64,000 nt of DNA, taken from Desulfobacterales bacterium (GTDB lineage: Bacteria > Desulfobacterota > Desulfobacteria > Desulfobacterales > Desulfosalsimonadaceae). The notes beneath the pieces were generated by a model. The model had not been told where the DNA came from. It saw only the letters and a list, made by a program, of their open reading frames with translations, and did no database searches. Where the stretch lies: NCBI GenBank assembly GCA_034520365.1, contig JAXHNP010000006.1:303001-367000 (forward strand), written 5' to 3'. How positions within the stretch are numbered: the first letter of the stretch is position 1; every line of letters starts with the position of its first letter. Position numbers and translations under genes: made by a program. Positions 1 through 64,000 of this stretch are shown piece by piece.

Positions 1-114
1 ATCGGAAAAAATTTCATTTTCCGCGCCGCATTCCGGGCATTTGCAGGTAAATGCGCTTAAATTTTTAAACTGCTGGAATCCCGGGCAATGCTGGGGAGTG
101 GTTTTGTCTGCCAT
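1..114 (-). CDS. Small zinc-ribbon protein, C-terminally cut by the window edge
   Basis: Thirty-eight codons are visible from an ATG at 114 to the window edge, so the protein is partial. An AGGAGG Shine-Dalgarno lies just upstream. Residues about 24-29 carry a C-x-C-P-x-C motif of the kind found in rubredoxin or zinc-ribbon metal sites, so a small metal-binding protein is likely. Nothing more specific can be said. The gene is separated from the flavoprotein gene by about 160 bp in which I see no gene. Confidence 0.55.
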   Translation of the reverse strand, partial: MADKTTPQHCPGFQQFKNLSAFTCKCPECGAENEIFSD

Positions 115-275
115 AATCATGCCTCCTTTCATGCATTCATGTTTGAAACGGTTTGTACTCTGCCTTATTCACAAGTCGCTGATCAACGTTATTTGATATT
201 TGATTCCAATATAATGGCAAATGTTGCCCCTGTCCAGCGCTTGTTCCGATAAGGGGAATTGGCCGGTTGGGAAGT

Positions 276-1616
<1,341 letters not shown>

Positions 1617-1629
1617 TTTGCCTCCGAAT

Positions 1630-2696
1630 GGGGTCAAATCTTTAATCTTGATAATTTGTCGGCTATTTCCTCAAATTGTTGCTTTAAAGCGGCATCCGAT
1701 TCCATGCTGAGGCGTAACCGCTTCCGGGCGACGCTCACAGCGCTGTAGTCAATTCCACCGACAAGCCTTCCCACCTCAGCCTGGGTGATATCGCAAAACC
1801 GGTATAAAAGCTCCATTAACATGGCGCGATCCTTTGCGTTTTTACCCCGCCGGCAGATTTCATCTTCCTCTTTTCCGAGAATTTGAGAAACATTTTTGAT
1901 CAGATCTTCCGGCATCCAATAAGTTCTGGCAACTTTTAACTGGGGTTGTTCCCTGTGAGATTGCCCGGCATCCTTTTCCAGATAGGTTTGCCGGATATGT
2001 TCCACAAAATCCGAATCGCCGATGATTCCCATTTTGTTTACCAAATCCGAAACCCCTTCCAAGTCTCCGGTAAGTCCATTGTAAACAAACCGCCGGTATC
2101 TTTTTCTTCCTTGTGATGTATCTCCGCCGAAACAATCCAGAATCTTCTGGTAGTTGATAAAATCAACTCTCTTTTTTAAACGAACGTAGCCCCCGAAACT
2201 GCTGTACCTGTGTTGGTCAAGCAACCTGATTTTTTCTTCAACGGATTTGCGGGCGTGTTTTTTTATTCGCACCGGATTTAGATGAATATAACGGGACACT
2301 TCCTTTAAATAATGGTCCGCATCCACGAGCAAGGATTTGTAGCGTCCCTGATACAGATGGCCGGCGCGGTTGTGACGGCGATTAAATGCAGACGTATAGG
2401 TAATATTGAAATGGCGCATGAATTCGGCCAGATTCGCCTCCGGTGTGGTCAGAAACAGGTGAAAGTGATTGGTCATGCAGGCATAGGCGAGCAATGATAC
2501 GTTGAAGATATCGATCGATTCAGACAGGATGTTTAAAAACCGATCATAATCCCTGTAGTCTTTGTAAATATCCTGGCCCCCGTTGCCGCGTGACGTGACA
2601 TGATAATAAGCGCCGGGATACTGGATGCGAAGCTGTCTGGCCATATCTCTGTATGATTCGTTTCTCGGTATTTGTCAAGAATAAAGATTTGACCCC
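1630..2696 (-). mobile_element. Intact RAYT element with terminal inverted repeats
   Basis: The element is bounded by imperfect inverted repeats starting GGGGTCAAATCTTTA at 1630 and ending AAAGATTTGACCCC at 2696, with one Y1-type transposase gene between. Its right end abuts the stop codon of the small gene at 2697 and its left end lies 14 bp from the flavoprotein start codon. Three partial copies occur elsewhere in the window (near 10.3, 41.2 and 49.0 kb). Confidence 0.8.
1634..2644 (-). CDS. REP-associated tyrosine transposase (RAYT, Y1 family)
   Basis: A 336-residue protein of the Y1/HUH transposase family. The N-terminus MARQLRIQYPGAYYHVTSRG is characteristic of RAYT proteins. The metal-binding HUH motif is HFHLF near residue 61, and the region with the candidate catalytic tyrosine and HLNPVR follows. 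The C-terminal third has helix-turn-helix character (ITQAEVGRLVGGIDYSAVSV). The family nicks and rejoins single-stranded DNA at palindromic ends. The stop codon TGA is formed inside the left terminal repeat. The gene looks intact and is probably the only autonomous copy in this window. Confidence 0.9.
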   Translation of the reverse strand: MARQLRIQYPGAYYHVTSRGNGGQDIYKDYRDYDRFLNILSESIDIFNVSLLAYACMTNHFHLFLTTPEANLAEFMRHFNITYTSAFNRRHNRAGHLYQGRYKSLLVDADHYLKEVSRYIHLNPVRIKKHARKSVEEKIRLLDQHRYSSFGGYVRLKKRVDFINYQKILDCFGGDTSQGRKRYRRFVYNGLTGDLEGVSDLVNKMGIIGDSDFVEHIRQTYLEKDAGQSHREQPQLKVARTYWMPEDLIKNVSQILGKEEDEICRRGKNAKDRAMLMELLYRFCDITQAEVGRLVGGIDYSAVSVARKRLRLSMESDAALKQQFEEIADKLSRLKI

Positions 2697-2891
2697 TTAC
2701 TCCGCAAAATGGGCTTTTAACGCCTCGATCATTTCAGAGTGATCCTTTTCATCACGCATCAGCTGCGCCAACACCCGCTTATATTTGGGATGGGATATCT
2801 GATCATGCATATTACGATAGGTCTCATACATCTGGTCTTCGAGCCTCTGAAGTTGGTCGAAGTAGGCTCTGAGATCCTCTTTAGTAAACAT
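2697..2891 (-). CDS. Small ferritin-like / rubrerythrin-like helical protein
   Basis: A 64-residue, all-helical, charged protein with an E-x-x-R-D-E-K-D-H-S-E pattern near its C-terminus that resembles a ferritin-like helix (E..H). It is much shorter than a rubrerythrin and has no rubredoxin domain, so iron binding is unproven. It overlaps the preceding small gene by 11 bp and is the last gene of the exopolysaccharide-type operon. Its stop codon directly abuts the RAYT right end. Confidence 0.55.
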   Translation of the reverse strand: MFTKEDLRAYFDQLQRLEDQMYETYRNMHDQISHPKYKRVLAQLMRDEKDHSEMIEALKAHFAE

Positions 2892-3117
2892 CTAAGGATT
2901 CTCCCTGGATTTGCTGTATAACAGAGTTAATCACATTCTTATGTTTTTTATTTTCCTGGATCAGCCTCCCCAGGGTTTCCTTGATATCTGAAACAGCCGC
3001 TTCGGACAGGCCGCTCCTCGTGATGATTGCGGACAGATGCCTGGAATGGATGGTAACGGCGCTTTCTTCGGTCTTCAAGGCTTCCTGAAGGTGGTTTAGC
3101 AGTTCCTCTCGGGTCAT
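2881..3117 (-). CDS. Small helical protein of unknown function
   Basis: A 78-residue predicted helical protein with no signal peptide or cysteine. Its start overlaps the stop of the upstream glycosidase gene by 4 bp (ATGA) and its end overlaps the next small gene by 11 bp, so it is translationally coupled on both sides. The EESAVTIHSRHL segment could be one half of a ferritin-like four-helix bundle, which would make this and the next gene partners. That is a guess from helix pattern and pairing only. Confidence 0.5.
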   Translation of the reverse strand: MTREELLNHLQEALKTEESAVTIHSRHLSAIITRSGLSEAAVSDIKETLGRLIQENKKHKNVINSVIQQIQGESLDVY

Positions 3118-4151
3118 GGGGTCTGCTCCTTAATCCATTGCTGGGGATAAGATGTATGCATCCTGATGAAATCCAGGATTGCGGCATCCTTATCGGCAGT
3201 GAGACGCCAGTCCTGATTCTTATCAACTTGAAACCAGATGAGCCCCTCGATTTGCCATGATTTCAATATTTCAAAGGCCTGTTTGATCCATACCTCTCTG
3301 TCTCCCCCCTGACGAACGCAGGCGGTTTCAAAAATGAAGATTGGCTTTTCAGGGTTAATCTCTCTCAGTGCAGCAAACGCTTTCGAAAAAATCGTCTTGA
3401 AGTCATTCCATTGACTGTCCCAGCCATGCTCTTCCTTGGTTTGGCTGTTACCCCAGTTGTACCCATCTATGCCAAATATGTCCACATATCGATCACCCGG
3501 ATAGTAGTTTTCTATACAGTTCCAAGGGGCGCTGGAGGCAAAAATAGGGCTGGGCAAGGATTCCGCGTTGGGGCAAAACACCCATCGCACATTTAGGGCA
3601 CCGGCCTGACGGAATTTTTTTACCACGTATCGGAACATCTTCTGATAGATCTTGGGGCTTTTCGGACCATACTGCTCCGAAAGCGTTCCCCAGTGATACC
3701 GACGGATGTTCATTTCATGGGCGAATCGCAGCATAAAGGGGTTTGGCCACAGGGCTGCCTGACGGGCAAATGCCTCGATGTAGGGGTCATAAGCGCCATT
3801 TATAATCTCCTCATAGGGCACCATGATTTCCTGTCCGTCCTTATAATACATGGGTTCCCAAGTCAGGCAGGGTATGGCACCTGCCTGCCATATGGCGTTT
3901 AGACTTTCCCCTGGAAAATGAGCGTCTCTTTGGCTTGCCAGGGATGGCCACTGCAAAAAAAAGAGCACGACACCCGGGGATAGGCCTATCGTCTGCTGAA
4001 CCTGTAAAAGTCGTTTCTGAGTTATAGGGTACCCATCCAGGGCCATACCAAAAATAGGAGGTCCAGGGGTACGGCACTGGGATTTTCCCCATAACGAGAC
4101 AGGCAATAGAAAAACCATACAAATTACCACAAAAAAATACAGACCCTTCAA
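3114..4151 (-). CDS. GH26-like secreted glycoside hydrolase
   Basis: A 345-residue protein with an N-terminal hydrophobic signal peptide (about 1-22). The candidate acid/base is E146 in LRFAHEMN, and the candidate nucleophile is E275 in IFIFETACV, the spacing expected of clan GH-A enzymes such as GH26 beta-mannanases. The start is TTG, chosen because GAGAAGG lies 5 nt upstream. It follows the GT2 synthase gene by about 10 bp, so it probably trims or releases the polymer made by that synthase, as BcsZ does for cellulose. The substrate is unknown. Confidence 0.75.
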   Translation of the reverse strand: MKGLYFFVVICMVFLLPVSLWGKSQCRTPGPPIFGMALDGYPITQKRLLQVQQTIGLSPGVVLFFLQWPSLASQRDAHFPGESLNAIWQAGAIPCLTWEPMYYKDGQEIMVPYEEIINGAYDPYIEAFARQAALWPNPFMLRFAHEMNIRRYHWGTLSEQYGPKSPKIYQKMFRYVVKKFRQAGALNVRWVFCPNAESLPSPIFASSAPWNCIENYYPGDRYVDIFGIDGYNWGNSQTKEEHGWDSQWNDFKTIFSKAFAALREINPEKPIFIFETACVRQGGDREVWIKQAFEILKSWQIEGLIWFQVDKNQDWRLTADKDAAILDFIRMHTSYPQQWIKEQTP

Positions 4152-4161
4152 TAGCCTTCTC

Positions 4162-5796
4162 TCATTTCTTATCCGGCGTGTTAAAATAGAATACTGAGGA
4201 GAGTATCAAAAAGTGATACAGGCACCACAGCATATTGACAATGAGGGCGGCCATGGGTTCCCGTTCATATATCAGTCGGTTCATCCCCCACACCACGGCC
4301 GAAAAAGTAATTACGACCATAAAAACCTGCACCCACAAGGCCCTGAGCGGCAGTGCCATACCTTCCCCTTTTGGTGTGATGTCGAACTTGCCTTTGACCC
4401 CGAGAAGTCCAAATACGGCCGCCTTGATGTAGACCGGGAAGGTAATGGCCATCAGTAACTGACCCTGGATCAAATCTTTAAAGGCGTATTGACGCTGCCT
4501 CAGGGTCCAGTAAAAAATGGTAACAGTAAGCACAAAATAGGGAATAAAAAAAAGGGCATATATTTCAGCGTTGGCAAAATAACTCGGCACATTCAAAAAG
4601 AGATACAGTAGCGGACAGGCAACCAAAATCAGAAAAACCAGCCCGATAAAGTAGTGCGTACTGGAGAGGATGTATTCCCACCATTGCACAGCTGCCATTT
4701 GCCTGGGATGCCGCAGGCAAAATCCTATCACCTTTCGAAATAACCCCACAGTTCCCAGTGCCCACCTGAACTGCTGTTTAAAATACCCCCCGAGATCTGC
4801 CGGGCCCATGCCGAATGCCAGCACCTGGTTCATATAGGCCGACCGCCAGCCCTTGAGATGGAACTTCAGGGACGTGGCAAAATCCTCGGTCACCGAATTT
4901 TCGTCAAATCCCCCCACATCCATCAAGGCCTTGCGCCGGAAGATAACATTGGTCCCACAGCAAAACATGGCGTCTTTCAGGCTCTTTCCCTCACATATAT
5001 ATTCATAAAAGACAGCCTGCTGTAAACCGGATGCTTTGGCAATGCGGTTGGATTCAAAATTGGTGTAATATTGCGGGGTCTGAATAAACGCCAAATCCGA
5101 GTTAGCCTCCAATGTGGAAACCAGTGGCTCCAAAAAACCGGGCAAGGGATTCTGATCGGCATCAAACAGCACGATATACTTTTCCTTGTCTTCCCGTTTT
5201 TGGCTGGCGAAGGGATAGAACTCAAATCCTTCACGTTCCTGCCCTTCTATAAAGTCCAGAAAATCATTAACCATGCCCGCCTTGGCACCATGCCATTGAC
5301 GGCGAAACAGATTCACACCGATCCGCTGGCACATCTCATCGATGGATCGGCGGTAAGCCTGCATGGCTTCTGTATCCTGGCCGGGCAGATCGTAACGGGT
5401 GTCATCTAAAAAATAGATGTGCTTATTGGAATAGGTGAGGTTGTAAAAAGAGAGGACTGTCGCCTCCACCACTTCCAGTGGTTCATTGTAAGATGACACA
5501 ATAACGGCCACAGGCGGATAGGTCTCAAGGGGGGGCACACTCTCTTCGGAGCGAACAAATTTGCTTTTATGGATTAAGATATGATAGATTTCCAGAAAAT
5601 AGCCAACCCCATGAAAGATAATAAAGGTCTCCGCAAACAGCAGCAAAACGGCCACAGCCTTTTCATGCCACGCATAATCCAGAATGATAAACAGGACGGT
5701 CCGGACCATCAAATACAGGATAGCGAGCAGTATGCACAAGGCCGGCAGGATAAGTGCAAATCGGGTCCCCATTTTTGAGGGTGTATGTTTTGTCAT
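4162..5796 (-). CDS. Processive GT2 glycosyltransferase (cellulose/PNAG synthase-like)
   Basis: A 544-residue inner-membrane synthase. Two N-terminal membrane helices precede a cytosolic GT2 domain with SSYNEP (101), DD (131), DAD (212-214), TED (303-305) and QQFRW (341-345), the complete D,D,D,QxxRW signature of processive synthases. Several C-terminal helices follow. I see no C-terminal PilZ domain, so it is unlike canonical BcsA and closer in layout to PgaC-type enzymes. It sits between the TPR/barrel exporter gene and the GH26-like hydrolase, which points to a synthase-dependent exopolysaccharide system. The polymer cannot be named from sequence. Confidence 0.85.
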   Translation of the reverse strand: MTKHTPSKMGTRFALILPALCILLAILYLMVRTVLFIILDYAWHEKAVAVLLLFAETFIIFHGVGYFLEIYHILIHKSKFVRSEESVPPLETYPPVAVIVSSYNEPLEVVEATVLSFYNLTYSNKHIYFLDDTRYDLPGQDTEAMQAYRRSIDEMCQRIGVNLFRRQWHGAKAGMVNDFLDFIEGQEREGFEFYPFASQKREDKEKYIVLFDADQNPLPGFLEPLVSTLEANSDLAFIQTPQYYTNFESNRIAKASGLQQAVFYEYICEGKSLKDAMFCCGTNVIFRRKALMDVGGFDENSVTEDFATSLKFHLKGWRSAYMNQVLAFGMGPADLGGYFKQQFRWALGTVGLFRKVIGFCLRHPRQMAAVQWWEYILSSTHYFIGLVFLILVACPLLYLFLNVPSYFANAEIYALFFIPYFVLTVTIFYWTLRQRQYAFKDLIQGQLLMAITFPVYIKAAVFGLLGVKGKFDITPKGEGMALPLRALWVQVFMVVITFSAVVWGMNRLIYEREPMAALIVNMLWCLYHFLILSSVFYFNTPDKK

Positions 5797-5827
5797 GGTC
5801 CTAAGATTCTCAAATCGTTTAAGGGCA

Positions 5828-8800
5828 TTAAAAATGATACCGGATATCGGCCCAGAGTCCCTCCGCGTCCCACAGACGGGAGCGATGGATCAGGCCTTTT
5901 AAACTGATAGTCCAGTGATCCAAAAAGTCATAATGCCATGCTGCCCGGAGTTCCCCAGAAGGATTATCCTCTGTGTCTGTGCCCAGCGCCAGGGCCACAT
6001 CGTAAGAGTTGCGCTCACTGCCGCAAAACAGGAATCTCGACAAGTCATGATACCATTCAAAGGTTATGGCGCCGCCGTAATAATCGATAGGGGTCCAGTA
6101 GGGATGGATAATGTCCACCAGCCGGCCCGCGTCGTAATGGTATACATCCGGGTTATGGGTATTGCGATATTCACCGGTCAGGGCAATCGTGAAGATCCTG
6201 GGATGATCAGTGATGGCGTACCCCGCACCCAACATATAATGCTGGCCCGAATTGTTGTCACTGTAACTCAAATACCTGGCCTCCCCCTGGACTTCCAGCT
6301 TCCGGGTAAGATTCGATTCGATGGAGACCCACCATGAATCCGACTGTATGCCCTGCCTGATACCGAAATAGTTGTACAGCTCATCTGCCCGGTCATATCC
6401 CAGTCCCAGTGTCACATAATCCCTTAAATTAAACCAGGCATGTGCATATCCGGTGTCTGTATTTTCAAATTCACAGTCCTGGTATACCTTGTGAGTCCAC
6501 GCCGCTTCCCCTTTGATATAGGGATTCAAGGTGCCGCTGGCCGCGATTGTAAAGCCGTTGGCCCCGTATGATGACCCTGTATAACTGGGGCGCTCGATCC
6601 AGTGGTGGCCGGCCACCTTCAAATGGAACCGACAGTCAACCGGCACAGTTAGTTCAAGATCGGTGCGGTACCGGTCGATCTCTGTCAACCTGTCCCGGCC
6701 CCGTTCACTCCAGTAAATCTGCCCCAGTTTGAGGGATGGACTGCTGCGGATTTCCAAACGCCTCAGGGCATGGCCGGCCAGATTGTGAAGGGGATTTATG
6801 TCGAGCAGGCGCCTGTAGGTCTTTTCCTCCCGATGACACAGACCCAGTGCACATTCGATCTGCGCGTAATCAAACAGCGCTTCCTGATTTCCAGGCGTAA
6901 CGTCGAGGAGGGCCTCATAGGCATCCAGGGCCCGGGCAAAGCGCTTGTTCCAAACAAGGCGCTTCCCCTCCTTTTCCAAGTATGCAGCCTTTTGAACGGC
7001 AAAGGAAGGATAATTTTCAATGAGAAGCCTGTCAATCTGCCGGTTTGTGGTTTGAGACAAACGGGGCCTCAGAGGCTTCAGACTCTCTATGAATGCCTCA
7101 GTGCCTTGAAAGACGGATCCCTCTTCAGCCTGCTCAGCCAATTTGCTGACGTCGGCGATAAGTTCCTCATTCCCCGATGTCTCAGCAACAGGGATCAATG
7201 CCCTGGAAAGCGTTTTGTCCACTGGTGGAACGAGAAGGGCCCTGTAGGCATCCAGCGCAGTATCCATCTGCTTGGCCCATACAGCGGTCCGGGCCTTTTC
7301 CATTTGCGGGACAGGATCGGACGGCGCCATGGCATTGATATGGTCGTAAAGTTCAATGGATGCGTCATACTCTTTCCCCCATCCCAGGGTCCTGGCCCAT
7401 CCGATGAGGATCTTTCGGTTATCTGGAAATCGTTTGTTTAGATCTTCGAACGCCTCTATGGCCGGCTTATACTGATGATCAATGGCAAGCATCTCAGCCA
7501 AACCGATCTGGGATGGAAAGTACGCAGGGTCTCTTTTAAGAGAAGTTTCGTATATGAGTATAGCTGGGTTATTGAAGCCGTGAGCAGCGTAAAGGTTTGC
7601 CCATTTTTCCAGGGTCCGTGCAGAGAGCCCCTTATCCGTCAACAACGCATCAATAAAGTCCTCTGTCAGGACAACATCCATCCCCGCCGCATAGAAATGC
7701 GCTTCTACGTCGCTGGGATCGATCTCATAGGCCTTAGAAAAACAGAGTCGGCCCAGATCTTCCTCTCCCTGAGCCAGGTACACGTTTCCCTGGCCCATCA
7801 ACCCCTTGACCCGGCAGCACGCCATATCGGATATCCTGGAATACAGGCCGAGCGCGGCATCATAATTTTTTACCAGCAGCAGAATATCTGCCTTTAATAA
7901 AAGGGCTTCATGGTTATCGGGATCCAAATTAAGCGCTTGATCCACATGGGTTAAAGCGGCTTGATATTTTTTTTCAGCACGTTTCAGCTTGGCCAGCCCC
8001 AGCAAGGCCTTTTTGGAATCAGGGTGGTTAAACAGCAATTCCTTATAGATTCCCTCGGATTCGGCGTAGCGCTCACAGCTCCTCAACAAGGCTGCTAATT
8101 TGAGCGCCACTTCTCTGTCTCCAGCATGGGCCCGTAGATACTCGCGATAAATGGCCTCGGCCTTGTAAAAATCGCCCCACATGTTCATGTGATCGGCCAA
8201 TTTGAGTTTGATATTTTGGGGCTGATCGCTCATCCTGATAGCCTTCTCATATAGATCGCGGCAGCCGGATGCGTGCCCCATACTGGCTTTTAAATCCGCG
8301 AGGGTCACGAGCATGTCCGGGTCTTTCTCCGCCTTTTTATCAATCCCAGCCATCAGTGAACGGGCCTCATTAATATCACCCAACCGAATGAGGACCCTTG
8401 CCATCTCCGACCGGATCTGCCAGTTATCTGGACTTTGATTGAGGAGCACACGGTATTCCCGGAGTGCTTCGTCCAATGTCCGGTCCTCGTAAGCGAGTAT
8501 TCTGGCCAGGGCCAGGCGGGCGTCAAAAGATGTAATCTGATCGCTTTGGGGGATGAGGCTATCGGACCGGTCGTGGGAGAGGTTCCCAACCACGCTCAGC
8601 GGAAAAAGAGTGGGCCTTGTACTGGCAGGATGAGGGGCACCCGCATTACCGCTCAAAGGTGTAAACAAAACTCCACATACAAGGCCGAGCAAACAGAGGC
8701 TATCGCGATGTATCCGCCACCATGGTCTACACCTTCGACAGAGGTATGCCAAAACCCCGGATATCACCGACGCCAATCCCAATCCCGGAATCTTTAAACC

Positions 8801-8833
8801 AAAAGAGCCAATATATGACATGTTTCGTTTCAC
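5828..8833 (-). CDS. TPR-rich outer-membrane beta-barrel exopolysaccharide exporter
   Basis: A 1001-residue protein. A hydrophobic segment (about residues 45-65) is followed by a long run of tetratricopeptide repeats (roughly 100-680) and a C-terminal region of alternating aromatic/polar strands ending WADIRYHF, with a terminal Phe as in outer-membrane barrels. This is the architecture of BcsC, PgaA and PelB, which carry polymer through the periplasm and outer membrane. The start codon is uncertain: GTG at 8833 gives the longest form and an ATG four codons later is equally possible. It lies 31 bp upstream of the synthase gene. Confidence 0.8.
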   Translation of the reverse strand: MKRNMSYIGSFGLKIPGLGLASVISGVLAYLCRRCRPWWRIHRDSLCLLGLVCGVLFTPLSGNAGAPHPASTRPTLFPLSVVGNLSHDRSDSLIPQSDQITSFDARLALARILAYEDRTLDEALREYRVLLNQSPDNWQIRSEMARVLIRLGDINEARSLMAGIDKKAEKDPDMLVTLADLKASMGHASGCRDLYEKAIRMSDQPQNIKLKLADHMNMWGDFYKAEAIYREYLRAHAGDREVALKLAALLRSCERYAESEGIYKELLFNHPDSKKALLGLAKLKRAEKKYQAALTHVDQALNLDPDNHEALLLKADILLLVKNYDAALGLYSRISDMACCRVKGLMGQGNVYLAQGEEDLGRLCFSKAYEIDPSDVEAHFYAAGMDVVLTEDFIDALLTDKGLSARTLEKWANLYAAHGFNNPAILIYETSLKRDPAYFPSQIGLAEMLAIDHQYKPAIEAFEDLNKRFPDNRKILIGWARTLGWGKEYDASIELYDHINAMAPSDPVPQMEKARTAVWAKQMDTALDAYRALLVPPVDKTLSRALIPVAETSGNEELIADVSKLAEQAEEGSVFQGTEAFIESLKPLRPRLSQTTNRQIDRLLIENYPSFAVQKAAYLEKEGKRLVWNKRFARALDAYEALLDVTPGNQEALFDYAQIECALGLCHREEKTYRRLLDINPLHNLAGHALRRLEIRSSPSLKLGQIYWSERGRDRLTEIDRYRTDLELTVPVDCRFHLKVAGHHWIERPSYTGSSYGANGFTIAASGTLNPYIKGEAAWTHKVYQDCEFENTDTGYAHAWFNLRDYVTLGLGYDRADELYNYFGIRQGIQSDSWWVSIESNLTRKLEVQGEARYLSYSDNNSGQHYMLGAGYAITDHPRIFTIALTGEYRNTHNPDVYHYDAGRLVDIIHPYWTPIDYYGGAITFEWYHDLSRFLFCGSERNSYDVALALGTDTEDNPSGELRAAWHYDFLDHWTISLKGLIHRSRLWDAEGLWADIRYHF

Positions 8834-8892
8834 CAGCAGGGAATTCCGTTACAGAGCCGCCCCCATTTTTACCTGGCTCATGTAAATTACCA

Positions 8893-9586
8893 TTAATCAA
8901 GGGTGCGTTTCAACTGTGAGGCGGCCTCTTCATGCTCACCTGCCCAGATCAGCACAAAGGCATACCGCCGCCGGACCTGGATATCGTTGGGGTGGGCCTC
9001 CAGGATTTTCCTGTATTCTTTAAGTGAGGTATCATAGTCTTTTTGCCAGCTCAGCATCTCGGCCAGCTTGAGACGAACAGAATGGTCGTGGGGATGGCCT
9101 TTTAGATACTCCCGGTAAAGCGGCTCTGCCTTGGCGTAATCCTTCTGGGCCACAAAAAGATCTGCCATCAAAACCTTGGTCTCTCCTGGTATGGTCTTGG
9201 GCGAGATCTGCTCCAGTATTCCAAGTGCCTTCTTCTGCTCTCCATCCCAAAAAAGGACCTTGGCCATTTCAAGCTTTGCTTCCGTAAGATCCGGTTTCTC
9301 TTTTAAGACCTTTTTATATTCAGCTATGGACGCCTCGTAACGCTTCACATAACTCAACACTCTGGCAAGTTCCCAGCGGGCAACCCAGTCCGGGATCTCG
9401 TCCCCTGGTTTGATCGGTACCACCTTGACCTCTTCGGGTTTTAGCGGAGCCGTTTTTTGGTTCAAAGACGGAATCGAAAATTTTGTTTGCTCGTTTTCTG
9501 AATGGGCGGTGAGCACCCCTCCAAAAAACACTATAGCAGCTAGGCAGAAATGCGGACAACAATCCCTTTATTTTTCGATGCTTCAT
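8893..9586 (-). CDS. Periplasmic TPR protein with a frameshift in the signal peptide
   Basis: Three to four TPR units (about 200 residues). The ATG at 9586 has a strong GGGGGAGG site and overlaps the upstream stop codon (ATGA), but its frame leaves the TPR frame after about 15 codons. Removing one base near 9545 would give a continuous, typical signal peptide running into the TPR frame. Without that shift the TPR part could only start at the GTG at 9531, which has no good ribosome-binding site. Either a sequence error or a real mutation is possible. The product would be a periplasmic scaffold for the exopolysaccharide machinery. Confidence 0.65.
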
Positions 9587-10065
9587 TTTTCCTCCCCCAG
9601 CGCCTTTCTGTACTGCAATACGGCCTCTTCAAAACGGCCGGACCAGGACAAAGCCCTTGCGAGAAGGACGCGCGTAGCCTTATCCTTTGGCACATCCTGA
9701 ACCATGGCCTGGTATAGGGCCACAGCCTTTGAAGGTTGGCCCAAGATCACGTAAATATTGGCTAATTCAGCCAACCCTGTGTCCTTATCAGGATTTTGCT
9801 CCAGGAACGCTTCAAAGACTGTCAAAGCCTTCTTAAAATGGCCGGTAGCCATATACGCTGTTCCCAGGTGTTTCAGGAGCGTCGGCGTTTCAAAGCCCTG
9901 GTCTATTAATTCTGTATAATACGGGATGGATTGAGAATATTGACTCTTGGCGAAATAGGTCTCTGCTTTACGAAACAAAATCCAATCCGTATGGGTTACA
10001 CGGTAAATGAAGGTGGTTAGAATGGCAACGCCAAGCATGGCGGCAATGAGTGTGAGTTTTTTCAT
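9583..10065 (-). CDS. Membrane-anchored TPR protein
   Basis: A 160-residue protein with a single N-terminal membrane helix (about residues 4-20) followed by three TPR units. It is the first gene of the minus-strand exopolysaccharide-type operon and is coupled to the next TPR gene by an ATGA overlap. The likely role is inner-membrane assembly of the exporter complex; this is inferred from position and architecture. Confidence 0.7.
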   Translation of the reverse strand: MKKLTLIAAMLGVAILTTFIYRVTHTDWILFRKAETYFAKSQYSQSIPYYTELIDQGFETPTLLKHLGTAYMATGHFKKALTVFEAFLEQNPDKDTGLAELANIYVILGQPSKAVALYQAMVQDVPKDKATRVLLARALSWSGRFEEAVLQYRKALGEEK

Positions 10066-10217
10066 TATACTTCTGGAAACCAGATGTTTAAAGATACATT
10101 AATATATTACATTAGTAAATCAGATTGAAACTTCATCAGCAATGCGTTTCTCACCATGCCGCCGTCCAACCGAAGGCTGCCTAATCTTGCGCCCGAATCC
10201 TTTCCCATTGCATCAGC

Positions 10218-10331
10218 GTTGCCGCGTGAAGTGACATGATAATAAGCGCCGGGATACTGGATGCGAAGCTGTCTGGCCATATCTCTGTATGAATAGTTTC
10301 TCTGTATTTGTCAAGAATAAAGATTTGACCC
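10218..10331 (-). mobile_element. RAYT element relic (5' end only)
   Basis: Nearly identical to the start-codon end of the intact RAYT element: the first 21 codons of the transposase plus the upstream terminal repeat ending in GATTTGACCC. Beyond codon 21 the sequence is unrelated. It is a truncated copy with no function of its own. Confidence 0.8.
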
Positions 10332-10354
10332 TTTTGCTTGGTCCTTTTGCTTGG

Positions 10355-10756
10355 TCACTTCCTTGCGTTTTGCCTGAGAAGAGCTGACTGCCAATCCAGA
10401 ATATTTTTGTCTGCTGTAAGAAGTAACGCATCATAATGCAGGGCAGTGGCAGCGATAAAACGATCTGCAGGATCACGAGGGAAGTATTCCAGGGCAGATG
10501 CCAGCAAAGCAATTCTTCCGTCCAGGACGATCTCTTTTACCCCGGCTTGCAGTAAATCTGCCCGCCATACTTCCACCTCCAGGGGAAGTTGAATCCGCCC
10601 CCGCTGTTCAAGCAGGGCGCATTCCCAGAAGGTTATTGCGCTGACAGCGACAACGTCATTTTTCCAGGCCTGTTCAATAAGGCTCCGGGATCGTTTCCCC
10701 AGGGCGTCATCGTCTCTATCCATCCAAAGCAGGGTGTGAGTATCCAGAACAATCAT
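10355..10756 (-). CDS. vapC: VapC-type PIN-domain toxin
   Basis: A 133-residue PIN domain starting MIVLDTHTLLW with the first catalytic Asp, a conserved Glu in TFWECALL and a second acidic cluster in RDPADRFIAATAL. Such proteins are Mg-dependent RNases that cleave tRNA or rRNA when freed from their antitoxin. It overlaps the upstream antitoxin gene by 4 bp, the usual vapBC arrangement. Confidence 0.85.
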   Translation of the reverse strand: MIVLDTHTLLWMDRDDDALGKRSRSLIEQAWKNDVVAVSAITFWECALLEQRGRIQLPLEVEVWRADLLQAGVKEIVLDGRIALLASALEYFPRDPADRFIAATALHYDALLLTADKNILDWQSALLRQNARK

Positions 10757-10983
10757 TCAAGCACCTTCCAGTCATTTTCCGCCACTGGAGTAATCACATC
10801 TCCGGTAATCCGAAGTTTTCTGTGCAGGCCGAAAGGACTTTCTGAACGTCCGCCGGAGTAAGGTTTCAATTCTGCTATAGGCTTGCCGTTTTTGGTTACC
10901 ACCAGGGTTTCTCCCGTCCTGGCTACTTTCTCCATTAAAGCCAAACACTTGGCCTTAAATTCTGACGCCTGAATTGTATTCAT
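10753..10983 (-). CDS. Phd/YefM-type antitoxin
   Basis: A 76-residue protein with the Phd/YefM N-terminal fold (MNTIQASEFKAKCLALMEKV, then TLVVTKNGKPIAEL). I chose the ATG at 10983 because GGAGGGG lies directly in front; an upstream extension of the frame has no support. It is expected to bind and neutralise the PIN toxin encoded next to it and to repress the operon through the palindrome just upstream. Confidence 0.85.
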   Translation of the reverse strand: MNTIQASEFKAKCLALMEKVARTGETLVVTKNGKPIAELKPYSGGRSESPFGLHRKLRITGDVITPVAENDWKVLE

Positions 10984-11014
10984 TTTCACCCCTCCGACTG
11001 ATAGGCACTCAATT

Positions 11015-11032
11015 TGGTCATGATAATGACCA
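11015..11032. promoter_or_regulatory. Palindromic operator upstream of the antitoxin gene
   Basis: TGGTCATGATAATGACCA, a 7-bp inverted repeat around GATA. Further TGGTCA/GGTCA half sites follow to 11054. The position 32 bp upstream of the antitoxin start suits autoregulation. Confidence 0.55.
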
Positions 11033-11087
11033 TAGTCATTAAAATGGTCAAGGTCAATAATGCAACGAAAGTGAAAGGGGTCCCCCA

Positions 11088-11462
11088 TTACGCAAAAACG
11101 GAAACATCGTATCTGCTGAATATGTTGTCGCGGGTGATGATACACAGTTTTTCCAGCCGGGCCTGGGCGATAATCATTCTGTCAAAGGGGTCGCGATGGT
11201 GCATTGGCAGACCGCCTGCAGCATACGCATGATCCGGGGTGATGGGTAAAAGCTCAAATCCCTGATTTTTGATAACGGGATAAAAATCCGCTGAAATTTC
11301 GAGTTTTCCAAGCGCCTGCTTGATTCGCATTTCCCAGATCACGGCAGCACTGACAACAATCAGGTTGCCGGGATCAGCAATAGCATCTCGTTCAGTATCG
11401 AAGAGAGAAGGACTATCGTCCAGCCACCACAGCAGCACATGGGTGTCGAGAAACAGATTCAT
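11088..11462 (-). CDS. vapC: VapC-type PIN-domain toxin (second module)
   Basis: A 124-residue PIN protein with MNLFLDTHVLLWWL (first Asp), a Glu in AVIWEMRIK and the acidic motif HRDPFDRMIIAQA. It belongs to the DTHVLLW group common beside Phd/YefM antitoxins. The start overlaps the antitoxin stop by 4 bp. The stop region merges with GGGGTCCCCCATTA, a motif resembling the tandem repeats at 47.4 kb. Confidence 0.85.
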   Translation of the reverse strand: MNLFLDTHVLLWWLDDSPSLFDTERDAIADPGNLIVVSAAVIWEMRIKQALGKLEISADFYPVIKNQGFELLPITPDHAYAAGGLPMHHRDPFDRMIIAQARLEKLCIITRDNIFSRYDVSVFA

Positions 11463-11698
11463 TTGTCCGCCATGCCGAAGGCTTCGGCGATATCATCCGG
11501 GAGCTCATCGAAATCATCCGCGATCTTGATTTTTCCCTTTAAAGCGCCGGGCTGGCGCGGCTGCCGGTTATTCTCATACTTGATGAGGCGGGCTACCGGT
11601 TTTCCGGCCTTGCCGATGACCACTTCTTCTCCGGCCATGACTTTTTCAATCAACGCGGATAACTGCGCCTTTGCTTCGGAAATATTGGTAATCTGCAT
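11459..11698 (-). CDS. Phd/YefM-type antitoxin (second module)
   Basis: A 79-residue antitoxin starting MQITNISEAKAQLSALIEKV with the VVIGKAGKPVARL strand typical of Phd/YefM. The C-terminal half (about 45-79) is acidic and presumably wraps the toxin. Upstream, 11725-11743 holds tandem GACCAGACCAGACCA repeats that could be its operator. Confidence 0.85.
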   Translation of the reverse strand: MQITNISEAKAQLSALIEKVMAGEEVVIGKAGKPVARLIKYENNRQPRQPGALKGKIKIADDFDELPDDIAEAFGMADK

Positions 11699-11824
11699 TT
11701 TTCATCCTCCTATATGTAAATATAGTCTGACCAGACCAGACCATTTTGTCAAGCGGTTTCAAGCCGGTCCATTTTGGCCCACGGCTAATTTGTTCTAACC
11801 GCAAAATCCATACCCCCGGTCCTG

Positions 11825-12265
11825 TTAACGCAAAGGTTGGGATTCGTTTTCCTCGGGATCGAAATCGCTATCGGGATCGAAATCGATGCTGTAGACTTCC
11901 TGATCCTCTCGAACTTGGTATCCTCTTCCGCCGAGACGGCTGAGCATCGCGGCCATACGGTCGAGTTCATCCTTGCGGTTCCGGCTTTCCATCTTGTCCA
12001 GCGCCTTGCCGACAACCAGCACATCTTGAATCGCCGCGCACTCAAGCGCGGAGCCACGAGCGATTTCGAAATAACGCCTTTGGTCGGCTTCCGCGGTCTT
12101 GCCATTACCTTCGGCGATATTTAGCGGTATCGACTGGCTGGCCCGAAGCCATTGATCCCGGGCGGGCCGATGGACTTCGTTCAGGCTGTCGGCCTTCTCG
12201 TAAACCCATGCAACGTAGCCTATTGAAAGGCGATAGACGTCCAGTTTTTCACGTCCAAGGGTCAT
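11825..12265 (-). CDS. Four-helix-bundle protein (23S rRNA IVS-protein family)
   Basis: A 146-residue protein with the family hallmarks LDVYRLSIGYVAWVY, SQSIPLNIAEGNGK and RYFEIARGSALECAAIQD. Members were first found in 23S rRNA intervening sequences and are related to the Avd protein of diversity-generating retroelements; their function is generally unknown. The acidic C-terminus (FDPDSDFDPEENE) is encoded by a GATCGAAATCG-rich tract that recurs inverted on the other side of the gene. I find no reverse transcriptase or template repeat nearby. Confidence 0.85.
   Translation of the reverse strand: MTLGREKLDVYRLSIGYVAWVYEKADSLNEVHRPARDQWLRASQSIPLNIAEGNGKTAEADQRRYFEIARGSALECAAIQDVLVVGKALDKMESRNRKDELDRMAAMLSRLGGRGYQVREDQEVYSIDFDPDSDFDPEENESQPLR
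11855..11887. repeat. GATCGAAATCG repeat, arm 1
   Basis: Tandem GGGATCGAAATCG units overlapping the 3' end of the four-helix-bundle gene. They are inverted relative to the tract at 12273-12306. Confidence 0.6.
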
Positions 12266-12272
12266 ATTTTTT

Positions 12273-12306
12273 CGATTTCGATCCCGATCCCGATAGCGAT
12301 TTCGAT
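12273..12306. repeat. CGATTTCGATCCC repeat, arm 2
   Basis: A simple CGAT-rich tract just upstream of the four-helix-bundle start. It shares ATCGAAATCGCTATCGGG in inverted orientation with the 3' tract, so the gene is bracketed by inverted repeats. Confidence 0.6.
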
Positions 12307-12350
12307 TTGGATACAGAACAAATTAGCCGTGCATTTTGGCCATAACCGCT

Positions 12351-12379
12351 TTGACATACTGATATTTTTTCAATATGCT
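12351..12379 (+). promoter_or_regulatory. Sigma70-type promoter
   Basis: TTGACA and TATGCT separated by 17 bp, upstream of the regulator relic at 12455. Confidence 0.55.
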
Positions 12380-12454
12380 ACTGTTTTACAGTTCGCAAGT
12401 CTATCTCTGGCAGGCATTCCATGATAATAATTGATCGGTTTGACGGCGCATTAT

Positions 12455-13291
12455 ATGAAAAATACCCGGAATAAGAACGATGGCAGCTTTCAGGAAAAAA
12501 GCCCGACTACGTTCTGCGACATCACCTCTCTTATCCAGTCGCCCTGCTGCACTATTATGGAAAGCATCAGTGACGGCGTCTTTACCATAGACAGGGAAAA
12601 ACGGATCACCTCTTTTAACCGGGCGGCGGAGTGCATTACCGGCCTTAGCCGGCAAAAAGCCGTCGGCCAGTTCTGCTTTGATGTATTCCGGGCCGATATC
12701 TGTGCCAAAAACTGTGCACTGGAAAAAACGCTTTTAAATGAAACCCCGCAGATTGATATTTCCGCCCGGATCATTGCAGCGGCCAATCTTGCGCTGAAAG
12801 AGCGGGTGGCAAACGGGGAATTCCGGGAAGACCTTTTTTACCGCCTGAATGTGGTCACACTGGAACTGCCGCCCCTATGGGAACGAAGAGAAGATATCCC
12901 CCTTCTGGCAGACCGCTTTATTGAAAAGCTGAATCTGAGCAAGGGAAAAAACATCCGGGAAATTGCACCGGATGCCCTGCAGGCACTTATGCAATATTGG
13001 TTTCCCGGCAATGTCCGGGAACTGGAAAACGCCATTGAGTATGCTTTTATTACCTGCAAGGGCAGCGTGATCCGCAATGCGCATCTGCCCCCGGAAATTG
13101 CGCGGGAAAAAGGGCCGGCCGCGCCGCGGCTGTCTGAAGAGCAGCATATGGAAGCCGAAAAGATCTGCACCTTTCTGAAGCAACACGCAAACAGCCGGGA
13201 AAAGACCGCAAAGGCCCTTGGCATCAGCCGGAGCACCCTCTGGCGGAAAATGAAGAAACTGGGCATCACCCCGCCTGAAAGTGAAACCTAA
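12455..13291 (+). pseudogene. Gutted PAS-sigma54 regulator: PAS and Fis kept, AAA+ core lost
   Basis: A 278-codon frame. Residues about 30-100 form a PAS domain (CCTIMESISDGVFTIDREKR). The frame then joins directly to the sensor I region of a sigma54 activator (RIIAAANLALKERVANGEFR), continues through WFPGNVRELENAIEYA and ends with a Fis-type helix-turn-helix (KALGISRSTLWRKMKK). Walker A, the GAFTGA loop and Walker B are all missing, so it cannot activate sigma54 RNA polymerase. The frame is otherwise open, so it may still make a DNA-binding protein. Compare the intact relative at 57419. The start is uncertain, with no clear ribosome-binding site. Confidence 0.8.
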
Positions 13292-13347
13292 ATTGAAACA
13301 TAGCCTGCAACTTAACAGGGTCGGACCAAAATAAGGGATTAAAAGAA

Positions 13348-13545
13348 ATGCCAAAGCCGGGCATTATTGAAATATTGAAGCTGCGGCCCAAAACCAACTG
13401 CCGGGATTGTGGCGAGCCAACGTGCATGGTTTTTGCCACCAAGGTTGCTGAAGGGGCAAAAAGACCAGAAGATTGTTTCGGCCTGGGTACATCCCTGCGT
13501 GAAGAACTTTCCTGGTATATAACGCAGTTCAATCTGGATTATTAG
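13348..13545 (+). CDS. Small [4Fe-4S] domain protein
   Basis: A 65-residue protein with TNCRDCGEPTCMVFA and a later Cys in RPEDCFGLG. This is the four-cysteine Fe-S domain also found in acetyl-CoA synthase/CODH corrinoid proteins and in RnfB. As a stand-alone unit it is probably an electron-transfer or cluster-binding partner. It lies between the regulator relic and a rhodanese gene. Confidence 0.75.
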   Translation: MPKPGIIEILKLRPKTNCRDCGEPTCMVFATKVAEGAKRPEDCFGLGTSLREELSWYITQFNLDY

Positions 13546-13647
13546 GGCAGAGGTCTTTTTCTTTCGCCAGGTTTTGTCTGGCCGGGCTTCAGGCGCTTGA
13601 ATCAACGTACAAGCACAACTACACTACAGAGTAAGGAGACAATCGAC

Positions 13648-14022
13648 ATGAAGGATTTGAATCAAATATTGCAGGAAATGGATTTTCAGTTTTTCGGTTC
13701 CGGCGATCACGGAATGAGTATCGAAGGAATGCGCAACGTGCTTGGCAATGATCATTTCATATTTCTAGATGTTAGGGCAGATGAGGAGGTCAAATACCTT
13801 TCTTTTCCTTTTTCCCTGCATATCCCCCTGAATGAGCTGCCGGACAGGCTGGACGAAGTTCCCAGGGATAAATTTATCATTACCTTCTGCTCTTCGGTTT
13901 TCAGGGCGGCGGTGGCCTACACTTATCTGCTGGCAAACGGATATGAGGAAGTAAAGGGGCTTACTGCCTCTTCCGAGGATATGGCCCAAGCGTTCAAACC
14001 CGGCCCATTGGCCAAAATGTAA
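13648..14022 (+). CDS. Rhodanese-domain protein
   Basis: A 124-residue single rhodanese domain. The active-site Cys is in IITFCSSVFRAAVA, with the preceding FLDVRADEE motif. I chose the ATG at 13648 because AAGGAG lies about 10 nt upstream. It is clearly similar to the rhodanese at 19724: both start with a QxFFGSGxH-type segment and contain DEVP/DELPKDR before the Cys. A sulfur-transfer or persulfide-handling role is likely. Confidence 0.85.
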   Translation: MKDLNQILQEMDFQFFGSGDHGMSIEGMRNVLGNDHFIFLDVRADEEVKYLSFPFSLHIPLNELPDRLDEVPRDKFIITFCSSVFRAAVAYTYLLANGYEEVKGLTASSEDMAQAFKPGPLAKM

Positions 14023-14274
14023 GCTGATCTCCATACCGGCAGAGCAAAAAGCAACAACATTCTGCAAATTCGGGGGACACGATACTTATTTGCTCAACTT
14101 TCTGGGAAGCTAAGCGTAAGTCAAACTTTTGATATTGAATGATATTTTTTCTTATCAAGACCAAAAAATGTGATTGCGGTTCCCATTACGGCATCCATGA
14201 TAGTCTGGATGATTTTTTCAGACGCTGCGTTGACGTTGTATATTGCCGCATGGCCTTTTGCATTATCGTTTTTA

Positions 14275-14311
14275 ACTGCGTTATGCCGCAGGCGAGATGT
14301 TGCAATCAACA
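14275..14311. repeat. Short repeat shared with 21645-21680
   Basis: CTGCGTTATGCCGCAGGCGA followed by ATGTTGCAATCAAC recurs almost exactly at 21646-21680, where it forms the end of a transposase relic. It is probably the footprint of the same insertion sequence. The rest of 14023-14329 shows no gene I can support. Confidence 0.6.
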
Positions 14312-14329
14312 TTTGTCAAAAATAAAAAG

Positions 14330-14470
14330 ATGTCATTATTTGATGATCCGGCGTCCGGGGATTTAAAATGGGAGGCGCTGGGCCGTGCGGTTGACGACGT
14401 TACCCGGCGCTTTGGCCGGGATGTGGTGAAAAAAGCCGAGCTGTTTGAAAAGGATCAGAAGCCGAAATAG
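14330..14470 (+). pseudogene. C-terminal tail relic of a Y-family DNA polymerase (DinB-like)
   Basis: A 46-codon frame starting MSLFDDPASGDLKW and continuing through LGRAVDDVTRRFGRDVV, which matches the usual C-terminal end of DNA polymerase IV-type proteins (SLFDD... then a region ending RFGRD). No polymerase domain precedes it. It overlaps the 3' end of the minus-strand outer-membrane gene by 16 bp. Confidence 0.5.
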
Positions 14471-15339
14471 ATGCCTGCCCCGTAAGATTCCATGTCATAG
14501 TTGTAGAACTGGCCATAGGGGATGAATCCGTTGTAATATTCGAGCATGACTTGAATATAGCGGCTCTGATGATCCAGCTCCTTGAAGGCGATCCCTGTCT
14601 TTAAGCTGTAGCCGGGGGTCCAGTGAAGCTCCTGGAATCCTTTGATGTCAAGGCCTGCGACCAATGTCCCCCAGGGTAGCATCTCTCCTGTGCCCTGATA
14701 TTCGATACCGCCCTGATAGCCCCAGCGGTCAAAATCTCCCGGATCGCGCTCTATCAGGAAATGGAGGCCGCCATAGGTCCGGATCTGATGCCAGGTAAAC
14801 GCAGCCAGAAAGTCAATGGCTTCATAGTCAAAATTGGTCCGGGTATCTGCCATCCGCGGATGCTTGATAAGGTATTCATCCCCCAGGTGAGAGCTTTGGT
14901 GATAGACGCGAAGACGGGTGGACAGGGCGTCAATCCGGTAATTCCAGGTCACACCGATATTGTAGTCGGAGTTTAAAAGGTCATCGGAGCTGGTATTCAG
15001 ATCAAACTGGGAGAAAAGTCCGCCCTTTAAGCTTAACTGCCAGGCATGCTGATCCCCAAGATGTTTTCTGATCAGGCCGAAGTTTTCGCCGAATCCGACG
15101 GATGCGCCGGTGAAGTCGCTTCTGAATTCATTGTCGTAATTGTTGATGCTCAGAAAAAACCGGGGCTCTTTGGGATCGGCCAGCAAGGGCGCAAACACAT
15201 CGCCCACAGGAAAGAACTCCCACTGGGATTTTGATGTCTGATCCGCGACCGCCGGTCCGGCCGCCGCAGCTATCCACAGGACCATTGCCCATATGCTTAT
15301 TCGGAAAGTCAAAGGTGGGATAAGGGTTGGTCTCTTCAC
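14455..15339 (-). CDS. DUF1207-family outer-membrane protein
   Basis: A 294-residue protein with an N-terminal signal peptide ending near AVA-DQ and beta-strand-rich sequence terminating in GAGIYFGF, as in outer-membrane barrels. The motifs WEFFPVGDVFAPLLADPKEP and FGENFGLIR are characteristic of DUF1207 proteins, whose function is unknown. It is a single-gene unit facing the neighbouring plus-strand genes. Confidence 0.75.
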   Translation of the reverse strand: MKRPTLIPPLTFRISIWAMVLWIAAAAGPAVADQTSKSQWEFFPVGDVFAPLLADPKEPRFFLSINNYDNEFRSDFTGASVGFGENFGLIRKHLGDQHAWQLSLKGGLFSQFDLNTSSDDLLNSDYNIGVTWNYRIDALSTRLRVYHQSSHLGDEYLIKHPRMADTRTNFDYEAIDFLAAFTWHQIRTYGGLHFLIERDPGDFDRWGYQGGIEYQGTGEMLPWGTLVAGLDIKGFQELHWTPGYSLKTGIAFKELDHQSRYIQVMLEYYNGFIPYGQFYNYDMESYGAGIYFGF

Positions 15340-15676
15340 ATCAGCCTCCCTCTTTGTTTTTTGGTTTGTCTTCAGATAAAAGTATACGCCATCAACGGGC
15401 TCGATAATTTAGCGGGTATGAGTATTGAAAATATGCTCAAAACTAAACTAAACGGTATTTTCAATACTGTCAATTTAGATTGTCTGCGCGTTGAGTTTTT
15501 GTAAAGCATGTTGTAAAGCATTGTTGTAAAGCAGTTGCCGCTGCCTATAAAAAACGATAAAATTACGTACTAATTCTGGTTTGTTAAATGCCGCTGAAAG
15601 GATGATGCCGATGACAAAACAATGCAGCGGTGCTCCCGGTGCAAAACGGATTTGAAACATGAAGTAAAACATCCTG

Positions 15677-15689
15677 TGAAACCGTTTCA
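15677..15689. promoter_or_regulatory. Enhancer-type palindrome TGAAACCGTTTCA
   Basis: One of four TGAAACnGTTTCA sites in the window. Its centre lies 117 bp upstream of the GG of the sigma54 promoter at 15799. Additional TGAAAC half sites flank it at about 15653 and 15694. Confidence 0.75.
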
Positions 15690-15798
15690 CCATATGAAAC
15701 GCCTGCTTTTTTTCATCCTGTTTTGACACTTCCTGATTTGTAAAGAAAAAATATTTATTTCAAATAGATAGGATTTTATCTCACTCGTCTGCTTTGTC

Positions 15799-15814
15799 AG
15801 GCATAAAATTTGCC
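15799..15814 (+). promoter_or_regulatory. Sigma54-type promoter
   Basis: AGGCATAAAATTTGCC has GG and GC dinucleotides exactly 12 bp apart, as required for sigma54. It lies upstream of the truncated patatin gene. Confidence 0.7.
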
Positions 15815-15932
15815 TTACTATGGGTAAATAATAGATAATGGCCTTAACCTCTTTCGTCCCAGTCTTTTGGGCACGAAATATCCTGTTTCAGAAGAGCAGA
15901 GGTCATTAAAAACCAACAGAACGGAATTGCAT

Positions 15933-16472
15933 ATGAAGAAAAAACCGACCATTGCATTGGTACTCGGTGGCGGAGGCGCCAGGGGCCTGGCGCATCTGGG
16001 TGTGATCCAGGCCTTCGAAGATGCGGGCCTCCGCCCGGATCTGATCGTCGGCAGCAGCGCCGGCGCCCTGGCCGGAGCGGCATATGCGGCCAATGCCGAT
16101 ATCTGCCAAACGTTAAGGCGCGTGGAGGAGGTGTTCGGTTCTGGTGAAAAAAGTATCAAGGGGATTCGCAGATTCGTCCGTTTCGGCAGAAGTGACCGCG
16201 AGGCCAATCATCTTCTGGATCGGTTCCTGCGATCCTGGGGCAAAGAGATTCTGGTGGGCTGCAATATGTTCCGAAACGGCGTAATGACTGAAGAAGACCT
16301 GCAGGAGGGTGTGGCGGCTTTTGTACCGGACATCGATATTGAACAGACGAGCATTCCCCTTACAGGTTTGAATAATTTTTATAGACAAATTCGGGGCATA
16401 GCTATTTTGACCCAAAAAAAATCGCAAAACAATCATGGTAGAAGTTATTTACAGTTTGTCTTAAGGGTTTGA
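15933..16472 (+). pseudogene. Truncated patatin-like phospholipase
   Basis: The first about 147 codons match the intact patatin at 59116 almost exactly: the oxyanion motif [12 protein letters not shown] and the nucleophile motif GSSAGAL are present. After IEQTSIPL the sequence switches to about 32 unrelated codons and stops. The catalytic-dyad Asp (DGG in the intact copy) is lost, so the product should be inactive. The ATG matches the start of the intact copy. Confidence 0.85.
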
Positions 16473-16478
16473 AATACA

Positions 16479-17318
16479 ATGGACAAAAAAGAATTACGGC
16501 TCACCCGCGCGGTCATGCCTTTGAGCTTAAAGGAGCCGGAGCAAAAAATCGTCTCAATGGCCGGCCTTTTGAGATATTTTGGGACCAAAGAGGTTTTTCT
16601 GGTCCATGTGCGCACCAATAACGGCAAAGGAAAAAAACAAGAGCGGCTCACGGATACCATCCGGGCCTATGCCCTGAAGCTTCGGGAACTGGGCTTTACG
16701 GTGGATATGTACTTTAGGCAGGGCCATATTGCTTCTGAAATATTGACCTTGGCCGCAGAACTGGGAGCCGACTTTTTAAGTGTTTTATGGGAAAGGAAAA
16801 GGGCTTTGCCGAAGGCGCTGCTGGGCAGTGTTGAGGCAGATATCGTCCGCATGGCCGATTACCCGGTCTTTGTGTACAAGCACCCGGTTTTCATGGCCAG
16901 GGAACAGAAAATAAATCAGGTCATGTACACCACCAATTTTCAGATAACAGACAGCCATGTCATGCCCTACCTGACCAATCCGGGTTTTGTCGCCCAGAAC
17001 CTCTGCATCCTGCATGTCGGGCAACGGGCCCCGGATCCGAAAGCTGAGGCCGAGCGCCGGGAAATGGCCCGGCAAAACCTCAACCGCTTAAAGGCTGCGT
17101 GTGAACACGCCTTTCAAAAGGTCAGTACCCAGGATGTGGTTGGCCATCCCAAAGCCAGAATCTTGCACGCAGCCAGACGCTGCGGGGTAGACTTGTTGAT
17201 TATCGGCAAATCTGACAATAAAAGCGCCTTTGAACAGATCATGGGCTCCACGGCCCAGTTCATCGCCGATAAGGCCGCTTGTTCTGTCTTTATCGTTCCC
17301 GGAGAGCAGAGACGATGA
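16479..17318 (+). CDS. Tandem universal stress protein (UspA) domains
   Basis: A 279-residue protein with two Usp domains. The second ends with the usual nucleotide-binding and strand motif (DLLIIGKSDNKSAFEQIMGSTAQFIADKAACSVFIVP); the first is more divergent. The stop overlaps the BCCT transporter start (ATGA), so the two are coupled. It may be a regulatory or energy-sensing partner of the transporter, a pairing known for several transporter families. Confidence 0.8.
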   Translation: MDKKELRLTRAVMPLSLKEPEQKIVSMAGLLRYFGTKEVFLVHVRTNNGKGKKQERLTDTIRAYALKLRELGFTVDMYFRQGHIASEILTLAAELGADFLSVLWERKRALPKALLGSVEADIVRMADYPVFVYKHPVFMAREQKINQVMYTTNFQITDSHVMPYLTNPGFVAQNLCILHVGQRAPDPKAEAERREMARQNLNRLKAACEHAFQKVSTQDVVGHPKARILHAARRCGVDLLIIGKSDNKSAFEQIMGSTAQFIADKAACSVFIVPGEQRR

Positions 17319-18862
17319 AATACGTTTTCCCTTCTCTGAATTTTTGGAAAAATCAGGCCGTGTTCGGCATTTCCCTGATTATCGTCTTGAGTCTGGTCGG
17401 ACTGGGAATCATCCATCCGTCTTTGCTCGACAAATATTCGGGGCTGGTGCATGAATATATCATTGAGACCTTTGGCTGGGGCTATCTGATCTCCGCTCTT
17501 GTCTTTCTTGTTTTCAGCATCTGGTTTGCCTTCAGCAAATATGGAAAGATCCGCCTGGGAAAGGACAACGAAAAACCCCAGTACTCCTATTTCGGCTGGT
17601 TCAGCATGCTCTTTGCCGCCGGCATGGGCATCGGGATGATCTTCTGGGGAGTGGCCGAGCCCATGAGCCATTACCTCAACCCCCCGGAATATCTGGCCGG
17701 ACAGTCGGACGCAGCAGCCAAGTTCGCCATGAAATACGGTTTTTTCCACTGGGGGTTGCACCCCTGGGCGGTGTATATCACCATGAGCCTGGCCATCGCC
17801 TATTTTTCCTTCCGCCGGGGGATGCCGCCATTGATCTCCAGTTGTTTCTATCCCTTGATCGGGGAAAAGATCTATGGAGTTGTTGGATACGGCATTGATG
17901 TCCTGGCTGTTTTTGCCACGGTATTCGGGATTGTGACCTCCTTAGGCCTGGGGGCCATGCAGATCACCACCGGTTTGGGCGAGGTCTTCGACTTTGCCCC
18001 CGGCTTGCAGGCCCAGGTGGCGGTCATCGCCGTGGTCACCGTCCTGTTTATGATCTCCAGCATGACCGGGCTGGACAAAGGCATACAGATTTTAAGCAAA
18101 ACCAATATCATGCTGGCCATCATCCTTCTGGTGTTCATGCTTCTGGTCGGCCCCACAGCCTACATCTTCAATGTGTTTACCAATACAATGGCCGACTATC
18201 TTTCCGGCCTGTTCAACATGAGCCTGTCCACCAATCCTTTCCAGGGCTATGCCTGGACCCAGTCCTGGACCATATTCTACTGGGCCTGGTGGATCGCCTG
18301 GTCCCCTTTTGTGGGTCTTTTTGTGGCCAGCATCTCCCGGGGCAGGACCATTCGCGAATTCATTCTGGGGGCGTTGTTCGTGCCCACCCTGCTCACTTTC
18401 TTATGGTTCAGTGTTTTCGGGGGCGCGGCGTTTTATCTGGAAATGCAGGAAGGGGCGGAAATTGCAAAGGCGGTGTCTGAAGACGTATCAGTAGGCATGT
18501 TCCGCCTTTATGCCCATTATCCATTAAGCGGCCTGCTGACCATGATTACAGTGCTTTTGCTGGGCGTTTTTTTCGTCACTTCGGCAGATTCGGCCACTTT
18601 CGTGCTGTCCATGATGACCTCCGGGGGAAGCCTCTATCCTTCGGCGGCCAAAAAGATCACCTGGGGCATCCTTGTATCTTCCACGGCCGTTATTCTTCTT
18701 TATTCCGGAGGGCTGGAAGCCTTGCAGAAGATGGCCATTGCCGCCGCCCTGCCTTTTACCGTGATCATGCTTTTTTTGTGCCGCAGCCTGATCAAGGGAC
18801 TGCGTTACGAATTTAAATTCAACCCTTCAGTGACGCTTAATCAGGACAAACAACAGACCTGA
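17315..18862 (+). CDS. BCCT-family betaine/carnitine/choline-type transporter
   Basis: A 515-residue membrane protein with about 12 helices and the family motifs MGIGMIFWGVAEP, HWGLHPWAVY, YWAWWIAWSPFVGLF and ISRGRTIREF. BCCT proteins import quaternary ammonium compounds, usually with Na+ or H+. The start is the ATG at 17315, overlapping the Usp stop codon. The last dozen codons lie in a sequence that is repeated at 62400, so the native C-terminus may have been replaced. Confidence 0.9.
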   Translation: MKYVFPSLNFWKNQAVFGISLIIVLSLVGLGIIHPSLLDKYSGLVHEYIIETFGWGYLISALVFLVFSIWFAFSKYGKIRLGKDNEKPQYSYFGWFSMLFAAGMGIGMIFWGVAEPMSHYLNPPEYLAGQSDAAAKFAMKYGFFHWGLHPWAVYITMSLAIAYFSFRRGMPPLISSCFYPLIGEKIYGVVGYGIDVLAVFATVFGIVTSLGLGAMQITTGLGEVFDFAPGLQAQVAVIAVVTVLFMISSMTGLDKGIQILSKTNIMLAIILLVFMLLVGPTAYIFNVFTNTMADYLSGLFNMSLSTNPFQGYAWTQSWTIFYWAWWIAWSPFVGLFVASISRGRTIREFILGALFVPTLLTFLWFSVFGGAAFYLEMQEGAEIAKAVSEDVSVGMFRLYAHYPLSGLLTMITVLLLGVFFVTSADSATFVLSMMTSGGSLYPSAAKKITWGILVSSTAVILLYSGGLEALQKMAIAAALPFTVIMLFLCRSLIKGLRYEFKFNPSVTLNQDKQQT

Positions 18863-18935
18863 CCGCCACGCAGTCTAGTTTTTTGCCGCCCAAGGCGCGG
18901 GGGGCTTTTCACCGTTTTTATGTTGAAACATATGA
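18820..18935. repeat. About 115-bp repeat, copy 1
   Basis: CAGTGACGCTTAATCAGGAC, then GCCGCCCA-GCGCG and CTTTTCACCG...TTGAAACA. The same order recurs at 62400-62520. It spans the BCCT 3' end and the following non-coding DNA and leads toward an enhancer site in both places. Confidence 0.75.
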
Positions 18936-18981
18936 TAAAATATAAGGGCTGGCTGCGCCGCGGCTGTCTGAAGAGCAGCAT

Positions 18982-19125
18982 ATGGAAGCCGAAAAGATCC
19001 GCACCTTTCTGAAGCAACACGCAAACAGCCGGGAAAAGACCGCAAAGGCCCTTGGCATCAGCCGGAGCACCCTCTGGCGCAAAATGAAGAAACCGGGCAT
19101 CACCCCGCCTGAAAGTGAAACGTAG
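18982..19125 (+). pseudogene. Fis-domain tail of a sigma54 regulator (relic)
   Basis: Forty-seven codons nearly identical to the end of the regulator relic at 12455 (MEAEKI-TFLKQHANSREK, ALGISRSTLWRKMKK, ITPPESET). Nucleotide identity begins near 18948. Only the DNA-binding helix-turn-helix remains. The TGAAACGGTTTCA site begins 3 bp after its stop codon, which suggests that the regulator gene once stood directly upstream of its own binding site. Confidence 0.8.
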
Positions 19126-19127
19126 CC

Positions 19128-19140
19128 TGAAACGGTTTCA
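19128..19140. promoter_or_regulatory. Enhancer-type palindrome TGAAACGGTTTCA
   Basis: Same palindrome as at 15677, 58859 and 62532. Its centre is 118 bp upstream of the sigma54 promoter GG at 19252. Confidence 0.75.
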
Positions 19141-19250
19141 TCTTTTGCAACATTTTTCGCTTTTCAACCAATTCCGCCCTTTCGTTGATATTCCGTGCAA
19201 CCCCCCGCAGTTTACCCCCTCAGCCATTTCTGCCCGATCTGTTTTGATGC

Positions 19251-19266
19251 TGGCACAGTTAATGCT
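19251..19266 (+). promoter_or_regulatory. Sigma54-type promoter
   Basis: TGGCACAGTTAATGCT matches the TGGCAC-N5-TTGC consensus with GG and GC 12 bp apart. It lies about 108 bp upstream of the NifX-like gene. Confidence 0.8.
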
Positions 19267-19373
19267 TTACCGTAAACAAACAGCATTGCCGGCTGGCCGA
19301 AGCGGCGCTGCCGGCGGCTTTGGAAACCTTGTACATGAAAGTGTTTTATCAGAAACAGATTTGGTGAAAAGAA

Positions 19374-19679
19374 ATGATTGTCTGTGTTCCTTTGTTCGGC
19401 AGGCGGGTGGCCCCGCATTTCGGAAGTTCATCCGAACTGCTGTTTTATGAAGTCCATCGCGACCGCGTCCAAAAAAAAGAACGGATGCAACACTCTTTCA
19501 ACGATCCCATGGACATGGCCCGTAAAATTGCCGAGAGCGAGCCGGATGTCCTGGTTTGCGGGGGGATCCAGAATTTCTGCAAAGATTGGCTTGCGCTGCG
19601 CGGCATCACTGTTCTGGACAATCAAACAGGAGATGCCCGGGAGGTGGTGGCACGTCTGAAGGACGCGGCACTTATTTAA
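19374..19679 (+). CDS. NifX/NifB-type dinitrogenase cofactor-domain protein
   Basis: A 101-residue single domain of the NifX family (MIVCVPLFGRRVAPHFGSS, then DVLVCGGI and GITVLDNQTGDA). These proteins bind Fe-S or Mo-Fe-S clusters. In Desulfovibrio similar small proteins (orange protein complex) are encoded in sigma54-controlled operons. Here a sigma54 promoter and an enhancer-like site are directly upstream, and a rhodanese and a TauE permease gene follow, suggesting a sulfur or metal-sulfide role. Confidence 0.8.
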   Translation: MIVCVPLFGRRVAPHFGSSSELLFYEVHRDRVQKKERMQHSFNDPMDMARKIAESEPDVLVCGGIQNFCKDWLALRGITVLDNQTGDAREVVARLKDAALI

Positions 19680-19723
19680 ATTCAATGACAAAGCTGAAAT
19701 TAAATATTGAAAAGGAGGAAACA

Positions 19724-20125
19724 ATGGAACAGGTACTGAAATCCTTGACCTTTGAATTTTTCGGCAGTGGTCAGCATAAATTGACGCCGGAAAAATTGTT
19801 TGAAACAGAATCCGCCGTGCTGCTTGATGTACGCTCTAAAGAGGAGGCGGCGTCCGTTTCCATTAATTTGGCGGCGCATCCAAATATCGAAAGCCGCAAC
19901 ATCCCGGTGGATGAGATTCCCGACCGGGTCGATGAACTGCCGAAAGATCGGCTGATTGCTGTCTTTTGTCCGGCCCAGGTCCGCTCATCGATTGTTTACG
20001 CTTTTCTGCTGACAAAGGGGTTTGAGCAGGCCAGGGTCTTGGAGGGCGGCTACAGCGCGCTTACCGAGGCGGTCAAGCCGGGCAAACTCCTGAAATCCAT
20101 CCCATCCGAAGCGCAGAGGAGGTAA
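19724..20125 (+). CDS. Rhodanese-domain protein
   Basis: A 133-residue rhodanese with LLDVRSKEEA, RNIPVDEIPDRVDELP and the catalytic Cys in IAVFCPAQVRSSIV. The ATG at 19724 follows AAAGGAGG. It is a paralogue of the 13648 gene. It lies between the NifX-like gene and the TauE permease gene in one apparent operon, so persulfide handling and sulfur export or import may be linked. Confidence 0.85.
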   Translation: MEQVLKSLTFEFFGSGQHKLTPEKLFETESAVLLDVRSKEEAASVSINLAAHPNIESRNIPVDEIPDRVDELPKDRLIAVFCPAQVRSSIVYAFLLTKGFEQARVLEGGYSALTEAVKPGKLLKSIPSEAQRR

Positions 20126-20131
20126 CCCCTG

Positions 20132-20938
20132 ATGATGAATCTGGTCATTTCCTGTGCGCTGATTTTTATCGTGGCGGTCACCATGACCATGGTGGGCAAG
20201 GGGGGCGGCAATTTTTACGTGGTGATTCTGGCCATAGGCGGCCTTCCCATGCACCAGGCCGCCACTACCGGCCAGTTTATTCTTTTTGCCGCATCGGTTG
20301 CCGCCATGATCGTGTTTCAAAAAAACAAGGCCGTGTCATGGCCGCTGGCCCTTTTGGTCGGCGGCCTGACCGCTGCGGCCGCACTGGCCGGCGGTTATTT
20401 TTCGCATCTGTTCAGCGGTTTTGCCCTGAAAATCATATTTGCGGTCATGCTGGCCGCCGCCGGCGGGGTCATGCTGCTTCCGGTTTCCGAAAACAAGCAT
20501 CCGGAGCGAACCCCGAGGTTTGGTACATTACGCTTGAAATCCGGAGAGGATCGCTATTTTGTCAATTTATGGATCGCTGTGCCGGCTACAATACTGACCG
20601 GGATTGGCTCCGGCATGGTCGGTGTCTCCGGCGGCTCCTTTCTGGTGCCCCTGATGGTGGTCGCCTGCGGCGTATCCATGCACAAAGCCGTGGGGACATC
20701 TTCCACCTTGATCGCGGCCATTGCCTTTATGGGGTTTACCGGCCATGCCGTGCAGGGCGATTTTAATCCGCAATGGGCTCTGCCCCTGGCTGCCATGACG
20801 GTTATCGGGGGGATTCTCGGCGGGAAGTTCGCCCTAAACACCAAACCGAAATACCTCAAACAGGTGTTTGCCTATACCAACTGGCTGGCGGCCCTTTTTA
20901 TGGTCATCAATGCCTTTTATACAACAGGGGGCGTTTAG
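20132..20938 (+). CDS. TauE/SafE-family permease
   Basis: A 268-residue membrane protein with two homologous halves of about four helices each, with GKGGGNFYVVIL and GIGSGMVGVSGGSFLVPLM as the duplicated glycine-rich motifs. TauE/SafE proteins move sulfite, sulfoacetate, thiosulfate or similar anions. GAGGAGG precedes the ATG ATG start and the gene follows the rhodanese by 6 bp, so a sulfur compound is the likely substrate. Confidence 0.85.
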   Translation: MMNLVISCALIFIVAVTMTMVGKGGGNFYVVILAIGGLPMHQAATTGQFILFAASVAAMIVFQKNKAVSWPLALLVGGLTAAAALAGGYFSHLFSGFALKIIFAVMLAAAGGVMLLPVSENKHPERTPRFGTLRLKSGEDRYFVNLWIAVPATILTGIGSGMVGVSGGSFLVPLMVVACGVSMHKAVGTSSTLIAAIAFMGFTGHAVQGDFNPQWALPLAAMTVIGGILGGKFALNTKPKYLKQVFAYTNWLAALFMVINAFYTTGGV

Positions 20939-21089
20939 CTTACAAGTTCAACACCTAACGTATAACTGCGGCTATGTTGCAATCATTGGACTTTTAAACC
21001 AGAACTTTGGACTGTCAAGCAATCAAAAGCGAAATAAGTAAAGGCGGGCAGTCTGTTTGTAAAAATCGCAAAAAGGAGGTTGAGAATTT

Positions 21090-21644
21090 ATGCAAATCCT
21101 GAATCTGTATTGTACAACAACCGGAAATACGCGACAAGTTGCGGAAACGATTGATAAAACCCTGGAGGCCGCCGGCCACCGGGTGACCTCGGTTTCCGTT
21201 GGCAAGGATACCGAGGACCTGGAACTGCTTGATTATGACATGGTTTTTGTCGGCTCGGGCGTTTATGAATGGCTGCCGGGCAAGGCTTTGCAGACGCTTT
21301 TCGGAAAGCTCCGGCGGAAATATGCGGATATGGGCGCGATCAAACCGGCCTCGCCGAAACGGCCGGATAAAAAGGCGGTCATCTACTGTACCTATGGCGG
21401 GGTGCATACGGGAATCAACGAAGCCCTGCCCGCAGTGAAATGGATGGCGCAGCTTTTTGACCATTTGGGCTACATCATCCTGGATGAATGGTATGTTCCC
21501 GGCGAATACGCCCTCGAGAAAATGAAAGCCATGTCAGAGAGCGGCCGCCTGGGTGATATCCGGGGCCGACCGAATGAGCAGGATCTGAAGTCGGTGGCTG
21601 AAAAAGTAAAGGGGATTTTAAAAGCTCAACAATCTGAAACTTAA
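21090..21644 (+). CDS. Flavodoxin-family protein
   Basis: A 184-residue protein with the FMN phosphate-binding motif TTTGNTRQVAETI and the flavodoxin-like VGSGVYEWLPGKAL loop. AAGGAGG lies 10 nt upstream. It probably acts as a soluble electron carrier or NAD(P)H:FMN-type reductase. A transposase relic follows immediately downstream. Confidence 0.85.
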   Translation: MQILNLYCTTTGNTRQVAETIDKTLEAAGHRVTSVSVGKDTEDLELLDYDMVFVGSGVYEWLPGKALQTLFGKLRRKYADMGAIKPASPKRPDKKAVIYCTYGGVHTGINEALPAVKWMAQLFDHLGYIILDEWYVPGEYALEKMKAMSESGRLGDIRGRPNEQDLKSVAEKVKGILKAQQSET

Positions 21645-21649
21645 CTGCG

Positions 21650-21937
21650 TTATGCCGCAGGCGACATGTTGCAATCAACGGCCTGCACCACTTCTTCCGA
21701 TGGTATCGTCGAAGTGACGGGTCGCAGCCATCCTTGGTATTTCTTCCAGATCGATTCATGGCAATTCAATGCCGGGATCTGAAGAATGCCGATGGCGATA
21801 CAGCCAAAATTGACAAAAGCTTCGAGCGCATCAATTGCTACCAGAACCATGTGTTGAGACCGCGGGTTATCGATTGCCGACATATCGATTTTGATTTGCC
21901 TTCCGGCCCGCGGCCACACACTGGTCCAAAGCCAAAA
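21650..21937 (-). pseudogene. C-terminal relic of a DDE-type transposase
   Basis: About 95 codons resembling the end of an IS4-like transposase (LVAIDALEAFVNFGCIAIG, ESIWKKYQGWLRPVTSTIPS) with no catalytic domain upstream. Its end carries the short repeat also found at 14275, and AACCAGAACGTTGGAC at 21943 recurs, with changes, at 20998. It is a decayed insertion sequence. Confidence 0.55.
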
Positions 21938-22044
21938 TTTTTTAACCAGAACGTTGGACCGCCAAGTTATAATTAACCCGAACCTCAATTTCTCAGGCGG
22001 CATTGTGCTGGCCGGCGGATGCATTAAAAGAGTTGGAGAAAACA

Positions 22045-24690
22045 ATGAAACATAAACTGTTGACCGCACTTACAGCCAGTATTGTCATGATTTTTTTGCT
22101 ACATTCGAGTGCAATTGGCTTAAATGCGGCACCGGCACCGACAGATGAATCCGAACAGGCGTATGAAGAAGCAAAAAAAGATGCCATGGGGATTTGTCCT
22201 CCCTTTTATCTGCGGGATAAAGAAGGAAACATCATCAATCCATTGGAAAATCGGAATGCCGATGTCCCTTATAGCCCCAAAAAAACCTGTGGTAAGTGCC
22301 ATGATTATAAAAAGATTACAAAAGGATATCATTTTCAGCAGGGTAAACTTTCAGAGATGAGCCACGCCTTTCAGGAAACCTATCCCTGGTGCACGAGTCC
22401 CGGTCAATATGGCGGCAGATGGTGAAGCCCCGGTCCTGTTTTCCCGCAGTTGGCGGGGAAAAATAATAGTTCTTCACAGTCAATTGACCTTACCTCTTAT
22501 ACCTTTATACAAAAATGCGGTGCCTGTCATCCTGGCGGCGGTTCTGCCGAATTAGACCGTAACGGGAACCGTTATGACAAATTTGCCGCTGACCCTGAAA
22601 ACAATATTACTTCCGGCGGACAAAACGAATTTGATGGCGATTATTTCAAGGCCAAATGGGCGAAAAGCGGTGTAATCGAGGCGGACTGTCTGATATGCCA
22701 CCTCAAGGATTATCATAACGAAAAAAGAAAAAACCAGATAACGGCCTTAAATTTCCGGTGGGCCGCGACTGCAGGGGCCGGGTTCGGTGAAATCAAAGGC
22801 TGTGTTTCCAATGGCGAAAAGCCAAAGGTGTCCTATAATTTTTCTGTTTTCCAGGAAAACGGCCAGGTGGTTTTGCCGATAACGCGAGAAGTGCGGAACG
22901 AAAAATGCCTTTTCTGCCACCGTGAAAGCGACTGGAAAAAGCGAGGGGCTTCCTTTAATTCAAGAACCGATGTTCATATACGCGCCGGTCTTCGTTGTAT
23001 TGATTGTCATGTAACCGGACGCAGCGCAAAGGACCCGCGTATTGAAGGCAGAGAGAGGCATCAGATTGGAAAGGGGGATGACCCCGGGGGGCTTGTGCGC
23101 AACGATTTGGATAATACGATGCGCAGCTGCGAAGATTGTCATTCTGAGGGCCTTTTGAATGCCCCGGTTGCAAAACATAGAGATCTACCTCCTGTGCATT
23201 TAGAGAAAATAGCCTGTCAGACATGTCATATTCCGTGGCGTCAGGTAAAGGCAGCCCTGGTGGAGGATGCTTCCGTTTTTAATACCAGTCCAAGGATTAC
23301 ACCGCCAGCCAAACGGATATGGTCGTTTTATGGTCCTGATATAAGACCATGGAATTACTATGGTTTTTTGCATGATTATCCGGAAGGCCTGCGCCCCGTT
23401 TTTCAATTCAGGCCTGTTGTGGGGTGGTACAAAGACAAGCTTTATCCGTTAAACAGGGTCTATACTTTGTGGGTTGGCATTAAAAAGAACAACGAGAAAG
23501 GCATCGACCAGCCATACATGAAAGATGTCTTCATGATGTGGAAAAGCCACCGGAACGATCCCGATAAGAACTATCCCCAGCTAGAGAAAATCAAGGATGA
23601 CAATCGCGACGGATTCCCGGAAGTCAATCGGCCTGAAGAGATCAAGGCACTACTGGCCTCAGTGACTTCAATGCTGAAACAAAAAGGAGAATCCCTGGAG
23701 GGGAAAAGGGTCGTATTCGTGGATGGTAACCGGTATACGGCTAACGGTATTGACTGGGAAACACTTTCCAAAAAGGCTCATGAATACAGCCCGTACGGAT
23801 CTGTGTTTAAATTCAGTCATGATATAGCCCCTGCGCAAAATGCATTGGGAGCAAAAGGCTGTACTGATTGTCACAGTTCAACGTCTGATTTCTTTTTCAA
23901 GGATATAATGGTAAAGCCTTTTGATCAGAGCGGAGAGGCCGTTACACAGCAGAATGCAGCTTTCATGAATTTTTCTCCTGCAGCGCTGCAACTTACCGTC
24001 TTTGAGCAAGAGATACTGAAACCATATGGTTTTTGGATCCTGTTCGCTGTTTTCTTTCTGGTCATTCTTCACTATGTCATTTTCGGCCCCAAAGATGTCA
24101 GGGGTAACGATCAGGATCCTGCTGACGTTCGCTTCAGTATCGGTGAAAGGGTCATCCATTATGTTTCGGTAGTTCTATTTGCCCTTTTGACAATAAGTGG
24201 TCTGATCACCTTCTCAGCGATTCCCTTTTCATCCGGTACAATTGGAATTATCCATACGTTTCACCATTATGCTGGCTATTTGTTTGTGCTCAACATGCTG
24301 CTGATTGCCGGCATCTGGTTCAGAGACGTTTTATTTGAGAAAAGTGATTGGCAATGGCTCAAAAAGCTTGGCAATTACTTCGGGTATCAGGGAAGATTGC
24401 CGGCAGACCGTTTCAACGCCGGTCAGAAGCTATATTTCTGGTTTATGTTGTTACTCGTCGCCATACTGGGAATCACCGGTGTCATGATCATCTGGACAAC
24501 GAACAGCAATCTGGGATTGATTGCCCATACGATTCATACTGTAGCGGCGTTTATCGTCATTGTTACTGTTATTGTCCATGCTTATCTGGGGACCCTTGCC
24601 AACCCGGGGACTTTAAAGGGTATTTTCGAAGGTAAGGTGATTGTATCAGGCATTGATGCGGATACCAAAGAGTCCTTAAACAATCCCTGA
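22045..24690 (+). CDS. Octahaem c-type cytochrome fused to a membrane cytochrome b domain, with in-frame UGA (candidate Sec)
   Basis: One frame of 881 residues if the TGA at 22423 is read through as residue 127. It has a signal peptide (about 1-28) and eight CxxCH haem sites: CGKCH at 82 before the TGA, then CGACH, CLICH, CLFCH, CIDCH, CEDCH, CQTCH and CTDCH. Four C-terminal helices follow with histidines (FHHYAG, HTIHTV), as in formate dehydrogenase gamma/cytochrome b561-type quinol-binding subunits. It should move electrons between the quinone pool and the periplasm. The TGA follows GGRW, a hairpin fitting the bacterial SECIS pattern starts 13 nt later, and the downstream part has no plausible own start or signal peptide. 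A nonsense mutation is the alternative. Confidence 0.75.
22439..22462 (+). promoter_or_regulatory. SECIS-like hairpin after the in-frame UGA at 22423
   Basis: TTTTCCCGC, loop AGTTG, GCGGGGAAAA: nine base pairs with one bulged G. The loop starts 22 nt after the UGA and has G at its second position. Both features fit the bacterial SECIS rules (loop 16-37 nt downstream, G in the first two loop bases). Confidence 0.6.
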
Positions 24691-24764
24691 AAATTGTTAG
24701 CTGCAAAATATTCAAGCACCTGGATTCAAGATAAGGGGCTGTTAAACTGGCAAAGGAGTTACTA

Positions 24765-25161
24765 TTGACAGGAGCAAAAGCGAAAGCTGCGGTTTGCATT
24801 ACCCTTGTCGTTTTCGCCGGCTCCCTGTTTTCTATCCAATCGGCTGCTGCTCAGGAAAACCGTATCGATAAAGAGATCCTCAAAATTCTTTACCGGAACG
24901 GCCAGATAAGTGCCGAAGAATACCAGCAGCTATTGGAAAAAGCCGGAGGGCGGATGGGGGGCCTGGGAAACCGCCTTGCGGTACTCCACTCTCGACTTTG
25001 CGGACAAGGATGTGGATGCCGGAAATCTGAACAACTACACCCTGGGGTTGAACGGGTATTTATATCCCAATCTGCGCATCATGTTAAATTATATCTATGC
25101 GGACCTGGAGAGTGCGGGCGTTACCCGCATCTTTCAAACCAGATTTCAGATTGATTTTTAA
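24765..25161 (+). pseudogene. Gutted phosphate-selective porin (OprP-like) relic
   Basis: The start (TTG with AAAGGAG upstream) encodes a signal peptide and the short N-terminal coiled coil (EILKILYRNGQISAEEYQQL), like the intact porin at 31700. Near 24950 the sequence jumps, with a frame change, to the last strands of the same family (GAWETALRYSTLDF to TRFQIDF). About 350 internal residues are missing. The stop overlaps the convergent TorD-like gene. Confidence 0.8.
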
Positions 25162-25763
25162 ATAGGTGTCTCTGCAAGTACTGCCTGCCGGGTCAGTTCG
25201 CCCAGAAGCTGATAAAAGCCGGTGCCGGCTCCCTGCGTCACTTTTCGGGTAAAGGGCTCGATCCAGGCGCCCAGGTGGTGCCTGAGAAAGCGTTGCTCAA
25301 GCGCGTGCAGGGTTTGCCCGGTTTCAGTGTCCGCGGAAAGCCGGGCCGAGACCAGGTAGGCGAGAAATTCGAGTTCGGCGATAATGTGATCGGGCGGACC
25401 GTTGAAACTTTCGGCCATATCCAGGCCGGCCTGCCGGTAAATATCGAGAATGTCCCGGGTGGACGTCCCCATCAGGGTGGGCTGATCTTCCAGGTAAACC
25501 GAGCCCAGCGGCGGGGCGATGGTTTCAAAGGGGCCCACGAAAAGGCCGGCATAGTCGACCAGCAGTTCCTGGAGCGTGTTTTTCCGCCATTGTCCAAGCA
25601 GATCCGAAAACATTTGCGCGCCGGGATCTGCCGGGCGGCCGTTGCTTTCTGCATTTGCTTCCAGAAAAGCTCCCAAGTCAAGGGATGGCCTGGCATAACA
25701 GCCGGCTATGCCGGCGAAAATATCGGCCCTGGTTTCAGGTTCTATATTGTTTGGAGATTCCAT
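25158..25763 (-). CDS. arrD: TorD-family chaperone of the arsenate reductase (ArrD)
   Basis: A 201-residue helical protein of the TorD/DmsD type, with LLVDYAGLFVGP, PPLGSVYLE and PDHIIAELEFL as family motifs. These chaperones bind the twin-arginine leader and assist molybdenum-cofactor insertion. I chose the ATG at 25763 because the frame upstream overlaps the membrane subunit gene and shows no homology. It is the last gene of the arrABCD order, 14 bp after arrC. Confidence 0.8.
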   Translation of the reverse strand: MESPNNIEPETRADIFAGIAGCYARPSLDLGAFLEANAESNGRPADPGAQMFSDLLGQWRKNTLQELLVDYAGLFVGPFETIAPPLGSVYLEDQPTLMGTSTRDILDIYRQAGLDMAESFNGPPDHIIAELEFLAYLVSARLSADTETGQTLHALEQRFLRHHLGAWIEPFTRKVTQGAGTGFYQLLGELTRQAVLAETPI

Positions 25764-25777
25764 GGTGTGTTCGCCTG

Positions 25778-26878
25778 CTATTCGGGAGCCGCATCGAGTT
25801 TGAGCCACCGTTCGCCCAGGGTGTAGAGCAGCAGCATGGTGGATACGGCGGCCACAATGACCAAAATTTCCCATATGCTGGGAAAATAGGAAAGCACCTG
25901 GGGCAGTCCTTCGGCCTTCGGCCCCACGGGCCGGATCTGCCCGCCGATGAGAATCTGCATGTGCACCGCGAAAATGCCGACCAAGGTGATGGCAGGGGCG
26001 ACCGTTTTGGCCCAGGCCATTTGCCGCAGGCGTTTGCTCAGCATCATGGCATAGGGGATCAAAAGAAACAGCACGAGATTGAAATTGATGGCGGTGGCAA
26101 ACTCCGGCCGCGTGTAGGCCGATGCCAGGGCGAGCTTGAGCACGTAGAATATCAGGGAAAGCCCCAGCATGAAGCCGAACATGCGCGTAAGCGAATTCAC
26201 GGCGGCATCGGCCTGTTTCGAACAGGCCCCCGAGACCCACCGGCATACATTCATATACAGGATGATTGCCGCAATGCCCGAAAGCATGGCAATAATTAAG
26301 GAAAAGATGGCAATGAACGGACCAAAGTAGGTGGGCCGGGCCTCGGTGAGGCCGAATACCGAGCCGAGCATCAGCGCGGCAAATACCCCGCAGAGCATGG
26401 AGGCAGAGCCCAGCCAGCGGCTTGCGATCGAATGCCAGTCCCCCATGTGCATCTGCCACAGTTTAATGACAAGAAAGAGCAGCTCAAGGCTGTAAAGGGC
26501 CCCCATGTACCAGATGGGAGACGACAGGTTCGGAGACAGCATGATATAGATCATGTGGGTCAGCGACCCCAGCTCCAGGCCGATGCAGATAAAGGCGGCC
26601 ACCAGGGTGGAAATGGCCAGAAAGACGAGTCTTTTGGCCAGGACTTCAAACTGCGTGAGACCGAAAACCGAGGGCAAAGATGCCACCAGGGCCAGCCCCG
26701 TACTGGTCAGGGCGAAAAAAACGTATCCGCCCAGCGGCAGGGTCCAGATCAGCACGTCGTTTGCGTTGAACAGATAGTGCCCTTTCATAAGCAGCACGAT
26801 CGCCGTAAACAGGCCGATGCCCACGCCGGCCAGAAGCACGGCCATCCAGGGGACAAAAAGTTTTTTCGCGGAATTCAT
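25778..26878 (-). CDS. arrC: NrfD/PsrC-type membrane subunit (ArrC)
   Basis: A 366-residue polytopic protein, about ten helices, of the NrfD/PsrC family that passes electrons from menaquinol to the periplasmic Fe-S subunit. It overlaps the Fe-S subunit gene by 4 bp. Its place between arrB and the TorD chaperone matches arr operons that carry arrC and arrD. Confidence 0.8.
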   Translation of the reverse strand: MNSAKKLFVPWMAVLLAGVGIGLFTAIVLLMKGHYLFNANDVLIWTLPLGGYVFFALTSTGLALVASLPSVFGLTQFEVLAKRLVFLAISTLVAAFICIGLELGSLTHMIYIMLSPNLSSPIWYMGALYSLELLFLVIKLWQMHMGDWHSIASRWLGSASMLCGVFAALMLGSVFGLTEARPTYFGPFIAIFSLIIAMLSGIAAIILYMNVCRWVSGACSKQADAAVNSLTRMFGFMLGLSLIFYVLKLALASAYTRPEFATAINFNLVLFLLIPYAMMLSKRLRQMAWAKTVAPAITLVGIFAVHMQILIGGQIRPVGPKAEGLPQVLSYFPSIWEILVIVAAVSTMLLLYTLGERWLKLDAAPE

Positions 26879-27603
26879 GACACCTCTCCTTTGGTCTGCA
26901 GATACGTTCCGGGGTTAAAGCTCCGGATGTAGTAAATCTTGGGCTGGGTGCCCAGGTGCTCATTTAGGCGGTACGCCCGGTATTTGCCCAGCAGCTGGTT
27001 TACCACACTGGAAGGATTGTCCAGATCCCCGAAAATGCGGGCGTCTGCCGGACAAGCCTCGACGCAGGCCGGAAGCAGGCCCTTTTTGATGCGGTGGTCG
27101 CAGAACGTGCATTTTTCCACCACGCCCTTGGGCCGGATGCCGTCCAGGGTGCGTTCCCGCTCCGGGTTGTAATAGGGGATCGTTTTTCCGCCGACAATAT
27201 CGACCATCTCTTCGGGCGAAGTCGTGCAGCCTTCGATGAGCGCCTCTTTTTTGTGCCATTCCGGATGCGGCTTGCGCCAGTTGAAGTAAATCACGCCAAA
27301 CGGGCAGTTGAACATGCAGTACTTGCATCCGATGCACTTGTCCGGATCATGCATGGTAATGCCGCCTTCGGCCTTATGCATGGCCCGGGTCGGGCAGCCG
27401 CGCACGCAGGGCGCATTGTCGCAGTGGTTGCAAAGGGTCGGGGTGTAGTGATACCGGACGTTGGGGAAGGTGCCCGCGGTTTCGGTGATCTTGTAGGACC
27501 AGTAAATGCCGTCCGGGGTGTTGTTCTCGTTTTTGCAGCTGATAATGCAGGCGCCGCAGCCGACGCATTTCTGGTGGTCGATAACCATTGCCCATTTTGT
27601 CAT
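26875..27603 (-). CDS. arrB: Four-cluster ferredoxin subunit (ArrB)
   Basis: A 242-residue protein with four cysteine groups: CVGCGACIISC, CNHCDNAPCVRGC, CIGCKYCMFNC and CTFCDHRIKKG...CVEAC. This is the DmsB/PsrB/ArrB layout that binds four Fe-S clusters. No signal peptide is present, so it would be exported with the catalytic subunit. It follows the catalytic subunit gene by 15 bp. Confidence 0.85.
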   Translation of the reverse strand: MTKWAMVIDHQKCVGCGACIISCKNENNTPDGIYWSYKITETAGTFPNVRYHYTPTLCNHCDNAPCVRGCPTRAMHKAEGGITMHDPDKCIGCKYCMFNCPFGVIYFNWRKPHPEWHKKEALIEGCTTSPEEMVDIVGGKTIPYYNPERERTLDGIRPKGVVEKCTFCDHRIKKGLLPACVEACPADARIFGDLDNPSSVVNQLLGKYRAYRLNEHLGTQPKIYYIRSFNPGTYLQTKGEVS

Positions 27604-27618
27604 GGCTTTTCCCCCTGG

Positions 27619-30189
27619 TTATATCTTGACGATCTTAACACGTGTGGTGCCGTAATAGGCCGAGGCCCCGCTCAACCGGTCGTAGTCGGCCGGAATGAGG
27701 TAGTTGTTGTTGCCGCCCCGGGGTTTTTTTCCGAAGACCTTTGCCGCGATCCGGCCGTAAGCCCAGTGGCCCTGGCCGTAGCACTTGGCCACGGTGCCGG
27801 GCCGTACGCCTTCCCAGCGCTTGACCGTGCACTCGATTTCCCCGGCCGGCGAGATGATCCGGATCGCATCGCCGTCTTGCAAACCGAGGTTTTTGGCGTC
27901 AATCGGGTTGAGCTTGGCCGCATCGGCTGATGCGGTATCCCCCGGGTCCAGGTCCTTGAGTTCGTAATACCAGCCGCAGTTGGCGGTGCGCCCCTCGCGG
28001 TTGAGCCGGGACTTGTGATCCACGAAAAGCAGCGGATATTCGTCCGGCTGCCCGTGAATGAAGGGATCTTCATGGTGGGGAACAAATGCCAGCTCGCCCC
28101 GGGCCTGGTAATTGCAGACCTCCAGCACGTGATCCACATTGGTCTGGTGTTTTTCTGCATGCTTTTCCAGGGCCTTTTTCAGGGTCTGGGAGTAGAATTC
28201 GAACATCCCCGTTTCGGTTTTCATCTTGCCCCACCTGGCGCGGTACGGGTAAGGGTCCGAGTTCCAGACGCCCCGTTTTTTGAATTCCGCCCACCCGTTG
28301 ATCTTGTCGCCGCCCTTATAATGCTTCGGGTCCCAAAGGTTTCTGGTGGCCATCTTTACGGCGTATTCGGCAAATTCTTTTTCATCGGCCGGAGCCCTGC
28401 CGGTCTCAGGATCTGCAAACTGCTCCACGTGGTATCTGTGGAGCCGATCAAAGCCCCGTTCGGCCAGTTTTTTGCCGAGCAGAAAAGGGATCTCGGTCTC
28501 GTCGATCTTGTAGTCAAACGGCATGTCGATAATCGGCTGCTGGAGCACCACGTGGCGGTAGCCGTGCCCGTAAGACTTGGTGTATCCCCATTTTTCAAAC
28601 TGGTGATGGGTGTCGGGCAGCAGGATGTCTGCAAACCAGGAAAATTCTGATGCATTGGTGGTGATGTGGACCAGGAAGGGGATCTTGGAAAGCGCCTTGT
28701 CCCAACGCTGTCCGCCGGGCGCGGAGAAGTTGAAGTTGTTCATGTAAGCCACGGCCACCTTGATTTCGTTGGGGTCTTCATCGATGATGCCATCCGCGGC
28801 CCGGTTGGTGTTGACCCCGCCGCCGGATTTGCCTTTCTTGAGGCAGGGAAATTCGAGCCTTCCCCGCTGGTCGATTTTTTCGTGTTTTTTGCCCTTTCCG
28901 GCAATGTCGTCCAAATATTGATCAAAATCGGGAAAACCGCTGGTATACTCCGTGTTCGCCTTGAGCGTGCCGCCCATGTTGTCCACCCCCCCGGTCAGTC
29001 CGTTTAGGGCATGGGTGGCCATGCAGCCGTATGCGCCGCGCACCTGCATGGAGGGCCCGCCGCCGACCCAGGACATCACGTTCGGGGCGGCAGAGGCGAA
29101 CTCCACGGCCACCCGATAAATCTGGTCGGCATCCACCCCGGCCTTTTCCGCCGCCCATTGCGGGGTTTTGTCCTTTAATTCCAGGTTCCACCACCTGACC
29201 AGGCCGTGGGTATATTTTTCCGCAAAAAGTTCTTCGTCCACCTCTTTTCCGGCGGCAAACCGGTTCTGGCCGTCCTTGAAATCGCCGACAAATCCCTTGT
29301 ACCAGAGGCCTTCGGTCAAAATAATGTGCGCCATGGCCACAGCGATTGCCCCGTCGCATCCCGGTTTTACCGGAATCCATTCATCTGCCTTGGCGGCCGT
29401 TGCCGAAAGCCGCGGCTCCACGATGGCCACCTTGGCCCGATCCAGGGCATTGCCCCAGGCCTTGGAATAATAGGATACCTGGCGGTTGGCAGCCAGGGGA
29501 TCGGCGCCCCAGAGCAGGATATATCGCGTGTTTTCCACGTCGTACTGCCGGTAGGCCCACAAGCCTTCTGTATAATAGGGGCCGAACTTTTCGCCTTCCG
29601 CACAAATGGTGCTGTGGGAGATATTGTTGGGCGAGCCGATGATCTTGGTCATCGAATCATAGAGAATGTCGCGCATGTAGGTGTAGCGGCCGCGCATGAG
29701 CATGTACTTGTGGGTCTCGTTGTTTTTGCGCAGTTCCATGATCCGGTCGGCGATCGTGTTCAGGGCTTCGTCCCAGGTGATCGGCACAAATTTCGGGTCC
29801 TGGTCGCGGCCCTTTTCCGGATTGGTTCTTTTCATGGGCACCTTGATCCGGTCCGGATCGTAGACCTGCTGCAGTCCCAGATGCGTTCTGGGACAGCTGG
29901 CCCCCATGTTGACCTTGGAATGGGGGTTGCCCCTGACCTTTACGGCCCTGCCGTCCACGACATAGACCTGCTTGGCGCACCAGGAGGTGCATCCCTGGCA
30001 ATTGGCCGGTTTCCATTCTCCGGCTCCGTTTTGCGGGGCTGCAGTGGCGTTTTTTACCGGCGTCAACGCCGTCAGGCTCAGCCCGGAGCCCAGCACTGCG
30101 CCCGCAGCCAGCGAGGACTTGACAAAAGTCCTGCGGTCCATCCGCAGGCCCGAACCATTGCTGTTGCTCATGGAATCGTCTTTTTTCAT
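27619..30189 (-). CDS. arrA: Respiratory arsenate reductase catalytic subunit (ArrA)
   Basis: An 856-residue molybdopterin oxidoreductase. It has a twin-arginine leader (DRRTFVKSS), the Fe-S motif CQGCTSWC followed about 27 residues later by the fourth Cys in GASCPRTH, and ISHSTICAEGEKFGP with the likely Mo-ligand Cys. FVGDF and TPQWA correspond to conserved ArrA segments, as do RGRYTYM and RQYDVENTRYILLWGADPL. It would reduce arsenate to arsenite in the periplasm for respiration. The start at 30189 follows AGGTGGG. Polysulfide or thiosulfate reductase is the alternative, but the motifs and the surrounding ars genes favour ArrA. Confidence 0.8.
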   Translation of the reverse strand: MKKDDSMSNSNGSGLRMDRRTFVKSSLAAGAVLGSGLSLTALTPVKNATAAPQNGAGEWKPANCQGCTSWCAKQVYVVDGRAVKVRGNPHSKVNMGASCPRTHLGLQQVYDPDRIKVPMKRTNPEKGRDQDPKFVPITWDEALNTIADRIMELRKNNETHKYMLMRGRYTYMRDILYDSMTKIIGSPNNISHSTICAEGEKFGPYYTEGLWAYRQYDVENTRYILLWGADPLAANRQVSYYSKAWGNALDRAKVAIVEPRLSATAAKADEWIPVKPGCDGAIAVAMAHIILTEGLWYKGFVGDFKDGQNRFAAGKEVDEELFAEKYTHGLVRWWNLELKDKTPQWAAEKAGVDADQIYRVAVEFASAAPNVMSWVGGGPSMQVRGAYGCMATHALNGLTGGVDNMGGTLKANTEYTSGFPDFDQYLDDIAGKGKKHEKIDQRGRLEFPCLKKGKSGGGVNTNRAADGIIDEDPNEIKVAVAYMNNFNFSAPGGQRWDKALSKIPFLVHITTNASEFSWFADILLPDTHHQFEKWGYTKSYGHGYRHVVLQQPIIDMPFDYKIDETEIPFLLGKKLAERGFDRLHRYHVEQFADPETGRAPADEKEFAEYAVKMATRNLWDPKHYKGGDKINGWAEFKKRGVWNSDPYPYRARWGKMKTETGMFEFYSQTLKKALEKHAEKHQTNVDHVLEVCNYQARGELAFVPHHEDPFIHGQPDEYPLLFVDHKSRLNREGRTANCGWYYELKDLDPGDTASADAAKLNPIDAKNLGLQDGDAIRIISPAGEIECTVKRWEGVRPGTVAKCYGQGHWAYGRIAAKVFGKKPRGGNNNYLIPADYDRLSGASAYYGTTRVKIVKI

Positions 30190-30367
30190 AATCCCACCTG
30201 TTTTTTCGTAATGATGTGAATCCACCCGGCACGTACTATATATTTTTTAAGGTAATCGTCTCGACAATAGATGCAAAAAATTAATTTACGGCAATGATAG
30301 CCCTGAAACCAAAAGCCGGCTGCAGCGTCTGCATAGAATCGCGATAAATTTGACCCGAAAAAATCTT

Positions 30368-30385
30368 TTCGTACTTTGGCGAAAT
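30368..30385. promoter_or_regulatory. ArsR-type operator in the arrA/arsR intergenic region
   Basis: TTCGTACTTTGGCGAAAT, pattern TTCG-N8-CGAA, shared with 31332 and 35793. It lies just downstream of the arrA -10 on the minus strand. Confidence 0.65.
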
Positions 30386-30393
30386 GTGATATT

Positions 30394-30422
30394 ATTATGA
30401 TATAGTGATCAACCCCTGTCAA
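30394..30422 (-). promoter_or_regulatory. arrA promoter
   Basis: Read on the minus strand: TTGACA, 17 bp, CATAAT. The ArsR-type operator begins 8 bp after the -10. Confidence 0.55.
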
Positions 30423-30439
30423 GATGAAAGGTCAATGTT

Positions 30440-31258
30440 TTGGAATCGAATAAAAATACCGAAAAAATAACCGCGGCCGGCATCAGCGAACTGGCCAAAG
30501 CACTGTCCGAGCCGATCCGGGTTCGCATGCTCATATGCCTTCAGGGGGGTCCGCTGAGCCTGCACCATTTTATTGAAATTTTTAAAATGGCGCCTTCCAC
30601 CCTGTCCAAGCACCTGCATATCCTGGAAAGCGCCGGCCTGCTGGCGGCCGTCCGGTATGGAAGATGGCGTCTTTACCGGTGGCCGGGGCGGAATGCAGAT
30701 CCGGCGGTCCGGCCTTTGCTTGCATGGCTGAGGCAAGTGGTGCTGGAGGATTCGGTGCTGGAAACCGATGCCGCCAGAAGGGCCGTGGCGGTACAATCAA
30801 CCCCTGTGCCCGCGGCAAAAGAAGAACCGGTGCGGGTATTGTTTCTGTGTTCCGGCAATTCCTGCCGCAGCCAGATGGCCGAAGCCCTGCTTCGCAAAAG
30901 GGGCGGTTCGGCTTACGAGGTCTGTAGCGCCGGGGTCGCGCCCCGGCAGATCCCCCCTCTGACCGTTACGGTCATGGATGAAATCGGCATCGACATCCGG
31001 GGCCAGAAACCCAAAAGCGTGATGGAATATATCGGCACCACCTATTTCGACTATCTGATCACGGTATGTTCCCTGGCAGAAGAACACACCCCGGTATTTC
31101 CCGGGGTCAGCCGCCGGCTGCACTGGCCCGTGCCCGATCCCGCAGAAGCCGAAGGTTCGGAAGAGGAGAAAAAACAGGTTTTCAGGCAGGTCCGGGATAT
31201 GCTGGATGAAAAGATCCGTGACTGGCTCGGTCAACAGGGCACCGGCAAGGGCCTGTGA
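30440..31258 (+). CDS. ArsR repressor fused to a low-molecular-weight-phosphatase-type ArsC
   Basis: A 272-residue fusion. Residues about 10-105 are an ArsR winged helix (APSTLSKHLHILESAGLL). Residues about 130-262 are a low-molecular-weight tyrosine-phosphatase fold with the P-loop CSGNSCRS (Cys137) and the DPAEAEGSEEEK motif found in ArsC-like proteins. The usual N-terminal As-binding Cys motif of classical ArsR is not evident. The start is TTG with AAAGG upstream. It is divergent from arrA across a shared operator, so it probably senses arsenite (or its own redox state) and controls the island. Confidence 0.85.
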   Translation: MESNKNTEKITAAGISELAKALSEPIRVRMLICLQGGPLSLHHFIEIFKMAPSTLSKHLHILESAGLLAAVRYGRWRLYRWPGRNADPAVRPLLAWLRQVVLEDSVLETDAARRAVAVQSTPVPAAKEEPVRVLFLCSGNSCRSQMAEALLRKRGGSAYEVCSAGVAPRQIPPLTVTVMDEIGIDIRGQKPKSVMEYIGTTYFDYLITVCSLAEEHTPVFPGVSRRLHWPVPDPAEAEGSEEEKKQVFRQVRDMLDEKIRDWLGQQGTGKGL

Positions 31259-31326
31259 AAACCGGTGATGTGAAAAAACGCTTGTTTTTATCTTCGGAAA
31301 AAAACAGAATGTGTGGAAATGAAAAC

Positions 31327-31354
31327 TTGACTTCGTAGTTTCGCGAAATACATT
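31327..31354 (+). promoter_or_regulatory. Promoter with ArsR-type operator in its spacer
   Basis: TTGACT, 16 bp, TACATT, with TTCGTAGTTTCGCGAAAT (31332-31349) in the spacer. It would control the porin gene at 31700. Confidence 0.65.
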
Positions 31355-31451
31355 AATTGACCATGAAGAAGAATGAATGCTTACAAGCAGAATCAACCAA
31401 TCGAACGGATGGGTCCCTGTTTTGTATGGAAGGGGCAGACCGCGGGTTTTT

Positions 31452-31476
31452 CCCTGGCCGGCGGAATCGGCCAGGG
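31452..31476 (+). terminator. Hairpin in the leader between arsRC and the porin gene
   Basis: CCCTGGCCG and CGGCCAGGG form a perfect 9-bp stem with a 7-nt loop. No T-run follows, so it may be a leader structure rather than an intrinsic terminator. Confidence 0.35.
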
Positions 31477-31516
31477 GGAGGGCTGGTTCCGCCGGCATCT
31501 CATCGATCCACGCCCC

Positions 31517-31611
31517 CTGCTGCGCCGGCACCATCTGATTGCCTGAATTATGAAGCGATAGTTGCCGGGCCCCGCGCTGATGATTAAAGATATAAAAAGA
31601 ACGCCTGCGGG
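31517..31611. repeat. 95-bp intergenic repeat, copy 1
   Basis: About 88 percent alike by eye to 33152-33246. Each copy lies upstream of a gene (porin; SQR-like flavoprotein). In this copy GGCCCCGC and GCGGGGCC, the latter just past the repeat end, can pair across about 30 nt. It could be a mobile repeat or a structured RNA leader. Confidence 0.6.
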
Positions 31612-31699
31612 GCCCCATCATAGTCAAGTGACATTGGGAGACTTAGCAGATAGTGAAAGTTCAAATTCAAATTCAAGTCAAAAAGGAGGAGAAAGGCAA

Positions 31700-33019
31700 A
31701 TGAAACGTTTTAATCCGTTTGGAGGGTCATTGAGCCGGAAAGCGGCGGTTGTACTGTCGGTTCTCGCATGTGTTTTCGCATTTGCTGCGGCGCCCGCTGC
31801 GGCGGAGAAAAACACCACAGAGGAGATTCTGGATATCTTAAAACAGCAGAACCAGATTTCGGATTCCAAGTATGAAGAGCTCAAAAGCAACCTCCACAGT
31901 GAAAAAAGCAGCTATGATGTGAACTTCGGCGGGCGAATCATGGTTGACTGGGCAAACATCAGTGCCGATAACAGCTTCGATAATGACCTGGGCGGCGGCC
32001 TGGACGGAGACGGCGTGGAATTCCGGCGCGCCCGTCTTTTTGCCTCAGGTTCATTCGAAAACAATGCTTTTTTTAAAGCGCAATACGATTTTGCCGGCGG
32101 AGACGCCGACTTTAAGGACATGTACATCGGCATGAAAAAGGTTCCGGCCATAGGAAACATAAAGATCGGTCATTTCAAGGAGCCGTTTTCTCTGGAAGAA
32201 CAGACCAGCAGCAAGTACATCACCTTCATGGAGCGGGCTCTGCCCAATGTTTTTTCCCCGGGCAGAAACACCGGTATCATGGCATATGACTCCGCTCTGG
32301 GAAAACGCATGTCCTGGGCCATAGGCGCGTTTTATGACGCCGACGGCTTCGGGGAAAGCTTCAATGATCATACGGACATCAATGTTACCGCCAGGGTCAC
32401 CGGGGCGCCGGTTTACGCTGAGGACGGGAAAAAGGCCGTGCACCTGGGCATTTCCTACACCCGGCAGTTCCGGGATGAAGACGAAACAACGCTTAATTAC
32501 AGGCAGCGGCCGGAAGCGCATATAACCGGCGTGCGCCTGGCTGAAACCGGCGACTTTGGTTTTGACGACGCGGATATCATGAATCTGGAGGCGGCCACGG
32601 TCATGGGACCGTTTTCTGTGCAAGGCGAATACATGCAGAGCTTTGTGGGCTCGGACGCGGCATCTGATCCAAGCTTCAGCGGCTATTATGTGTACGGCAG
32701 CTATTTTCTCACAGGCGAAAGCCGCAATTACAAGCCCGGTTCAGGATCTTTCGGCAGGGTTAAGCCAGACAGGGACTTTAATTTCCATAAGCCGGGAGCG
32801 GGTGCATGGGAGCTCGGCGTGCGCTACTCAAGCCTGGACTTAAACGATGAGGCAATTGGGGGCGGCGAATTAAGCGATTTGACGTTAGGGGTCAACTGGC
32901 ATCTTAATCCCTACGTTCGCACGATGCTCAATTACGTGTATGCAGATCTCGAAGACCGCGCCGGCGTGGATGATGACAGCGCCAACATTGTTCAGGCCCG
33001 GTTCCAGGTTGATTTTTAA
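31700..33019 (+). CDS. OprO/OprP-type anion-selective porin
   Basis: A 439-residue outer-membrane protein with a signal peptide (about 1-34), a short N-terminal coiled coil (EEILDILKQQNQISDSKYEEL) and a barrel of the phosphate/polyphosphate-selective family ending ARFQVDF. AAAGGAGG precedes the ATG. In an arsenic island such a porin may admit arsenate or phosphate to the periplasm for ArrA and Pst; it is driven from an operator-bearing promoter and closed by a strong terminator. A gutted paralogue lies at 24765. Confidence 0.85.
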   Translation: MKRFNPFGGSLSRKAAVVLSVLACVFAFAAAPAAAEKNTTEEILDILKQQNQISDSKYEELKSNLHSEKSSYDVNFGGRIMVDWANISADNSFDNDLGGGLDGDGVEFRRARLFASGSFENNAFFKAQYDFAGGDADFKDMYIGMKKVPAIGNIKIGHFKEPFSLEEQTSSKYITFMERALPNVFSPGRNTGIMAYDSALGKRMSWAIGAFYDADGFGESFNDHTDINVTARVTGAPVYAEDGKKAVHLGISYTRQFRDEDETTLNYRQRPEAHITGVRLAETGDFGFDDADIMNLEAATVMGPFSVQGEYMQSFVGSDAASDPSFSGYYVYGSYFLTGESRNYKPGSGSFGRVKPDRDFNFHKPGAGAWELGVRYSSLDLNDEAIGGGELSDLTLGVNWHLNPYVRTMLNYVYADLEDRAGVDDDSANIVQARFQVDF

Positions 33020-33046
33020 CAGCTGCAGAAAAAACCTGAAGCAATA

Positions 33047-33078
33047 AAAAAAGAGCCCGCATGCGGGCTCTTTTTTTA
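33047..33078 (+). terminator. Rho-independent terminator after the porin gene
   Basis: AAGAGCCCGC and GCGGGCTCTT form a perfect GC-rich stem, preceded by A and followed by a run of T. Confidence 0.9.
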
Positions 33079-33151
33079 TTGAAGCCATTGTCTTTTTGAG
33101 GCGCTTTACAGGAAAGGCGCCGAACCGGTCCGGTGGCCCTGCAAGGCCTCT

Positions 33152-33246
33152 CTGCTGCGCCGGCACCATCTGATTGCCTGAATCATGAAGTGATAGTTGC
33201 ATGGCCCCGCGCTGATGATTAAAGGTATAAAAAGAATGCCTGCGGG
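33152..33246. repeat. 95-bp intergenic repeat, copy 2
   Basis: Partner of 31517-31611; CGCTGATGATTAAAGGTATA is the best-conserved part. It ends 53 bp before the SQR-like start codon. Confidence 0.6.
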
Positions 33247-33299
33247 AGACCATCCCCGCCAGGGGCTTAACATTGAATCCAAACAAGTTTGGAGGACCC

Positions 33300-34541
33300 A
33301 TGCGAAATATCGTCATTCTGGGGGCCGGAGCCGGCGGGACCATTGTGGCCAACCAGCTCAGACGCGAGCTTGATGACAGCGATTTCCAAATCACCATCAT
33401 CGACAAAGACGAGCAGCACCACTACCAGGCCGGGTACTTGTTCATTCCTTTCGGAATTTATTCCAAACAGGATGTTTTGCGGCCCAAGCGCGAATTTATT
33501 CCCAAAGACGTGGACTTTGTTGTGGACCGGGTGACGGGGGTTGAGCCGGACAAGCGGCAGGTGGTCACTGAAAAAAGCCGGTATAACTACGACTGGCTGG
33601 TTGTCAGCACCGGGTGCCGGATCGCCCCGGAAGAAGTCGACGGCCTGATGGAGACCTGGCAGGAAACCGCCTTTGACTACTACACCCTGCAAGGCGCCCT
33701 TAACCTGCGCAGAAAGCTTAAGTATTTCGAATCCGGCAAATTGGTGGTAAACATTGCCGACACCCCTTTTAAATGCCCCATCGCCCCCATCGAGTTCGTG
33801 TTTATGGCCGATGCGTTTTTTACCCGAAACGGGGTCAGAGACCGGGTGGAGATTGAACTGGTAACACCTTTGGACGGCATTTTCACCAAACCGGCGGCTA
33901 CCCGAGAGTTGACGCGCATGGCGGAGAAAAAAAACATCCAACTGCGAACCCAGTTCACCCTTTCCGAAGTCAACGGGCAAAGCAAGACCATTGTTTCAGC
34001 CTCGGGAGAGGAGGTGGGCTATGACCTTCTGGTTTCCATCCCCCCCAACATGGGCGACAATTCGCTGATTGATTCCGGGGTGGCCGATCCCATGGGCTTT
34101 ATGAGAACCGACCGGCACACGCTTAAGTCCCAGGATTTCGACCGGATCTATGTTCTGGGCGATGTGACCAATGTCCCCACTTCCAAAGCCGGGTCTGTGG
34201 CCCATTATGAGTCTTACACCGTGACGGAAAACATCCTGCGCGAAATCGAGGGATACCCGCCCAAAAGCACTTTTGACGGCCATGCCACCTGCTTTCTGGC
34301 CTCCGGTTATGAAAAAGCCACTCTGCTTGATTTCAACTACACGGTGGAGCCGTTGCCGGGAAAATTCCCCTTTCCGGGCCTGGGCCCTTTTAACCTGCTC
34401 AGCGAAAGTCTGGCCAACTATTGGGGCAAGATGCTTTTCCGGTGGGTTTACTGGAACCTGATGATGCCGGGCAATGAACTGCCCCTGGAGCCGCAGATGA
34501 ACCTGGCCGGCAAGGTCCGCCCCTATATCCCGGCTGCTTAA
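33300..34541 (+). CDS. Sulfide:quinone oxidoreductase-like flavoprotein
   Basis: A 413-residue FAD protein: GAGAGGTIVA dinucleotide fold, ATGG/VVSTGCR-type strand, and a Cys in PFKCPIAPIE at the position of the first catalytic Cys of SQR. The other usual cysteines are not obvious, so activity on sulfide is uncertain. The C-terminal part is amphipathic and could bind the membrane. TTTGGAGG precedes the ATG. It is followed by a DUF1641 gene, a pairing common for type III-like SQR homologues. Confidence 0.8.
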   Translation: MRNIVILGAGAGGTIVANQLRRELDDSDFQITIIDKDEQHHYQAGYLFIPFGIYSKQDVLRPKREFIPKDVDFVVDRVTGVEPDKRQVVTEKSRYNYDWLVVSTGCRIAPEEVDGLMETWQETAFDYYTLQGALNLRRKLKYFESGKLVVNIADTPFKCPIAPIEFVFMADAFFTRNGVRDRVEIELVTPLDGIFTKPAATRELTRMAEKKNIQLRTQFTLSEVNGQSKTIVSASGEEVGYDLLVSIPPNMGDNSLIDSGVADPMGFMRTDRHTLKSQDFDRIYVLGDVTNVPTSKAGSVAHYESYTVTENILREIEGYPPKSTFDGHATCFLASGYEKATLLDFNYTVEPLPGKFPFPGLGPFNLLSESLANYWGKMLFRWVYWNLMMPGNELPLEPQMNLAGKVRPYIPAA

Positions 34542-34552
34542 AGGAGATTTCG

Positions 34553-35236
34553 ATGTCGAGCATGGAAGATATTGAAGCGCGCCTCCAGCGCATCGAAGAG
34601 ATGCTTGTGCCCCTGAGCCGGTCGGCTGAGGCCGCCAATGAACTCAAACGCGACCTGGAGCCGAGGGTCAACGAGGCGGTCAGGGCCGTTATCATCGAGC
34701 TGGCCGAGGTCGAACCGGATTTTCAGATAGAAGATCTGCTGTTTTTGTTAAAAAAGATGGCCAGAAGCACCCGGCATCTCACCGATGCCCTGGATCTGCT
34801 CAACAAGGGTATTGACCTTCTGGATGTGAGCGAGCCCCTGCTGCGCGACAGCGTGCCCCAGTTCATTGAAAGCCTGGACCGCATGGAAAGAAACGGGGTC
34901 TTTGCCCTTGGACAAAGCCTTCTGGATGTCATGGAAGAATTTTCAAAAAATCACAGCCGCCAGGACATCGACAGGCTGCAAAAGACCATTCTGGGGCTGA
35001 TGCAGGCGGGCGTGAAGCTCTCAGGCGATCGCAGCCTGGAAAACCTTGACCGGCTGGCCGAAGTGCCGGACCTGCTGGATCTGGACCGGGTGGCAAAAGC
35101 CGGGATTTTGGATATGCTCAAAGCCCTGCGCGAAGACCGGGTCAGGCGCGGAATGGGAGTGCTGCTCAATCTGCTGCGGGCGCTGGGCGAATCGTTACAG
35201 GCGGATCAGCCGGGAAAAGCTTTCCGATCATCCTGA
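34553..35236 (+). CDS. DUF1641 protein
   Basis: A 227-residue helical protein. The C-terminal half has the DUF1641 pattern (ILDMLKALREDRVRRGMGVLLNLLRALG). The function is unknown, but such genes usually sit beside SQR-like flavoproteins, as here with an 11-bp gap. It may be a membrane adaptor of that flavoprotein. Confidence 0.75.
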   Translation: MSSMEDIEARLQRIEEMLVPLSRSAEAANELKRDLEPRVNEAVRAVIIELAEVEPDFQIEDLLFLLKKMARSTRHLTDALDLLNKGIDLLDVSEPLLRDSVPQFIESLDRMERNGVFALGQSLLDVMEEFSKNHSRQDIDRLQKTILGLMQAGVKLSGDRSLENLDRLAEVPDLLDLDRVAKAGILDMLKALREDRVRRGMGVLLNLLRALGESLQADQPGKAFRSS

Positions 35237-35265
35237 TGCCCGGCATGGGTAAGGCCTGCCCGGTA

Positions 35266-35712
35266 TCACTCTGAAACCTGCTGCTCCAGCCACTGCTTGA
35301 TCAAATCCCGGATTTCCCGGACCCTGGCCAATTTTTCTTCTTCAGAGCCCTCAACCTTCGCGGGATCGGGGAAAGGATGGTGCAGACGTCTGGCAATTCC
35401 GGGATATATAGGGCAGTCGCTTTCCGAATCATCGCATACCGTGATCACGTGGGTGTAGATCCGCCCCTGCTTAAACAATTCAAATACGCTTTGGGGCTTT
35501 TTTCCGGACAGGTCAATTCCTTGTTCCTGCATCACAGTCGCTACAAGCGGGTTGACCGCCGAAGCCGGTGAAAAGCCCGCACTTTCCACAGCCAGTTTGC
35601 CGCCTGTCATCTTTTTGAGCAGCGCCTCTGCAATCTGGCTGCGCCCGGCATTGTGCCGGCAGATAAAAAGCACCCGGCTGTTTTCGTCCATTTCGGCATT
35701 TTCTGTTTTCAT
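35266..35712 (-). CDS. arsC: Arsenate reductase ArsC (low-molecular-weight phosphatase type)
   Basis: A 148-residue protein with the P-loop CRHNAGRSQIAEAL, SAGFSPAS, and C-terminal DCPIYPG and DPAKVEGSEEEK. Thioredoxin-linked ArsC enzymes of this fold reduce cytoplasmic arsenate to arsenite. It is a stand-alone gene on the minus strand between the DUF1641 gene and the pst operon. It is the second of three ArsC domains in the island. Confidence 0.85.
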   Translation of the reverse strand: MKTENAEMDENSRVLFICRHNAGRSQIAEALLKKMTGGKLAVESAGFSPASAVNPLVATVMQEQGIDLSGKKPQSVFELFKQGRIYTHVITVCDDSESDCPIYPGIARRLHHPFPDPAKVEGSEEEKLARVREIRDLIKQWLEQQVSE

Positions 35713-35787
35713 GTTTGGGTTATCCTTCTTATTTTAGTTGCAGTTGCCACTTTGAACTGTTGTCACACAAATGTAACCGGAAAATTA

Positions 35788-35815
35788 TTGACTTCGTAGT
35801 TTCGCGAAATATAAT
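35788..35815 (+). promoter_or_regulatory. pst promoter with ArsR-type operator in its spacer
   Basis: TTGACT, 16 bp, TATAAT. The spacer contains TTCGTAGTTTCGCGAAAT (35793-35810), identical to the operator at 31332. Confidence 0.75.
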
Positions 35816-35929
35816 AAAGTCAAACACAGCGTAAAAAAAGTTTTTACCGCTGTCAACGAAAATCGCCTGCGGTTCGGGAATCGACCGCAGAGCCAATCCC
35901 GAACAAAAACAAAAAAGGAGATTGCGCAC

Positions 35930-36967
35930 ATGAAAACCATGGCAAAAATTAAAATGACCCTGCTGGCGCTGGCCGTTGCCGCAGCTTTTGCAGCCGTCTG
36001 GGCCGCCCCGGCCGGGGCCCAATCCTCGGCCCTGAGCGGCAAGGTCGTGGTGGACGGATCAAGCACCGTCTATCCCGTTACCGAGGCGGCAGCCGCGGCA
36101 TTCCGGGATGACTTTCCCAACGTCAATGTAACGGTTGCCATATCCGGGACCGGCGGCGGGTTTAAGCGGTTTGTCAGGGGCGATACCGACATCTCGGATG
36201 CCTCCCGGCCGATTAAGGCAAAGGAATTCAAGGCGGCCGCGCAAAACGGCGTGCGCTTCATCGAGCTGCCGGTGGCCATGGACGGGCTGTCCGTGGTGGT
36301 CAATCCAAAAAACGACTGGGCAGATGAGCTGTCCATCCAGGACCTGCAGGCCATTTATCTCGAGGACGGCACAGCGCGCAAGTGGAGCGATCTGGACCCG
36401 GCATGGCCGGATGAGCCCATCAAGGTCTATTCCCCGGGCACGGATTCGGGCACATTTGACTATTTCAGGGAAGTGGTTCTGCCTGAAGGCAAAAGTTTCC
36501 GGCCCGATATGTCCACCAGCGAAGATGACAATGTCCTGGTGACCGGGGTTTCCGGAGACCGGTACGCCATCGGCTATTTCGGGGCCGCTTATTATTACGA
36601 AAACAAAACAAAGCTCACAGCCGTGCCCGTTGTCAACCCCAAAACCGGCAAGGCGGTTCTGCCCGAGCCGGAAAACGTGATCAACGGTGATTATTTTCCC
36701 TTAAGCCGTCCATTGTTTATCTATGTTAATTTTAACTCCCTGCGCCGGCCGGAAGTGCGCGAATTTGTAAACTTTTACCTTGCCCATGATGATCGGTTCG
36801 CAACAGAGGTGGGATACGTGGCCGTTCCCGATGAAATCGGGTCCCGGGCGGAAAGCTTTTTAAAGCAGCGCCTGACGGGCACCACCTATATGACCCCGGA
36901 AATGGAAAAGCGCGAGGGCGGATTAAACGCCATCTACAAAAAAGAAAACCTGCTGGACACGAAATAA
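35930..36967 (+). CDS. pstS: Phosphate ABC transporter substrate-binding protein
   Basis: A 345-residue PstS with a signal peptide (about 1-35), VDGSSTVYPVTEAAA and GTGGGFKRF near the phosphate site. It binds periplasmic phosphate (and could bind arsenate). AAAGGAG precedes the ATG. The ArsR-type operator upstream suggests that the operon is induced by arsenic rather than by, or in addition to, phosphate starvation. No Pho box was evident to me. Confidence 0.9.
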   Translation: MKTMAKIKMTLLALAVAAAFAAVWAAPAGAQSSALSGKVVVDGSSTVYPVTEAAAAAFRDDFPNVNVTVAISGTGGGFKRFVRGDTDISDASRPIKAKEFKAAAQNGVRFIELPVAMDGLSVVVNPKNDWADELSIQDLQAIYLEDGTARKWSDLDPAWPDEPIKVYSPGTDSGTFDYFREVVLPEGKSFRPDMSTSEDDNVLVTGVSGDRYAIGYFGAAYYYENKTKLTAVPVVNPKTGKAVLPEPENVINGDYFPLSRPLFIYVNFNSLRRPEVREFVNFYLAHDDRFATEVGYVAVPDEIGSRAESFLKQRLTGTTYMTPEMEKREGGLNAIYKKENLLDTK

Positions 36968-37937
36968 ATGACATCCCAATCCACAGACCAGCGGCCGCCT
37001 GCGGATCTGCCCGGGGCACCCAACCCCAAACGGATGCGTTCGTTTCGGGCCCAGCGGATTCCGGGAAACGGGCATCATCGGGATACTGGCGGGATCGGCC
37101 CTGTTTTCCATACTGGTGACCCTGGCCATTGTCCTGATCCTCGGGATCGAAACCGCCCATTTTTTCGGCCAGGATGAGGTGAGCCTGGGGGAGTTTTTCG
37201 GGCAGGTGAAGTGGAATCCCCTGCTGGGGGCTGAAAAACACTTCGGCATCTGGCCGCTGGTCTGCGGCACGTTTCTGGTGGCGGGCATCGCCCTGATTGT
37301 GGCCGTGCCCATGGGGCTTGTGACCGCCATTTATTTAAGCGAATATGCCGGCAGCCGGGTGCGGGCTGTGGTAAAGCCGGCCCTGGAAATTTTGGCCGGC
37401 ATTCCCACGGTGGTGTACGGATTTTTCGCCCTGGTGTTGCTGACCCCGGGGCTGAAAATGCTGCATGAGGGATTTGGCTCCTACAACGCCCTGGCCGCCG
37501 GCATTGCCGTGGGCATTCTGATTCTGCCCATTGTCAGCTCCCTGTCCGAAGATGCGCTTCGCGCTGTGCCATCGAGCCTGCGGGAGGGCGTATACGGGCT
37601 GGGGGGAACCAAGTTTGATGCGGCTGTCAAGGTCGTGTTTCCGGCCGCCCTTTCCGGGATCATTTCCTCGGTTCTTCTGGCTGCGGCCCGGGCCGTGGGA
37701 GAGACCATGATCGTTGCCCTGGCCGCGGGCAGCACGCCCAGGCTCACACTGGACGTGCGCGAGGAAATCCAGACCATGACCGGGTTTATGGTCCAGATGG
37801 CCCTGGGGGACGTGTCGAATTTCGGGGTTGAATATTTTTCCATGTACGCGGTGGCCGCCACCCTGTTTGTGATTACATTCATACTGACGATTCTCGGGGC
37901 GGTCATCCGGAAACGGTTTCGGGAGACATACGAATAA
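36968..37937 (+). CDS. pstC: Phosphate ABC transporter permease PstC, frameshifted near its N-terminus
   Basis: The permease frame is intact from about 37062 to 37937 and ends with the inner-membrane loop and IRKRFRETYE. The ATG at 36968 directly after the pstS stop opens a frame (PNPKRMRSFRAQRI) that must shift by one base near 37060 to enter the permease frame at RETGIIGILAG. The first start inside the permease frame is a GTG at 37116, which would remove most of the first membrane helix. One missing or extra base, real or erroneous, explains this. Confidence 0.75.
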
Positions 37938-39160
37938 TGACGACAATTGCCCAAAAAGCCCCGGATGTCATCTCTGATCCCGGACGCATGCAGGCGGTGC
38001 GGCGCTCGGTTGCCGGGCGTCACCGCACCGAGAGATGGTTCAGGCGCATCTGTTTCGGGATCACCGCCTTTGCCGTGCTGCTGCTGGTGCTTTTTCTGGC
38101 CGCCATCCTTTATAACGGCATCGGGACCCTGTCGCAGCACTTTCTTACTGCACCGCCGGGCCCGGATCCGTCCCAAGCGGGATTTTATCCCGCCATCTGG
38201 GGGACGGTCTGGCTGCTGGTCCTGGTGGCGGTTTTTACCCTGCCCCTGGGGATTGCCACGGCCATTTTCCTGGAAGAATTCAGGCCCAGGAGGCAATTGC
38301 TGCGCCGGGCACTGGCATTTGTGCAGGCCAATATCACCAACCTGGCCGGAGTGCCCTCGGTGGTTTACGGTATCGTGGGCCTGACCGCTTTTGTCTCCAT
38401 GTTCCAGCTCTTTGGCAGTCCCAACAGCCCGGCCTTTGAAATGGGCATCCAGTATTATGATCAGTTCTACAACCAGGCCGGCGTGGTGATGCTCGTGCCT
38501 GTCAACAGGCCGGATGCGCCGTATACGGACCCGGAGCAGGGCATGACGGCAATGACACCGGAAGGCGAGGGCTTAAAAGTTCATGTCATCGACGCAGACG
38601 CCCCCTGGCCGGAAGATGAGACTCTTTCCGCACGAACCCTCCGGGAAAACGACATGGCCGGCCGGATTGACCGCCGGCAGTGGTATTATTTCCGGATTCC
38701 GTTCGGCCGCGGGGTTCTGGCCGGGGCCCTGACCCTGATGCTGGTGATTTTGCCCATTGTGATCATCTCCGCTCAGGAATCGCTGCGGGCTGTGCCGGAC
38801 TCCCTGCGGGAGGCCGCCCTCGGTCTGGGGGCCACGCGCTGGCAGGTGGTGCGCCGGGTCACGCTGCCCTCGGCCCTGCCCGGCATCATGACCGGCGCCA
38901 TTCTGGCCATCAGCCGGGCCATCGGGGAGGCCGCCCCGCTTTTAATGATTGCCGGCATCGTGTTTATTTCCAATCCGCCGGGCCATTTAATGGATGATTT
39001 TACAGCCATGCCCCTGCAGATCTTCAACTGGGCCCAGCGGCCCCAGGCTTCGTTTCATGAAATCGCCGCCAGCGGAATCATCGTTTTGCTGGCTGTTTTG
39101 CTGACTTTTAATGCTGCGGCCGTGCTGATCCGGCAGAAATTTCAGAAACCGCTTTCATAA
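37937..39160 (+). CDS. pstA: Phosphate ABC transporter permease PstA with a periplasmic insertion
   Basis: A 407-residue protein; PstA is usually about 280-300. The extra length is an N-terminal extension plus a soluble stretch of roughly 85 residues (about 160-245, from [20 protein letters not shown] to [14 protein letters not shown]) between membrane helices, likely periplasmic. The EAA-type loop ([19 protein letters not shown]) is intact. Start ATG overlaps the pstC stop (TAATG). Confidence 0.85.
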
Positions 39161-39180
39161 AAGAAAGCCAAAACCAAAAA

Positions 39181-40005
39181 ATGAATGCAATGATGCATAC
39201 AGACTTTCAGAAACAAAAAGCAGCCGGGGATGAAGACGCCGGCCGGGACGCGTCCCCGGCTGTTTACATGGAAAATTTCAACGCCTGGTACGGGACTTTT
39301 CATGCTTTAAGAGATATTGATCTGAGCCTGTCCAAACACCGGGTTTCGGCCTTTATCGGCCCCAGCGGCTGCGGCAAGAGCACGCTTTTGCGCTGGATCA
39401 ACCGGATGAACGACACCATATTGACGGCAAGGGCCGAGGGGCGACTGACCATGCATGACATTGATGTGCTGTCGCCCGCCACCGACGTGGTGGAGCTGCG
39501 CCGCCGGGTGGGCATCGTGTTTCAAAAGCCCAACCCGTTTCCCAAGTCGGTCTACGAAAACGTGGCTTTTGGCGTGCGCATGCACATGCGCGTCACCCGG
39601 CAGGAGATGGACGAGCTGGTGGAGTGGTCCCTTTGCCGGGCCGCACTCTGGGACGAGGTCAAGGACCGGCTGCATGATTCGGCCTTGAGCCTTTCGGGCG
39701 GGCAGCAGCAGCGGCTTTGCATCGCCCGGGCCATTGCCGTGGGACCGGAGGTGCTGCTCATGGACGAGCCCTGTTCCGCCCTGGACCCCCGTTCCACGGC
39801 CGCCATCGAGGATCTGATCTGGGAGCTGCGAAAGGCCTACACCATCGTGATTGTCACCCACAACATGCAGCAGGCCGCCCGGATCAGCGATTACACGGCG
39901 TTTTTGTATACCGGCGATATTATTGAATATGGCACCACCGAGAAATTGTTTCAAAACCCGGACAAGCCGGAAACCCAGGACTACATTACCGGCCGGTTTG
40001 GATAA
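39181..40005 (+). CDS. pstB: Phosphate ABC transporter ATPase
   Basis: A 274-residue ABC ATPase with Walker [10 protein letters not shown], the PstB Q-loop region [18 protein letters not shown], signature LSGGQQQRL and Walker [12 protein letters not shown]. It energises PstCA. It lies 20 bp after pstA and is followed closely by the PhoU fusion. Confidence 0.95.
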
Positions 40006-40024
40006 AAAAAGGAAACCGCATTTT

Positions 40025-41152
40025 ATGTCCACCCGATACCGAAACGAAATCAACGAGATCCGAAACAGCCTGGCATCTCTTGCCGGCCGCGTGGCCGACA
40101 ACGTGAACCGATCGTTTGCCGCAGTCATTGCCGCGGATGCGGCCGCCGCCCGTGAGGTGATCCGGGCCGAGCACGAAATCAACCGAAAGGAGGTCGGCCT
40201 GGAGGAAGACTGCATCCGGATGATCACCCTGCACCAGCCCGTGGCCGATGATCTGCGGTTTTTGCTGGCCACACTGAAGGTCAACCACGACCTGGAAAGA
40301 ATCGGGGATCTGGCCGCAGGGGTTGCCAAGCGCATCCATGTGGTGACGCCCCAAGACGCGGAGCCTTTCCAGGAGGCCCTCCGGCATCTGACCGGCGACG
40401 TGGAAACCCGGCTCCGGCAGAGTGTGGCCGCATTTTTTGCAGCAGACCACAAGGACGCCACCCGCATCTGGATCGGCGATGATGCCGTGGATAACGTGGC
40501 CTCGGCCCTCTACGATGACATCCGGCAGACGATTTTAAAACAGCCGCAGCAGGCCCGGGCTTTTTTCACCCTGCTCGAGATCGCCCAGCGCATTGAACGT
40601 CTGGCCGATCATGCCGCCAATATCGCCAAAAACGTCATATACCTGGCCTTAGGCGAAATCGTGCGCCACCGGATGCGGGAATTCCGGCGGGAGGCATTGG
40701 GGGACAAGCCCAATGTCCTGATGGTGTGCGTGCACAACAGTGCCCGCAGCCAGATGGCCGCGGCCTGGATCAATCATCTTTACGGCGAGCGCGTGCACGC
40801 TGAAAGCGCCGGGCTGCAGCCCGGCCGGTTAAACCCCCTGACCGTGGAGGTGATGAAGGAAGTGGGCATCGATATTTCCGGGGCCCGGCCCAGGGACGTG
40901 TTTGAGGTGCTGCGCACCGGTCATCCCTTTTCCCACGTGGTGATGGTCTGCGATGAGACCAGCGCTGAAAAATGCCCGCCCTTTCCGGGTGTTCAGGAGG
41001 TACAGCACTGGGAACTGCCTGATCCGGCCGCCGGACAGGAGGCATCCCAGAAAATCGAAAATTTCCGGCAGGTCCGCGATGAGCTGCGCCGGCGCATCGA
41101 GGGCTGGGTGAAAGGTATGGGGTCGGTGTGGGGTATGGGGTCAAATCTTTAA
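40025..41152 (+). CDS. PhoU fused to ArsC-type arsenate reductase
   Basis: A 375-residue fusion. Residues 1-218 are PhoU (two three-helix bundles, with NHDLERIGDLAAGVAKRI and IERLADHAANIAKNV). Residues 229-365 are a low-molecular-weight-phosphatase ArsC with the P-loop CVHNSARSQMA (Cys235) and MVCDETSAEKCPPFPG. The pairing would put arsenate reduction at the Pst transporter that imports arsenate. The last codons (MGSNL and stop) are encoded by a RAYT terminal repeat, so the native end is truncated or replaced. The ATG at 40025 was chosen from the PhoU N-terminus. Confidence 0.9.
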   Translation: MSTRYRNEINEIRNSLASLAGRVADNVNRSFAAVIAADAAAAREVIRAEHEINRKEVGLEEDCIRMITLHQPVADDLRFLLATLKVNHDLERIGDLAAGVAKRIHVVTPQDAEPFQEALRHLTGDVETRLRQSVAAFFAADHKDATRIWIGDDAVDNVASALYDDIRQTILKQPQQARAFFTLLEIAQRIERLADHAANIAKNVIYLALGEIVRHRMREFRREALGDKPNVLMVCVHNSARSQMAAAWINHLYGERVHAESAGLQPGRLNPLTVEVMKEVGIDISGARPRDVFEVLRTGHPFSHVVMVCDETSAEKCPPFPGVQEVQHWELPDPAAGQEASQKIENFRQVRDELRRRIEGWVKGMGSVWGMGSNL

Positions 41153-41266
41153 TCTTGACAATTTGTCGGCCATGTCCTCAAACGGCTGCTTTAACGCGGC
41201 ATCCGATGCCGTTCTGAGGCGTAAGCGCTTTCGGGCGATGCTCACGGCGCTGTCGTCAATTCCACC
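41137..41266 (-). mobile_element. RAYT element relic (3' end only)
   Basis: From the terminal repeat GGGGTCAAATCTTTA through about 38 codons of the transposase C-terminus (AARKRLRL-type region). It lies between two convergent genes and supplies both of their stop codons. Confidence 0.85.
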
Positions 41267-42155
41267 GATGTTCAACCAGGCAACGGGCAAGTTCGAAAAG
41301 TTCCGCCTGATACGCGGGTAAAAGCGGGAAAAGATGCCCCTGGTCATCGTAGAGGTGCAGGGCTGCATCCGGGATGGTGGCGGCCATATGCCGGGCGAAC
41401 TCCCAGGGGACGAACACATCCTGTTTTCCCTGAAACACATGGACCGGGCCCTCGATCTGGGTGAGGCTGAAGTCCCACGGCTTCCACTGGGTTTCCAGAT
41501 CCTGGATCGCCCCCCGCGTGCCGGCGGCCATGCCTTCCTGCTGATTGCGGAGAAACAGGTCGGCGATTTCCGGGTTATCGAGTATTCGGCGATCGGGCTT
41601 CTTCATGTCCCCCCTGGCCAGTTTCAGGTAGAAATTGGGCAGGTGCAGGTCCGTCCATCGCATCACCTTGACGAAGCCGTTGAAAAGCGGGTAGTGTTTT
41701 TCCGAAAGCCCGGGGCCGTAAAGGTTGTGCGCCGCCATTAATTTTCGGCCATCCTCATATTCCCCGAAATTGGTATATCCGCTTATGGAAAAGACGAATC
41801 GCACACGCCGGGGCATGTGTCTGGCGGTGGCGAGCACCGGCGGCCCCCCGCTCGACCAGCCGATCAGGCCGAAGCGTTCGATCCCCAACTCATCGGCAAG
41901 CCGTTTCACATCATCGGCAAACGCCAGCAGAGGGTAGCCGTCGACAAAATCGGATTTGCCGAATCCGGGTCGGTCGAACACGATCAGCCGGAAGCCGTGT
42001 TCCCTGGCTTTTTCATGGAAAAACAGCAGCTCAAGGCGTGAGCCCGGATTTCCGTGGGCATAGAAAACGGGAATTCCATCCGGATCACCGCGTTCTATCC
42101 ACGCCACCCGGCGCTGGTTATCCCATTCCAGATAATGCGGTGCTCCTTCGTCCAT
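41256..42155 (-). CDS. Alpha/beta hydrolase
   Basis: A 299-residue hydrolase with the oxyanion motif HGNPGSRLE, nucleophile GWSSGG, Asp in GKQDVFVP and His in DQGHLFP, giving a complete catalytic triad. Its substrate is unknown. The last three codons and stop (RWN, stop) come from the adjoining RAYT relic, so the C-terminus is slightly altered. It is monocistronic. Confidence 0.85.
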   Translation of the reverse strand: MDEGAPHYLEWDNQRRVAWIERGDPDGIPVFYAHGNPGSRLELLFFHEKAREHGFRLIVFDRPGFGKSDFVDGYPLLAFADDVKRLADELGIERFGLIGWSSGGPPVLATARHMPRRVRFVFSISGYTNFGEYEDGRKLMAAHNLYGPGLSEKHYPLFNGFVKVMRWTDLHLPNFYLKLARGDMKKPDRRILDNPEIADLFLRNQQEGMAAGTRGAIQDLETQWKPWDFSLTQIEGPVHVFQGKQDVFVPWEFARHMAATIPDAALHLYDDQGHLFPLLPAYQAELFELARCLVEHRWN

Positions 42156-42245
42156 AGGCGTATCCGTTTTTTGCGCAATAGGGGTTTGTCAGCCTCAAAA
42201 TCCGAATATTTTTATGCGGATTTCAAAGTCTGAGTTTGCCCCCCT

Positions 42246-44126
42246 TCACACATTATATCTTCTAAGAGATTCCTGTATTCCTTTATGGATTTCATACCAG
42301 AAATTTAATGCCGCTTCATTTTTATCTTCATCAAATGCTTTAATCCACTGGGTAAGTTCTTCGTCCGCTACGCCATCAACCGCTTGTTTCCTTTTTAAAA
42401 ACTGATAAACAAAATCGATGCTTATGTTTGTTTCCCAGAATACGGAGGCGTTTCTGCTGTTAATTCTGCTGGCAGTAAGTTGGTTGACTTTTTGGAACTC
42501 TTCTTTTTTTCCGAAAAGATGGCCCACAATATCAGGAAGCATCTCTTCGGCCCATTCTCTATGAAACCGGCACATCCCCATGTTATCCATAACCAGTTCC
42601 TGCTTAAATCTTGCTGCATTTAACTGGCCAAGCGTTCGCGGCGGAAGAAAATCCCCGCCATAATACATGTAGTATTTTCCCATGATCGCCATTGGCGACA
42701 GGACGCCGGGCGTCCAGTACTGGTTCGGCACCATCCAGCCTCTTCGTCCAAAAGCGGTGTAGAGGAATTTCTGCGTCATGTCTTTTTGTTTCTTCATGGA
42801 TATGCGGTGGGCAAATCTCCTTATACCGCGGTGCAAATCCAATACACCCCGTTTTTCGACAATAGCGTTTAAAAGTTCAACGCCCACTTCGGCATTGTGC
42901 AGGGAGGTTTTGACGACATCAAAATTTTCATGATCGAATATGGGCGTTTTGGAAACACCCAATTCTTCCGGCGTAAATATCCCCTCAATTACCGATTCCA
43001 TCAGCCAGCTCAAAACTCCGCCGATAGAAATGGCATCGAATCCGTACATATCGGCGGTGTGATTTAGTTTTTCGGCGGCGCGCTGGTCAAATATACCGCA
43101 TAGCGGCCCTAATGTCTGGTAAGGTTCGTAGTCTTTTTTGTACTCTCCGCGCATTTTTTTACATACGGCAGCACATGGTTCACCACAGTTTTTCTGGCTT
43201 TTCGTTTGGATGGTTTCTTCATTGAATTGCTTGAGGTAGTGTTCTTCAATAAAGTGTTTTTGGATTTTATTTCGTTCTTGCTCTGTCATGTATATCGTGC
43301 GGTAGTTGAAGGCCAGAATCTTGTCGCCCATTGTGGCGTAGTTGACGCCAAATGTGCCGCCTGTTTGAAACTTGGGTTCAAAACGGTATTTGGTCGTGGC
43401 TTCGATGTCTTTTGCCGCCAGTTTCTTTTCATAGCGATCCTGAAACCATTCGTCCGCCACTTTTTTGTTGATGAAATCTTCTGTAATGTGTGTGCCGCCA
43501 TAAATGACGGCGGCTATGCCATGTTCCCTGAAAAGTTTTGACCCCAGGCCGCCGCGGCCGGCCCAGGTATCCACACGGGTCAGTTCCCCTTTTTTGATGG
43601 GAACCGAACCAATTGCGCCGATATCACTGGCTTCGGCTGCCGGGCCGACTGCAAGTATCCGGGGATCAGATTTATATTTGCCGCCGAATCTGTCATAGGT
43701 ATAGTCCATCAGAGAATAGATGCCACCTCTTCCTGAATGCCACACTTGCCGGACGTCAACGGGTTCTATTTCAACTTCAATTTCCTCTCCGTGTGTCCGG
43801 TTCAAAAACAATATCGATGGCGCAGGGGCTTTGCCTTTAATTGAGAGCTGGTTGATGCCAAGATTGTCAAAAACCAAACCGGCCCCGCCCATGGATGATA
43901 TAAAAAATCCACCCCAACAGGGCGAGAAACCGGTGAAAACCAGCCGGTTCGCACCGGGAAAAACAGAGCCGGCCAGAAGGCCTGTTCCGAAATTCAGGCT
44001 GTTGAATTTGCCTGACAGATAAAGGCCGAGGTCAACCGGTCCGAAAAACCTCCCAACCGGATAGCGCTTCATCTTATAAAACCCTGATTCTGCATCTATG
44101 ATAAGTGTCTTTAAATTTGTCGTCAT
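42246..44126 (-). CDS. Tungsten-type aldehyde:ferredoxin oxidoreductase
   Basis: A 626-residue AOR-family protein. An N-terminal tungstopterin domain (GTGLLAGSVFPGANRLVFTG, WAGRGGLGSKLF) is followed by the Fe-S cysteines in NCGEPCAAVCKK and a final Cys in NMGMCRFHREW. The length is standard. Such enzymes interconvert aldehydes and acids using ferredoxin. It stands alone on the minus strand. Confidence 0.9.
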   Translation of the reverse strand: MTTNLKTLIIDAESGFYKMKRYPVGRFFGPVDLGLYLSGKFNSLNFGTGLLAGSVFPGANRLVFTGFSPCWGGFFISSMGGAGLVFDNLGINQLSIKGKAPAPSILFLNRTHGEEIEVEIEPVDVRQVWHSGRGGIYSLMDYTYDRFGGKYKSDPRILAVGPAAEASDIGAIGSVPIKKGELTRVDTWAGRGGLGSKLFREHGIAAVIYGGTHITEDFINKKVADEWFQDRYEKKLAAKDIEATTKYRFEPKFQTGGTFGVNYATMGDKILAFNYRTIYMTEQERNKIQKHFIEEHYLKQFNEETIQTKSQKNCGEPCAAVCKKMRGEYKKDYEPYQTLGPLCGIFDQRAAEKLNHTADMYGFDAISIGGVLSWLMESVIEGIFTPEELGVSKTPIFDHENFDVVKTSLHNAEVGVELLNAIVEKRGVLDLHRGIRRFAHRISMKKQKDMTQKFLYTAFGRRGWMVPNQYWTPGVLSPMAIMGKYYMYYGGDFLPPRTLGQLNAARFKQELVMDNMGMCRFHREWAEEMLPDIVGHLFGKKEEFQKVNQLTASRINSRNASVFWETNISIDFVYQFLKRKQAVDGVADEELTQWIKAFDEDKNEAALNFWYEIHKGIQESLRRYNV

Positions 44127-44207
44127 AAGAATCTAACCTTCATTGCCTTTCTTTTTGCATCGTCAAAGGAACCGTTTTGAGAGTTTTTCCTTTATGAATG
44201 TTAAGGA

Positions 44208-44593
44208 TCAAAGATACTGTTCCCGGAATTTACTGGAACCCCTTCGTGCCGTATCGGCCATGGACTTCAGTTGGGCGGCGTCGCCATCGAGGTCTTGAAA
44301 AGCATAAGGGTTGAGGAACTGTCGGCCCCACAGGAACGCACGATCGGTAGCGATGAGGTCAGCTTCGGCGCACACGGCATCCCAGTGATCGATGATGCAG
44401 GTGAGTTGGTGCGCTACAATGGCAACTCGGGATCATAGAGGGGGATGGCGTTTTTTCGAGCAAGATAGCTCTTGCCGTAGTTGAAAATCAGATACTCGCC
44501 ATCATCCGTCAGCTTGCCCGCCACGACCGGATCGACGGCACCGGGCAGCCATACCCAGACAAAGGCTTCCGTGTAAGGCGCTTTAGAATTCAT
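44208..44593 (-). pseudogene. Gutted hipA toxin/kinase relic
   Basis: The first 60 codons (from MNSKAPYTEAFVWVWLPGAV to YDPELPL) are a HipA N-terminus. After a stop near 44414 another frame gives about 65 codons of a HipA C-terminus (IIDHWDAVCAEADLIATDRA, LWGRQFLNPYAF). The kinase core is missing. The start overlaps the upstream antitoxin gene by 11 bp, as in hipBA operons. Confidence 0.8.
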
Positions 44594-44915
44594 CGTCCAC
44601 CGACTTTCCGGGCTTGCGCACGGCGCTCGGTAACAAGGCCAGCTTGTCATCGGTGCGGGCGACATGAGTGGTGAGCGAGGTGCGATCCGCATCGAACAAG
44701 GCGATGCCAACCAACGCCGCCACCTCGAAAACAAGCCCGACGGCAACGCTCAGCTCGCCCTTTTCGATCTTCTGGAGCGTCGCCCGCGAGATACCGGCGC
44801 GTTCGGCAAGCTCGTGCTCGGTCCACTTGCGCTGCTTGCGCCCGAGCTGGATTTGCCTGGCCAGCAAGGTGGCGGCCTCACGGGTATATCGGGAATATGT
44901 TCTGTCTTTTGCCAT
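44583..44915 (-). CDS. HipB-like Xre-family antitoxin
   Basis: A 110-residue protein with a helix-turn-helix (ELAERAGISRATLQKIEKGE). It is paired with the broken hipA and would now be an orphan DNA-binding regulator. About 200 bp separate it from the divergent MerR gene; that gap holds AT-rich promoter-like sequence. Confidence 0.8.
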   Translation of the reverse strand: MAKDRTYSRYTREAATLLARQIQLGRKQRKWTEHELAERAGISRATLQKIEKGELSVAVGLVFEVAALVGIALFDADRTSLTTHVARTDDKLALLPSAVRKPGKSVDDEF

Positions 44916-45091
44916 CTGACCCGCCTAAATCGACCAATATAATGATTACAAAAATATTTTATGACTATTTTTTTAGCCATCCCGTAAGCAAAAGTCAAGC
45001 ACAATTGACAGCCTCGCTTTGCTCCGAAAAAGTGGCCGACATGGATCTGAAGGGATGTGACGGCGGGGTGACCCCATTACACATAAATTTG

Positions 45092-45111
45092 ACAATAACG
45101 TGATTGTATGT
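45092..45111. promoter_or_regulatory. Candidate MerR operator at the merR promoter
   Basis: CAATAACGTGATTG, an inverted CAAT/ATTG pair around ACGT, within a TTGACA...AAATTATAAAT region. A related site precedes the selenoprotein gene. Confidence 0.4.
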
Positions 45112-45124
45112 TTAAATTATAAAT

Positions 45125-45604
45125 ATGAATAAAAAGGACAGCAAAAAATTACTTCAAATCGGAGAAATTGCAAAAAAAGCAAGGACTTCAGTAAGAACGG
45201 TCCGGTATTATCTTGAAGAGGGCTTTATTGAAGCCGCAGACAGAAGCAGGGGCGGATTTTACCTGTTCGAACCCGAGGCCGCCGAAACCGTGTTCTTTGT
45301 ACAGAAACTCAAGGATGCCGGCCTGGCTTTAAAGGATATTAAGAAAATCTACCGGGCCAGGCGGGATGGAAAAACCGGTGATAAGGCTTATCCAGAGGTA
45401 TTGAAGCATCTTGAAACGCAGAAAACCCTGGTGGAACAAAAAATCGCTGATTATCAGCGATTGAAAACCGAAATCGAAGAAGCGATAAAGCTGATGCGGC
45501 AGTGCGACGGCTGCCGCATCAAACCTTGCCGGCAAAACTGTGAAGCCTGCACCGTAGTCACCTCCAGAAAAAAGCTCCCCTTACCGCTGAAGGCAATATT
45601 TTAA
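45125..45604 (+). CDS. MerR-family regulator with Cys-rich tail
   Basis: A 159-residue protein: MerR winged helix (IGEIAKKARTSVRTVRYYLE), dimerisation helix, and a C-terminal CDGCRIKPCRQNCEAC cluster that probably senses a metal, metalloid or thiol-reactive ligand. It is followed 118 bp later by the GrdB-like selenoprotein gene in the same orientation, its likely target. Confidence 0.85.
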   Translation: MNKKDSKKLLQIGEIAKKARTSVRTVRYYLEEGFIEAADRSRGGFYLFEPEAAETVFFVQKLKDAGLALKDIKKIYRARRDGKTGDKAYPEVLKHLETQKTLVEQKIADYQRLKTEIEEAIKLMRQCDGCRIKPCRQNCEACTVVTSRKKLPLPLKAIF

Positions 45605-45686
45605 GCAGGCCAGCAGCAAGCATTCGGGGCCTCCCCGCATCCGGATTTGCCATCTGAATCGGGAATGAATATTTTTTGAAATTAAA

Positions 45687-45706
45687 TATACAATTACGTA
45701 ACTATT
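45687..45706. promoter_or_regulatory. Candidate MerR operator before the selenoprotein gene
   Basis: CAATTACGTAACTATTG resembles the site at 45092 (CAAT, ACGT, ATTG). It lies 17 bp upstream of the start codon. Confidence 0.4.
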
Positions 45707-45722
45707 GAAAGAGGAGGGCTTT

Positions 45723-46943
45723 ATGGCGCGCTTAAATCAAATGACAGAACCGATGCGAACCCACATTGCGGACTTACCATGTCCGCAATTTGACACAACC
45801 CCATGGACAGCCGGCACTAAACTGGAAGAACAACGGGTTGCCATTGTGTCTACGGCCGGGCTTCATAAAAGAGGTGATCGGCCGTTTCAGGGGATAGAGG
45901 GCGATTATCGGATTATTCCGGGCAATACTATGGCAAATGAACTGGTGATGACCCATGTCTCCACCAATTTTGACCGGACCGGCTTTCAGCAGGACTGGAA
46001 CGTGGTCTTTCCCCTGGATCGTCTCCGGGAACTTGCCGACGAGGGCATTATCGGAAGCGTGGCAAATTATCATTATTCGTTTATGGGGGCAGCAGATCCT
46101 TCGCAGATGGCTTCCCATGCCGAAAACCTGGCACAACTGCTGAAGGGAGACGGGGTGAACGCGGTGCTTCTGGTGCCTGTCTGACCGTTTTGCACGCGCG
46201 CCGTGGGCGCGCTCGCACACTATCTCGAGCGGGAATCTATCCCCACCACGCAAATCAGCCTGATTTACGAACACACCGAAAAAATACGCCCCCCGCGGGC
46301 GCTGTGGGTGCCGTTCGAGCTGGGGCGGCCTTTGGGGACTCCGGAGAATGCCCAATTCCAGAAAAAAGTGCTGCGGTCGGCTTTGGAGCTTCTCGAAGCT
46401 GAACAAGGCCCCGTATTGGCGGCTTTTGAGCAAGAGGCCCCGGCATCCGGCAGCGAAAAGTCTGCTGAAGCAGATGCCTGGTCCTGCCCGGTGAATTTTT
46501 CACCTCCCCGGCAGGAAGAGACAGACTCGGAAGAACGGGTATCCGCATTCAAACGCGAAATGGCCCAACTCCGCCCCTGGTACGATCAGGGCATGGAAAA
46601 ACGCGGTCGTACGGCCATGACCGATTTCGATCCGGAAACCGCAGCGGCAATCCTCTCCAATTATTTGCTGGGCGAACATGTTGAAATTCCGGGCCAGGAC
46701 ATATCACTGGCCGTTGCCCTTCGTCTGGCCGCCCAGGATTTGAAGGCTTTCTATTTCGAGGCCGCAAGTTCGCGGCCCGGTGCCCGGGCACCAGATATCG
46801 GCGAGTTCGCTGAGTGGTACTGGAACCAGACCGCAGCGGGCTGGATTTTAAAAGAGATACAGAAGAAATGTGCCGGCGAGCAGGACAAGGACCTCCGGCT
46901 GACCGGGAAAATGTTTCTTGTGCCGGCAGGGCAAAACGCCTGA
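45723..46943 (+). CDS. GrdB/PrdB-type selenoprotein (UGA-encoded Sec at residue 154)
   Basis: One frame of 406 residues with a TGA at 46182. The N-terminal part (VAIVSTAGLHKRGDRPF, DYRIIPGNTM, TGFQQDWNVVFPLDRLREL) matches selenoprotein B of the glycine/betaine/sarcosine/D-proline reductase family. The TGA falls in VLLVPV-U-PFC, the expected Sec-x-x-Cys site. A perfect 7-bp hairpin with a GTG loop begins 11 nt after the UGA. The C-terminal half continues the family (ALWVPFELGRPLGTPENAQF). AGAGGAGGG precedes the ATG. No other reductase subunits are nearby, so the substrate is unknown. Confidence 0.9.
46196..46212 (+). promoter_or_regulatory. SECIS hairpin of the GrdB-like selenoprotein
   Basis: GCGCGCC, loop GTG, GGCGCGC. 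The loop begins 18 nt after the UGA and starts with G, fitting the bacterial SECIS rules. Confidence 0.75.
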
Positions 46944-47026
46944 ATGCCGTCATTTTTGCAGGCGTCTTGATGCGCTGTTAGATTAAAAAGCAACAATGAT
47001 TTGTATCTGTAAAAAGGAGGCCCTAA

Positions 47027-47371
47027 ATGAGTGGAAAATCACATCTCTATGTTTTATGGACCAATGCGGATGCAGTAACTGCCGAAAAAATGGTTTTTAT
47101 GTATACCATCAATTCCATAAAACGCCGATGGTGGGAAAGCGTCACCCTGATTATCTGGGGGGCAACCGCCGGGCTGGTATCTGAAAATGTCGATATTCAG
47201 AAAAAAGTAAAGGAAGCCAGAGAAGCCGGGGTTCATGTGTCAGCCTGCAAGGCCTGTGCGGATCAGCTCGGAGCAACCGAGATACTTGAACAGCTCGGGA
47301 TCGAAGTCAAGTACTGGGGCGAGCCGCTGACAGGGATTTTAAAGAGCGAAGAGGCGTTGCTCACAGTTTAA
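47027..47371 (+). CDS. DsrE-family protein
   Basis: A 114-residue protein of the DsrE/F-like fold, with IIWGATAGLVSENVDIQKKV, VSACKACADQLGA and LGIEVKYWGEPLTGIL. The cysteines in ACKACAD are placed like sulfur-carrier residues in the family. AAGGAGG precedes the ATG. It follows the GrdB-like selenoprotein by about 80 bp, suggesting a thiol or sulfur-relay role in the same system. Confidence 0.8.
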   Translation: MSGKSHLYVLWTNADAVTAEKMVFMYTINSIKRRWWESVTLIIWGATAGLVSENVDIQKKVKEAREAGVHVSACKACADQLGATEILEQLGIEVKYWGEPLTGILKSEEALLTV

Positions 47372-47382
47372 GAAACCAGAAA

Positions 47383-47434
47383 GGGGTCACCCATTAAAAG
47401 GCCGGGGTCACCCATTAAAAGGCCGGGGTCAAGA
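47383..47434. repeat. Tandem GGGGTCACCCATTA repeats
   Basis: Two exact 21-bp units (47383-47403, 47404-47424) and a partial third beginning GGGGTCAAGAG. The motif resembles the RAYT terminal repeat start and recurs singly near 11078 and, inverted, near 45066. Confidence 0.7.
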
Positions 47435-47448
47435 GAAAAAACTCCCCC

Positions 47449-47478
47449 ATTCAAAAAAAATTGTCATTTTTTTTGAAT
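47449..47478. terminator. AT-rich perfect hairpin
   Basis: ATTCAAAAAAAAT and its exact inverse flank TGTC. It ends the DsrE-side non-coding region and may terminate transcription or mark an IS boundary. Confidence 0.4.
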
Positions 47479-47825
47479 CGCCATTTCTAGCTGATCGCTT
47501 CCTCACCGCACCCGTTATTTCTCGGGTGTATTATGTCAGCTGTGCTGCACCAGTCACCCATCAGGATTTAGGCCGCTCCGGTTTTGAGAGCTGCAAGACA
47601 GCCTCTGTTCGGAAGGCCCTTTCCGCATTTAGCGGACCAGAAAATCTTCGGTTCCATACCGTGTTCAATTTGCAAACCGCGTGGCTTGGTTACCAACCCA
47701 TTGTGACTCACGGCATGGGCAGCAAAAAAACAAGCAGCTGATTTATGCTGAGCGGGGCGGCTGCCAATCAAACCTCGTGGATTTTTCATCCAACCCCAGC
47801 CTTGGTTCACCGCCCCGGTCAGACC
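47479..47825 (-). other. Long non-coding flank of the IS110-family element
   Basis: About 350 bp on the 3' side of the transposase gene with no supportable ORF. It contains several potential stems. In the IS1111-type subgroup such a long 3' flank encodes the bridge RNA; I infer the same here but cannot fold it. Confidence 0.4.
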
Positions 47826-48845
47826 TTATGAAAATAGTTTAGCCGAATCGAATGGCACTCCGTCTTTCATGATGTAATACGCCGCTTTTGCCAGCTTGTG
47901 CGACAAAGCCCCATGGGCCACCATCCGGTTTGTTCTATGCATCTTTCGGTTAAAATAACTGCGGGCAGATTCATCATAGCGCCTTGCCAGCTCGGCGGCT
48001 TCAGAAAAGGCCCAGCAAAGATATTTGTTTCCATTTTTTTTGTTCCCCTTGCCCTTTTGCTTGCCATTGCTGGTCCATTTGCTGTTGACCTTTCGGCAGT
48101 ATGAGACATAATTGCCCGCTTTTGGAAAACGCTCTATGGGGCCGCTTTCCAGCTGGATTGTCAGACCCAGTATTTTTCCCACGCCTGGCATTGAAAGCAG
48201 GTGTCTATAGTTGCTGGTAAGCATTGCTTTCTTTTCAATCGCTGACTCAATGTCTCGTATTTTTCTAGTTAAAAAATCGATCGTTTCCTTGCTGGCTTTG
48301 CCGCTGAGGGCTATATCTTCGTTATCCTGCAGCAAGGGTTGAACCATATCTTGTTTAAGTCGTTTGACATCATTTACATTGATCCGATGCCCGCAATTTC
48401 TTGAGATAATGTTTTGCAGACTGATAATTAGCGAACTGCGGGTCTTCACGAGATGCCCTCTTTTTCGAAGCAGATCCCGGAATGGCCGCTGCTCTTTGGG
48501 GTATATATAGCCTTCCGGCAAAATACCCAGCCGCAGCATTTCAGCCAACCAGAAAGCATCATGATTGTCATCGCAGTGCTTGAGTCCTTTGTAGGTGGTT
48601 ATGGCTGAAGGATTTGCCAGATGCACTTTATATCCATTTTCCATAAGCAGATCCACTAGCCAATACCAGTTATAGGTTGATTCGACCACAATACCGGCAA
48701 TGTCATGTTGATAAGGATTCAAGGTGTTAAGAATCTGTTCCGGTTGATTGTGAAGTTTTTTTTTGAAAATGCGCTTGCCATAGTTGTCGATGATGCCCAG
48801 GTAATTGTTGTTTGAATGAAGATCAAAACCTGTGTACAATGTCAT
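47826..48845 (-). CDS. IS110-family transposase
   Basis: A 339-residue DEDD-type recombinase. The N-terminal RuvC-like domain starts GFDLHSNNNYLGIID and includes VVESTYNWYWLVDLL and HCDDNHDAFWLAEML. The C-terminal Transposase_20 domain contains LLSMPGVGKILGLTIQ. I chose the ATG at 48845 because AAGGAGGTGCAC precedes it. It appears full length. Confidence 0.9.
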   Translation of the reverse strand: MTLYTGFDLHSNNNYLGIIDNYGKRIFKKKLHNQPEQILNTLNPYQHDIAGIVVESTYNWYWLVDLLMENGYKVHLANPSAITTYKGLKHCDDNHDAFWLAEMLRLGILPEGYIYPKEQRPFRDLLRKRGHLVKTRSSLIISLQNIISRNCGHRINVNDVKRLKQDMVQPLLQDNEDIALSGKASKETIDFLTRKIRDIESAIEKKAMLTSNYRHLLSMPGVGKILGLTIQLESGPIERFPKAGNYVSYCRKVNSKWTSNGKQKGKGNKKNGNKYLCWAFSEAAELARRYDESARSYFNRKMHRTNRMVAHGALSHKLAKAAYYIMKDGVPFDSAKLFS

Positions 48846-48943
48846 TGTGCACCTCCTTTTTGTTAGGGTTGTTTGTTTTCTCTTTTTCCAACCCAACTTA
48901 TACCAAAATCGTTCCGGTATAAAGGAGGTGCCTTTTATATGAT

Positions 48944-49272
48944 TATCAAATCTTTAATCTTGATAATTTGAAAAGGGCAGAAAGTGGCACCCCTTATTCT
49001 TGACAATTTGTCAGCTACATCCTCAAACTGCTGTTTTAAAGCGGTATCCGATTCCATCCTGAGGCGTAACCGCTTTCGGGCGATGCTCATGGCGCTGTAG
49101 TCAATTCCACCGGCAAGCCTTCCCATCTCAGCCTGGGAGATATCGCTAACCCGGTATAAAAGTTCCATTAACATGGCGCGATCCTTTGTGTTTTTACCCC
49201 GCCGACAAATTTCATCTTCGTCTTTTCCGGGAATTGGTCTTCCTTATTTGTCAAAAATAAAGATTTGACCCC
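48944..49272 (-). mobile_element. Internally deleted RAYT element (non-autonomous)
   Basis: Keeps the left end (TCAAATCTTTAATCTTGA, plus a second copy of the end at 48991), about 60 codons of the transposase C-terminus, and the right end terminating GATTTGACCCC at 49272. The middle of the gene, including HUH, is missing, giving a short element that could be moved in trans. Confidence 0.8.
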
Positions 49273-49302
49273 TTTTTCTCACGCATTCAATGCGAAAAAT
49301 AG

Positions 49303-49315
49303 TTGACATCGTCAA
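49303..49315. promoter_or_regulatory. Candidate MarR operator at marR
   Basis: TTGACATCGTCAA, a TTGAC/GTCAA palindrome overlapping a TTGACA -35 element. A related site precedes the permease gene. Confidence 0.5.
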
Positions 49316-49428
49316 TTAAAGTTCATAATGTAAAAGTACAAGCAGGCAGGAACGCGGAATTTTTTCCGGGGCAAAGGATAATACTTTTGCAAAAGAGCGT
49401 TTGTAAAGCCATCGAAGGGTAAAAGACA

Positions 49429-49845
49429 ATGTTTTCAGAGATTGGCAGCACCCTTGCCGCCATTGCATGGCATTTTGGTCCCAAGGGCCTGAACGGGGAA
49501 TGCTGTGAAGATCTTTCCATGCCCGAGTTCATTGCCCTGGACAAGGTGTCAGCCACCCGGAACTGTTCCGTGCAGGAAGTGGGGCGCAGTCTTGGTTTCA
49601 GCAAAAGCGGGGCCACAAGAGTGGTCACCCGACTGGAAAAAAAGGGCTACATCAAAAAGCTAAAATCCCGTCAAGACGGCAGGGTATGCTGCATTGAACC
49701 CACGGACAAGGGCCGGGAAATGCTTCGGATGGCAGATCTGCGGTATCAGCAGCAATTTGAAGCGCTTTTATCCAGGTTTCCGTGGGAATCCAGACAGAAA
49801 ATCAAAGAGGTTTTTTTCCGGGTGGCCGGGGCAGTGAAACAGTAA
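49429..49845 (+). CDS. MarR-family regulator, Cys-rich
   Basis: A 138-residue winged-helix protein (CSVQEVGRSLGFSKSGATRV, KGYIKKLKSRQDGRV). Cysteines in NGECCEDL, RNCS and VCCIEP could bind a soft metal(loid) or act as thiol sensors. It lies just upstream of the ArsP-like permease gene and similar TTGACA-type palindromes precede both genes, so it probably represses both. Confidence 0.75.
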   Translation: MFSEIGSTLAAIAWHFGPKGLNGECCEDLSMPEFIALDKVSATRNCSVQEVGRSLGFSKSGATRVVTRLEKKGYIKKLKSRQDGRVCCIEPTDKGREMLRMADLRYQQQFEALLSRFPWESRQKIKEVFFRVAGAVKQ

Positions 49846-49863
49846 ATTTTTTTTGGATAAATG

Positions 49864-49878
49864 GTTGACATTGACAAC
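49864..49878. promoter_or_regulatory. Candidate MarR operator before the permease gene
   Basis: GTTGACATTGACAAC, related to the site at 49303. It lies 15 bp upstream of the permease start. Confidence 0.45.
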
Positions 49879-49893
49879 TTTTAAGAGGGCATA

Positions 49894-50790
49894 ATGAACA
49901 ATCTTTTTACTTCGCTGAAATATTTTGCAGTCATTACCGCTGAGCTGACAGTCCTTTTTATCGGAATTAGCGCAATTGTGGCCCTGATTTTAATGTATAT
50001 TCCCCGTGACCGCCTCCGGCAGTGGCTTTCCAGGCGGGGCATTTTCGGCAATTTCCTTGCCGGCATTGCCGGGGCATTGACCCCGTTTTGTGCCTGCTCC
50101 ACAATCCCCATGACGCTTGGTTTTCTCAACGCCGGGGCGCCTTTTGGTCCGGTCATGACATTTGTGATCGCATCCCCGCTGCTCAACCCCATTATTATCG
50201 GAATGGTTGCGGTTCTGATGGGCTTAAAAGCCTGTCTGATCTATTTTACAGTTACTTTTGCGGGCGCCATTTGCTTTGGAATCGTTCTGGAGAAGACCGG
50301 AGGCGGCCGGTATGTAAAAAACGTCCGGGTAAAAGGGGGGTGCTGCGACAGCGGAGAGCCGGAAATTCCGGCGGCTTTTCCGGATAAGCTGAAAAGCGCT
50401 TTTGCTTCTGCCTGGACCGATTTCCGGGGGGTGCTGATCTATCTCCTGGTCGGCGTGGGGATCGGGGCTGTGATTTACGGATATATTCCACAGGAATGGA
50501 TCGTGACAGCGGCCGGGCCCGACAATCCGCTGGCCATACCGATTGCCGCGGTCATCGGGGTCCCCTTGTACATCCGGGCCGAATCGGCCATTCCCATCGG
50601 ACTGGCTCTGGCTGAAAAAGGCATGAGCATGGGGGCGGTGATTGCACTGATCATCGGCGGCGCGGGTATGGCGATTCCGGAGATGACCATGCTGGCAGGA
50701 ATATTTAAAAAACGGCTGGTGGCTTCATTCGTGTTTGTTGTTTTTGCAACCGCGGTGATCGGCGGATACGCATTTAATATGATATTGTAA
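49894..50790 (+). CDS. ArsP-like permease (DUF318/UPF0718 family)
   Basis: A 298-residue membrane protein with the family motif TPFCACSTIPMTLGFLNAGAP repeated in weaker form in the second half (IPLYIRAESAIPIGLAL region) and a central soluble loop with GGCCDS. ArsP proteins export organoarsenicals; relatives export other metalloids or thiols. The location next to MarR and ahead of ArsA/ACR3 supports a metalloid-export role. Confidence 0.75.
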   Translation: MNNLFTSLKYFAVITAELTVLFIGISAIVALILMYIPRDRLRQWLSRRGIFGNFLAGIAGALTPFCACSTIPMTLGFLNAGAPFGPVMTFVIASPLLNPIIIGMVAVLMGLKACLIYFTVTFAGAICFGIVLEKTGGGRYVKNVRVKGGCCDSGEPEIPAAFPDKLKSAFASAWTDFRGVLIYLLVGVGIGAVIYGYIPQEWIVTAAGPDNPLAIPIAAVIGVPLYIRAESAIPIGLALAEKGMSMGAVIALIIGGAGMAIPEMTMLAGIFKKRLVASFVFVVFATAVIGGYAFNMIL

Positions 50791-50833
50791 CCTACATCAG
50801 GTGTAAACCCTGTCAAAAACAAGGAGGCAAGTT

Positions 50834-51013
50834 ATGGCCGAAGAAAAGAAAAAAGGGTTGCTGCAGAAAATTTTCGGAAGTAAACCCAGCTGCTGCAGTG
50901 TCCAGCTCGAGGACGCAGAGCAGGAGAACCAGCAGGAGGAATCGGAAAAAAAGCAGAATGAAGCCGGCCGGGGGTGCTGTTCGCCGCGCAATGAATCCGG
51001 AAATTTGCGCTGA
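50834..51013 (+). CDS. Small protein with two vicinal-cysteine motifs
   Basis: A 59-residue protein with AAGGAGG upstream. After a basic start (EEKKKGLLQKIFGSKPS) it has a CC pair, an acidic Glu/Gln stretch, then a second pair in GRGCCSPR. Paired cysteines suggest arsenite or other soft-metal binding. A partial duplicate occurs at 55709. I recognise no family. It lies between the ArsP-like permease and ArsA and is followed by a strong hairpin. Confidence 0.65.
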   Translation: MAEEKKKGLLQKIFGSKPSCCSVQLEDAEQENQQEESEKKQNEAGRGCCSPRNESGNLR

Positions 51014-51032
51014 TCCGGAGATCTGAGAAAAA

Positions 51033-51061
51033 CCGGCCGCCGGATTATAGCCGGCGGCCGG
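51033..51061 (+). terminator. GC-rich hairpin after the CC protein gene
   Basis: CCGGCCGCCGG, loop ATTATAG, CCGGCGGCCGG: a perfect 11-bp stem, without a long T-run. The same stem follows the duplicate at 55853. Confidence 0.6.
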
Positions 51062-51118
51062 AACTTAGCCCCGGTGGTTTTTATGTTGACAAAGTGAATT
51101 TGAAAGCATATGTTTCAT

Positions 51119-51146
51119 TTAGTTGATTTGCTAATTGACTAACTAA
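51119..51146. promoter_or_regulatory. Inverted repeat upstream of arsA
   Basis: TTAGTTGATTTGC...AACTAA, an imperfect inverted repeat within an AT-rich promoter-like region, 47 bp before the leader peptide. A candidate operator for an ArsR-type repressor. Confidence 0.4.
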
Positions 51147-51192
51147 AAAATTTCAAACCATAATTTACATTGGATCATGCAAGGAGAAAAAA

Positions 51193-51240
51193 ATGAATGA
51201 ACAGGTCAAGGCATTGCTGGATGACGAGGGGTGCTGCTGA
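51193..51240 (+). CDS. 15-residue peptide ending in CC, coupled to arsA
   Basis: MNEQVKALLDDEGCC, preceded by AAGGAG and overlapping the arsA start by ATGA. The ending resembles the CC tail of ArsD-type proteins (compare GGGCC at 62163, also overlapping an arsA start). It is probably what remains of a deleted arsD, or a coupling leader. Confidence 0.5.
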   Translation: MNEQVKALLDDEGCC

Positions 51241-53018
51241 TGAAATCTTTACTCAACAAAGTACCCCGGTATCTGTTTTTCACCGGCAAAGGCGGCGTGG
51301 GCAAAACATCCATGGCCTGTGTCGCGGCCCTGGGCCTGGCAGAGCAGGGCAAACAGGTGCTGCTGATCAGCACGGACCCGGCATCCAATCTGGATGAGGT
51401 GCTGGAAACATCGTTGTCTTCGGAACCCGTGCCCATACCGGCCGTTCCCGGCCTCTTCGCTTTGAATATCAATCCCATTGACGCGGCTGCGGAATACAAA
51501 GAGCGCATGGTTGGACCGTATCGCGGAGTTCTGCCCGATGCGGCTGTCGCTCAGATGGAAGAACAGCTTTCCGGGGCATGCACGGTGGAAATTGCGGGAT
51601 TCAACGAATTTTCCAAGCGCCTGGGAGATGATACCACCATGCAGGCCTATGATCATATTGTGCTGGATACGGCCCCCACCGGCCATACCCTGCGCCTGCT
51701 CAACCTGCCGTCTGCCTGGAATGACTTTATCGCCTCCAACCAGACCGGCAGCTCCTGCCTTGGGCCCATTGCCGGACTCAAGGAACAGAAAATCATGTTC
51801 GAGCAGGTGGTGGCAGCCCTTAAAGATCCGGAGCGGACCCTGCTGGTCATGGTTTCCAGAGCTGAGGGCATGTCGTTTCAGGAAGCCTGTCGCGCAAGTT
51901 CAGAATTGGGTGAACTTGGATTGAAAAACCAGCATCTGATTATCAACGGTGTATTCACGCCTGCTTCCGATGACCCTGTTGCCATGACCTTTGCTGAAAA
52001 ATCATCTATAGCCATGGCAGCTATGCCAAAAGAACTCCAGGCTATGCCGTCAACTGTAGTGCCGTTCCGGCCTGCCGGTGTCATGGGGATAAAAGCTCTG
52101 CAAAGTGTGTATCAGGGCCATACCGATGAGCTGACATCCGATAGAATCCAGCAGATGGATGAGCAGAAAGATACGGTGTTAAGCCGGGCCGGGCAATGGC
52201 CGGATTTTTTCAAAGAACTGGAAGCAGCAGGCAAAGGGGTGATCATGACCATGGGCAAAGGTGGTGTCGGCAAAACCACCATGGCGGCCGCTATTGCCGC
52301 TGAACTGGCAACCCGGGGACATGAAGTGATCTTGTCCACCACAGATCCTGCGGCCCATGTGGCCCAGACCATCGGAGAGGACCTGCCCAACCTGACAATA
52401 GAGCGCATTGACCCCAAAGCAGAAACCGATCGATATGTGACCAATGTGCTGGAAAAAAACCGCAGCATCCTTTCCGGCGATGACATGGCCCTGCTGGAAG
52501 AGGAGATGCGCTCTCCCTGTATCGAGGAAATTGCGGTGTTCCAGGCCTTTGCCCATACGGTGGCCAAAGGGGAAAACAAATTCGTGGTTCTGGACACCGC
52601 CCCCACCGGCCATACCCTGCTGCTGCTGGATGCCACCCAGTCTTATCACCGGGAGGTGGCCAAATCCGTGGATGAGCTGCCGGAAGCGGTTAAAACACTG
52701 CTGCCCCGGGTTCGGGATCCGAAATTCACCAAGGTGCTCATCGTGGCCTTGGCCGAAGCCACGCCCACCCATGAGGCATCAGCTTTGCAGGAGGATCTCC
52801 AAAGAGCAGGCATTGAGCCTTTCGGCTGGATTGTGAATCGTTGTTTTGCTTTTTCAGGAACCCGGGATCCGGCGCTCTGCGCCAAGGGTGCGGATGAACT
52901 GTTCTATCTGAATGAGATCCTTGACCGCCATGCAAAAAAAATGGTTATTTCTCCATGGGTGGCCAGGGAATTGAACGGTGCGGAGAATTTGCGGTATTTG
53001 TATGCGGTTGAACAATAA
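51240..53018 (+). CDS. arsA: ArsA arsenite-stimulated ATPase (two-domain)
   Basis: A 592-residue tandem ATPase with P-loops GKGGVGKTS (N-half) and GKGGVGKTT (C-half), each followed by DTAPTGHTL signature stretches. Likely arsenite-binding cysteines lie in LSGACTVEIA, SSCLGP and RSPCIEEIA. It energises arsenite efflux with the transporter encoded next. The ATG at 51240 overlaps the stop of the 15-residue leader. Confidence 0.95.
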   Translation: MKSLLNKVPRYLFFTGKGGVGKTSMACVAALGLAEQGKQVLLISTDPASNLDEVLETSLSSEPVPIPAVPGLFALNINPIDAAAEYKERMVGPYRGVLPDAAVAQMEEQLSGACTVEIAGFNEFSKRLGDDTTMQAYDHIVLDTAPTGHTLRLLNLPSAWNDFIASNQTGSSCLGPIAGLKEQKIMFEQVVAALKDPERTLLVMVSRAEGMSFQEACRASSELGELGLKNQHLIINGVFTPASDDPVAMTFAEKSSIAMAAMPKELQAMPSTVVPFRPAGVMGIKALQSVYQGHTDELTSDRIQQMDEQKDTVLSRAGQWPDFFKELEAAGKGVIMTMGKGGVGKTTMAAAIAAELATRGHEVILSTTDPAAHVAQTIGEDLPNLTIERIDPKAETDRYVTNVLEKNRSILSGDDMALLEEEMRSPCIEEIAVFQAFAHTVAKGENKFVVLDTAPTGHTLLLLDATQSYHREVAKSVDELPEAVKTLLPRVRDPKFTKVLIVALAEATPTHEASALQEDLQRAGIEPFGWIVNRCFAFSGTRDPALCAKGADELFYLNEILDRHAKKMVISPWVARELNGAENLRYLYAVEQ

Positions 53019-53042
53019 ATTAACACAAGGAGATTCAAAAGA

Positions 53043-54250
53043 ATGGAACAGGACAAAACAGCAGGAATCAGTTTTTTTGAGAAGAATTTGACGGTATGGG
53101 TGGTGCTGTGCATGGTTGCAGGGGTGTTGATCGGAAAGTTTCTTCCGGCGATTCCCGAAGTATTGTCGAAATTTGAATACGCAAAAGTGTCCATTCCCAT
53201 AGCGGTTCTGATCTGGTTGATGATTTATCCCATGATGATGAAGGTGGATTTTGCCAGCATCAAGGATGTGGGCAAAAAGCCCACAGGCCTTTTTTTAACC
53301 TGGGTGGTGAACTGGCTGATCAAACCTTTTACCATGTTCGGTATTGCCGCGTTTTTTTCTACGTGGTGTTCAAGGCCCTTATTCCGCCGGATCTGGCCAG
53401 GGATTATCTGGCCGGCGCCGTACTTCTCGGGGCAGCCCCGTGTACGGCCATGGTCTTTGTCTGGAGCCATCTGACCCGAGGAAATCCGGCATATACCGTT
53501 GTTCAGGTGGCCACCAACGACCTGATCATCCTGGTTGCCTTCACCCCCATCGTGGCGCTGCTGCTGGGTGTGGGCGGGTTCATCATCCCCTGGAACACCC
53601 TGTTGCTTTCGGTTTTTCTGTTTGTGGTGATTCCCCTGGCAGGAGGTATCATCACCCGGAATCTCGTTATCAAGAACAGGGGGGAGGACTATTTCAACAA
53701 TTCTTTTATCCCGAAATTCAATAACATTACCATTGGCGGGCTGTTGCTGACCCTTGTGCTGATTTTCTCCTTTCAGGGGGATGTGATCCTGGGCAACCCG
53801 CTGCATATCGTTCTGATTGCCGTTCCCCTCGTAATACAGACCACGGTGATTTTCTTTATCGCGTATCTGGCGGCAAAAATATTACGGTTGCCCCATAATG
53901 TTGCGGCCCCGGCAGGCATGATCGGTGCTTCCAATTTTTTTGAACTTGCGGTGGCCGTTGCCATCACGCTGTTCGGTGCCTCATCCCCGGCTGTTTTGGC
54001 CACCATTGTCGGTGTGCTGGTGGAGGTCCCGGTGATGTTGGCTCTTGTACGTTTCGCTAACAATACCCGCCATTGGTTTCCTGCCGGATCAACCGGCGCT
54101 GATCAGAAAACGAAGATATCCAGTAACTATGACACGGCCATCGCCGAGCTTATCGAGGATATGAAAGGGCTGAAACAGATGATAAAAAAGCAGGATTCGC
54201 TGATTGATAAATATATAGAGCGGATTAAGGCGTTGAAAAGGTTTCAATGA
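53043..54250 (+). CDS. acr3: ACR3-family arsenite efflux permease, frameshifted, with C-terminal coiled-coil extension
   Basis: The two frames together encode a complete ACR3: AVLIWLMIYPMMMKVDF in the first, GAAPCTAMVFVWSHLTRG and [20 protein letters not shown] in the second. They are separated by a one-base deficit at a T7 run (53352-53358); T8 would restore the frame. After RHWFPAG there is an extra 50-residue hydrophilic helical tail (IAELIEDMKGLKQMIKKQDS), unusual for ACR3. ACR3 extrudes arsenite, here presumably with ArsA. The indel may be a sequence error, phase variation or a mutation. Confidence 0.85.
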
Positions 54251-54302
54251 GCGAAAGGTCGACATTCTGAAAGAGTAGCATGGGGCGAGAATGAACTCGA
54301 CC

Positions 54303-54479
54303 GGGATGATCGGTGCTTCCAATTTTTTTGAACTGGCAGTGGCCGTTGCCATCACCCTGTTCGGTGCGTCATCTCCGGCTGTTTTAGCCACCATTGTCGG
54401 TGTGCTGGTGGAGGTCCCGGTCATGCTGTTTCTGGTCAAAGTGGCAAACCGCACAACCCACTGGTTTCCTACTCAATAA
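54303..54479 (+). pseudogene. Duplicated 3' end of acr3
   Basis: About 57 codons ([20 protein letters not shown] to THWFPTQ) nearly identical to the last transmembrane part of the ACR3 above. It ends where ACR3 proteins normally end, without the coiled-coil tail, so it may be the original 3' end displaced by an insertion. Confidence 0.8.
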
Positions 54480-54513
54480 CATATAAAAACACATTTATAA
54501 AAAGGAGAATCCC

Positions 54514-55386
54514 ATGTTTAAAAATTTTATTGTAGCCACGGATATTTCGCCCGCATCCTTTGCAGTGGTAGAAAGCCTGAGCGGATTAACGGCCTATGGT
54601 GCCGAGCAATGCCTGCTTCTTCAATGTCTGAGCTTTGGCGATGCATCATCGACAGCGTTGGCCTATGATGTTGAGCCGCTGAAACAAATGCTGAATGAAC
54701 AAAAAGAGAGATTACAGAAAGACGGCTTTGTGGTTGAGGCCAGAACTGTCTATGGAAGTCCCAAGCAAGAGATCAATCGCATTGCGGTCGAGGAAGATTA
54801 TTCCCTGATTGTGGTGGGAGCGCAGGGCCACTCTCTGGTGGAGGAAAAACTGCTTGGCGGAGTCGCCTACGGAATCATCAATAAAACCGTAAAACCGGTT
54901 CTGGTGGTGCCGGTTGAAAAAAAACAGGGGGAAGAGGATGCATGCGAGGTAATGCGCTGCAGCTTCAAGGATCATGTTTTGTTTGCCACAGATTTTTCAG
55001 AGATCGCTGATAATGCTTTTACTTATGTTGAACAGCTGGTGGCGGATGGGGCCCGGAAAGTTACTTTGATTTATGTCCAGGATAAGGACATGATAGAAGG
55101 GTATCTGGAAGAACGGTTGGAAGAACTGAAAAAACACAGCCAGGACCGCCTTGAAAACCTGAAACAGGTTCTTTTGGAAAAAGGCGGGCCCCAGGTCGAT
55201 ATCCAGGTCGGTTATGGTTCACCTTTTCAAGAGATCAGCCGTCTGGTGGAGGAGGACAATGTGCAACTGGTGGTCATGGGAACACAGGGCCGCGGCTTTT
55301 TGGGAGAGTTCTTTTTGGGCAGCGTAAGCCATAACGTGGCACGTCATTCTGTGGCACCGGTATTGCTGGTTCCGGGTCTTCGGTAG
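54514..55386 (+). CDS. Tandem universal stress protein (UspA) domains
   Basis: A 290-residue protein with two Usp domains. The second has the complete ATP-binding motif GTQGRGFLGEFFLGSVSHNV; the first has GAQGHSLVEEKLLGGVAYGI. AAAGGAG precedes the ATG. It lies at the end of the arsA-acr3 cluster and may link arsenic efflux to stress state. Confidence 0.9.
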   Translation: MFKNFIVATDISPASFAVVESLSGLTAYGAEQCLLLQCLSFGDASSTALAYDVEPLKQMLNEQKERLQKDGFVVEARTVYGSPKQEINRIAVEEDYSLIVVGAQGHSLVEEKLLGGVAYGIINKTVKPVLVVPVEKKQGEEDACEVMRCSFKDHVLFATDFSEIADNAFTYVEQLVADGARKVTLIYVQDKDMIEGYLEERLEELKKHSQDRLENLKQVLLEKGGPQVDIQVGYGSPFQEISRLVEEDNVQLVVMGTQGRGFLGEFFLGSVSHNVARHSVAPVLLVPGLR

Positions 55387-55394
55387 AAGAGATC

Positions 55395-55748
55395 ATGTAT
55401 CTGACCGCCATGACCCACCGGGATGAACTGTTCAATCTCACCATGCGATGGATGAACGATGATTTTCATCCGGATGACGGAGAAAAGATTTCCCGGATAT
55501 TTTTGTATGAAAGTGCGGTCTCTGCAATGGTCCTTGACCGGATTATTCAATTTTTGAACCGGCTGTACCAGGGACCGCTGCAAATGGAACGGATCCATCG
55601 GAAATCGGATTTGCGCAGACAATTGATTGCCCACCGGCCCGGACAGAATCCCCGCATGGATGAACTGGCCAAAGAATTCAATGAAAATCCCACCTATTTT
55701 TTCCCCCAGCTGCTGCAGTATCGAGCTCGAGGACGCAGAGCAGGATAA
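55395..55748 (+). CDS. Hypothetical protein, 3' end replaced by a duplicated segment
   Basis: A 117-residue protein that I do not recognise. It is mixed helical, without signal peptide or cysteine (MRWMNDDFHPDDGEKISRIF, MDELAKEFNENPTYFFPQ). It starts 8 bp after the Usp stop. From about 55709 the DNA switches to a duplicate of the CC-motif gene in another frame, so the last dozen residues are not native. Confidence 0.5.
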   Translation: MYLTAMTHRDELFNLTMRWMNDDFHPDDGEKISRIFLYESAVSAMVLDRIIQFLNRLYQGPLQMERIHRKSDLRRQLIAHRPGQNPRMDELAKEFNENPTYFFPQLLQYRARGRRAG

Positions 55749-55833
55749 CCAGCAGGAGGAATCGGAAAAAAAGAAGGATGAAGGCGGCCGGGGGTGCTGT
55801 TCTCCGCGCAGTGAATCCAAAGGTTTGCGCTGA
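55709..55833 (+). pseudogene. Partial duplicate of the CC-motif small protein gene
   Basis: About 41 codons matching residues 18-59 of the protein at 50834: PSCC, the acidic stretch, and GRGCCSPRSESK. It has lost its own start and lies out of frame with the gene it is fused to. Confidence 0.75.
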
Positions 55834-55852
55834 TCCGGAGATCTGAGAAAAA

Positions 55853-55881
55853 CCGGCCGCCGGGCTCTATCCGGCGGCCGG
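55853..55881 (+). terminator. GC-rich hairpin, duplicate copy
   Basis: CCGGCCGCCGG, loop GCTCTAT, CCGGCGGCCGG. Same stem as 51033-51061, different loop, which argues that the stem is under selection. Confidence 0.6.
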
Positions 55882-55930
55882 AACTTTGGTAGGGCAGTTT
55901 TTTTGATGGCAGCAGAAAGCGGGTCGGGGG

Positions 55931-57118
55931 TCAATTGGCGTCCGCCGCCTTGGGCAGGGTCTCAAAAAGCGCCTCGATCCGGGTTTTGAGCTGGCCCGTA
56001 TCCGCATCCGAATAATCGGTTTCCACCTTTAAAAAAGGCAGGCCGTGGTGGTTTTTTACGTGATCGGCGATCCGGCGGGATTCCACGTTGTATCCGTGGC
56101 ATGCCTGCAGGATAAAATCGACCACCACGTCCGGCCGGTAGGTTTCGATGAGTTTCGACAGGGCGGTCATGCGCCCGGTGTTGGGTGTCATGCAGGCGCA
56201 CGGGATTTTCAGGTATCGTTCTGCCAGGGCGCCGATGGGATCGCCGGTGTTTTCCGCGATTTCATTGTTAAACGTTTTTGTGCCGGTGCATGAATCCGGT
56301 GCCACCACGACCCCGCCGGCTTCTTCGATGACCTTGAATATTTTCGTGGCATCGCCTCCGATGGGACACCCCGTCACCAGGACCCGGGGGGCGTCCGGGG
56401 TGCCGAAATACCGGCCGGCCTGCTTTCTTTTTTCCAGTTTTTCGAGTTTTTCCTCCAGCAGGGGGATGACGTCAAAGCCGGCCGAGGGCATGGCCAGAAA
56501 GGAGATGTCATAGATCTCCTTCCAGGAGATCACCGGGGGGCAAAGCGCGGCATATTCAAATATTTTCCGTGCCAGGCGGTTTTTCCGGTTGGACCAGGAG
56601 ATGGCCTCCTCGATTTGCTCTTCCGTGGCCGACCGGCCTGTTTGCCGCTCCAGAAAGTCTTTGAGCCTTACAATCATTTGCCGCCAGACCGCTTTTGCCT
56701 CGTTTTGCTCGGGCATCTGCGGCAGGTCCATGACATGTAAGGGGCGCAGTTCCGCGATGAGCTCAAACATCTTTTTCTTGCCGTCGCAGGTGGTCTCTGC
56801 CACCACCACGTCGGCCGCCGAGAAAAACGGGCAGGTCCCTTCCCGGATAAATCCGTAGCTGGACTTGATCAGCGGGCACAGGTTGGCGGGCAGCACTTCT
56901 TCGGCCGATTCGATGGGCACCCTGGAAAAGGCGCACAGCAGTGCCGGCACGATTTTCATGGCCTGCATCAGTTCAATGGGGGCGTATCCGCAATAGATGC
57001 CGGCAACCGGCCAGCCTTCTTCCTTTTTTTGCAATACATACTGCAATGCCCGTTTGGCCGGGGGCTCACTGTCGAGCCCGTCGTTCATCAGCGGTTCCGT
57101 CGGCGCGTTGCTGCTCAT
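55931..57118 (-). CDS. 2-hydroxyacyl-CoA dehydratase-type Fe-S protein (HgdB / double-cubane-like)
   Basis: A 395-residue protein with cysteines in GIYCGYAP, NLCPLIKSSYGF, TCPFFSAAD, AETTCDGKKKMFEL and VTGCPIGGD, the layout of HgdB/BcrB-like subunits and double-cubane cluster proteins. No activator ATPase (HgdC-type) or partner subunit gene is next to it, which favours the double-cubane type of low-potential reductase. I chose the ATG at 57118 because AAAGGAG lies 8 nt upstream. Confidence 0.8.
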   Translation of the reverse strand: MSSNAPTEPLMNDGLDSEPPAKRALQYVLQKKEEGWPVAGIYCGYAPIELMQAMKIVPALLCAFSRVPIESAEEVLPANLCPLIKSSYGFIREGTCPFFSAADVVVAETTCDGKKKMFELIAELRPLHVMDLPQMPEQNEAKAVWRQMIVRLKDFLERQTGRSATEEQIEEAISWSNRKNRLARKIFEYAALCPPVISWKEIYDISFLAMPSAGFDVIPLLEEKLEKLEKRKQAGRYFGTPDAPRVLVTGCPIGGDATKIFKVIEEAGGVVVAPDSCTGTKTFNNEIAENTGDPIGALAERYLKIPCACMTPNTGRMTALSKLIETYRPDVVVDFILQACHGYNVESRRIADHVKNHHGLPFLKVETDYSDADTGQLKTRIEALFETLPKAADAN

Positions 57119-57253
57119 CAATTGACTCCTTTCCGGATGTTGATCGGTTTTCATGCAATGGATCAATCGTATAGGCCGGGCGTATGAAGTGTGTCAAATT
57201 TTTAATTTCTATGGATAGTTATGTTTCTATAGATTTATTCGATAAGTACAATT

Positions 57254-57275
57254 GACGACTTCGTGAAAAGTCGTC
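57254..57275. terminator. Hairpin in the 57.1-57.4 kb intergenic region
   Basis: GACGACTT and AAGTCGTC form an 8-bp stem around CGTGAA, followed further on by TTTTTT. It could act as a terminator or an operator. Confidence 0.35.
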
Positions 57276-57342
57276 TGATCGCGATTTTTTACGAAACCAT
57301 CACAATTGAATGATTCCGAAAAATACGGCTTATTTAAAACCG

Positions 57343-57371
57343 TTGACCTCGGCATTCCAAACCGATATAAT
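57343..57371 (+). promoter_or_regulatory. Sigma70-type promoter of the sigma54 regulator gene
   Basis: TTGACC and TATAAT with a 17-bp spacer, 48 bp before the start codon at 57419. Confidence 0.65.
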
Positions 57372-57418
57372 TATTATATAATTCTGGTTTGTTGCGTGCT
57401 GCTGAAAGGACGATGTTG

Positions 57419-58795
57419 ATGACCAAACAAAATTTTGATCCACCCTCAAGCCCTACCTCATGCCGATTTATGGCGCTGCCGCCGTCACACTGCTGCACGA
57501 TCGTGGAAAGCATCCGGGAAGGGGTTCTCACCTTTGACCTGGAAAAAACCGTGACCTATGCCAATCCGGCGGCCGAGGCGATTATCGGGGTTGGCGCCGA
57601 TGACATGATCGGCCGCAAATGCTATGAGGTGCTTCAAAGCGAGCTGTGCCGCCGCAGATGCCCGGTGGATGATCTGCTGGCCGGCGGGGTCTCCCCCGGG
57701 GAGCGGCAAACAAGGATTATCGGTGAGTCCAGCACGGTAAAAACGGTTGCTATCAACTGCGGGCTGCTCTACGACGAACAGGGCAGGGCTACCGGACTTG
57801 TGGAAACCATCCGCGATCTTACGGACCTGGAAAAGCTTCGCAAACAGGTGACCCAGGATTATACCATCGAGGATATTATCGGCCGGTCACCGGCCATGCG
57901 CAAGATCCTTTCCTTTCTGCCCGACATCGCCGAAAGCGACAGCGCGGTGCTCATCGAGGGGGACACCGGCACGGGCAAGGAAATGGTGGCCAAAGCGATT
58001 CACCGGCTGAGCCGGCGCAAAGACGGCCCTTTTGTGGCGGTCAACTGCGCCGCCCTTCCTGAGACGCTGCTGGAATCCGAGCTTTTCGGGCATAGGAGGG
58101 GCGCTTTTACCGGTGCTGTCAAGGACCGGCAGGGACGGTTTGAGATGGCCGACGGGGGCACGCTTTTTCTGGATGAAATCTGCGCCACCTCCATGTCTTT
58201 TCAGGCGGATCTGCTGCGGGTCCTGGAAGACGGGCAGTTCACCCCGCTGGGGTCATCCGGGCCCCGGCATTCGGATTTTCGTTTGATCACTGCAGCCAAC
58301 GAGGATTTGCAGGAGCTGATGGGCCAGGGGCAGTTCCGGACCGATCTTTACTACCGGGTGGGCGTGGCCAGGATTCAACTGCCGCCCCTGGCCCGGAGAA
58401 AAGAGGATATCCCCCTTCTGGTCGATCATTTCATTCAGAAATTCAACCTGATCAAGGGCCGCGCCGTTCAGGGCGCCACAGCCCAGGCCCTTGCCGCGCT
58501 TTTCGATTATCCCTTTCCCGGCAATATCCGCGAACTGGAAAATATCCTCGAGTTCGCCTTTATCGCCTGTAAAAACGGCTGGATCGAACTGGAGCACCTG
58601 CCCGACGAAATCAGGGAGCGCCGGGATCCAAATTCTAAAGACTGGGGTGGCGAGCTTCTGCCCCATGAGGCAGAAGAAGCCCTGAAAATCAAAAGCGTTC
58701 TGGAGAACTGCCGCGGAAACCGCTCCATGGCCGCCAGGTCTCTTGGCATGGGCCGCTCGACGTTGTGGCGGAAAATAAAAAAGTACGGCCTTTAA
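57419..58795 (+). CDS. PAS-domain sigma54-dependent transcriptional activator
   Basis: A 458-residue enhancer-binding protein: PAS domain (about 25-125, with Cys-rich [13 protein letters not shown]), AAA+ domain with Walker [20 protein letters not shown] (the sigma54 contact loop) and LFLDEI, and a C-terminal Fis helix-turn-helix ([17 protein letters not shown]). It follows a sigma70-type promoter and is read toward the TGAAACTGTTTCA site and sigma54 promoter of the patatin gene. It is the only intact member among four related loci here. The ATG at 57419 has AAAGGA 8 nt upstream. Confidence 0.95.
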
Positions 58796-58858
58796 TGCAG
58801 GCGGCCGCAGCGGTGCCCCCGGGCAAAACGGAGTTGAAACATGAAGTAAAACACTCTG

Positions 58859-58871
58859 TGAAACTGTTTCA
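58859..58871. promoter_or_regulatory. Enhancer-type palindrome TGAAACTGTTTCA
   Basis: Lies 64 bp after the regulator stop; its centre is 117 bp upstream of the sigma54 promoter GG at 58982. Flanking TGAAAC half sites lie at 58834 and 58877. Confidence 0.75.
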
Positions 58872-58980
58872 CCATATGAAACGCCTGCCTTTTCCCATCC
58901 TGTTTTGGCATTTTCTGCTTTATAAAGAAAAAATATTTATTTCAAAGAGATAGTATTTTATCTCACTCGTCTGCTTTGTT

Positions 58981-58996
58981 CGGCATAAAATTTGCT
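58981..58996 (+). promoter_or_regulatory. Sigma54-type promoter of the patatin gene
   Basis: CGGCATAAAATTTGCT, GG and GC 12 bp apart. Same core as 15799. Confidence 0.7.
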
Positions 58997-59115
58997 ATCT
59001 GTAAGGGTAGATAATAGATCATGGCCTTAACGTCTTTCGGCCCCGTCTTTTGGGCACGAAATACCTTGTTTCAGAAGAGCAGAGGTCATTAAAAACCAAC
59101 AGAACGGGATCGCAT

Positions 59116-60072
59116 ATGAAGAAAAAACCGACCATTGCATTGGTACTCGGAGGCGGGGGCGCCAGGGGCCTGGCGCATCTGGGTGTGATCCAGGCCTTCG
59201 AAGATGCGGGCCTCCGGCCGGATCTGATCGTCGGCAGCAGCGCCGGCGCCCTGGCCGGAGCGGCATATGCGGCCAATGCCGATATCTGTCAGACGTTAAC
59301 GCGCGTGGAGGAGGTGTTTGGTTCGGATCAACCAGGTATCAAGGGGATTCGCAGATTCGTCCGTTTCGGCAAAAGTGACCGCGAGGCCAATCATCTTCTG
59401 GACCGGTTCCTGCGATCCTGGGGCAAAGAGATTCTGGTGGGCTGCAATATGTTCCGAATGGCTGTAATGTCTGAAGAAGACCTGCAGGAGGGTGTGGCGG
59501 CCTTTCTACCGGACATCGATATTGAACAGACGAGCATTCCCCTGGTTGTCTCGGCGGTTGACCTGATAACCGGGCAGGCCGCGGCCCTCAGTAAGGGGCC
59601 CCTGATAAAGGCGGTGATGGCCAGCTGCGCGATCCCGGGGTTCATGCCGCCGGTCTGCTGGAACGACATGATGCTGATCGACGGCGGGGCTGTGACCAAC
59701 ATTCCGGCCGAAATGGCCAGGTCCGCAGGTGCGGATCTCGTTGTCGGCGTGGATGCGGGGGGCTGTCTTTGCCGCCCGCCGCTGCTCGAGGACGGCATCG
59801 ACATCATGGGCCGCGCGGTGGAAATCATGAATGCGCATTTAAACGACTGGAACGCCCGGCAGACCGATCTGTTGATCGTGCCGGAGGTCAAGCCGTTTTT
59901 GTGGACGGATTTTCATTGCTTTGAAGAAATTATTGCCGAAGGACGAAAAGCGGCCGGTCTCATCTGTGAAAAACTGACCCGGGAGGGTGTGTCCTGGAAA
60001 GAAGTGCTGCGCCGTGAATGTGATGCTCATGACCTTTATAAGGATACGCTGCCCGGGAAAGACTGTATCTGA
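59116..60072 (+). CDS. Patatin-like phospholipase (RssA-type)
   Basis: A 318-residue serine lipid acyl hydrolase with the oxyanion loop [12 protein letters not shown], nucleophile GSSAGAL (G-x-S-x-G) and dyad Asp in IDGGAVTNIP. No signal peptide is present, so it is cytoplasmic or membrane-associated. It is preceded by the sigma54 promoter and followed by cyclopropane fatty-acid synthase, so the pair may remodel membrane phospholipids under the regulator's signal. The first half is duplicated at 15933. Confidence 0.9.
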   Translation: MKKKPTIALVLGGGGARGLAHLGVIQAFEDAGLRPDLIVGSSAGALAGAAYAANADICQTLTRVEEVFGSDQPGIKGIRRFVRFGKSDREANHLLDRFLRSWGKEILVGCNMFRMAVMSEEDLQEGVAAFLPDIDIEQTSIPLVVSAVDLITGQAAALSKGPLIKAVMASCAIPGFMPPVCWNDMMLIDGGAVTNIPAEMARSAGADLVVGVDAGGCLCRPPLLEDGIDIMGRAVEIMNAHLNDWNARQTDLLIVPEVKPFLWTDFHCFEEIIAEGRKAAGLICEKLTREGVSWKEVLRRECDAHDLYKDTLPGKDCI

Positions 60073-60152
60073 CCCAGCCGGCTGTAGGTGACCGTTCACA
60101 TGGAAACAGGAGATTTGTACTGGAAAGAAACAAATCAAATGGAGGGACAGAC

Positions 60153-61331
60153 ATGGAAACAACAACATCCGGTATTTATCAAAAGCCGCGTATTCTCTCC
60201 TCCGTGTTGGGGAGAGCCAAAAGCTCCCGGCAATATATCCAGGAGGCCCTGGATCATGCCGGTATTACAATTAACGGCGGCAGGCCCCATGACATCATTG
60301 TCCATAACAACGACCTGTATGACCGGGTCATAAGCGAGGGAAGCATTGGCGTTGGTGAAAGCTATATGGACGGGTGGTGGGACTGCCCTGCACTGGACGC
60401 GTTTTTCAACCGGATTTTTCGGGCGGATTTGAAAAAATATTTTGAAGGGAACTGGCAATTTTATCTGCACGCCCTAAACGCCCGGCTCCTGAACCTGCAG
60501 AAAGGAAAGCGATCCTATGAGGTGGGTTTGCGCCATTATGACGTGGGCAACGCGTTTTACCGGGACATGCTCGATGATCGGATGACCTATACGTGCGGCT
60601 ACTGGGCCGGCGCGCAGAACCTGGACGAAGCCCAGGAAGCCAAGCTGGACCTGATTTGCCGGAAACTGGAACTTTCCCCGGGGATGCGCGTTCTTGACAT
60701 CGGATGCGGCTGGGGATCTTTTGTCGGATATGCTGCGGAAAAATACGGCGCAAACGTCACCGGCATTACCATCTCGCAGGAGCAGGCCGATCTGGCCCGG
60801 GATCTGTGCAGCGGGCTGCCCGTTGACATAAAGCTCCAGGACTACCGTGATGTAACCGGACAATATGACCGCGTGCTGTCTGTGGGCATGCTGGAGCATG
60901 TGGGATATAAAAATTACCGGACTTACATGGAAACCACCGCGCGCTGCCTGAAAGACGACGGCATCGCCTTGATCCAGACCATCGGCGGCAATGCCAGCGC
61001 CACCACGACCGATCCCTGGCTGGACAAATACATTTTCCCCAATTCCATGCTACCTTCGATCAGCCAGATCGGCCGGGCCATGGAAGGCCTTTTCGTCATG
61101 GAAGACTGGCACAACTTCGGACCCGACTATGACAAAACCCTGATGGCCTGGCATGAAAATTTTGAAAATTGCTGGCAGAAGCACAAAGAACAATACGGTG
61201 AGCGTTTCTACCGGATGTGGAAGTTCTACCTGCTGAGTTGCGCCGGTGTGTTTCGTGCCCGGCATACCAATCTCTGGCAGATTGTCATGACCAAAAAGGG
61301 CTGCGCCCGGCCCGCATGCAGGCTTGCCTGA
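60153..61331 (+). CDS. cfa: Cyclopropane-fatty-acyl-phospholipid synthase
   Basis: A 392-residue protein with the N-terminal lipid-binding domain (GVGESYMDGWWDC), the SAM motif VLDIGCGWGSFVGYAA, and the C-terminal segment with NYRTYMETTARCL and YLLSCAGVFRARHTNLWQ. It methylenates unsaturated acyl chains of membrane phospholipids. GGAGGGAC precedes the ATG. It is 80 bp after patatin and probably co-transcribed from the sigma54 promoter. Confidence 0.95.
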   Translation: METTTSGIYQKPRILSSVLGRAKSSRQYIQEALDHAGITINGGRPHDIIVHNNDLYDRVISEGSIGVGESYMDGWWDCPALDAFFNRIFRADLKKYFEGNWQFYLHALNARLLNLQKGKRSYEVGLRHYDVGNAFYRDMLDDRMTYTCGYWAGAQNLDEAQEAKLDLICRKLELSPGMRVLDIGCGWGSFVGYAAEKYGANVTGITISQEQADLARDLCSGLPVDIKLQDYRDVTGQYDRVLSVGMLEHVGYKNYRTYMETTARCLKDDGIALIQTIGGNASATTTDPWLDKYIFPNSMLPSISQIGRAMEGLFVMEDWHNFGPDYDKTLMAWHENFENCWQKHKEQYGERFYRMWKFYLLSCAGVFRARHTNLWQIVMTKKGCARPACRLA

Positions 61332-61430
61332 AAAACCGGAACATGGAGAGATATTTTGATTGTCATTGAAATCACCGACCAGGAAGAAATGCATTTGAAG
61401 AATTTTTCTTGACAACCCCGGTGTCAGGCT

Positions 61431-61480
61431 TTATTTTCAATGCTTATTTAGACAATTGGCTAAATAAGCATTGAAAATAA
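61431..61480. promoter_or_regulatory. Perfect 21-bp-arm palindrome before the CMD-ArsD gene
   Basis: Two perfectly inverted 21-bp arms (61431-61451 and 61460-61480) around ACAATTGG. It begins just downstream of a TTGACA element at 61409 and ends 20 bp before the start codon. It is probably the operator of an arsenic repressor, and could also form an RNA hairpin. Confidence 0.7.
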
Positions 61481-61500
61481 ATTTTAGAAGGAGATTGAAA

Positions 61501-62163
61501 ATGGAGGAAAAAACAAAAGAACTCATTGCCATCGGGGCATCAGTGGCGGCAAACTGCCAGCCCTGCCTGACCCATCACGTGGATCGGGCCGATGAACTGG
61601 GCATCAGCGAGGCGGATATCCAACAGGCCCTTGCCATCGGCGCCCAGGTGCAGAAAGGCGGCATGAATGCCATGCACCAGTTTATCCAACAATCCTTTGA
61701 TGCAAAAGCCGAATCAATGTCTTTGCAAAAAAAGAAAAAGGCCGTGTCCCTTAAGGTATACGACCCGCCCATGTGCTGTTCCACCGGGGTATGCGGCACC
61801 AGTGTCAGCGAGCAACTCGTTGAGTTCGCCGGAATGCTCAAAAAGGCGGAAGCTCAAGGCATCGAGGTCCATCGCTTCAACCTGTCCCAGGAGCCCCAGG
61901 CCTTTGCCGAAAACAAGGCCGTACGGGAATCCATGGCCGAACTGGGCCAGGAAGGACTCCCTCTGGTCTACGTCGACGATGAACTGGTCGTATCCGGCCG
62001 GTATCCGGACAAAAAAGAATTGTTTGAGCTGCTGGGACTCGATGAACCCTTAGATACAGCCGGTTCCGGCAAAAATACCATCCAGGGCGCCGGCGTGATT
62101 TCTCTTACGGGCAGCACAACGGCGGCTTCCGGGGAATGCTGTCCGGGAGGGGGGTGCTGCTGA
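61501..62163 (+). CDS. Carboxymuconolactone decarboxylase (AhpD-like) domain fused to ArsD
   Basis: A 220-residue fusion. Residues 1-70 are an AhpD/CMD-like helical domain with a redox CxxC (Cys19, Cys22 in NCQPCLTHHVD). Residues 82-185 are ArsD, with the arsenite-binding Cys92, Cys93 and Cys98 in PPMCCSTGVCG and the GLPLVYVDDELVVSGRYP strand. The tail ends ECCPGGGCC. ArsD hands arsenite to ArsA; the added thiol domain could release or reduce the metalloid. GAAGGAG precedes the ATG. The stop overlaps the arsA relic start (ATGA). Confidence 0.85.
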   Translation: MEEKTKELIAIGASVAANCQPCLTHHVDRADELGISEADIQQALAIGAQVQKGGMNAMHQFIQQSFDAKAESMSLQKKKKAVSLKVYDPPMCCSTGVCGTSVSEQLVEFAGMLKKAEAQGIEVHRFNLSQEPQAFAENKAVRESMAELGQEGLPLVYVDDELVVSGRYPDKKELFELLGLDEPLDTAGSGKNTIQGAGVISLTGSTTAASGECCPGGGCC

Positions 62164-62414
62164 TGAAAGAGATTATGCAAAGCGCTCCGCGGTTCATATT
62201 TTTCACCGGCAAAGGGGGCGTGGGCAAAACTTCCGTATCCTGCATGCTGGCCACGGCCCTGGCCGCACACGGATTAAACGAATTGAAATATTTCAAAGAG
62301 GTGCAGTCAAGCGCCGCCGGCCGGGTGGCTATCTTCCCGTGGATGGCGGACCAGGGAGAAAAGATGGTCCTTTCCGGTGCGGAAGAAAGTATTTTTAATC
62401 CAACCCTGCAGTGA
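62163..62414 (+). pseudogene. Gutted arsA relic
   Basis: Starts as ArsA (FIFFTGKGGVGKTSVSCMLA, P-loop intact) but after about 37 codons jumps to a C-terminal ArsA-like segment (LNELKYFKE, RVAIFPWMAD) and stops after 83 codons in the repeated sequence at 62400. Both ATPase cores are lost. Confidence 0.75.
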
Positions 62415-62520
62415 CGCTTAATCAGGACAAGCAAGAGCCCTGCTCTCCACGCCGGCTAGTTTTTTTGCCGCCCAGGACGCGGTGGGGTCTTTTCACCGGT
62501 CTTATCTTGAAACATTTGCT
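62400..62520. repeat. About 115-bp repeat, copy 2
   Basis: Partner of 18820-18935, starting CAGTGACGCTTAATCAGGAC (62409) and continuing into TCTTTTCACCGG and TTGAAACATTTG. Confidence 0.75.
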
Positions 62521-62531
62521 AAAACATTTGT

Positions 62532-62544
62532 TGAAACAGTTTCA
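62532..62544. promoter_or_regulatory. Enhancer-type palindrome TGAAACAGTTTCA
   Basis: Fourth copy of the motif, centre 115 bp upstream of the sigma54 promoter GG at 62653. TTGAAACA half sites lie on both sides. Confidence 0.75.
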
Positions 62545-62651
62545 TGCGTTGAAACAGATGTTTTGCCCTGTCTTTTCCTCTGTCCTGCTGTTTTGTTTTA
62601 AAACACCCTTATTTCAGAATCTTAAGCTGTGCTCCTGGCATAGGCATGAAT

Positions 62652-62667
62652 TGGCACGAGAGTTGCT
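62652..62667 (+). promoter_or_regulatory. Sigma54 promoter, near-consensus
   Basis: TGGCACGAGAGTTGCT, matching TGGCAC-N5-TTGC exactly. It lies 69 bp before the NifX-like start codon. Confidence 0.9.
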
Positions 62668-62735
62668 ATAACTATGGTAAAGCCATGGGAAAGGTCGACT
62701 TGTCCCGGCAACATTATGAAATAAGGATATATAAT

Positions 62736-63110
62736 ATGAACAAGCCCGTTGTTACAGCCATTCCGGTCTGCTGCAACCGGGTCGCGTTTCACTTTGCATG
62801 GTGCAGCCATGTGCTCCTTGTTGAAACCATTGGAGACAGGGTCTTGGGGCGGCGGAAAAGACCCATGCCTTATGAGGAGCCATGGGATCTGGCCCGCACC
62901 CTGGTGGCCCTGAACATTGATCAACTGTTGTGCAGGTTCATGCCCCTGCATTTCCGCGACTGGTTCGAGCGCAAACAGGTCCGCGTCATCGACTGCGATG
63001 TCGGCGATACCCGGTTGCTTCCGGAACCTTTCGGGCAGGAGATTGAAGAGGCCGAATGCGCCAGGGACACAGCCGACAGCGGACCGGATCAAAAATATAC
63101 CCGGAAATAA
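62736..63110 (+). CDS. NifX-type cofactor-domain protein
   Basis: A 124-residue protein of the NifX/dinitrogenase-cofactor family (KPVVTAIPVCCNRVAFHFAW, VRVIDCDVGDTRLLPE), with extra cysteines (CCN, WCSH, LLCRF) suited to metal-cluster binding. It resembles the 19374 gene and likewise follows an enhancer site and sigma54 promoter. A radical SAM gene follows, as in cofactor-assembly operons. Confidence 0.75.
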   Translation: MNKPVVTAIPVCCNRVAFHFAWCSHVLLVETIGDRVLGRRKRPMPYEEPWDLARTLVALNIDQLLCRFMPLHFRDWFERKQVRVIDCDVGDTRLLPEPFGQEIEEAECARDTADSGPDQKYTRK

Positions 63111-63173
63111 CGGATTTTGAGAAACCGGGGAAACAACACGGCAGCAATATGACAATGGATTAAGGAGGTCATT

Positions 63174-64000
63174 ATGACGCTGCATTTAAAAACATGGCAG
63201 GAGATGATGCATAGGCGCCTCATGGCCGAAAAGGCCCTGGGGCAGGCATTGAAGTATCTGGGAAAGGATCCGGATAAAAACGCAAAGTACTTGTTAAAGG
63301 CGGTGGACCATATTGCCAGCGGTGAAAAGCAGGAAATGATCCGCAGCTGGTTTCATCACTGGATGCGTGAAAACGGGCCGGGCCGGCAGTTTCTGCACCG
63401 GCTGGTGCAAAACACCCATCCGCGGGTGCGGGAACGTTATGTGGCCCGGATGGTGGCCGGCATGTTCTTCCGGGATCCGGAAGCCCGGACCGTGCGCAGA
63501 AAAAATTCGGCATCCAGCCGCCGCCTGTCATGCTCATATCTCCGAGCATGCGGTGCAACTACCGGTGTGAGGGATGCTATGCCGGCAGTTATGAGCGCAA
63601 AGACGACATGAGCCCGGAAGTGTTTGACCGCCTGCTCATCGAAGCCGAGGAAATGGGCATCAATTTTTTTACCATCCTGGGCGGCGAGCCGTTTGTCTAT
63701 CCCCATTTGTTCGAAGTGCTGGAAAAACACGACAAATCATTTTACCAGATTTATACCAACGCCTCGCTCATTGATGAAAAGACCGCAGAACGCCTGGTGG
63801 AGATGGGCAACGTGGCCCCGCAGATCAGTATCAACGGGCCGCGGAAGTACACGGATTCGGTGCGGGGCAAAGGCTCCTTTGATGCCTGCGTGCGGGCCAT
63901 GGACCGGCTTTATGAAGCAGGATGTGCCTTTGGGTTTTCTTCGCTGGTCACCCGCAAGAACATGGACGTGCTCTGCTCAGACGAGTGGATTGATTTTCTG
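63174..64000 (+). CDS. Radical SAM protein, frameshifted and cut by the window edge
   Basis: The ATG at 63174 (TAAGGAGG upstream) opens a helical N-terminal region of about 110 codons. At an A6 run (63500-63505) the frame must shift (one A missing) to enter PPPVMLISPSMRCNYRCEGCY, the CxxxCxxC site of radical SAM enzymes, which then stays open to the edge (FTILGGEPFVYPHLFEVL, PQISINGPRKYTDSVRG). It is likely a cofactor or peptide-modifying enzyme with the NifX-like protein. A homopolymer error is the simplest explanation of the shift. Confidence 0.8.

Follow-up and report, generated by a model that had tools for sequence, protein, structure and literature searches.

Does a single in-frame UGA in a gene for a multihaem cytochrome mark a selenoprotein, and what might selenocysteine (Sec) do in such a protein? 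The question is raised by a gene at 22045–24690 (+) in the 64,000-nucleotide stretch of Desulfobacterales DNA analysed here (the window). We approached it through the reading frame, the homologues, the RNA downstream of the UGA, the Sec genes of the organism, the known multihaem families and the gene neighbourhood.

One reading frame with eight haem motifs and one UGA

The frame has a TGA at 22423–22425 (+), codon 127, as its sole internal stop and terminates in a TGA of its own. On the basis of its frame, domains and homologues, we read it as an octahaem c-type cytochrome with a C-terminal cytochrome b domain, a selenoprotein of 881 residues with Sec at position 127; the assignment of the internal TGA to Sec draws on UGA/Cys exchange among homologues. 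As the preliminary description had it, one CXXCH motif precedes codon 127 and seven follow, giving eight. The N-terminus resembles a signal peptide, as read from the translation, and a Shine–Dalgarno-like GGAG (22035–22038, +, read from the sequence) stands 6 nt upstream of the ATG at 22045. For the part after the TGA, the sole start in the list of open reading frames is a TTG at 22450, which falls within the conserved alignment.

Residues 696–863 (24130–24633, +) match cytochrome b561/FdnI-type domains and hold a probable quinone site. This region scored 76.5 bits against PF01292, above the Pfam gathering cut-off of 30.1, and 96.2 bits against TIGR01583, under the equivalog cut-off of 115.85. 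It resembles FdnI-type cytochrome b and formate dehydrogenase gamma subunits but differs from them in being fused to an octahaem domain. Four helices had been counted previously, whereas a low-confidence AlphaFold model from 7 sequences, with a mean pLDDT of 38.9 and unusable as a structure, suggests five long helices in the C-terminal membrane part. In one relative, a Nitrospirae record (L033), a gene with a PF01292 cytochrome b domain adjoins the octahaem gene. The L088 type, a Cys homologue, seems to have no membrane domain.

UGA and cysteine exchange in close homologues

Homologues were sought among the window's relatives, in the order, in a phylum sample and in genome contigs, and the residue aligned to codon 127 was read by profile alignment. 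A family match at E ≤ 1e-40 occurred in 55 of the 395 phylum-sample genomes, counting the own genome, UGA, Cys and distant members together; no relatives were found among viral contigs. Three genomes of the same genus (G001, G002 and G003; completeness 92, 94 and 71%) had no match to the octahaem gene, so its distribution is patchy.

Across 74 homologous loci the column held UGA in 36, Cys in 13 and another residue in 25, although L053 and L071 probably represent one gene split over two contig ends and, the sequences being related, counts of UGA, Cys and hairpins are not independent events. Within the close clade, all 31 rows had either UGA (19) or Cys (12), which is the outcome that the preliminary description had looked for in an alignment. 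It had also named varied residues at this position as a sign against Sec; these do occur, but only in distant members (25 of the 74 loci), where the column includes Cys, Ile, Ser, Thr and others, and not in the close clade. The UGA and Cys rows alone require four changes across the whole tree. That tree was built by a quick method from 70 of the 74 rows with the Sec column excluded, and 16 of its 67 inner branches are open; L014, L036, L071 and L192 were omitted (profile scores <250 bits), L010 was kept despite its score, and the long branches of L069 and L200 join.

Two rows stand apart. The Nitrospirae record L033 has UGA among eight Cys rows, and its hairpin (L033:4280-4340) has a GGUCU-type loop, which we take to be E. 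coli fdhF-like, and not AGUU(G). Because of this UGA amid Cys rows and the different loop, L033 suggests that Sec was regained, or was kept with a new hairpin. L092 (G421) has a Ser codon (TCA) at the Sec position; the hairpin core CCAGTTGGCC persists beside it, so Sec seems to have been lost here recently.

A SECIS-type hairpin constrained by comparison

Starting 13 nt past the UGA, a bacterial SECIS-type hairpin (22439–22461, +) was present as earlier described: 22439–22447 pairs with 22453–22461 in nine pairs, one of them G–U, around the loop AGUUG (22448–22452), and the UGA-to-loop spacing is 22 nt. The bSECIS rules, as given in the relevant passage of a 2026 review (PMC13188914), are a loop of 3–9 nt with G in its first two positions, a stem of 4–16 bp, a spacing of 16–37 nt and a minimum free energy (MFE) of ≤ −7.5 kcal/mol. 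The window hairpin, which alone folds at −12.3 kcal/mol, lies within these bounds. Single-sequence folding was unremarkable, with z about −0.9 and 35 and 39 of 200 shuffles folding equally well; for both longer stretches the MFE structure was another fold, and the hairpin appeared only as the centroid of the second. The case for the hairpin is comparative: the single-sequence fold is not significant, and it is among the homologues that the check for a SECIS-type hairpin, proposed in the preliminary description, came out positive.

For the comparison, guided by the published bounds, we used a fixed rule (a perfect stem of ≥4 pairs, a loop of 4–7 nt with G in the first two positions, and a spacing of 16–37 nt), which was drawn up after the sequences had been seen, with synonymous-codon recodings as the control. 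A hairpin by this rule was found at 35/36 UGA sites, 0/13 Cys sites and 6/25 other sites. Against the recodings, the stem score reached p<0.05 at 30/36 UGA, 0/13 Cys and 0/25 other sites. The close UGA relative L030 has no hairpin by the fixed rule and has one with a 3-nt loop; the best hairpin of L011 differs (loop GCGAAAA, p 0.09), and the top-scoring hairpins of L189 and L190 lie in another register, not AGUU.

Around AGUU(G), the stems are clade-specific yet paired: UUUCCGC/GCGGAAA, UUUCGCC/GGCGAAA, GCAGCC/GGCUGC, GCGGCC/GGCCGC and CGAGCC/GGCUCG. Covariation was tested on a six-pair stem in the AGUU register, which takes in 23 of the 36 UGA rows (15 distinct sequences). The other register, AGUUG, is that of the window gene and takes in 10 UGA rows, and L030, L033 and L051 are without the AGTTGG word. 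In the AGUU register, 93.3% of cells were paired, 14 cells carried changes in both partners and covariation scored 0.435, values reached by 0/500 shuffles and by no slid version of the stem, in a test that favours pairing in that rows were assigned to registers by better pairing. Two further measures were ordinary, namely pairs with both-side change (191/500) and further pair types (105/500). Judged by these sequence comparisons, the hairpin is constrained in the family.

An earlier scan, which combined a stringent site finder with global folding and covered 19 sites, had returned hairpins at 3/8 UGA, 1/11 Cys and 16/48 random sites, with no separation of UGA from random; it was replaced by the profile-based site finder and the stem score with synonymous-codon controls.

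Selenocysteine machinery

The sel genes that the preliminary description had proposed to look for are all in the genome: selA (623 bits), selB (361 bits), selD (382 bits) and a tRNA-Sec (78 bits) with the anticodon tca. The selD gene has an in-frame TGA itself. We surveyed 58 genomes, 30 with the UGA form and 28 with Cys or other forms, leaving out those of records L030, L033 and L034. Of the 30 UGA genomes, which are additional to the own genome, 26 gave SelB at E ≤ 1e-60, and the remaining four have tRNA-Sec above the cut-off. SelB likewise occurred in 27 of the 28 genomes that have Cys or another residue, so it is no predictor of the UGA form.

Relation to known multihaem families

The preliminary description knew of no multihaem cytochrome that is a selenoprotein, and this does not hold. 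Table 1 of PMC13188914 lists ExtKL (NF040886) as a multihaem selenoprotein and the ‘tetrathionate reductase family octaheme c-type cytochrome’ (TIGR04315) in a Sec form, GenBank annotated. The own genome also has, outside the window (G000:C3:255560-256858, +), an octahaem gene of TIGR04315 interrupted by an in-frame TGA, and for this reason two kinds of octahaem selenoprotein probably coexist in it.

TIGR04315 (PDB 1sp3) shares with the window family the number of CXXCH motifs, eight, and a Cys or Sec located between the first two haems, and a TIGR04315 profile of 15 proteins matched that of the window family over 205 columns from haem 3 onward (99.4%, E 1.7e-21). In the haem 1–3 part, the local match was 51.7% (E 1.5e-4), the global match was 0.7% and the Sec columns failed to align. 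Sec precedes the first Cys of haem 2 by 10 residues in TIGR04315 and by 31 in the window family; the Sec motif is NNFU or NSFU in most TIGR04315 proteins, as against GGRWUSP in the window protein, and the fused cytochrome b domain is unlike TIGR04315. The TIGR04315 profile scored the window protein at 32.1 bits, short of the cut-off of 375.

Counted on the alignment, the Cys/Sec of TIGR04315 is equivalent to residue 64 in chain 1sp3. In the Shewanella enzyme this Cys lies close to the active-site haem, which has a Lys ligand. Among 30 TIGR04315 loci in the phylum sample, 13 had Sec, 16 had Cys and one was missed by the motif; Sec forms look common (for example, L206, L210, L211, L216, L217 and L220).

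ExtKL, which belongs to the ext cluster of Geobacter (PMC13188914, PMC5877670), is likewise a multihaem c-type cytochrome with a single Sec, but has five haems, a model of 423 positions and its Sec towards the C-terminus in AGHxIPDGUP. With NF040886 (cut-off 250 bits), the own genome had no match at E ≤ 0.001, and this model was absent from the window protein's hits. Membership of the window protein in ExtKL or in TIGR04315 was rejected on the profile scores. Solved structures gave marginal matches only, the pentahaem nitrite reductase NrfA being weakly similar (best E 0.0014); this likeness is local, and the window protein differs in its eight CXXCH motifs.

Because the window protein falls in neither the ExtKL nor the TIGR04315 profile family, its family looks new, as far as profile comparison can tell. 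Although widespread in the phylum sample, the family was not found in Table 1 of PMC13188914, whose identifiers share only TIGR04315 with the NCBIfam matches of the window protein. Among the matches listed in a search of literature titles and abstracts, none describes it; it could sit in the supplementary list of 31 Sec proteins of PMC2702500. Annotations may miss the family, since an ordinary gene caller would split the gene at the UGA.

Arsenic genes in the neighbourhood

Downstream of the cytochrome, on the minus strand, lie genes for an NrfD-like membrane subunit (25778–26878; PF03916, 52.5 bits), an ArrB-like iron–sulfur subunit (26875–27603; NF041715, 333.4 bits, below the cut-off of 450) and an ArrA-like molybdopterin oxidoreductase, a relative of arsenate respiratory reductase (27619–30225; NF041714, 1329.3 bits, below the cut-off of 1600; next family, 232.7). 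ArrA and ArrB are by far the best-matching families for these two neighbours, yet both scores are under their cut-offs. On the plus strand follow an ArsR–ArsC fusion (30440–31258), matching NF033788 (59.1 bits, cut-off 55) and TIGR02691 (121.5 bits, below 174.3) in one protein, and a porin of the phosphate-selective O/P family (31562–33019; PF07396, 207.1 bits). Further on (35930–41152, +) are genes for a phosphate-type binding protein, an ABC transporter and a fusion of PhoU with a low-molecular-weight phosphatase (ArsC-like) domain (39851–41152, +), the second fusion besides ArsR–ArsC.

Directly behind the cytochrome gene, 24765–25160 (+) appears by eye to be a porin remnant, with a signal-peptide- and coil-like start and a barrel-like end in another frame; a Pfam scan of the 129-residue open reading frame in this interval returned no porin domain.

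We compared 37 family loci (487 kb in total, including the window, several of them short) with 40 control regions of 16 kb (640 kb) from 15 genomes, which were hand-picked at round coordinates and not random; the query families were chosen once clusters had been seen, and the family loci share ancestry, so that the counts are not independent. Arsenic markers were present at 13/37 family loci against 0/40 controls (Fisher p 2e-5, kinship ignored) and absent from 24/37, several of which are short. By kind, they were Acr3 (7 loci), ArsP (6), ArsC (7), ArsM (3) and ArrA (1); by centre residue, they accompanied 7/24 UGA, 6/8 Cys, 0/4 other and 0/1 mixed loci. At one locus (L130; G405:C10:56000-74000), an ExtKL selenoprotein gene adjoins the octahaem selenoprotein gene, and Acr3 and an ArsP-type permease complete a group within about 9 kb.

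A proposed periplasmic selenoenzyme and its alternatives

The selenoprotein reading offered by the preliminary description gains support from the UGA/Cys column in close homologues, the SECIS-type hairpin and the Sec genes. We consider it very probable that the octahaem gene gives one full-length selenoprotein, in which UGA 22423 would be decoded as Sec through the hairpin at 22439–22461, SelB and tRNA-Sec(UCA). The product would be exported and bind eight c-type haems in the periplasm, with the cytochrome b domain as a membrane anchor that probably trades electrons with the quinone pool. On balance, we also favour a place for Sec127, between haem 1 and haem 2, at the active site, where its selenol might bind or attack a substrate beside a catalytic haem, or where it might serve as a haem ligand.

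That arsenic genes are sometimes found near the family suggests a periplasmic selenoenzyme for arsenic or sulfur compounds. A substrate of this kind, which might be an oxyanion or thioanion of arsenic and/or sulfur, is a tentative proposal to which we give slightly less than an even chance; thioarsenate would fit arsenic-type and sulfur-type neighbours alike. In its most specific form, the proposal would be a new selenoenzyme class, a menaquinone-coupled periplasmic octahaem reductase or oxidase whose haem-adjacent Sec forms a Se–As or Se–S intermediate with arsenate, thioarsenate, arsenite or polythionate; we think this speculative and rather unlikely. If true, octahaem Sec enzymes, Sec-form TIGR04315 included, would make up a wide and hardly studied area of the anaerobic chemistry of arsenic and sulfur. 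One polypeptide would unite a reactive selenol, a multihaem wire and a quinone-type domain, and the arsenic neighbourhood opens the way to a direct functional test.

The substrate could instead be a sulfur or selenium anion (tetrathionate, thiosulfate or selenite), with the arsenic neighbours incidental, and this is quite possible, although we lean against it. A TauE/SafE-family exporter gene precedes the cytochrome gene in the window (20132–20938, +), and relatives were found near the cytochrome at 5/37 family loci, this one included, against 0/40 controls. Alginate-export-type porins (7/37 against 0/40) point the same way, as do the distant kinship with the tetrathionate reductase family and the adjoining ExtKL gene in G405, ExtKL being a multihaem selenoprotein from a selenite/tellurite cluster. 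RND pumps occurred at 7/37 family loci and 1/40 controls, and no single arsenic marker exceeds the porin or the pump (7 loci each). Arsenic markers combined, however, cover more loci (13/37), and the window itself has the ArrA/ArrB-like genes and the ArsR–ArsC fusion.

A less likely alternative is that Sec is made but the protein is a mere electron conduit, passing electrons from quinol to the ArrA-like or another enzyme or to an outer acceptor, with Sec structural or a haem ligand. Fusion of a multihaem protein with a quinone-type cytochrome b is a common make-up of electron conduits, ArrA/ArrB-like genes lie next door, and Cys, Ile, Ser, Thr and others replace Sec in distant members. Nevertheless, Sec is costly and in the close clade is swapped only for Cys, which argues for reactivity, and TIGR04315, a related family with a studied member named as a tetrathionate reductase (PMC7096707), has Cys or Sec in the same inter-haem segment.

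We regard it as very improbable that the gene is decaying and that the TGA replaces a former sense codon, either by ordinary nonsense mutation or through an error in sequencing. The porin-like remnant just downstream would suit decay, and damage is seen in some homologues: L010 shifts frame, as does the draft of L034 (Desulfothermus okinawensis), which carries the UGA region, L035 has a TAG, and a wider-reaching search of relatives found three TGA in G006 and one TAA in G008. Against this, the TGA recurs in that alignment column at 36 of 74 loci, other stops are nearly absent inside the homologue matches of the order and phylum searches (33 TGA including the window, one TAG and no TAA), and downstream stem pairing is kept through compensatory changes.

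That the UGA is read as another amino acid, by Trp decoding or near-cognate readthrough, is scarcely credible: UGA-Trp codes are known elsewhere and the distant L094 has Trp at the aligned position by profile alignment (Ile in another alignment), but Cys is the sole alternative in the 31 close rows, the Sec machinery is complete, the SECIS-type hairpin goes with UGA and is missing from Cys genes, and the octahaem gene itself terminates in TGA.

A second selenoprotein gene in the window

A second selenoprotein gene, which the preliminary description had placed at 45723, spans 45723–46943 (+). Its UGA (46182–46184) lies in the motif VPVUPFC, and the frame runs on to a TGA at 46941; the motif is presumably that of the glycine/proline reductase B type.
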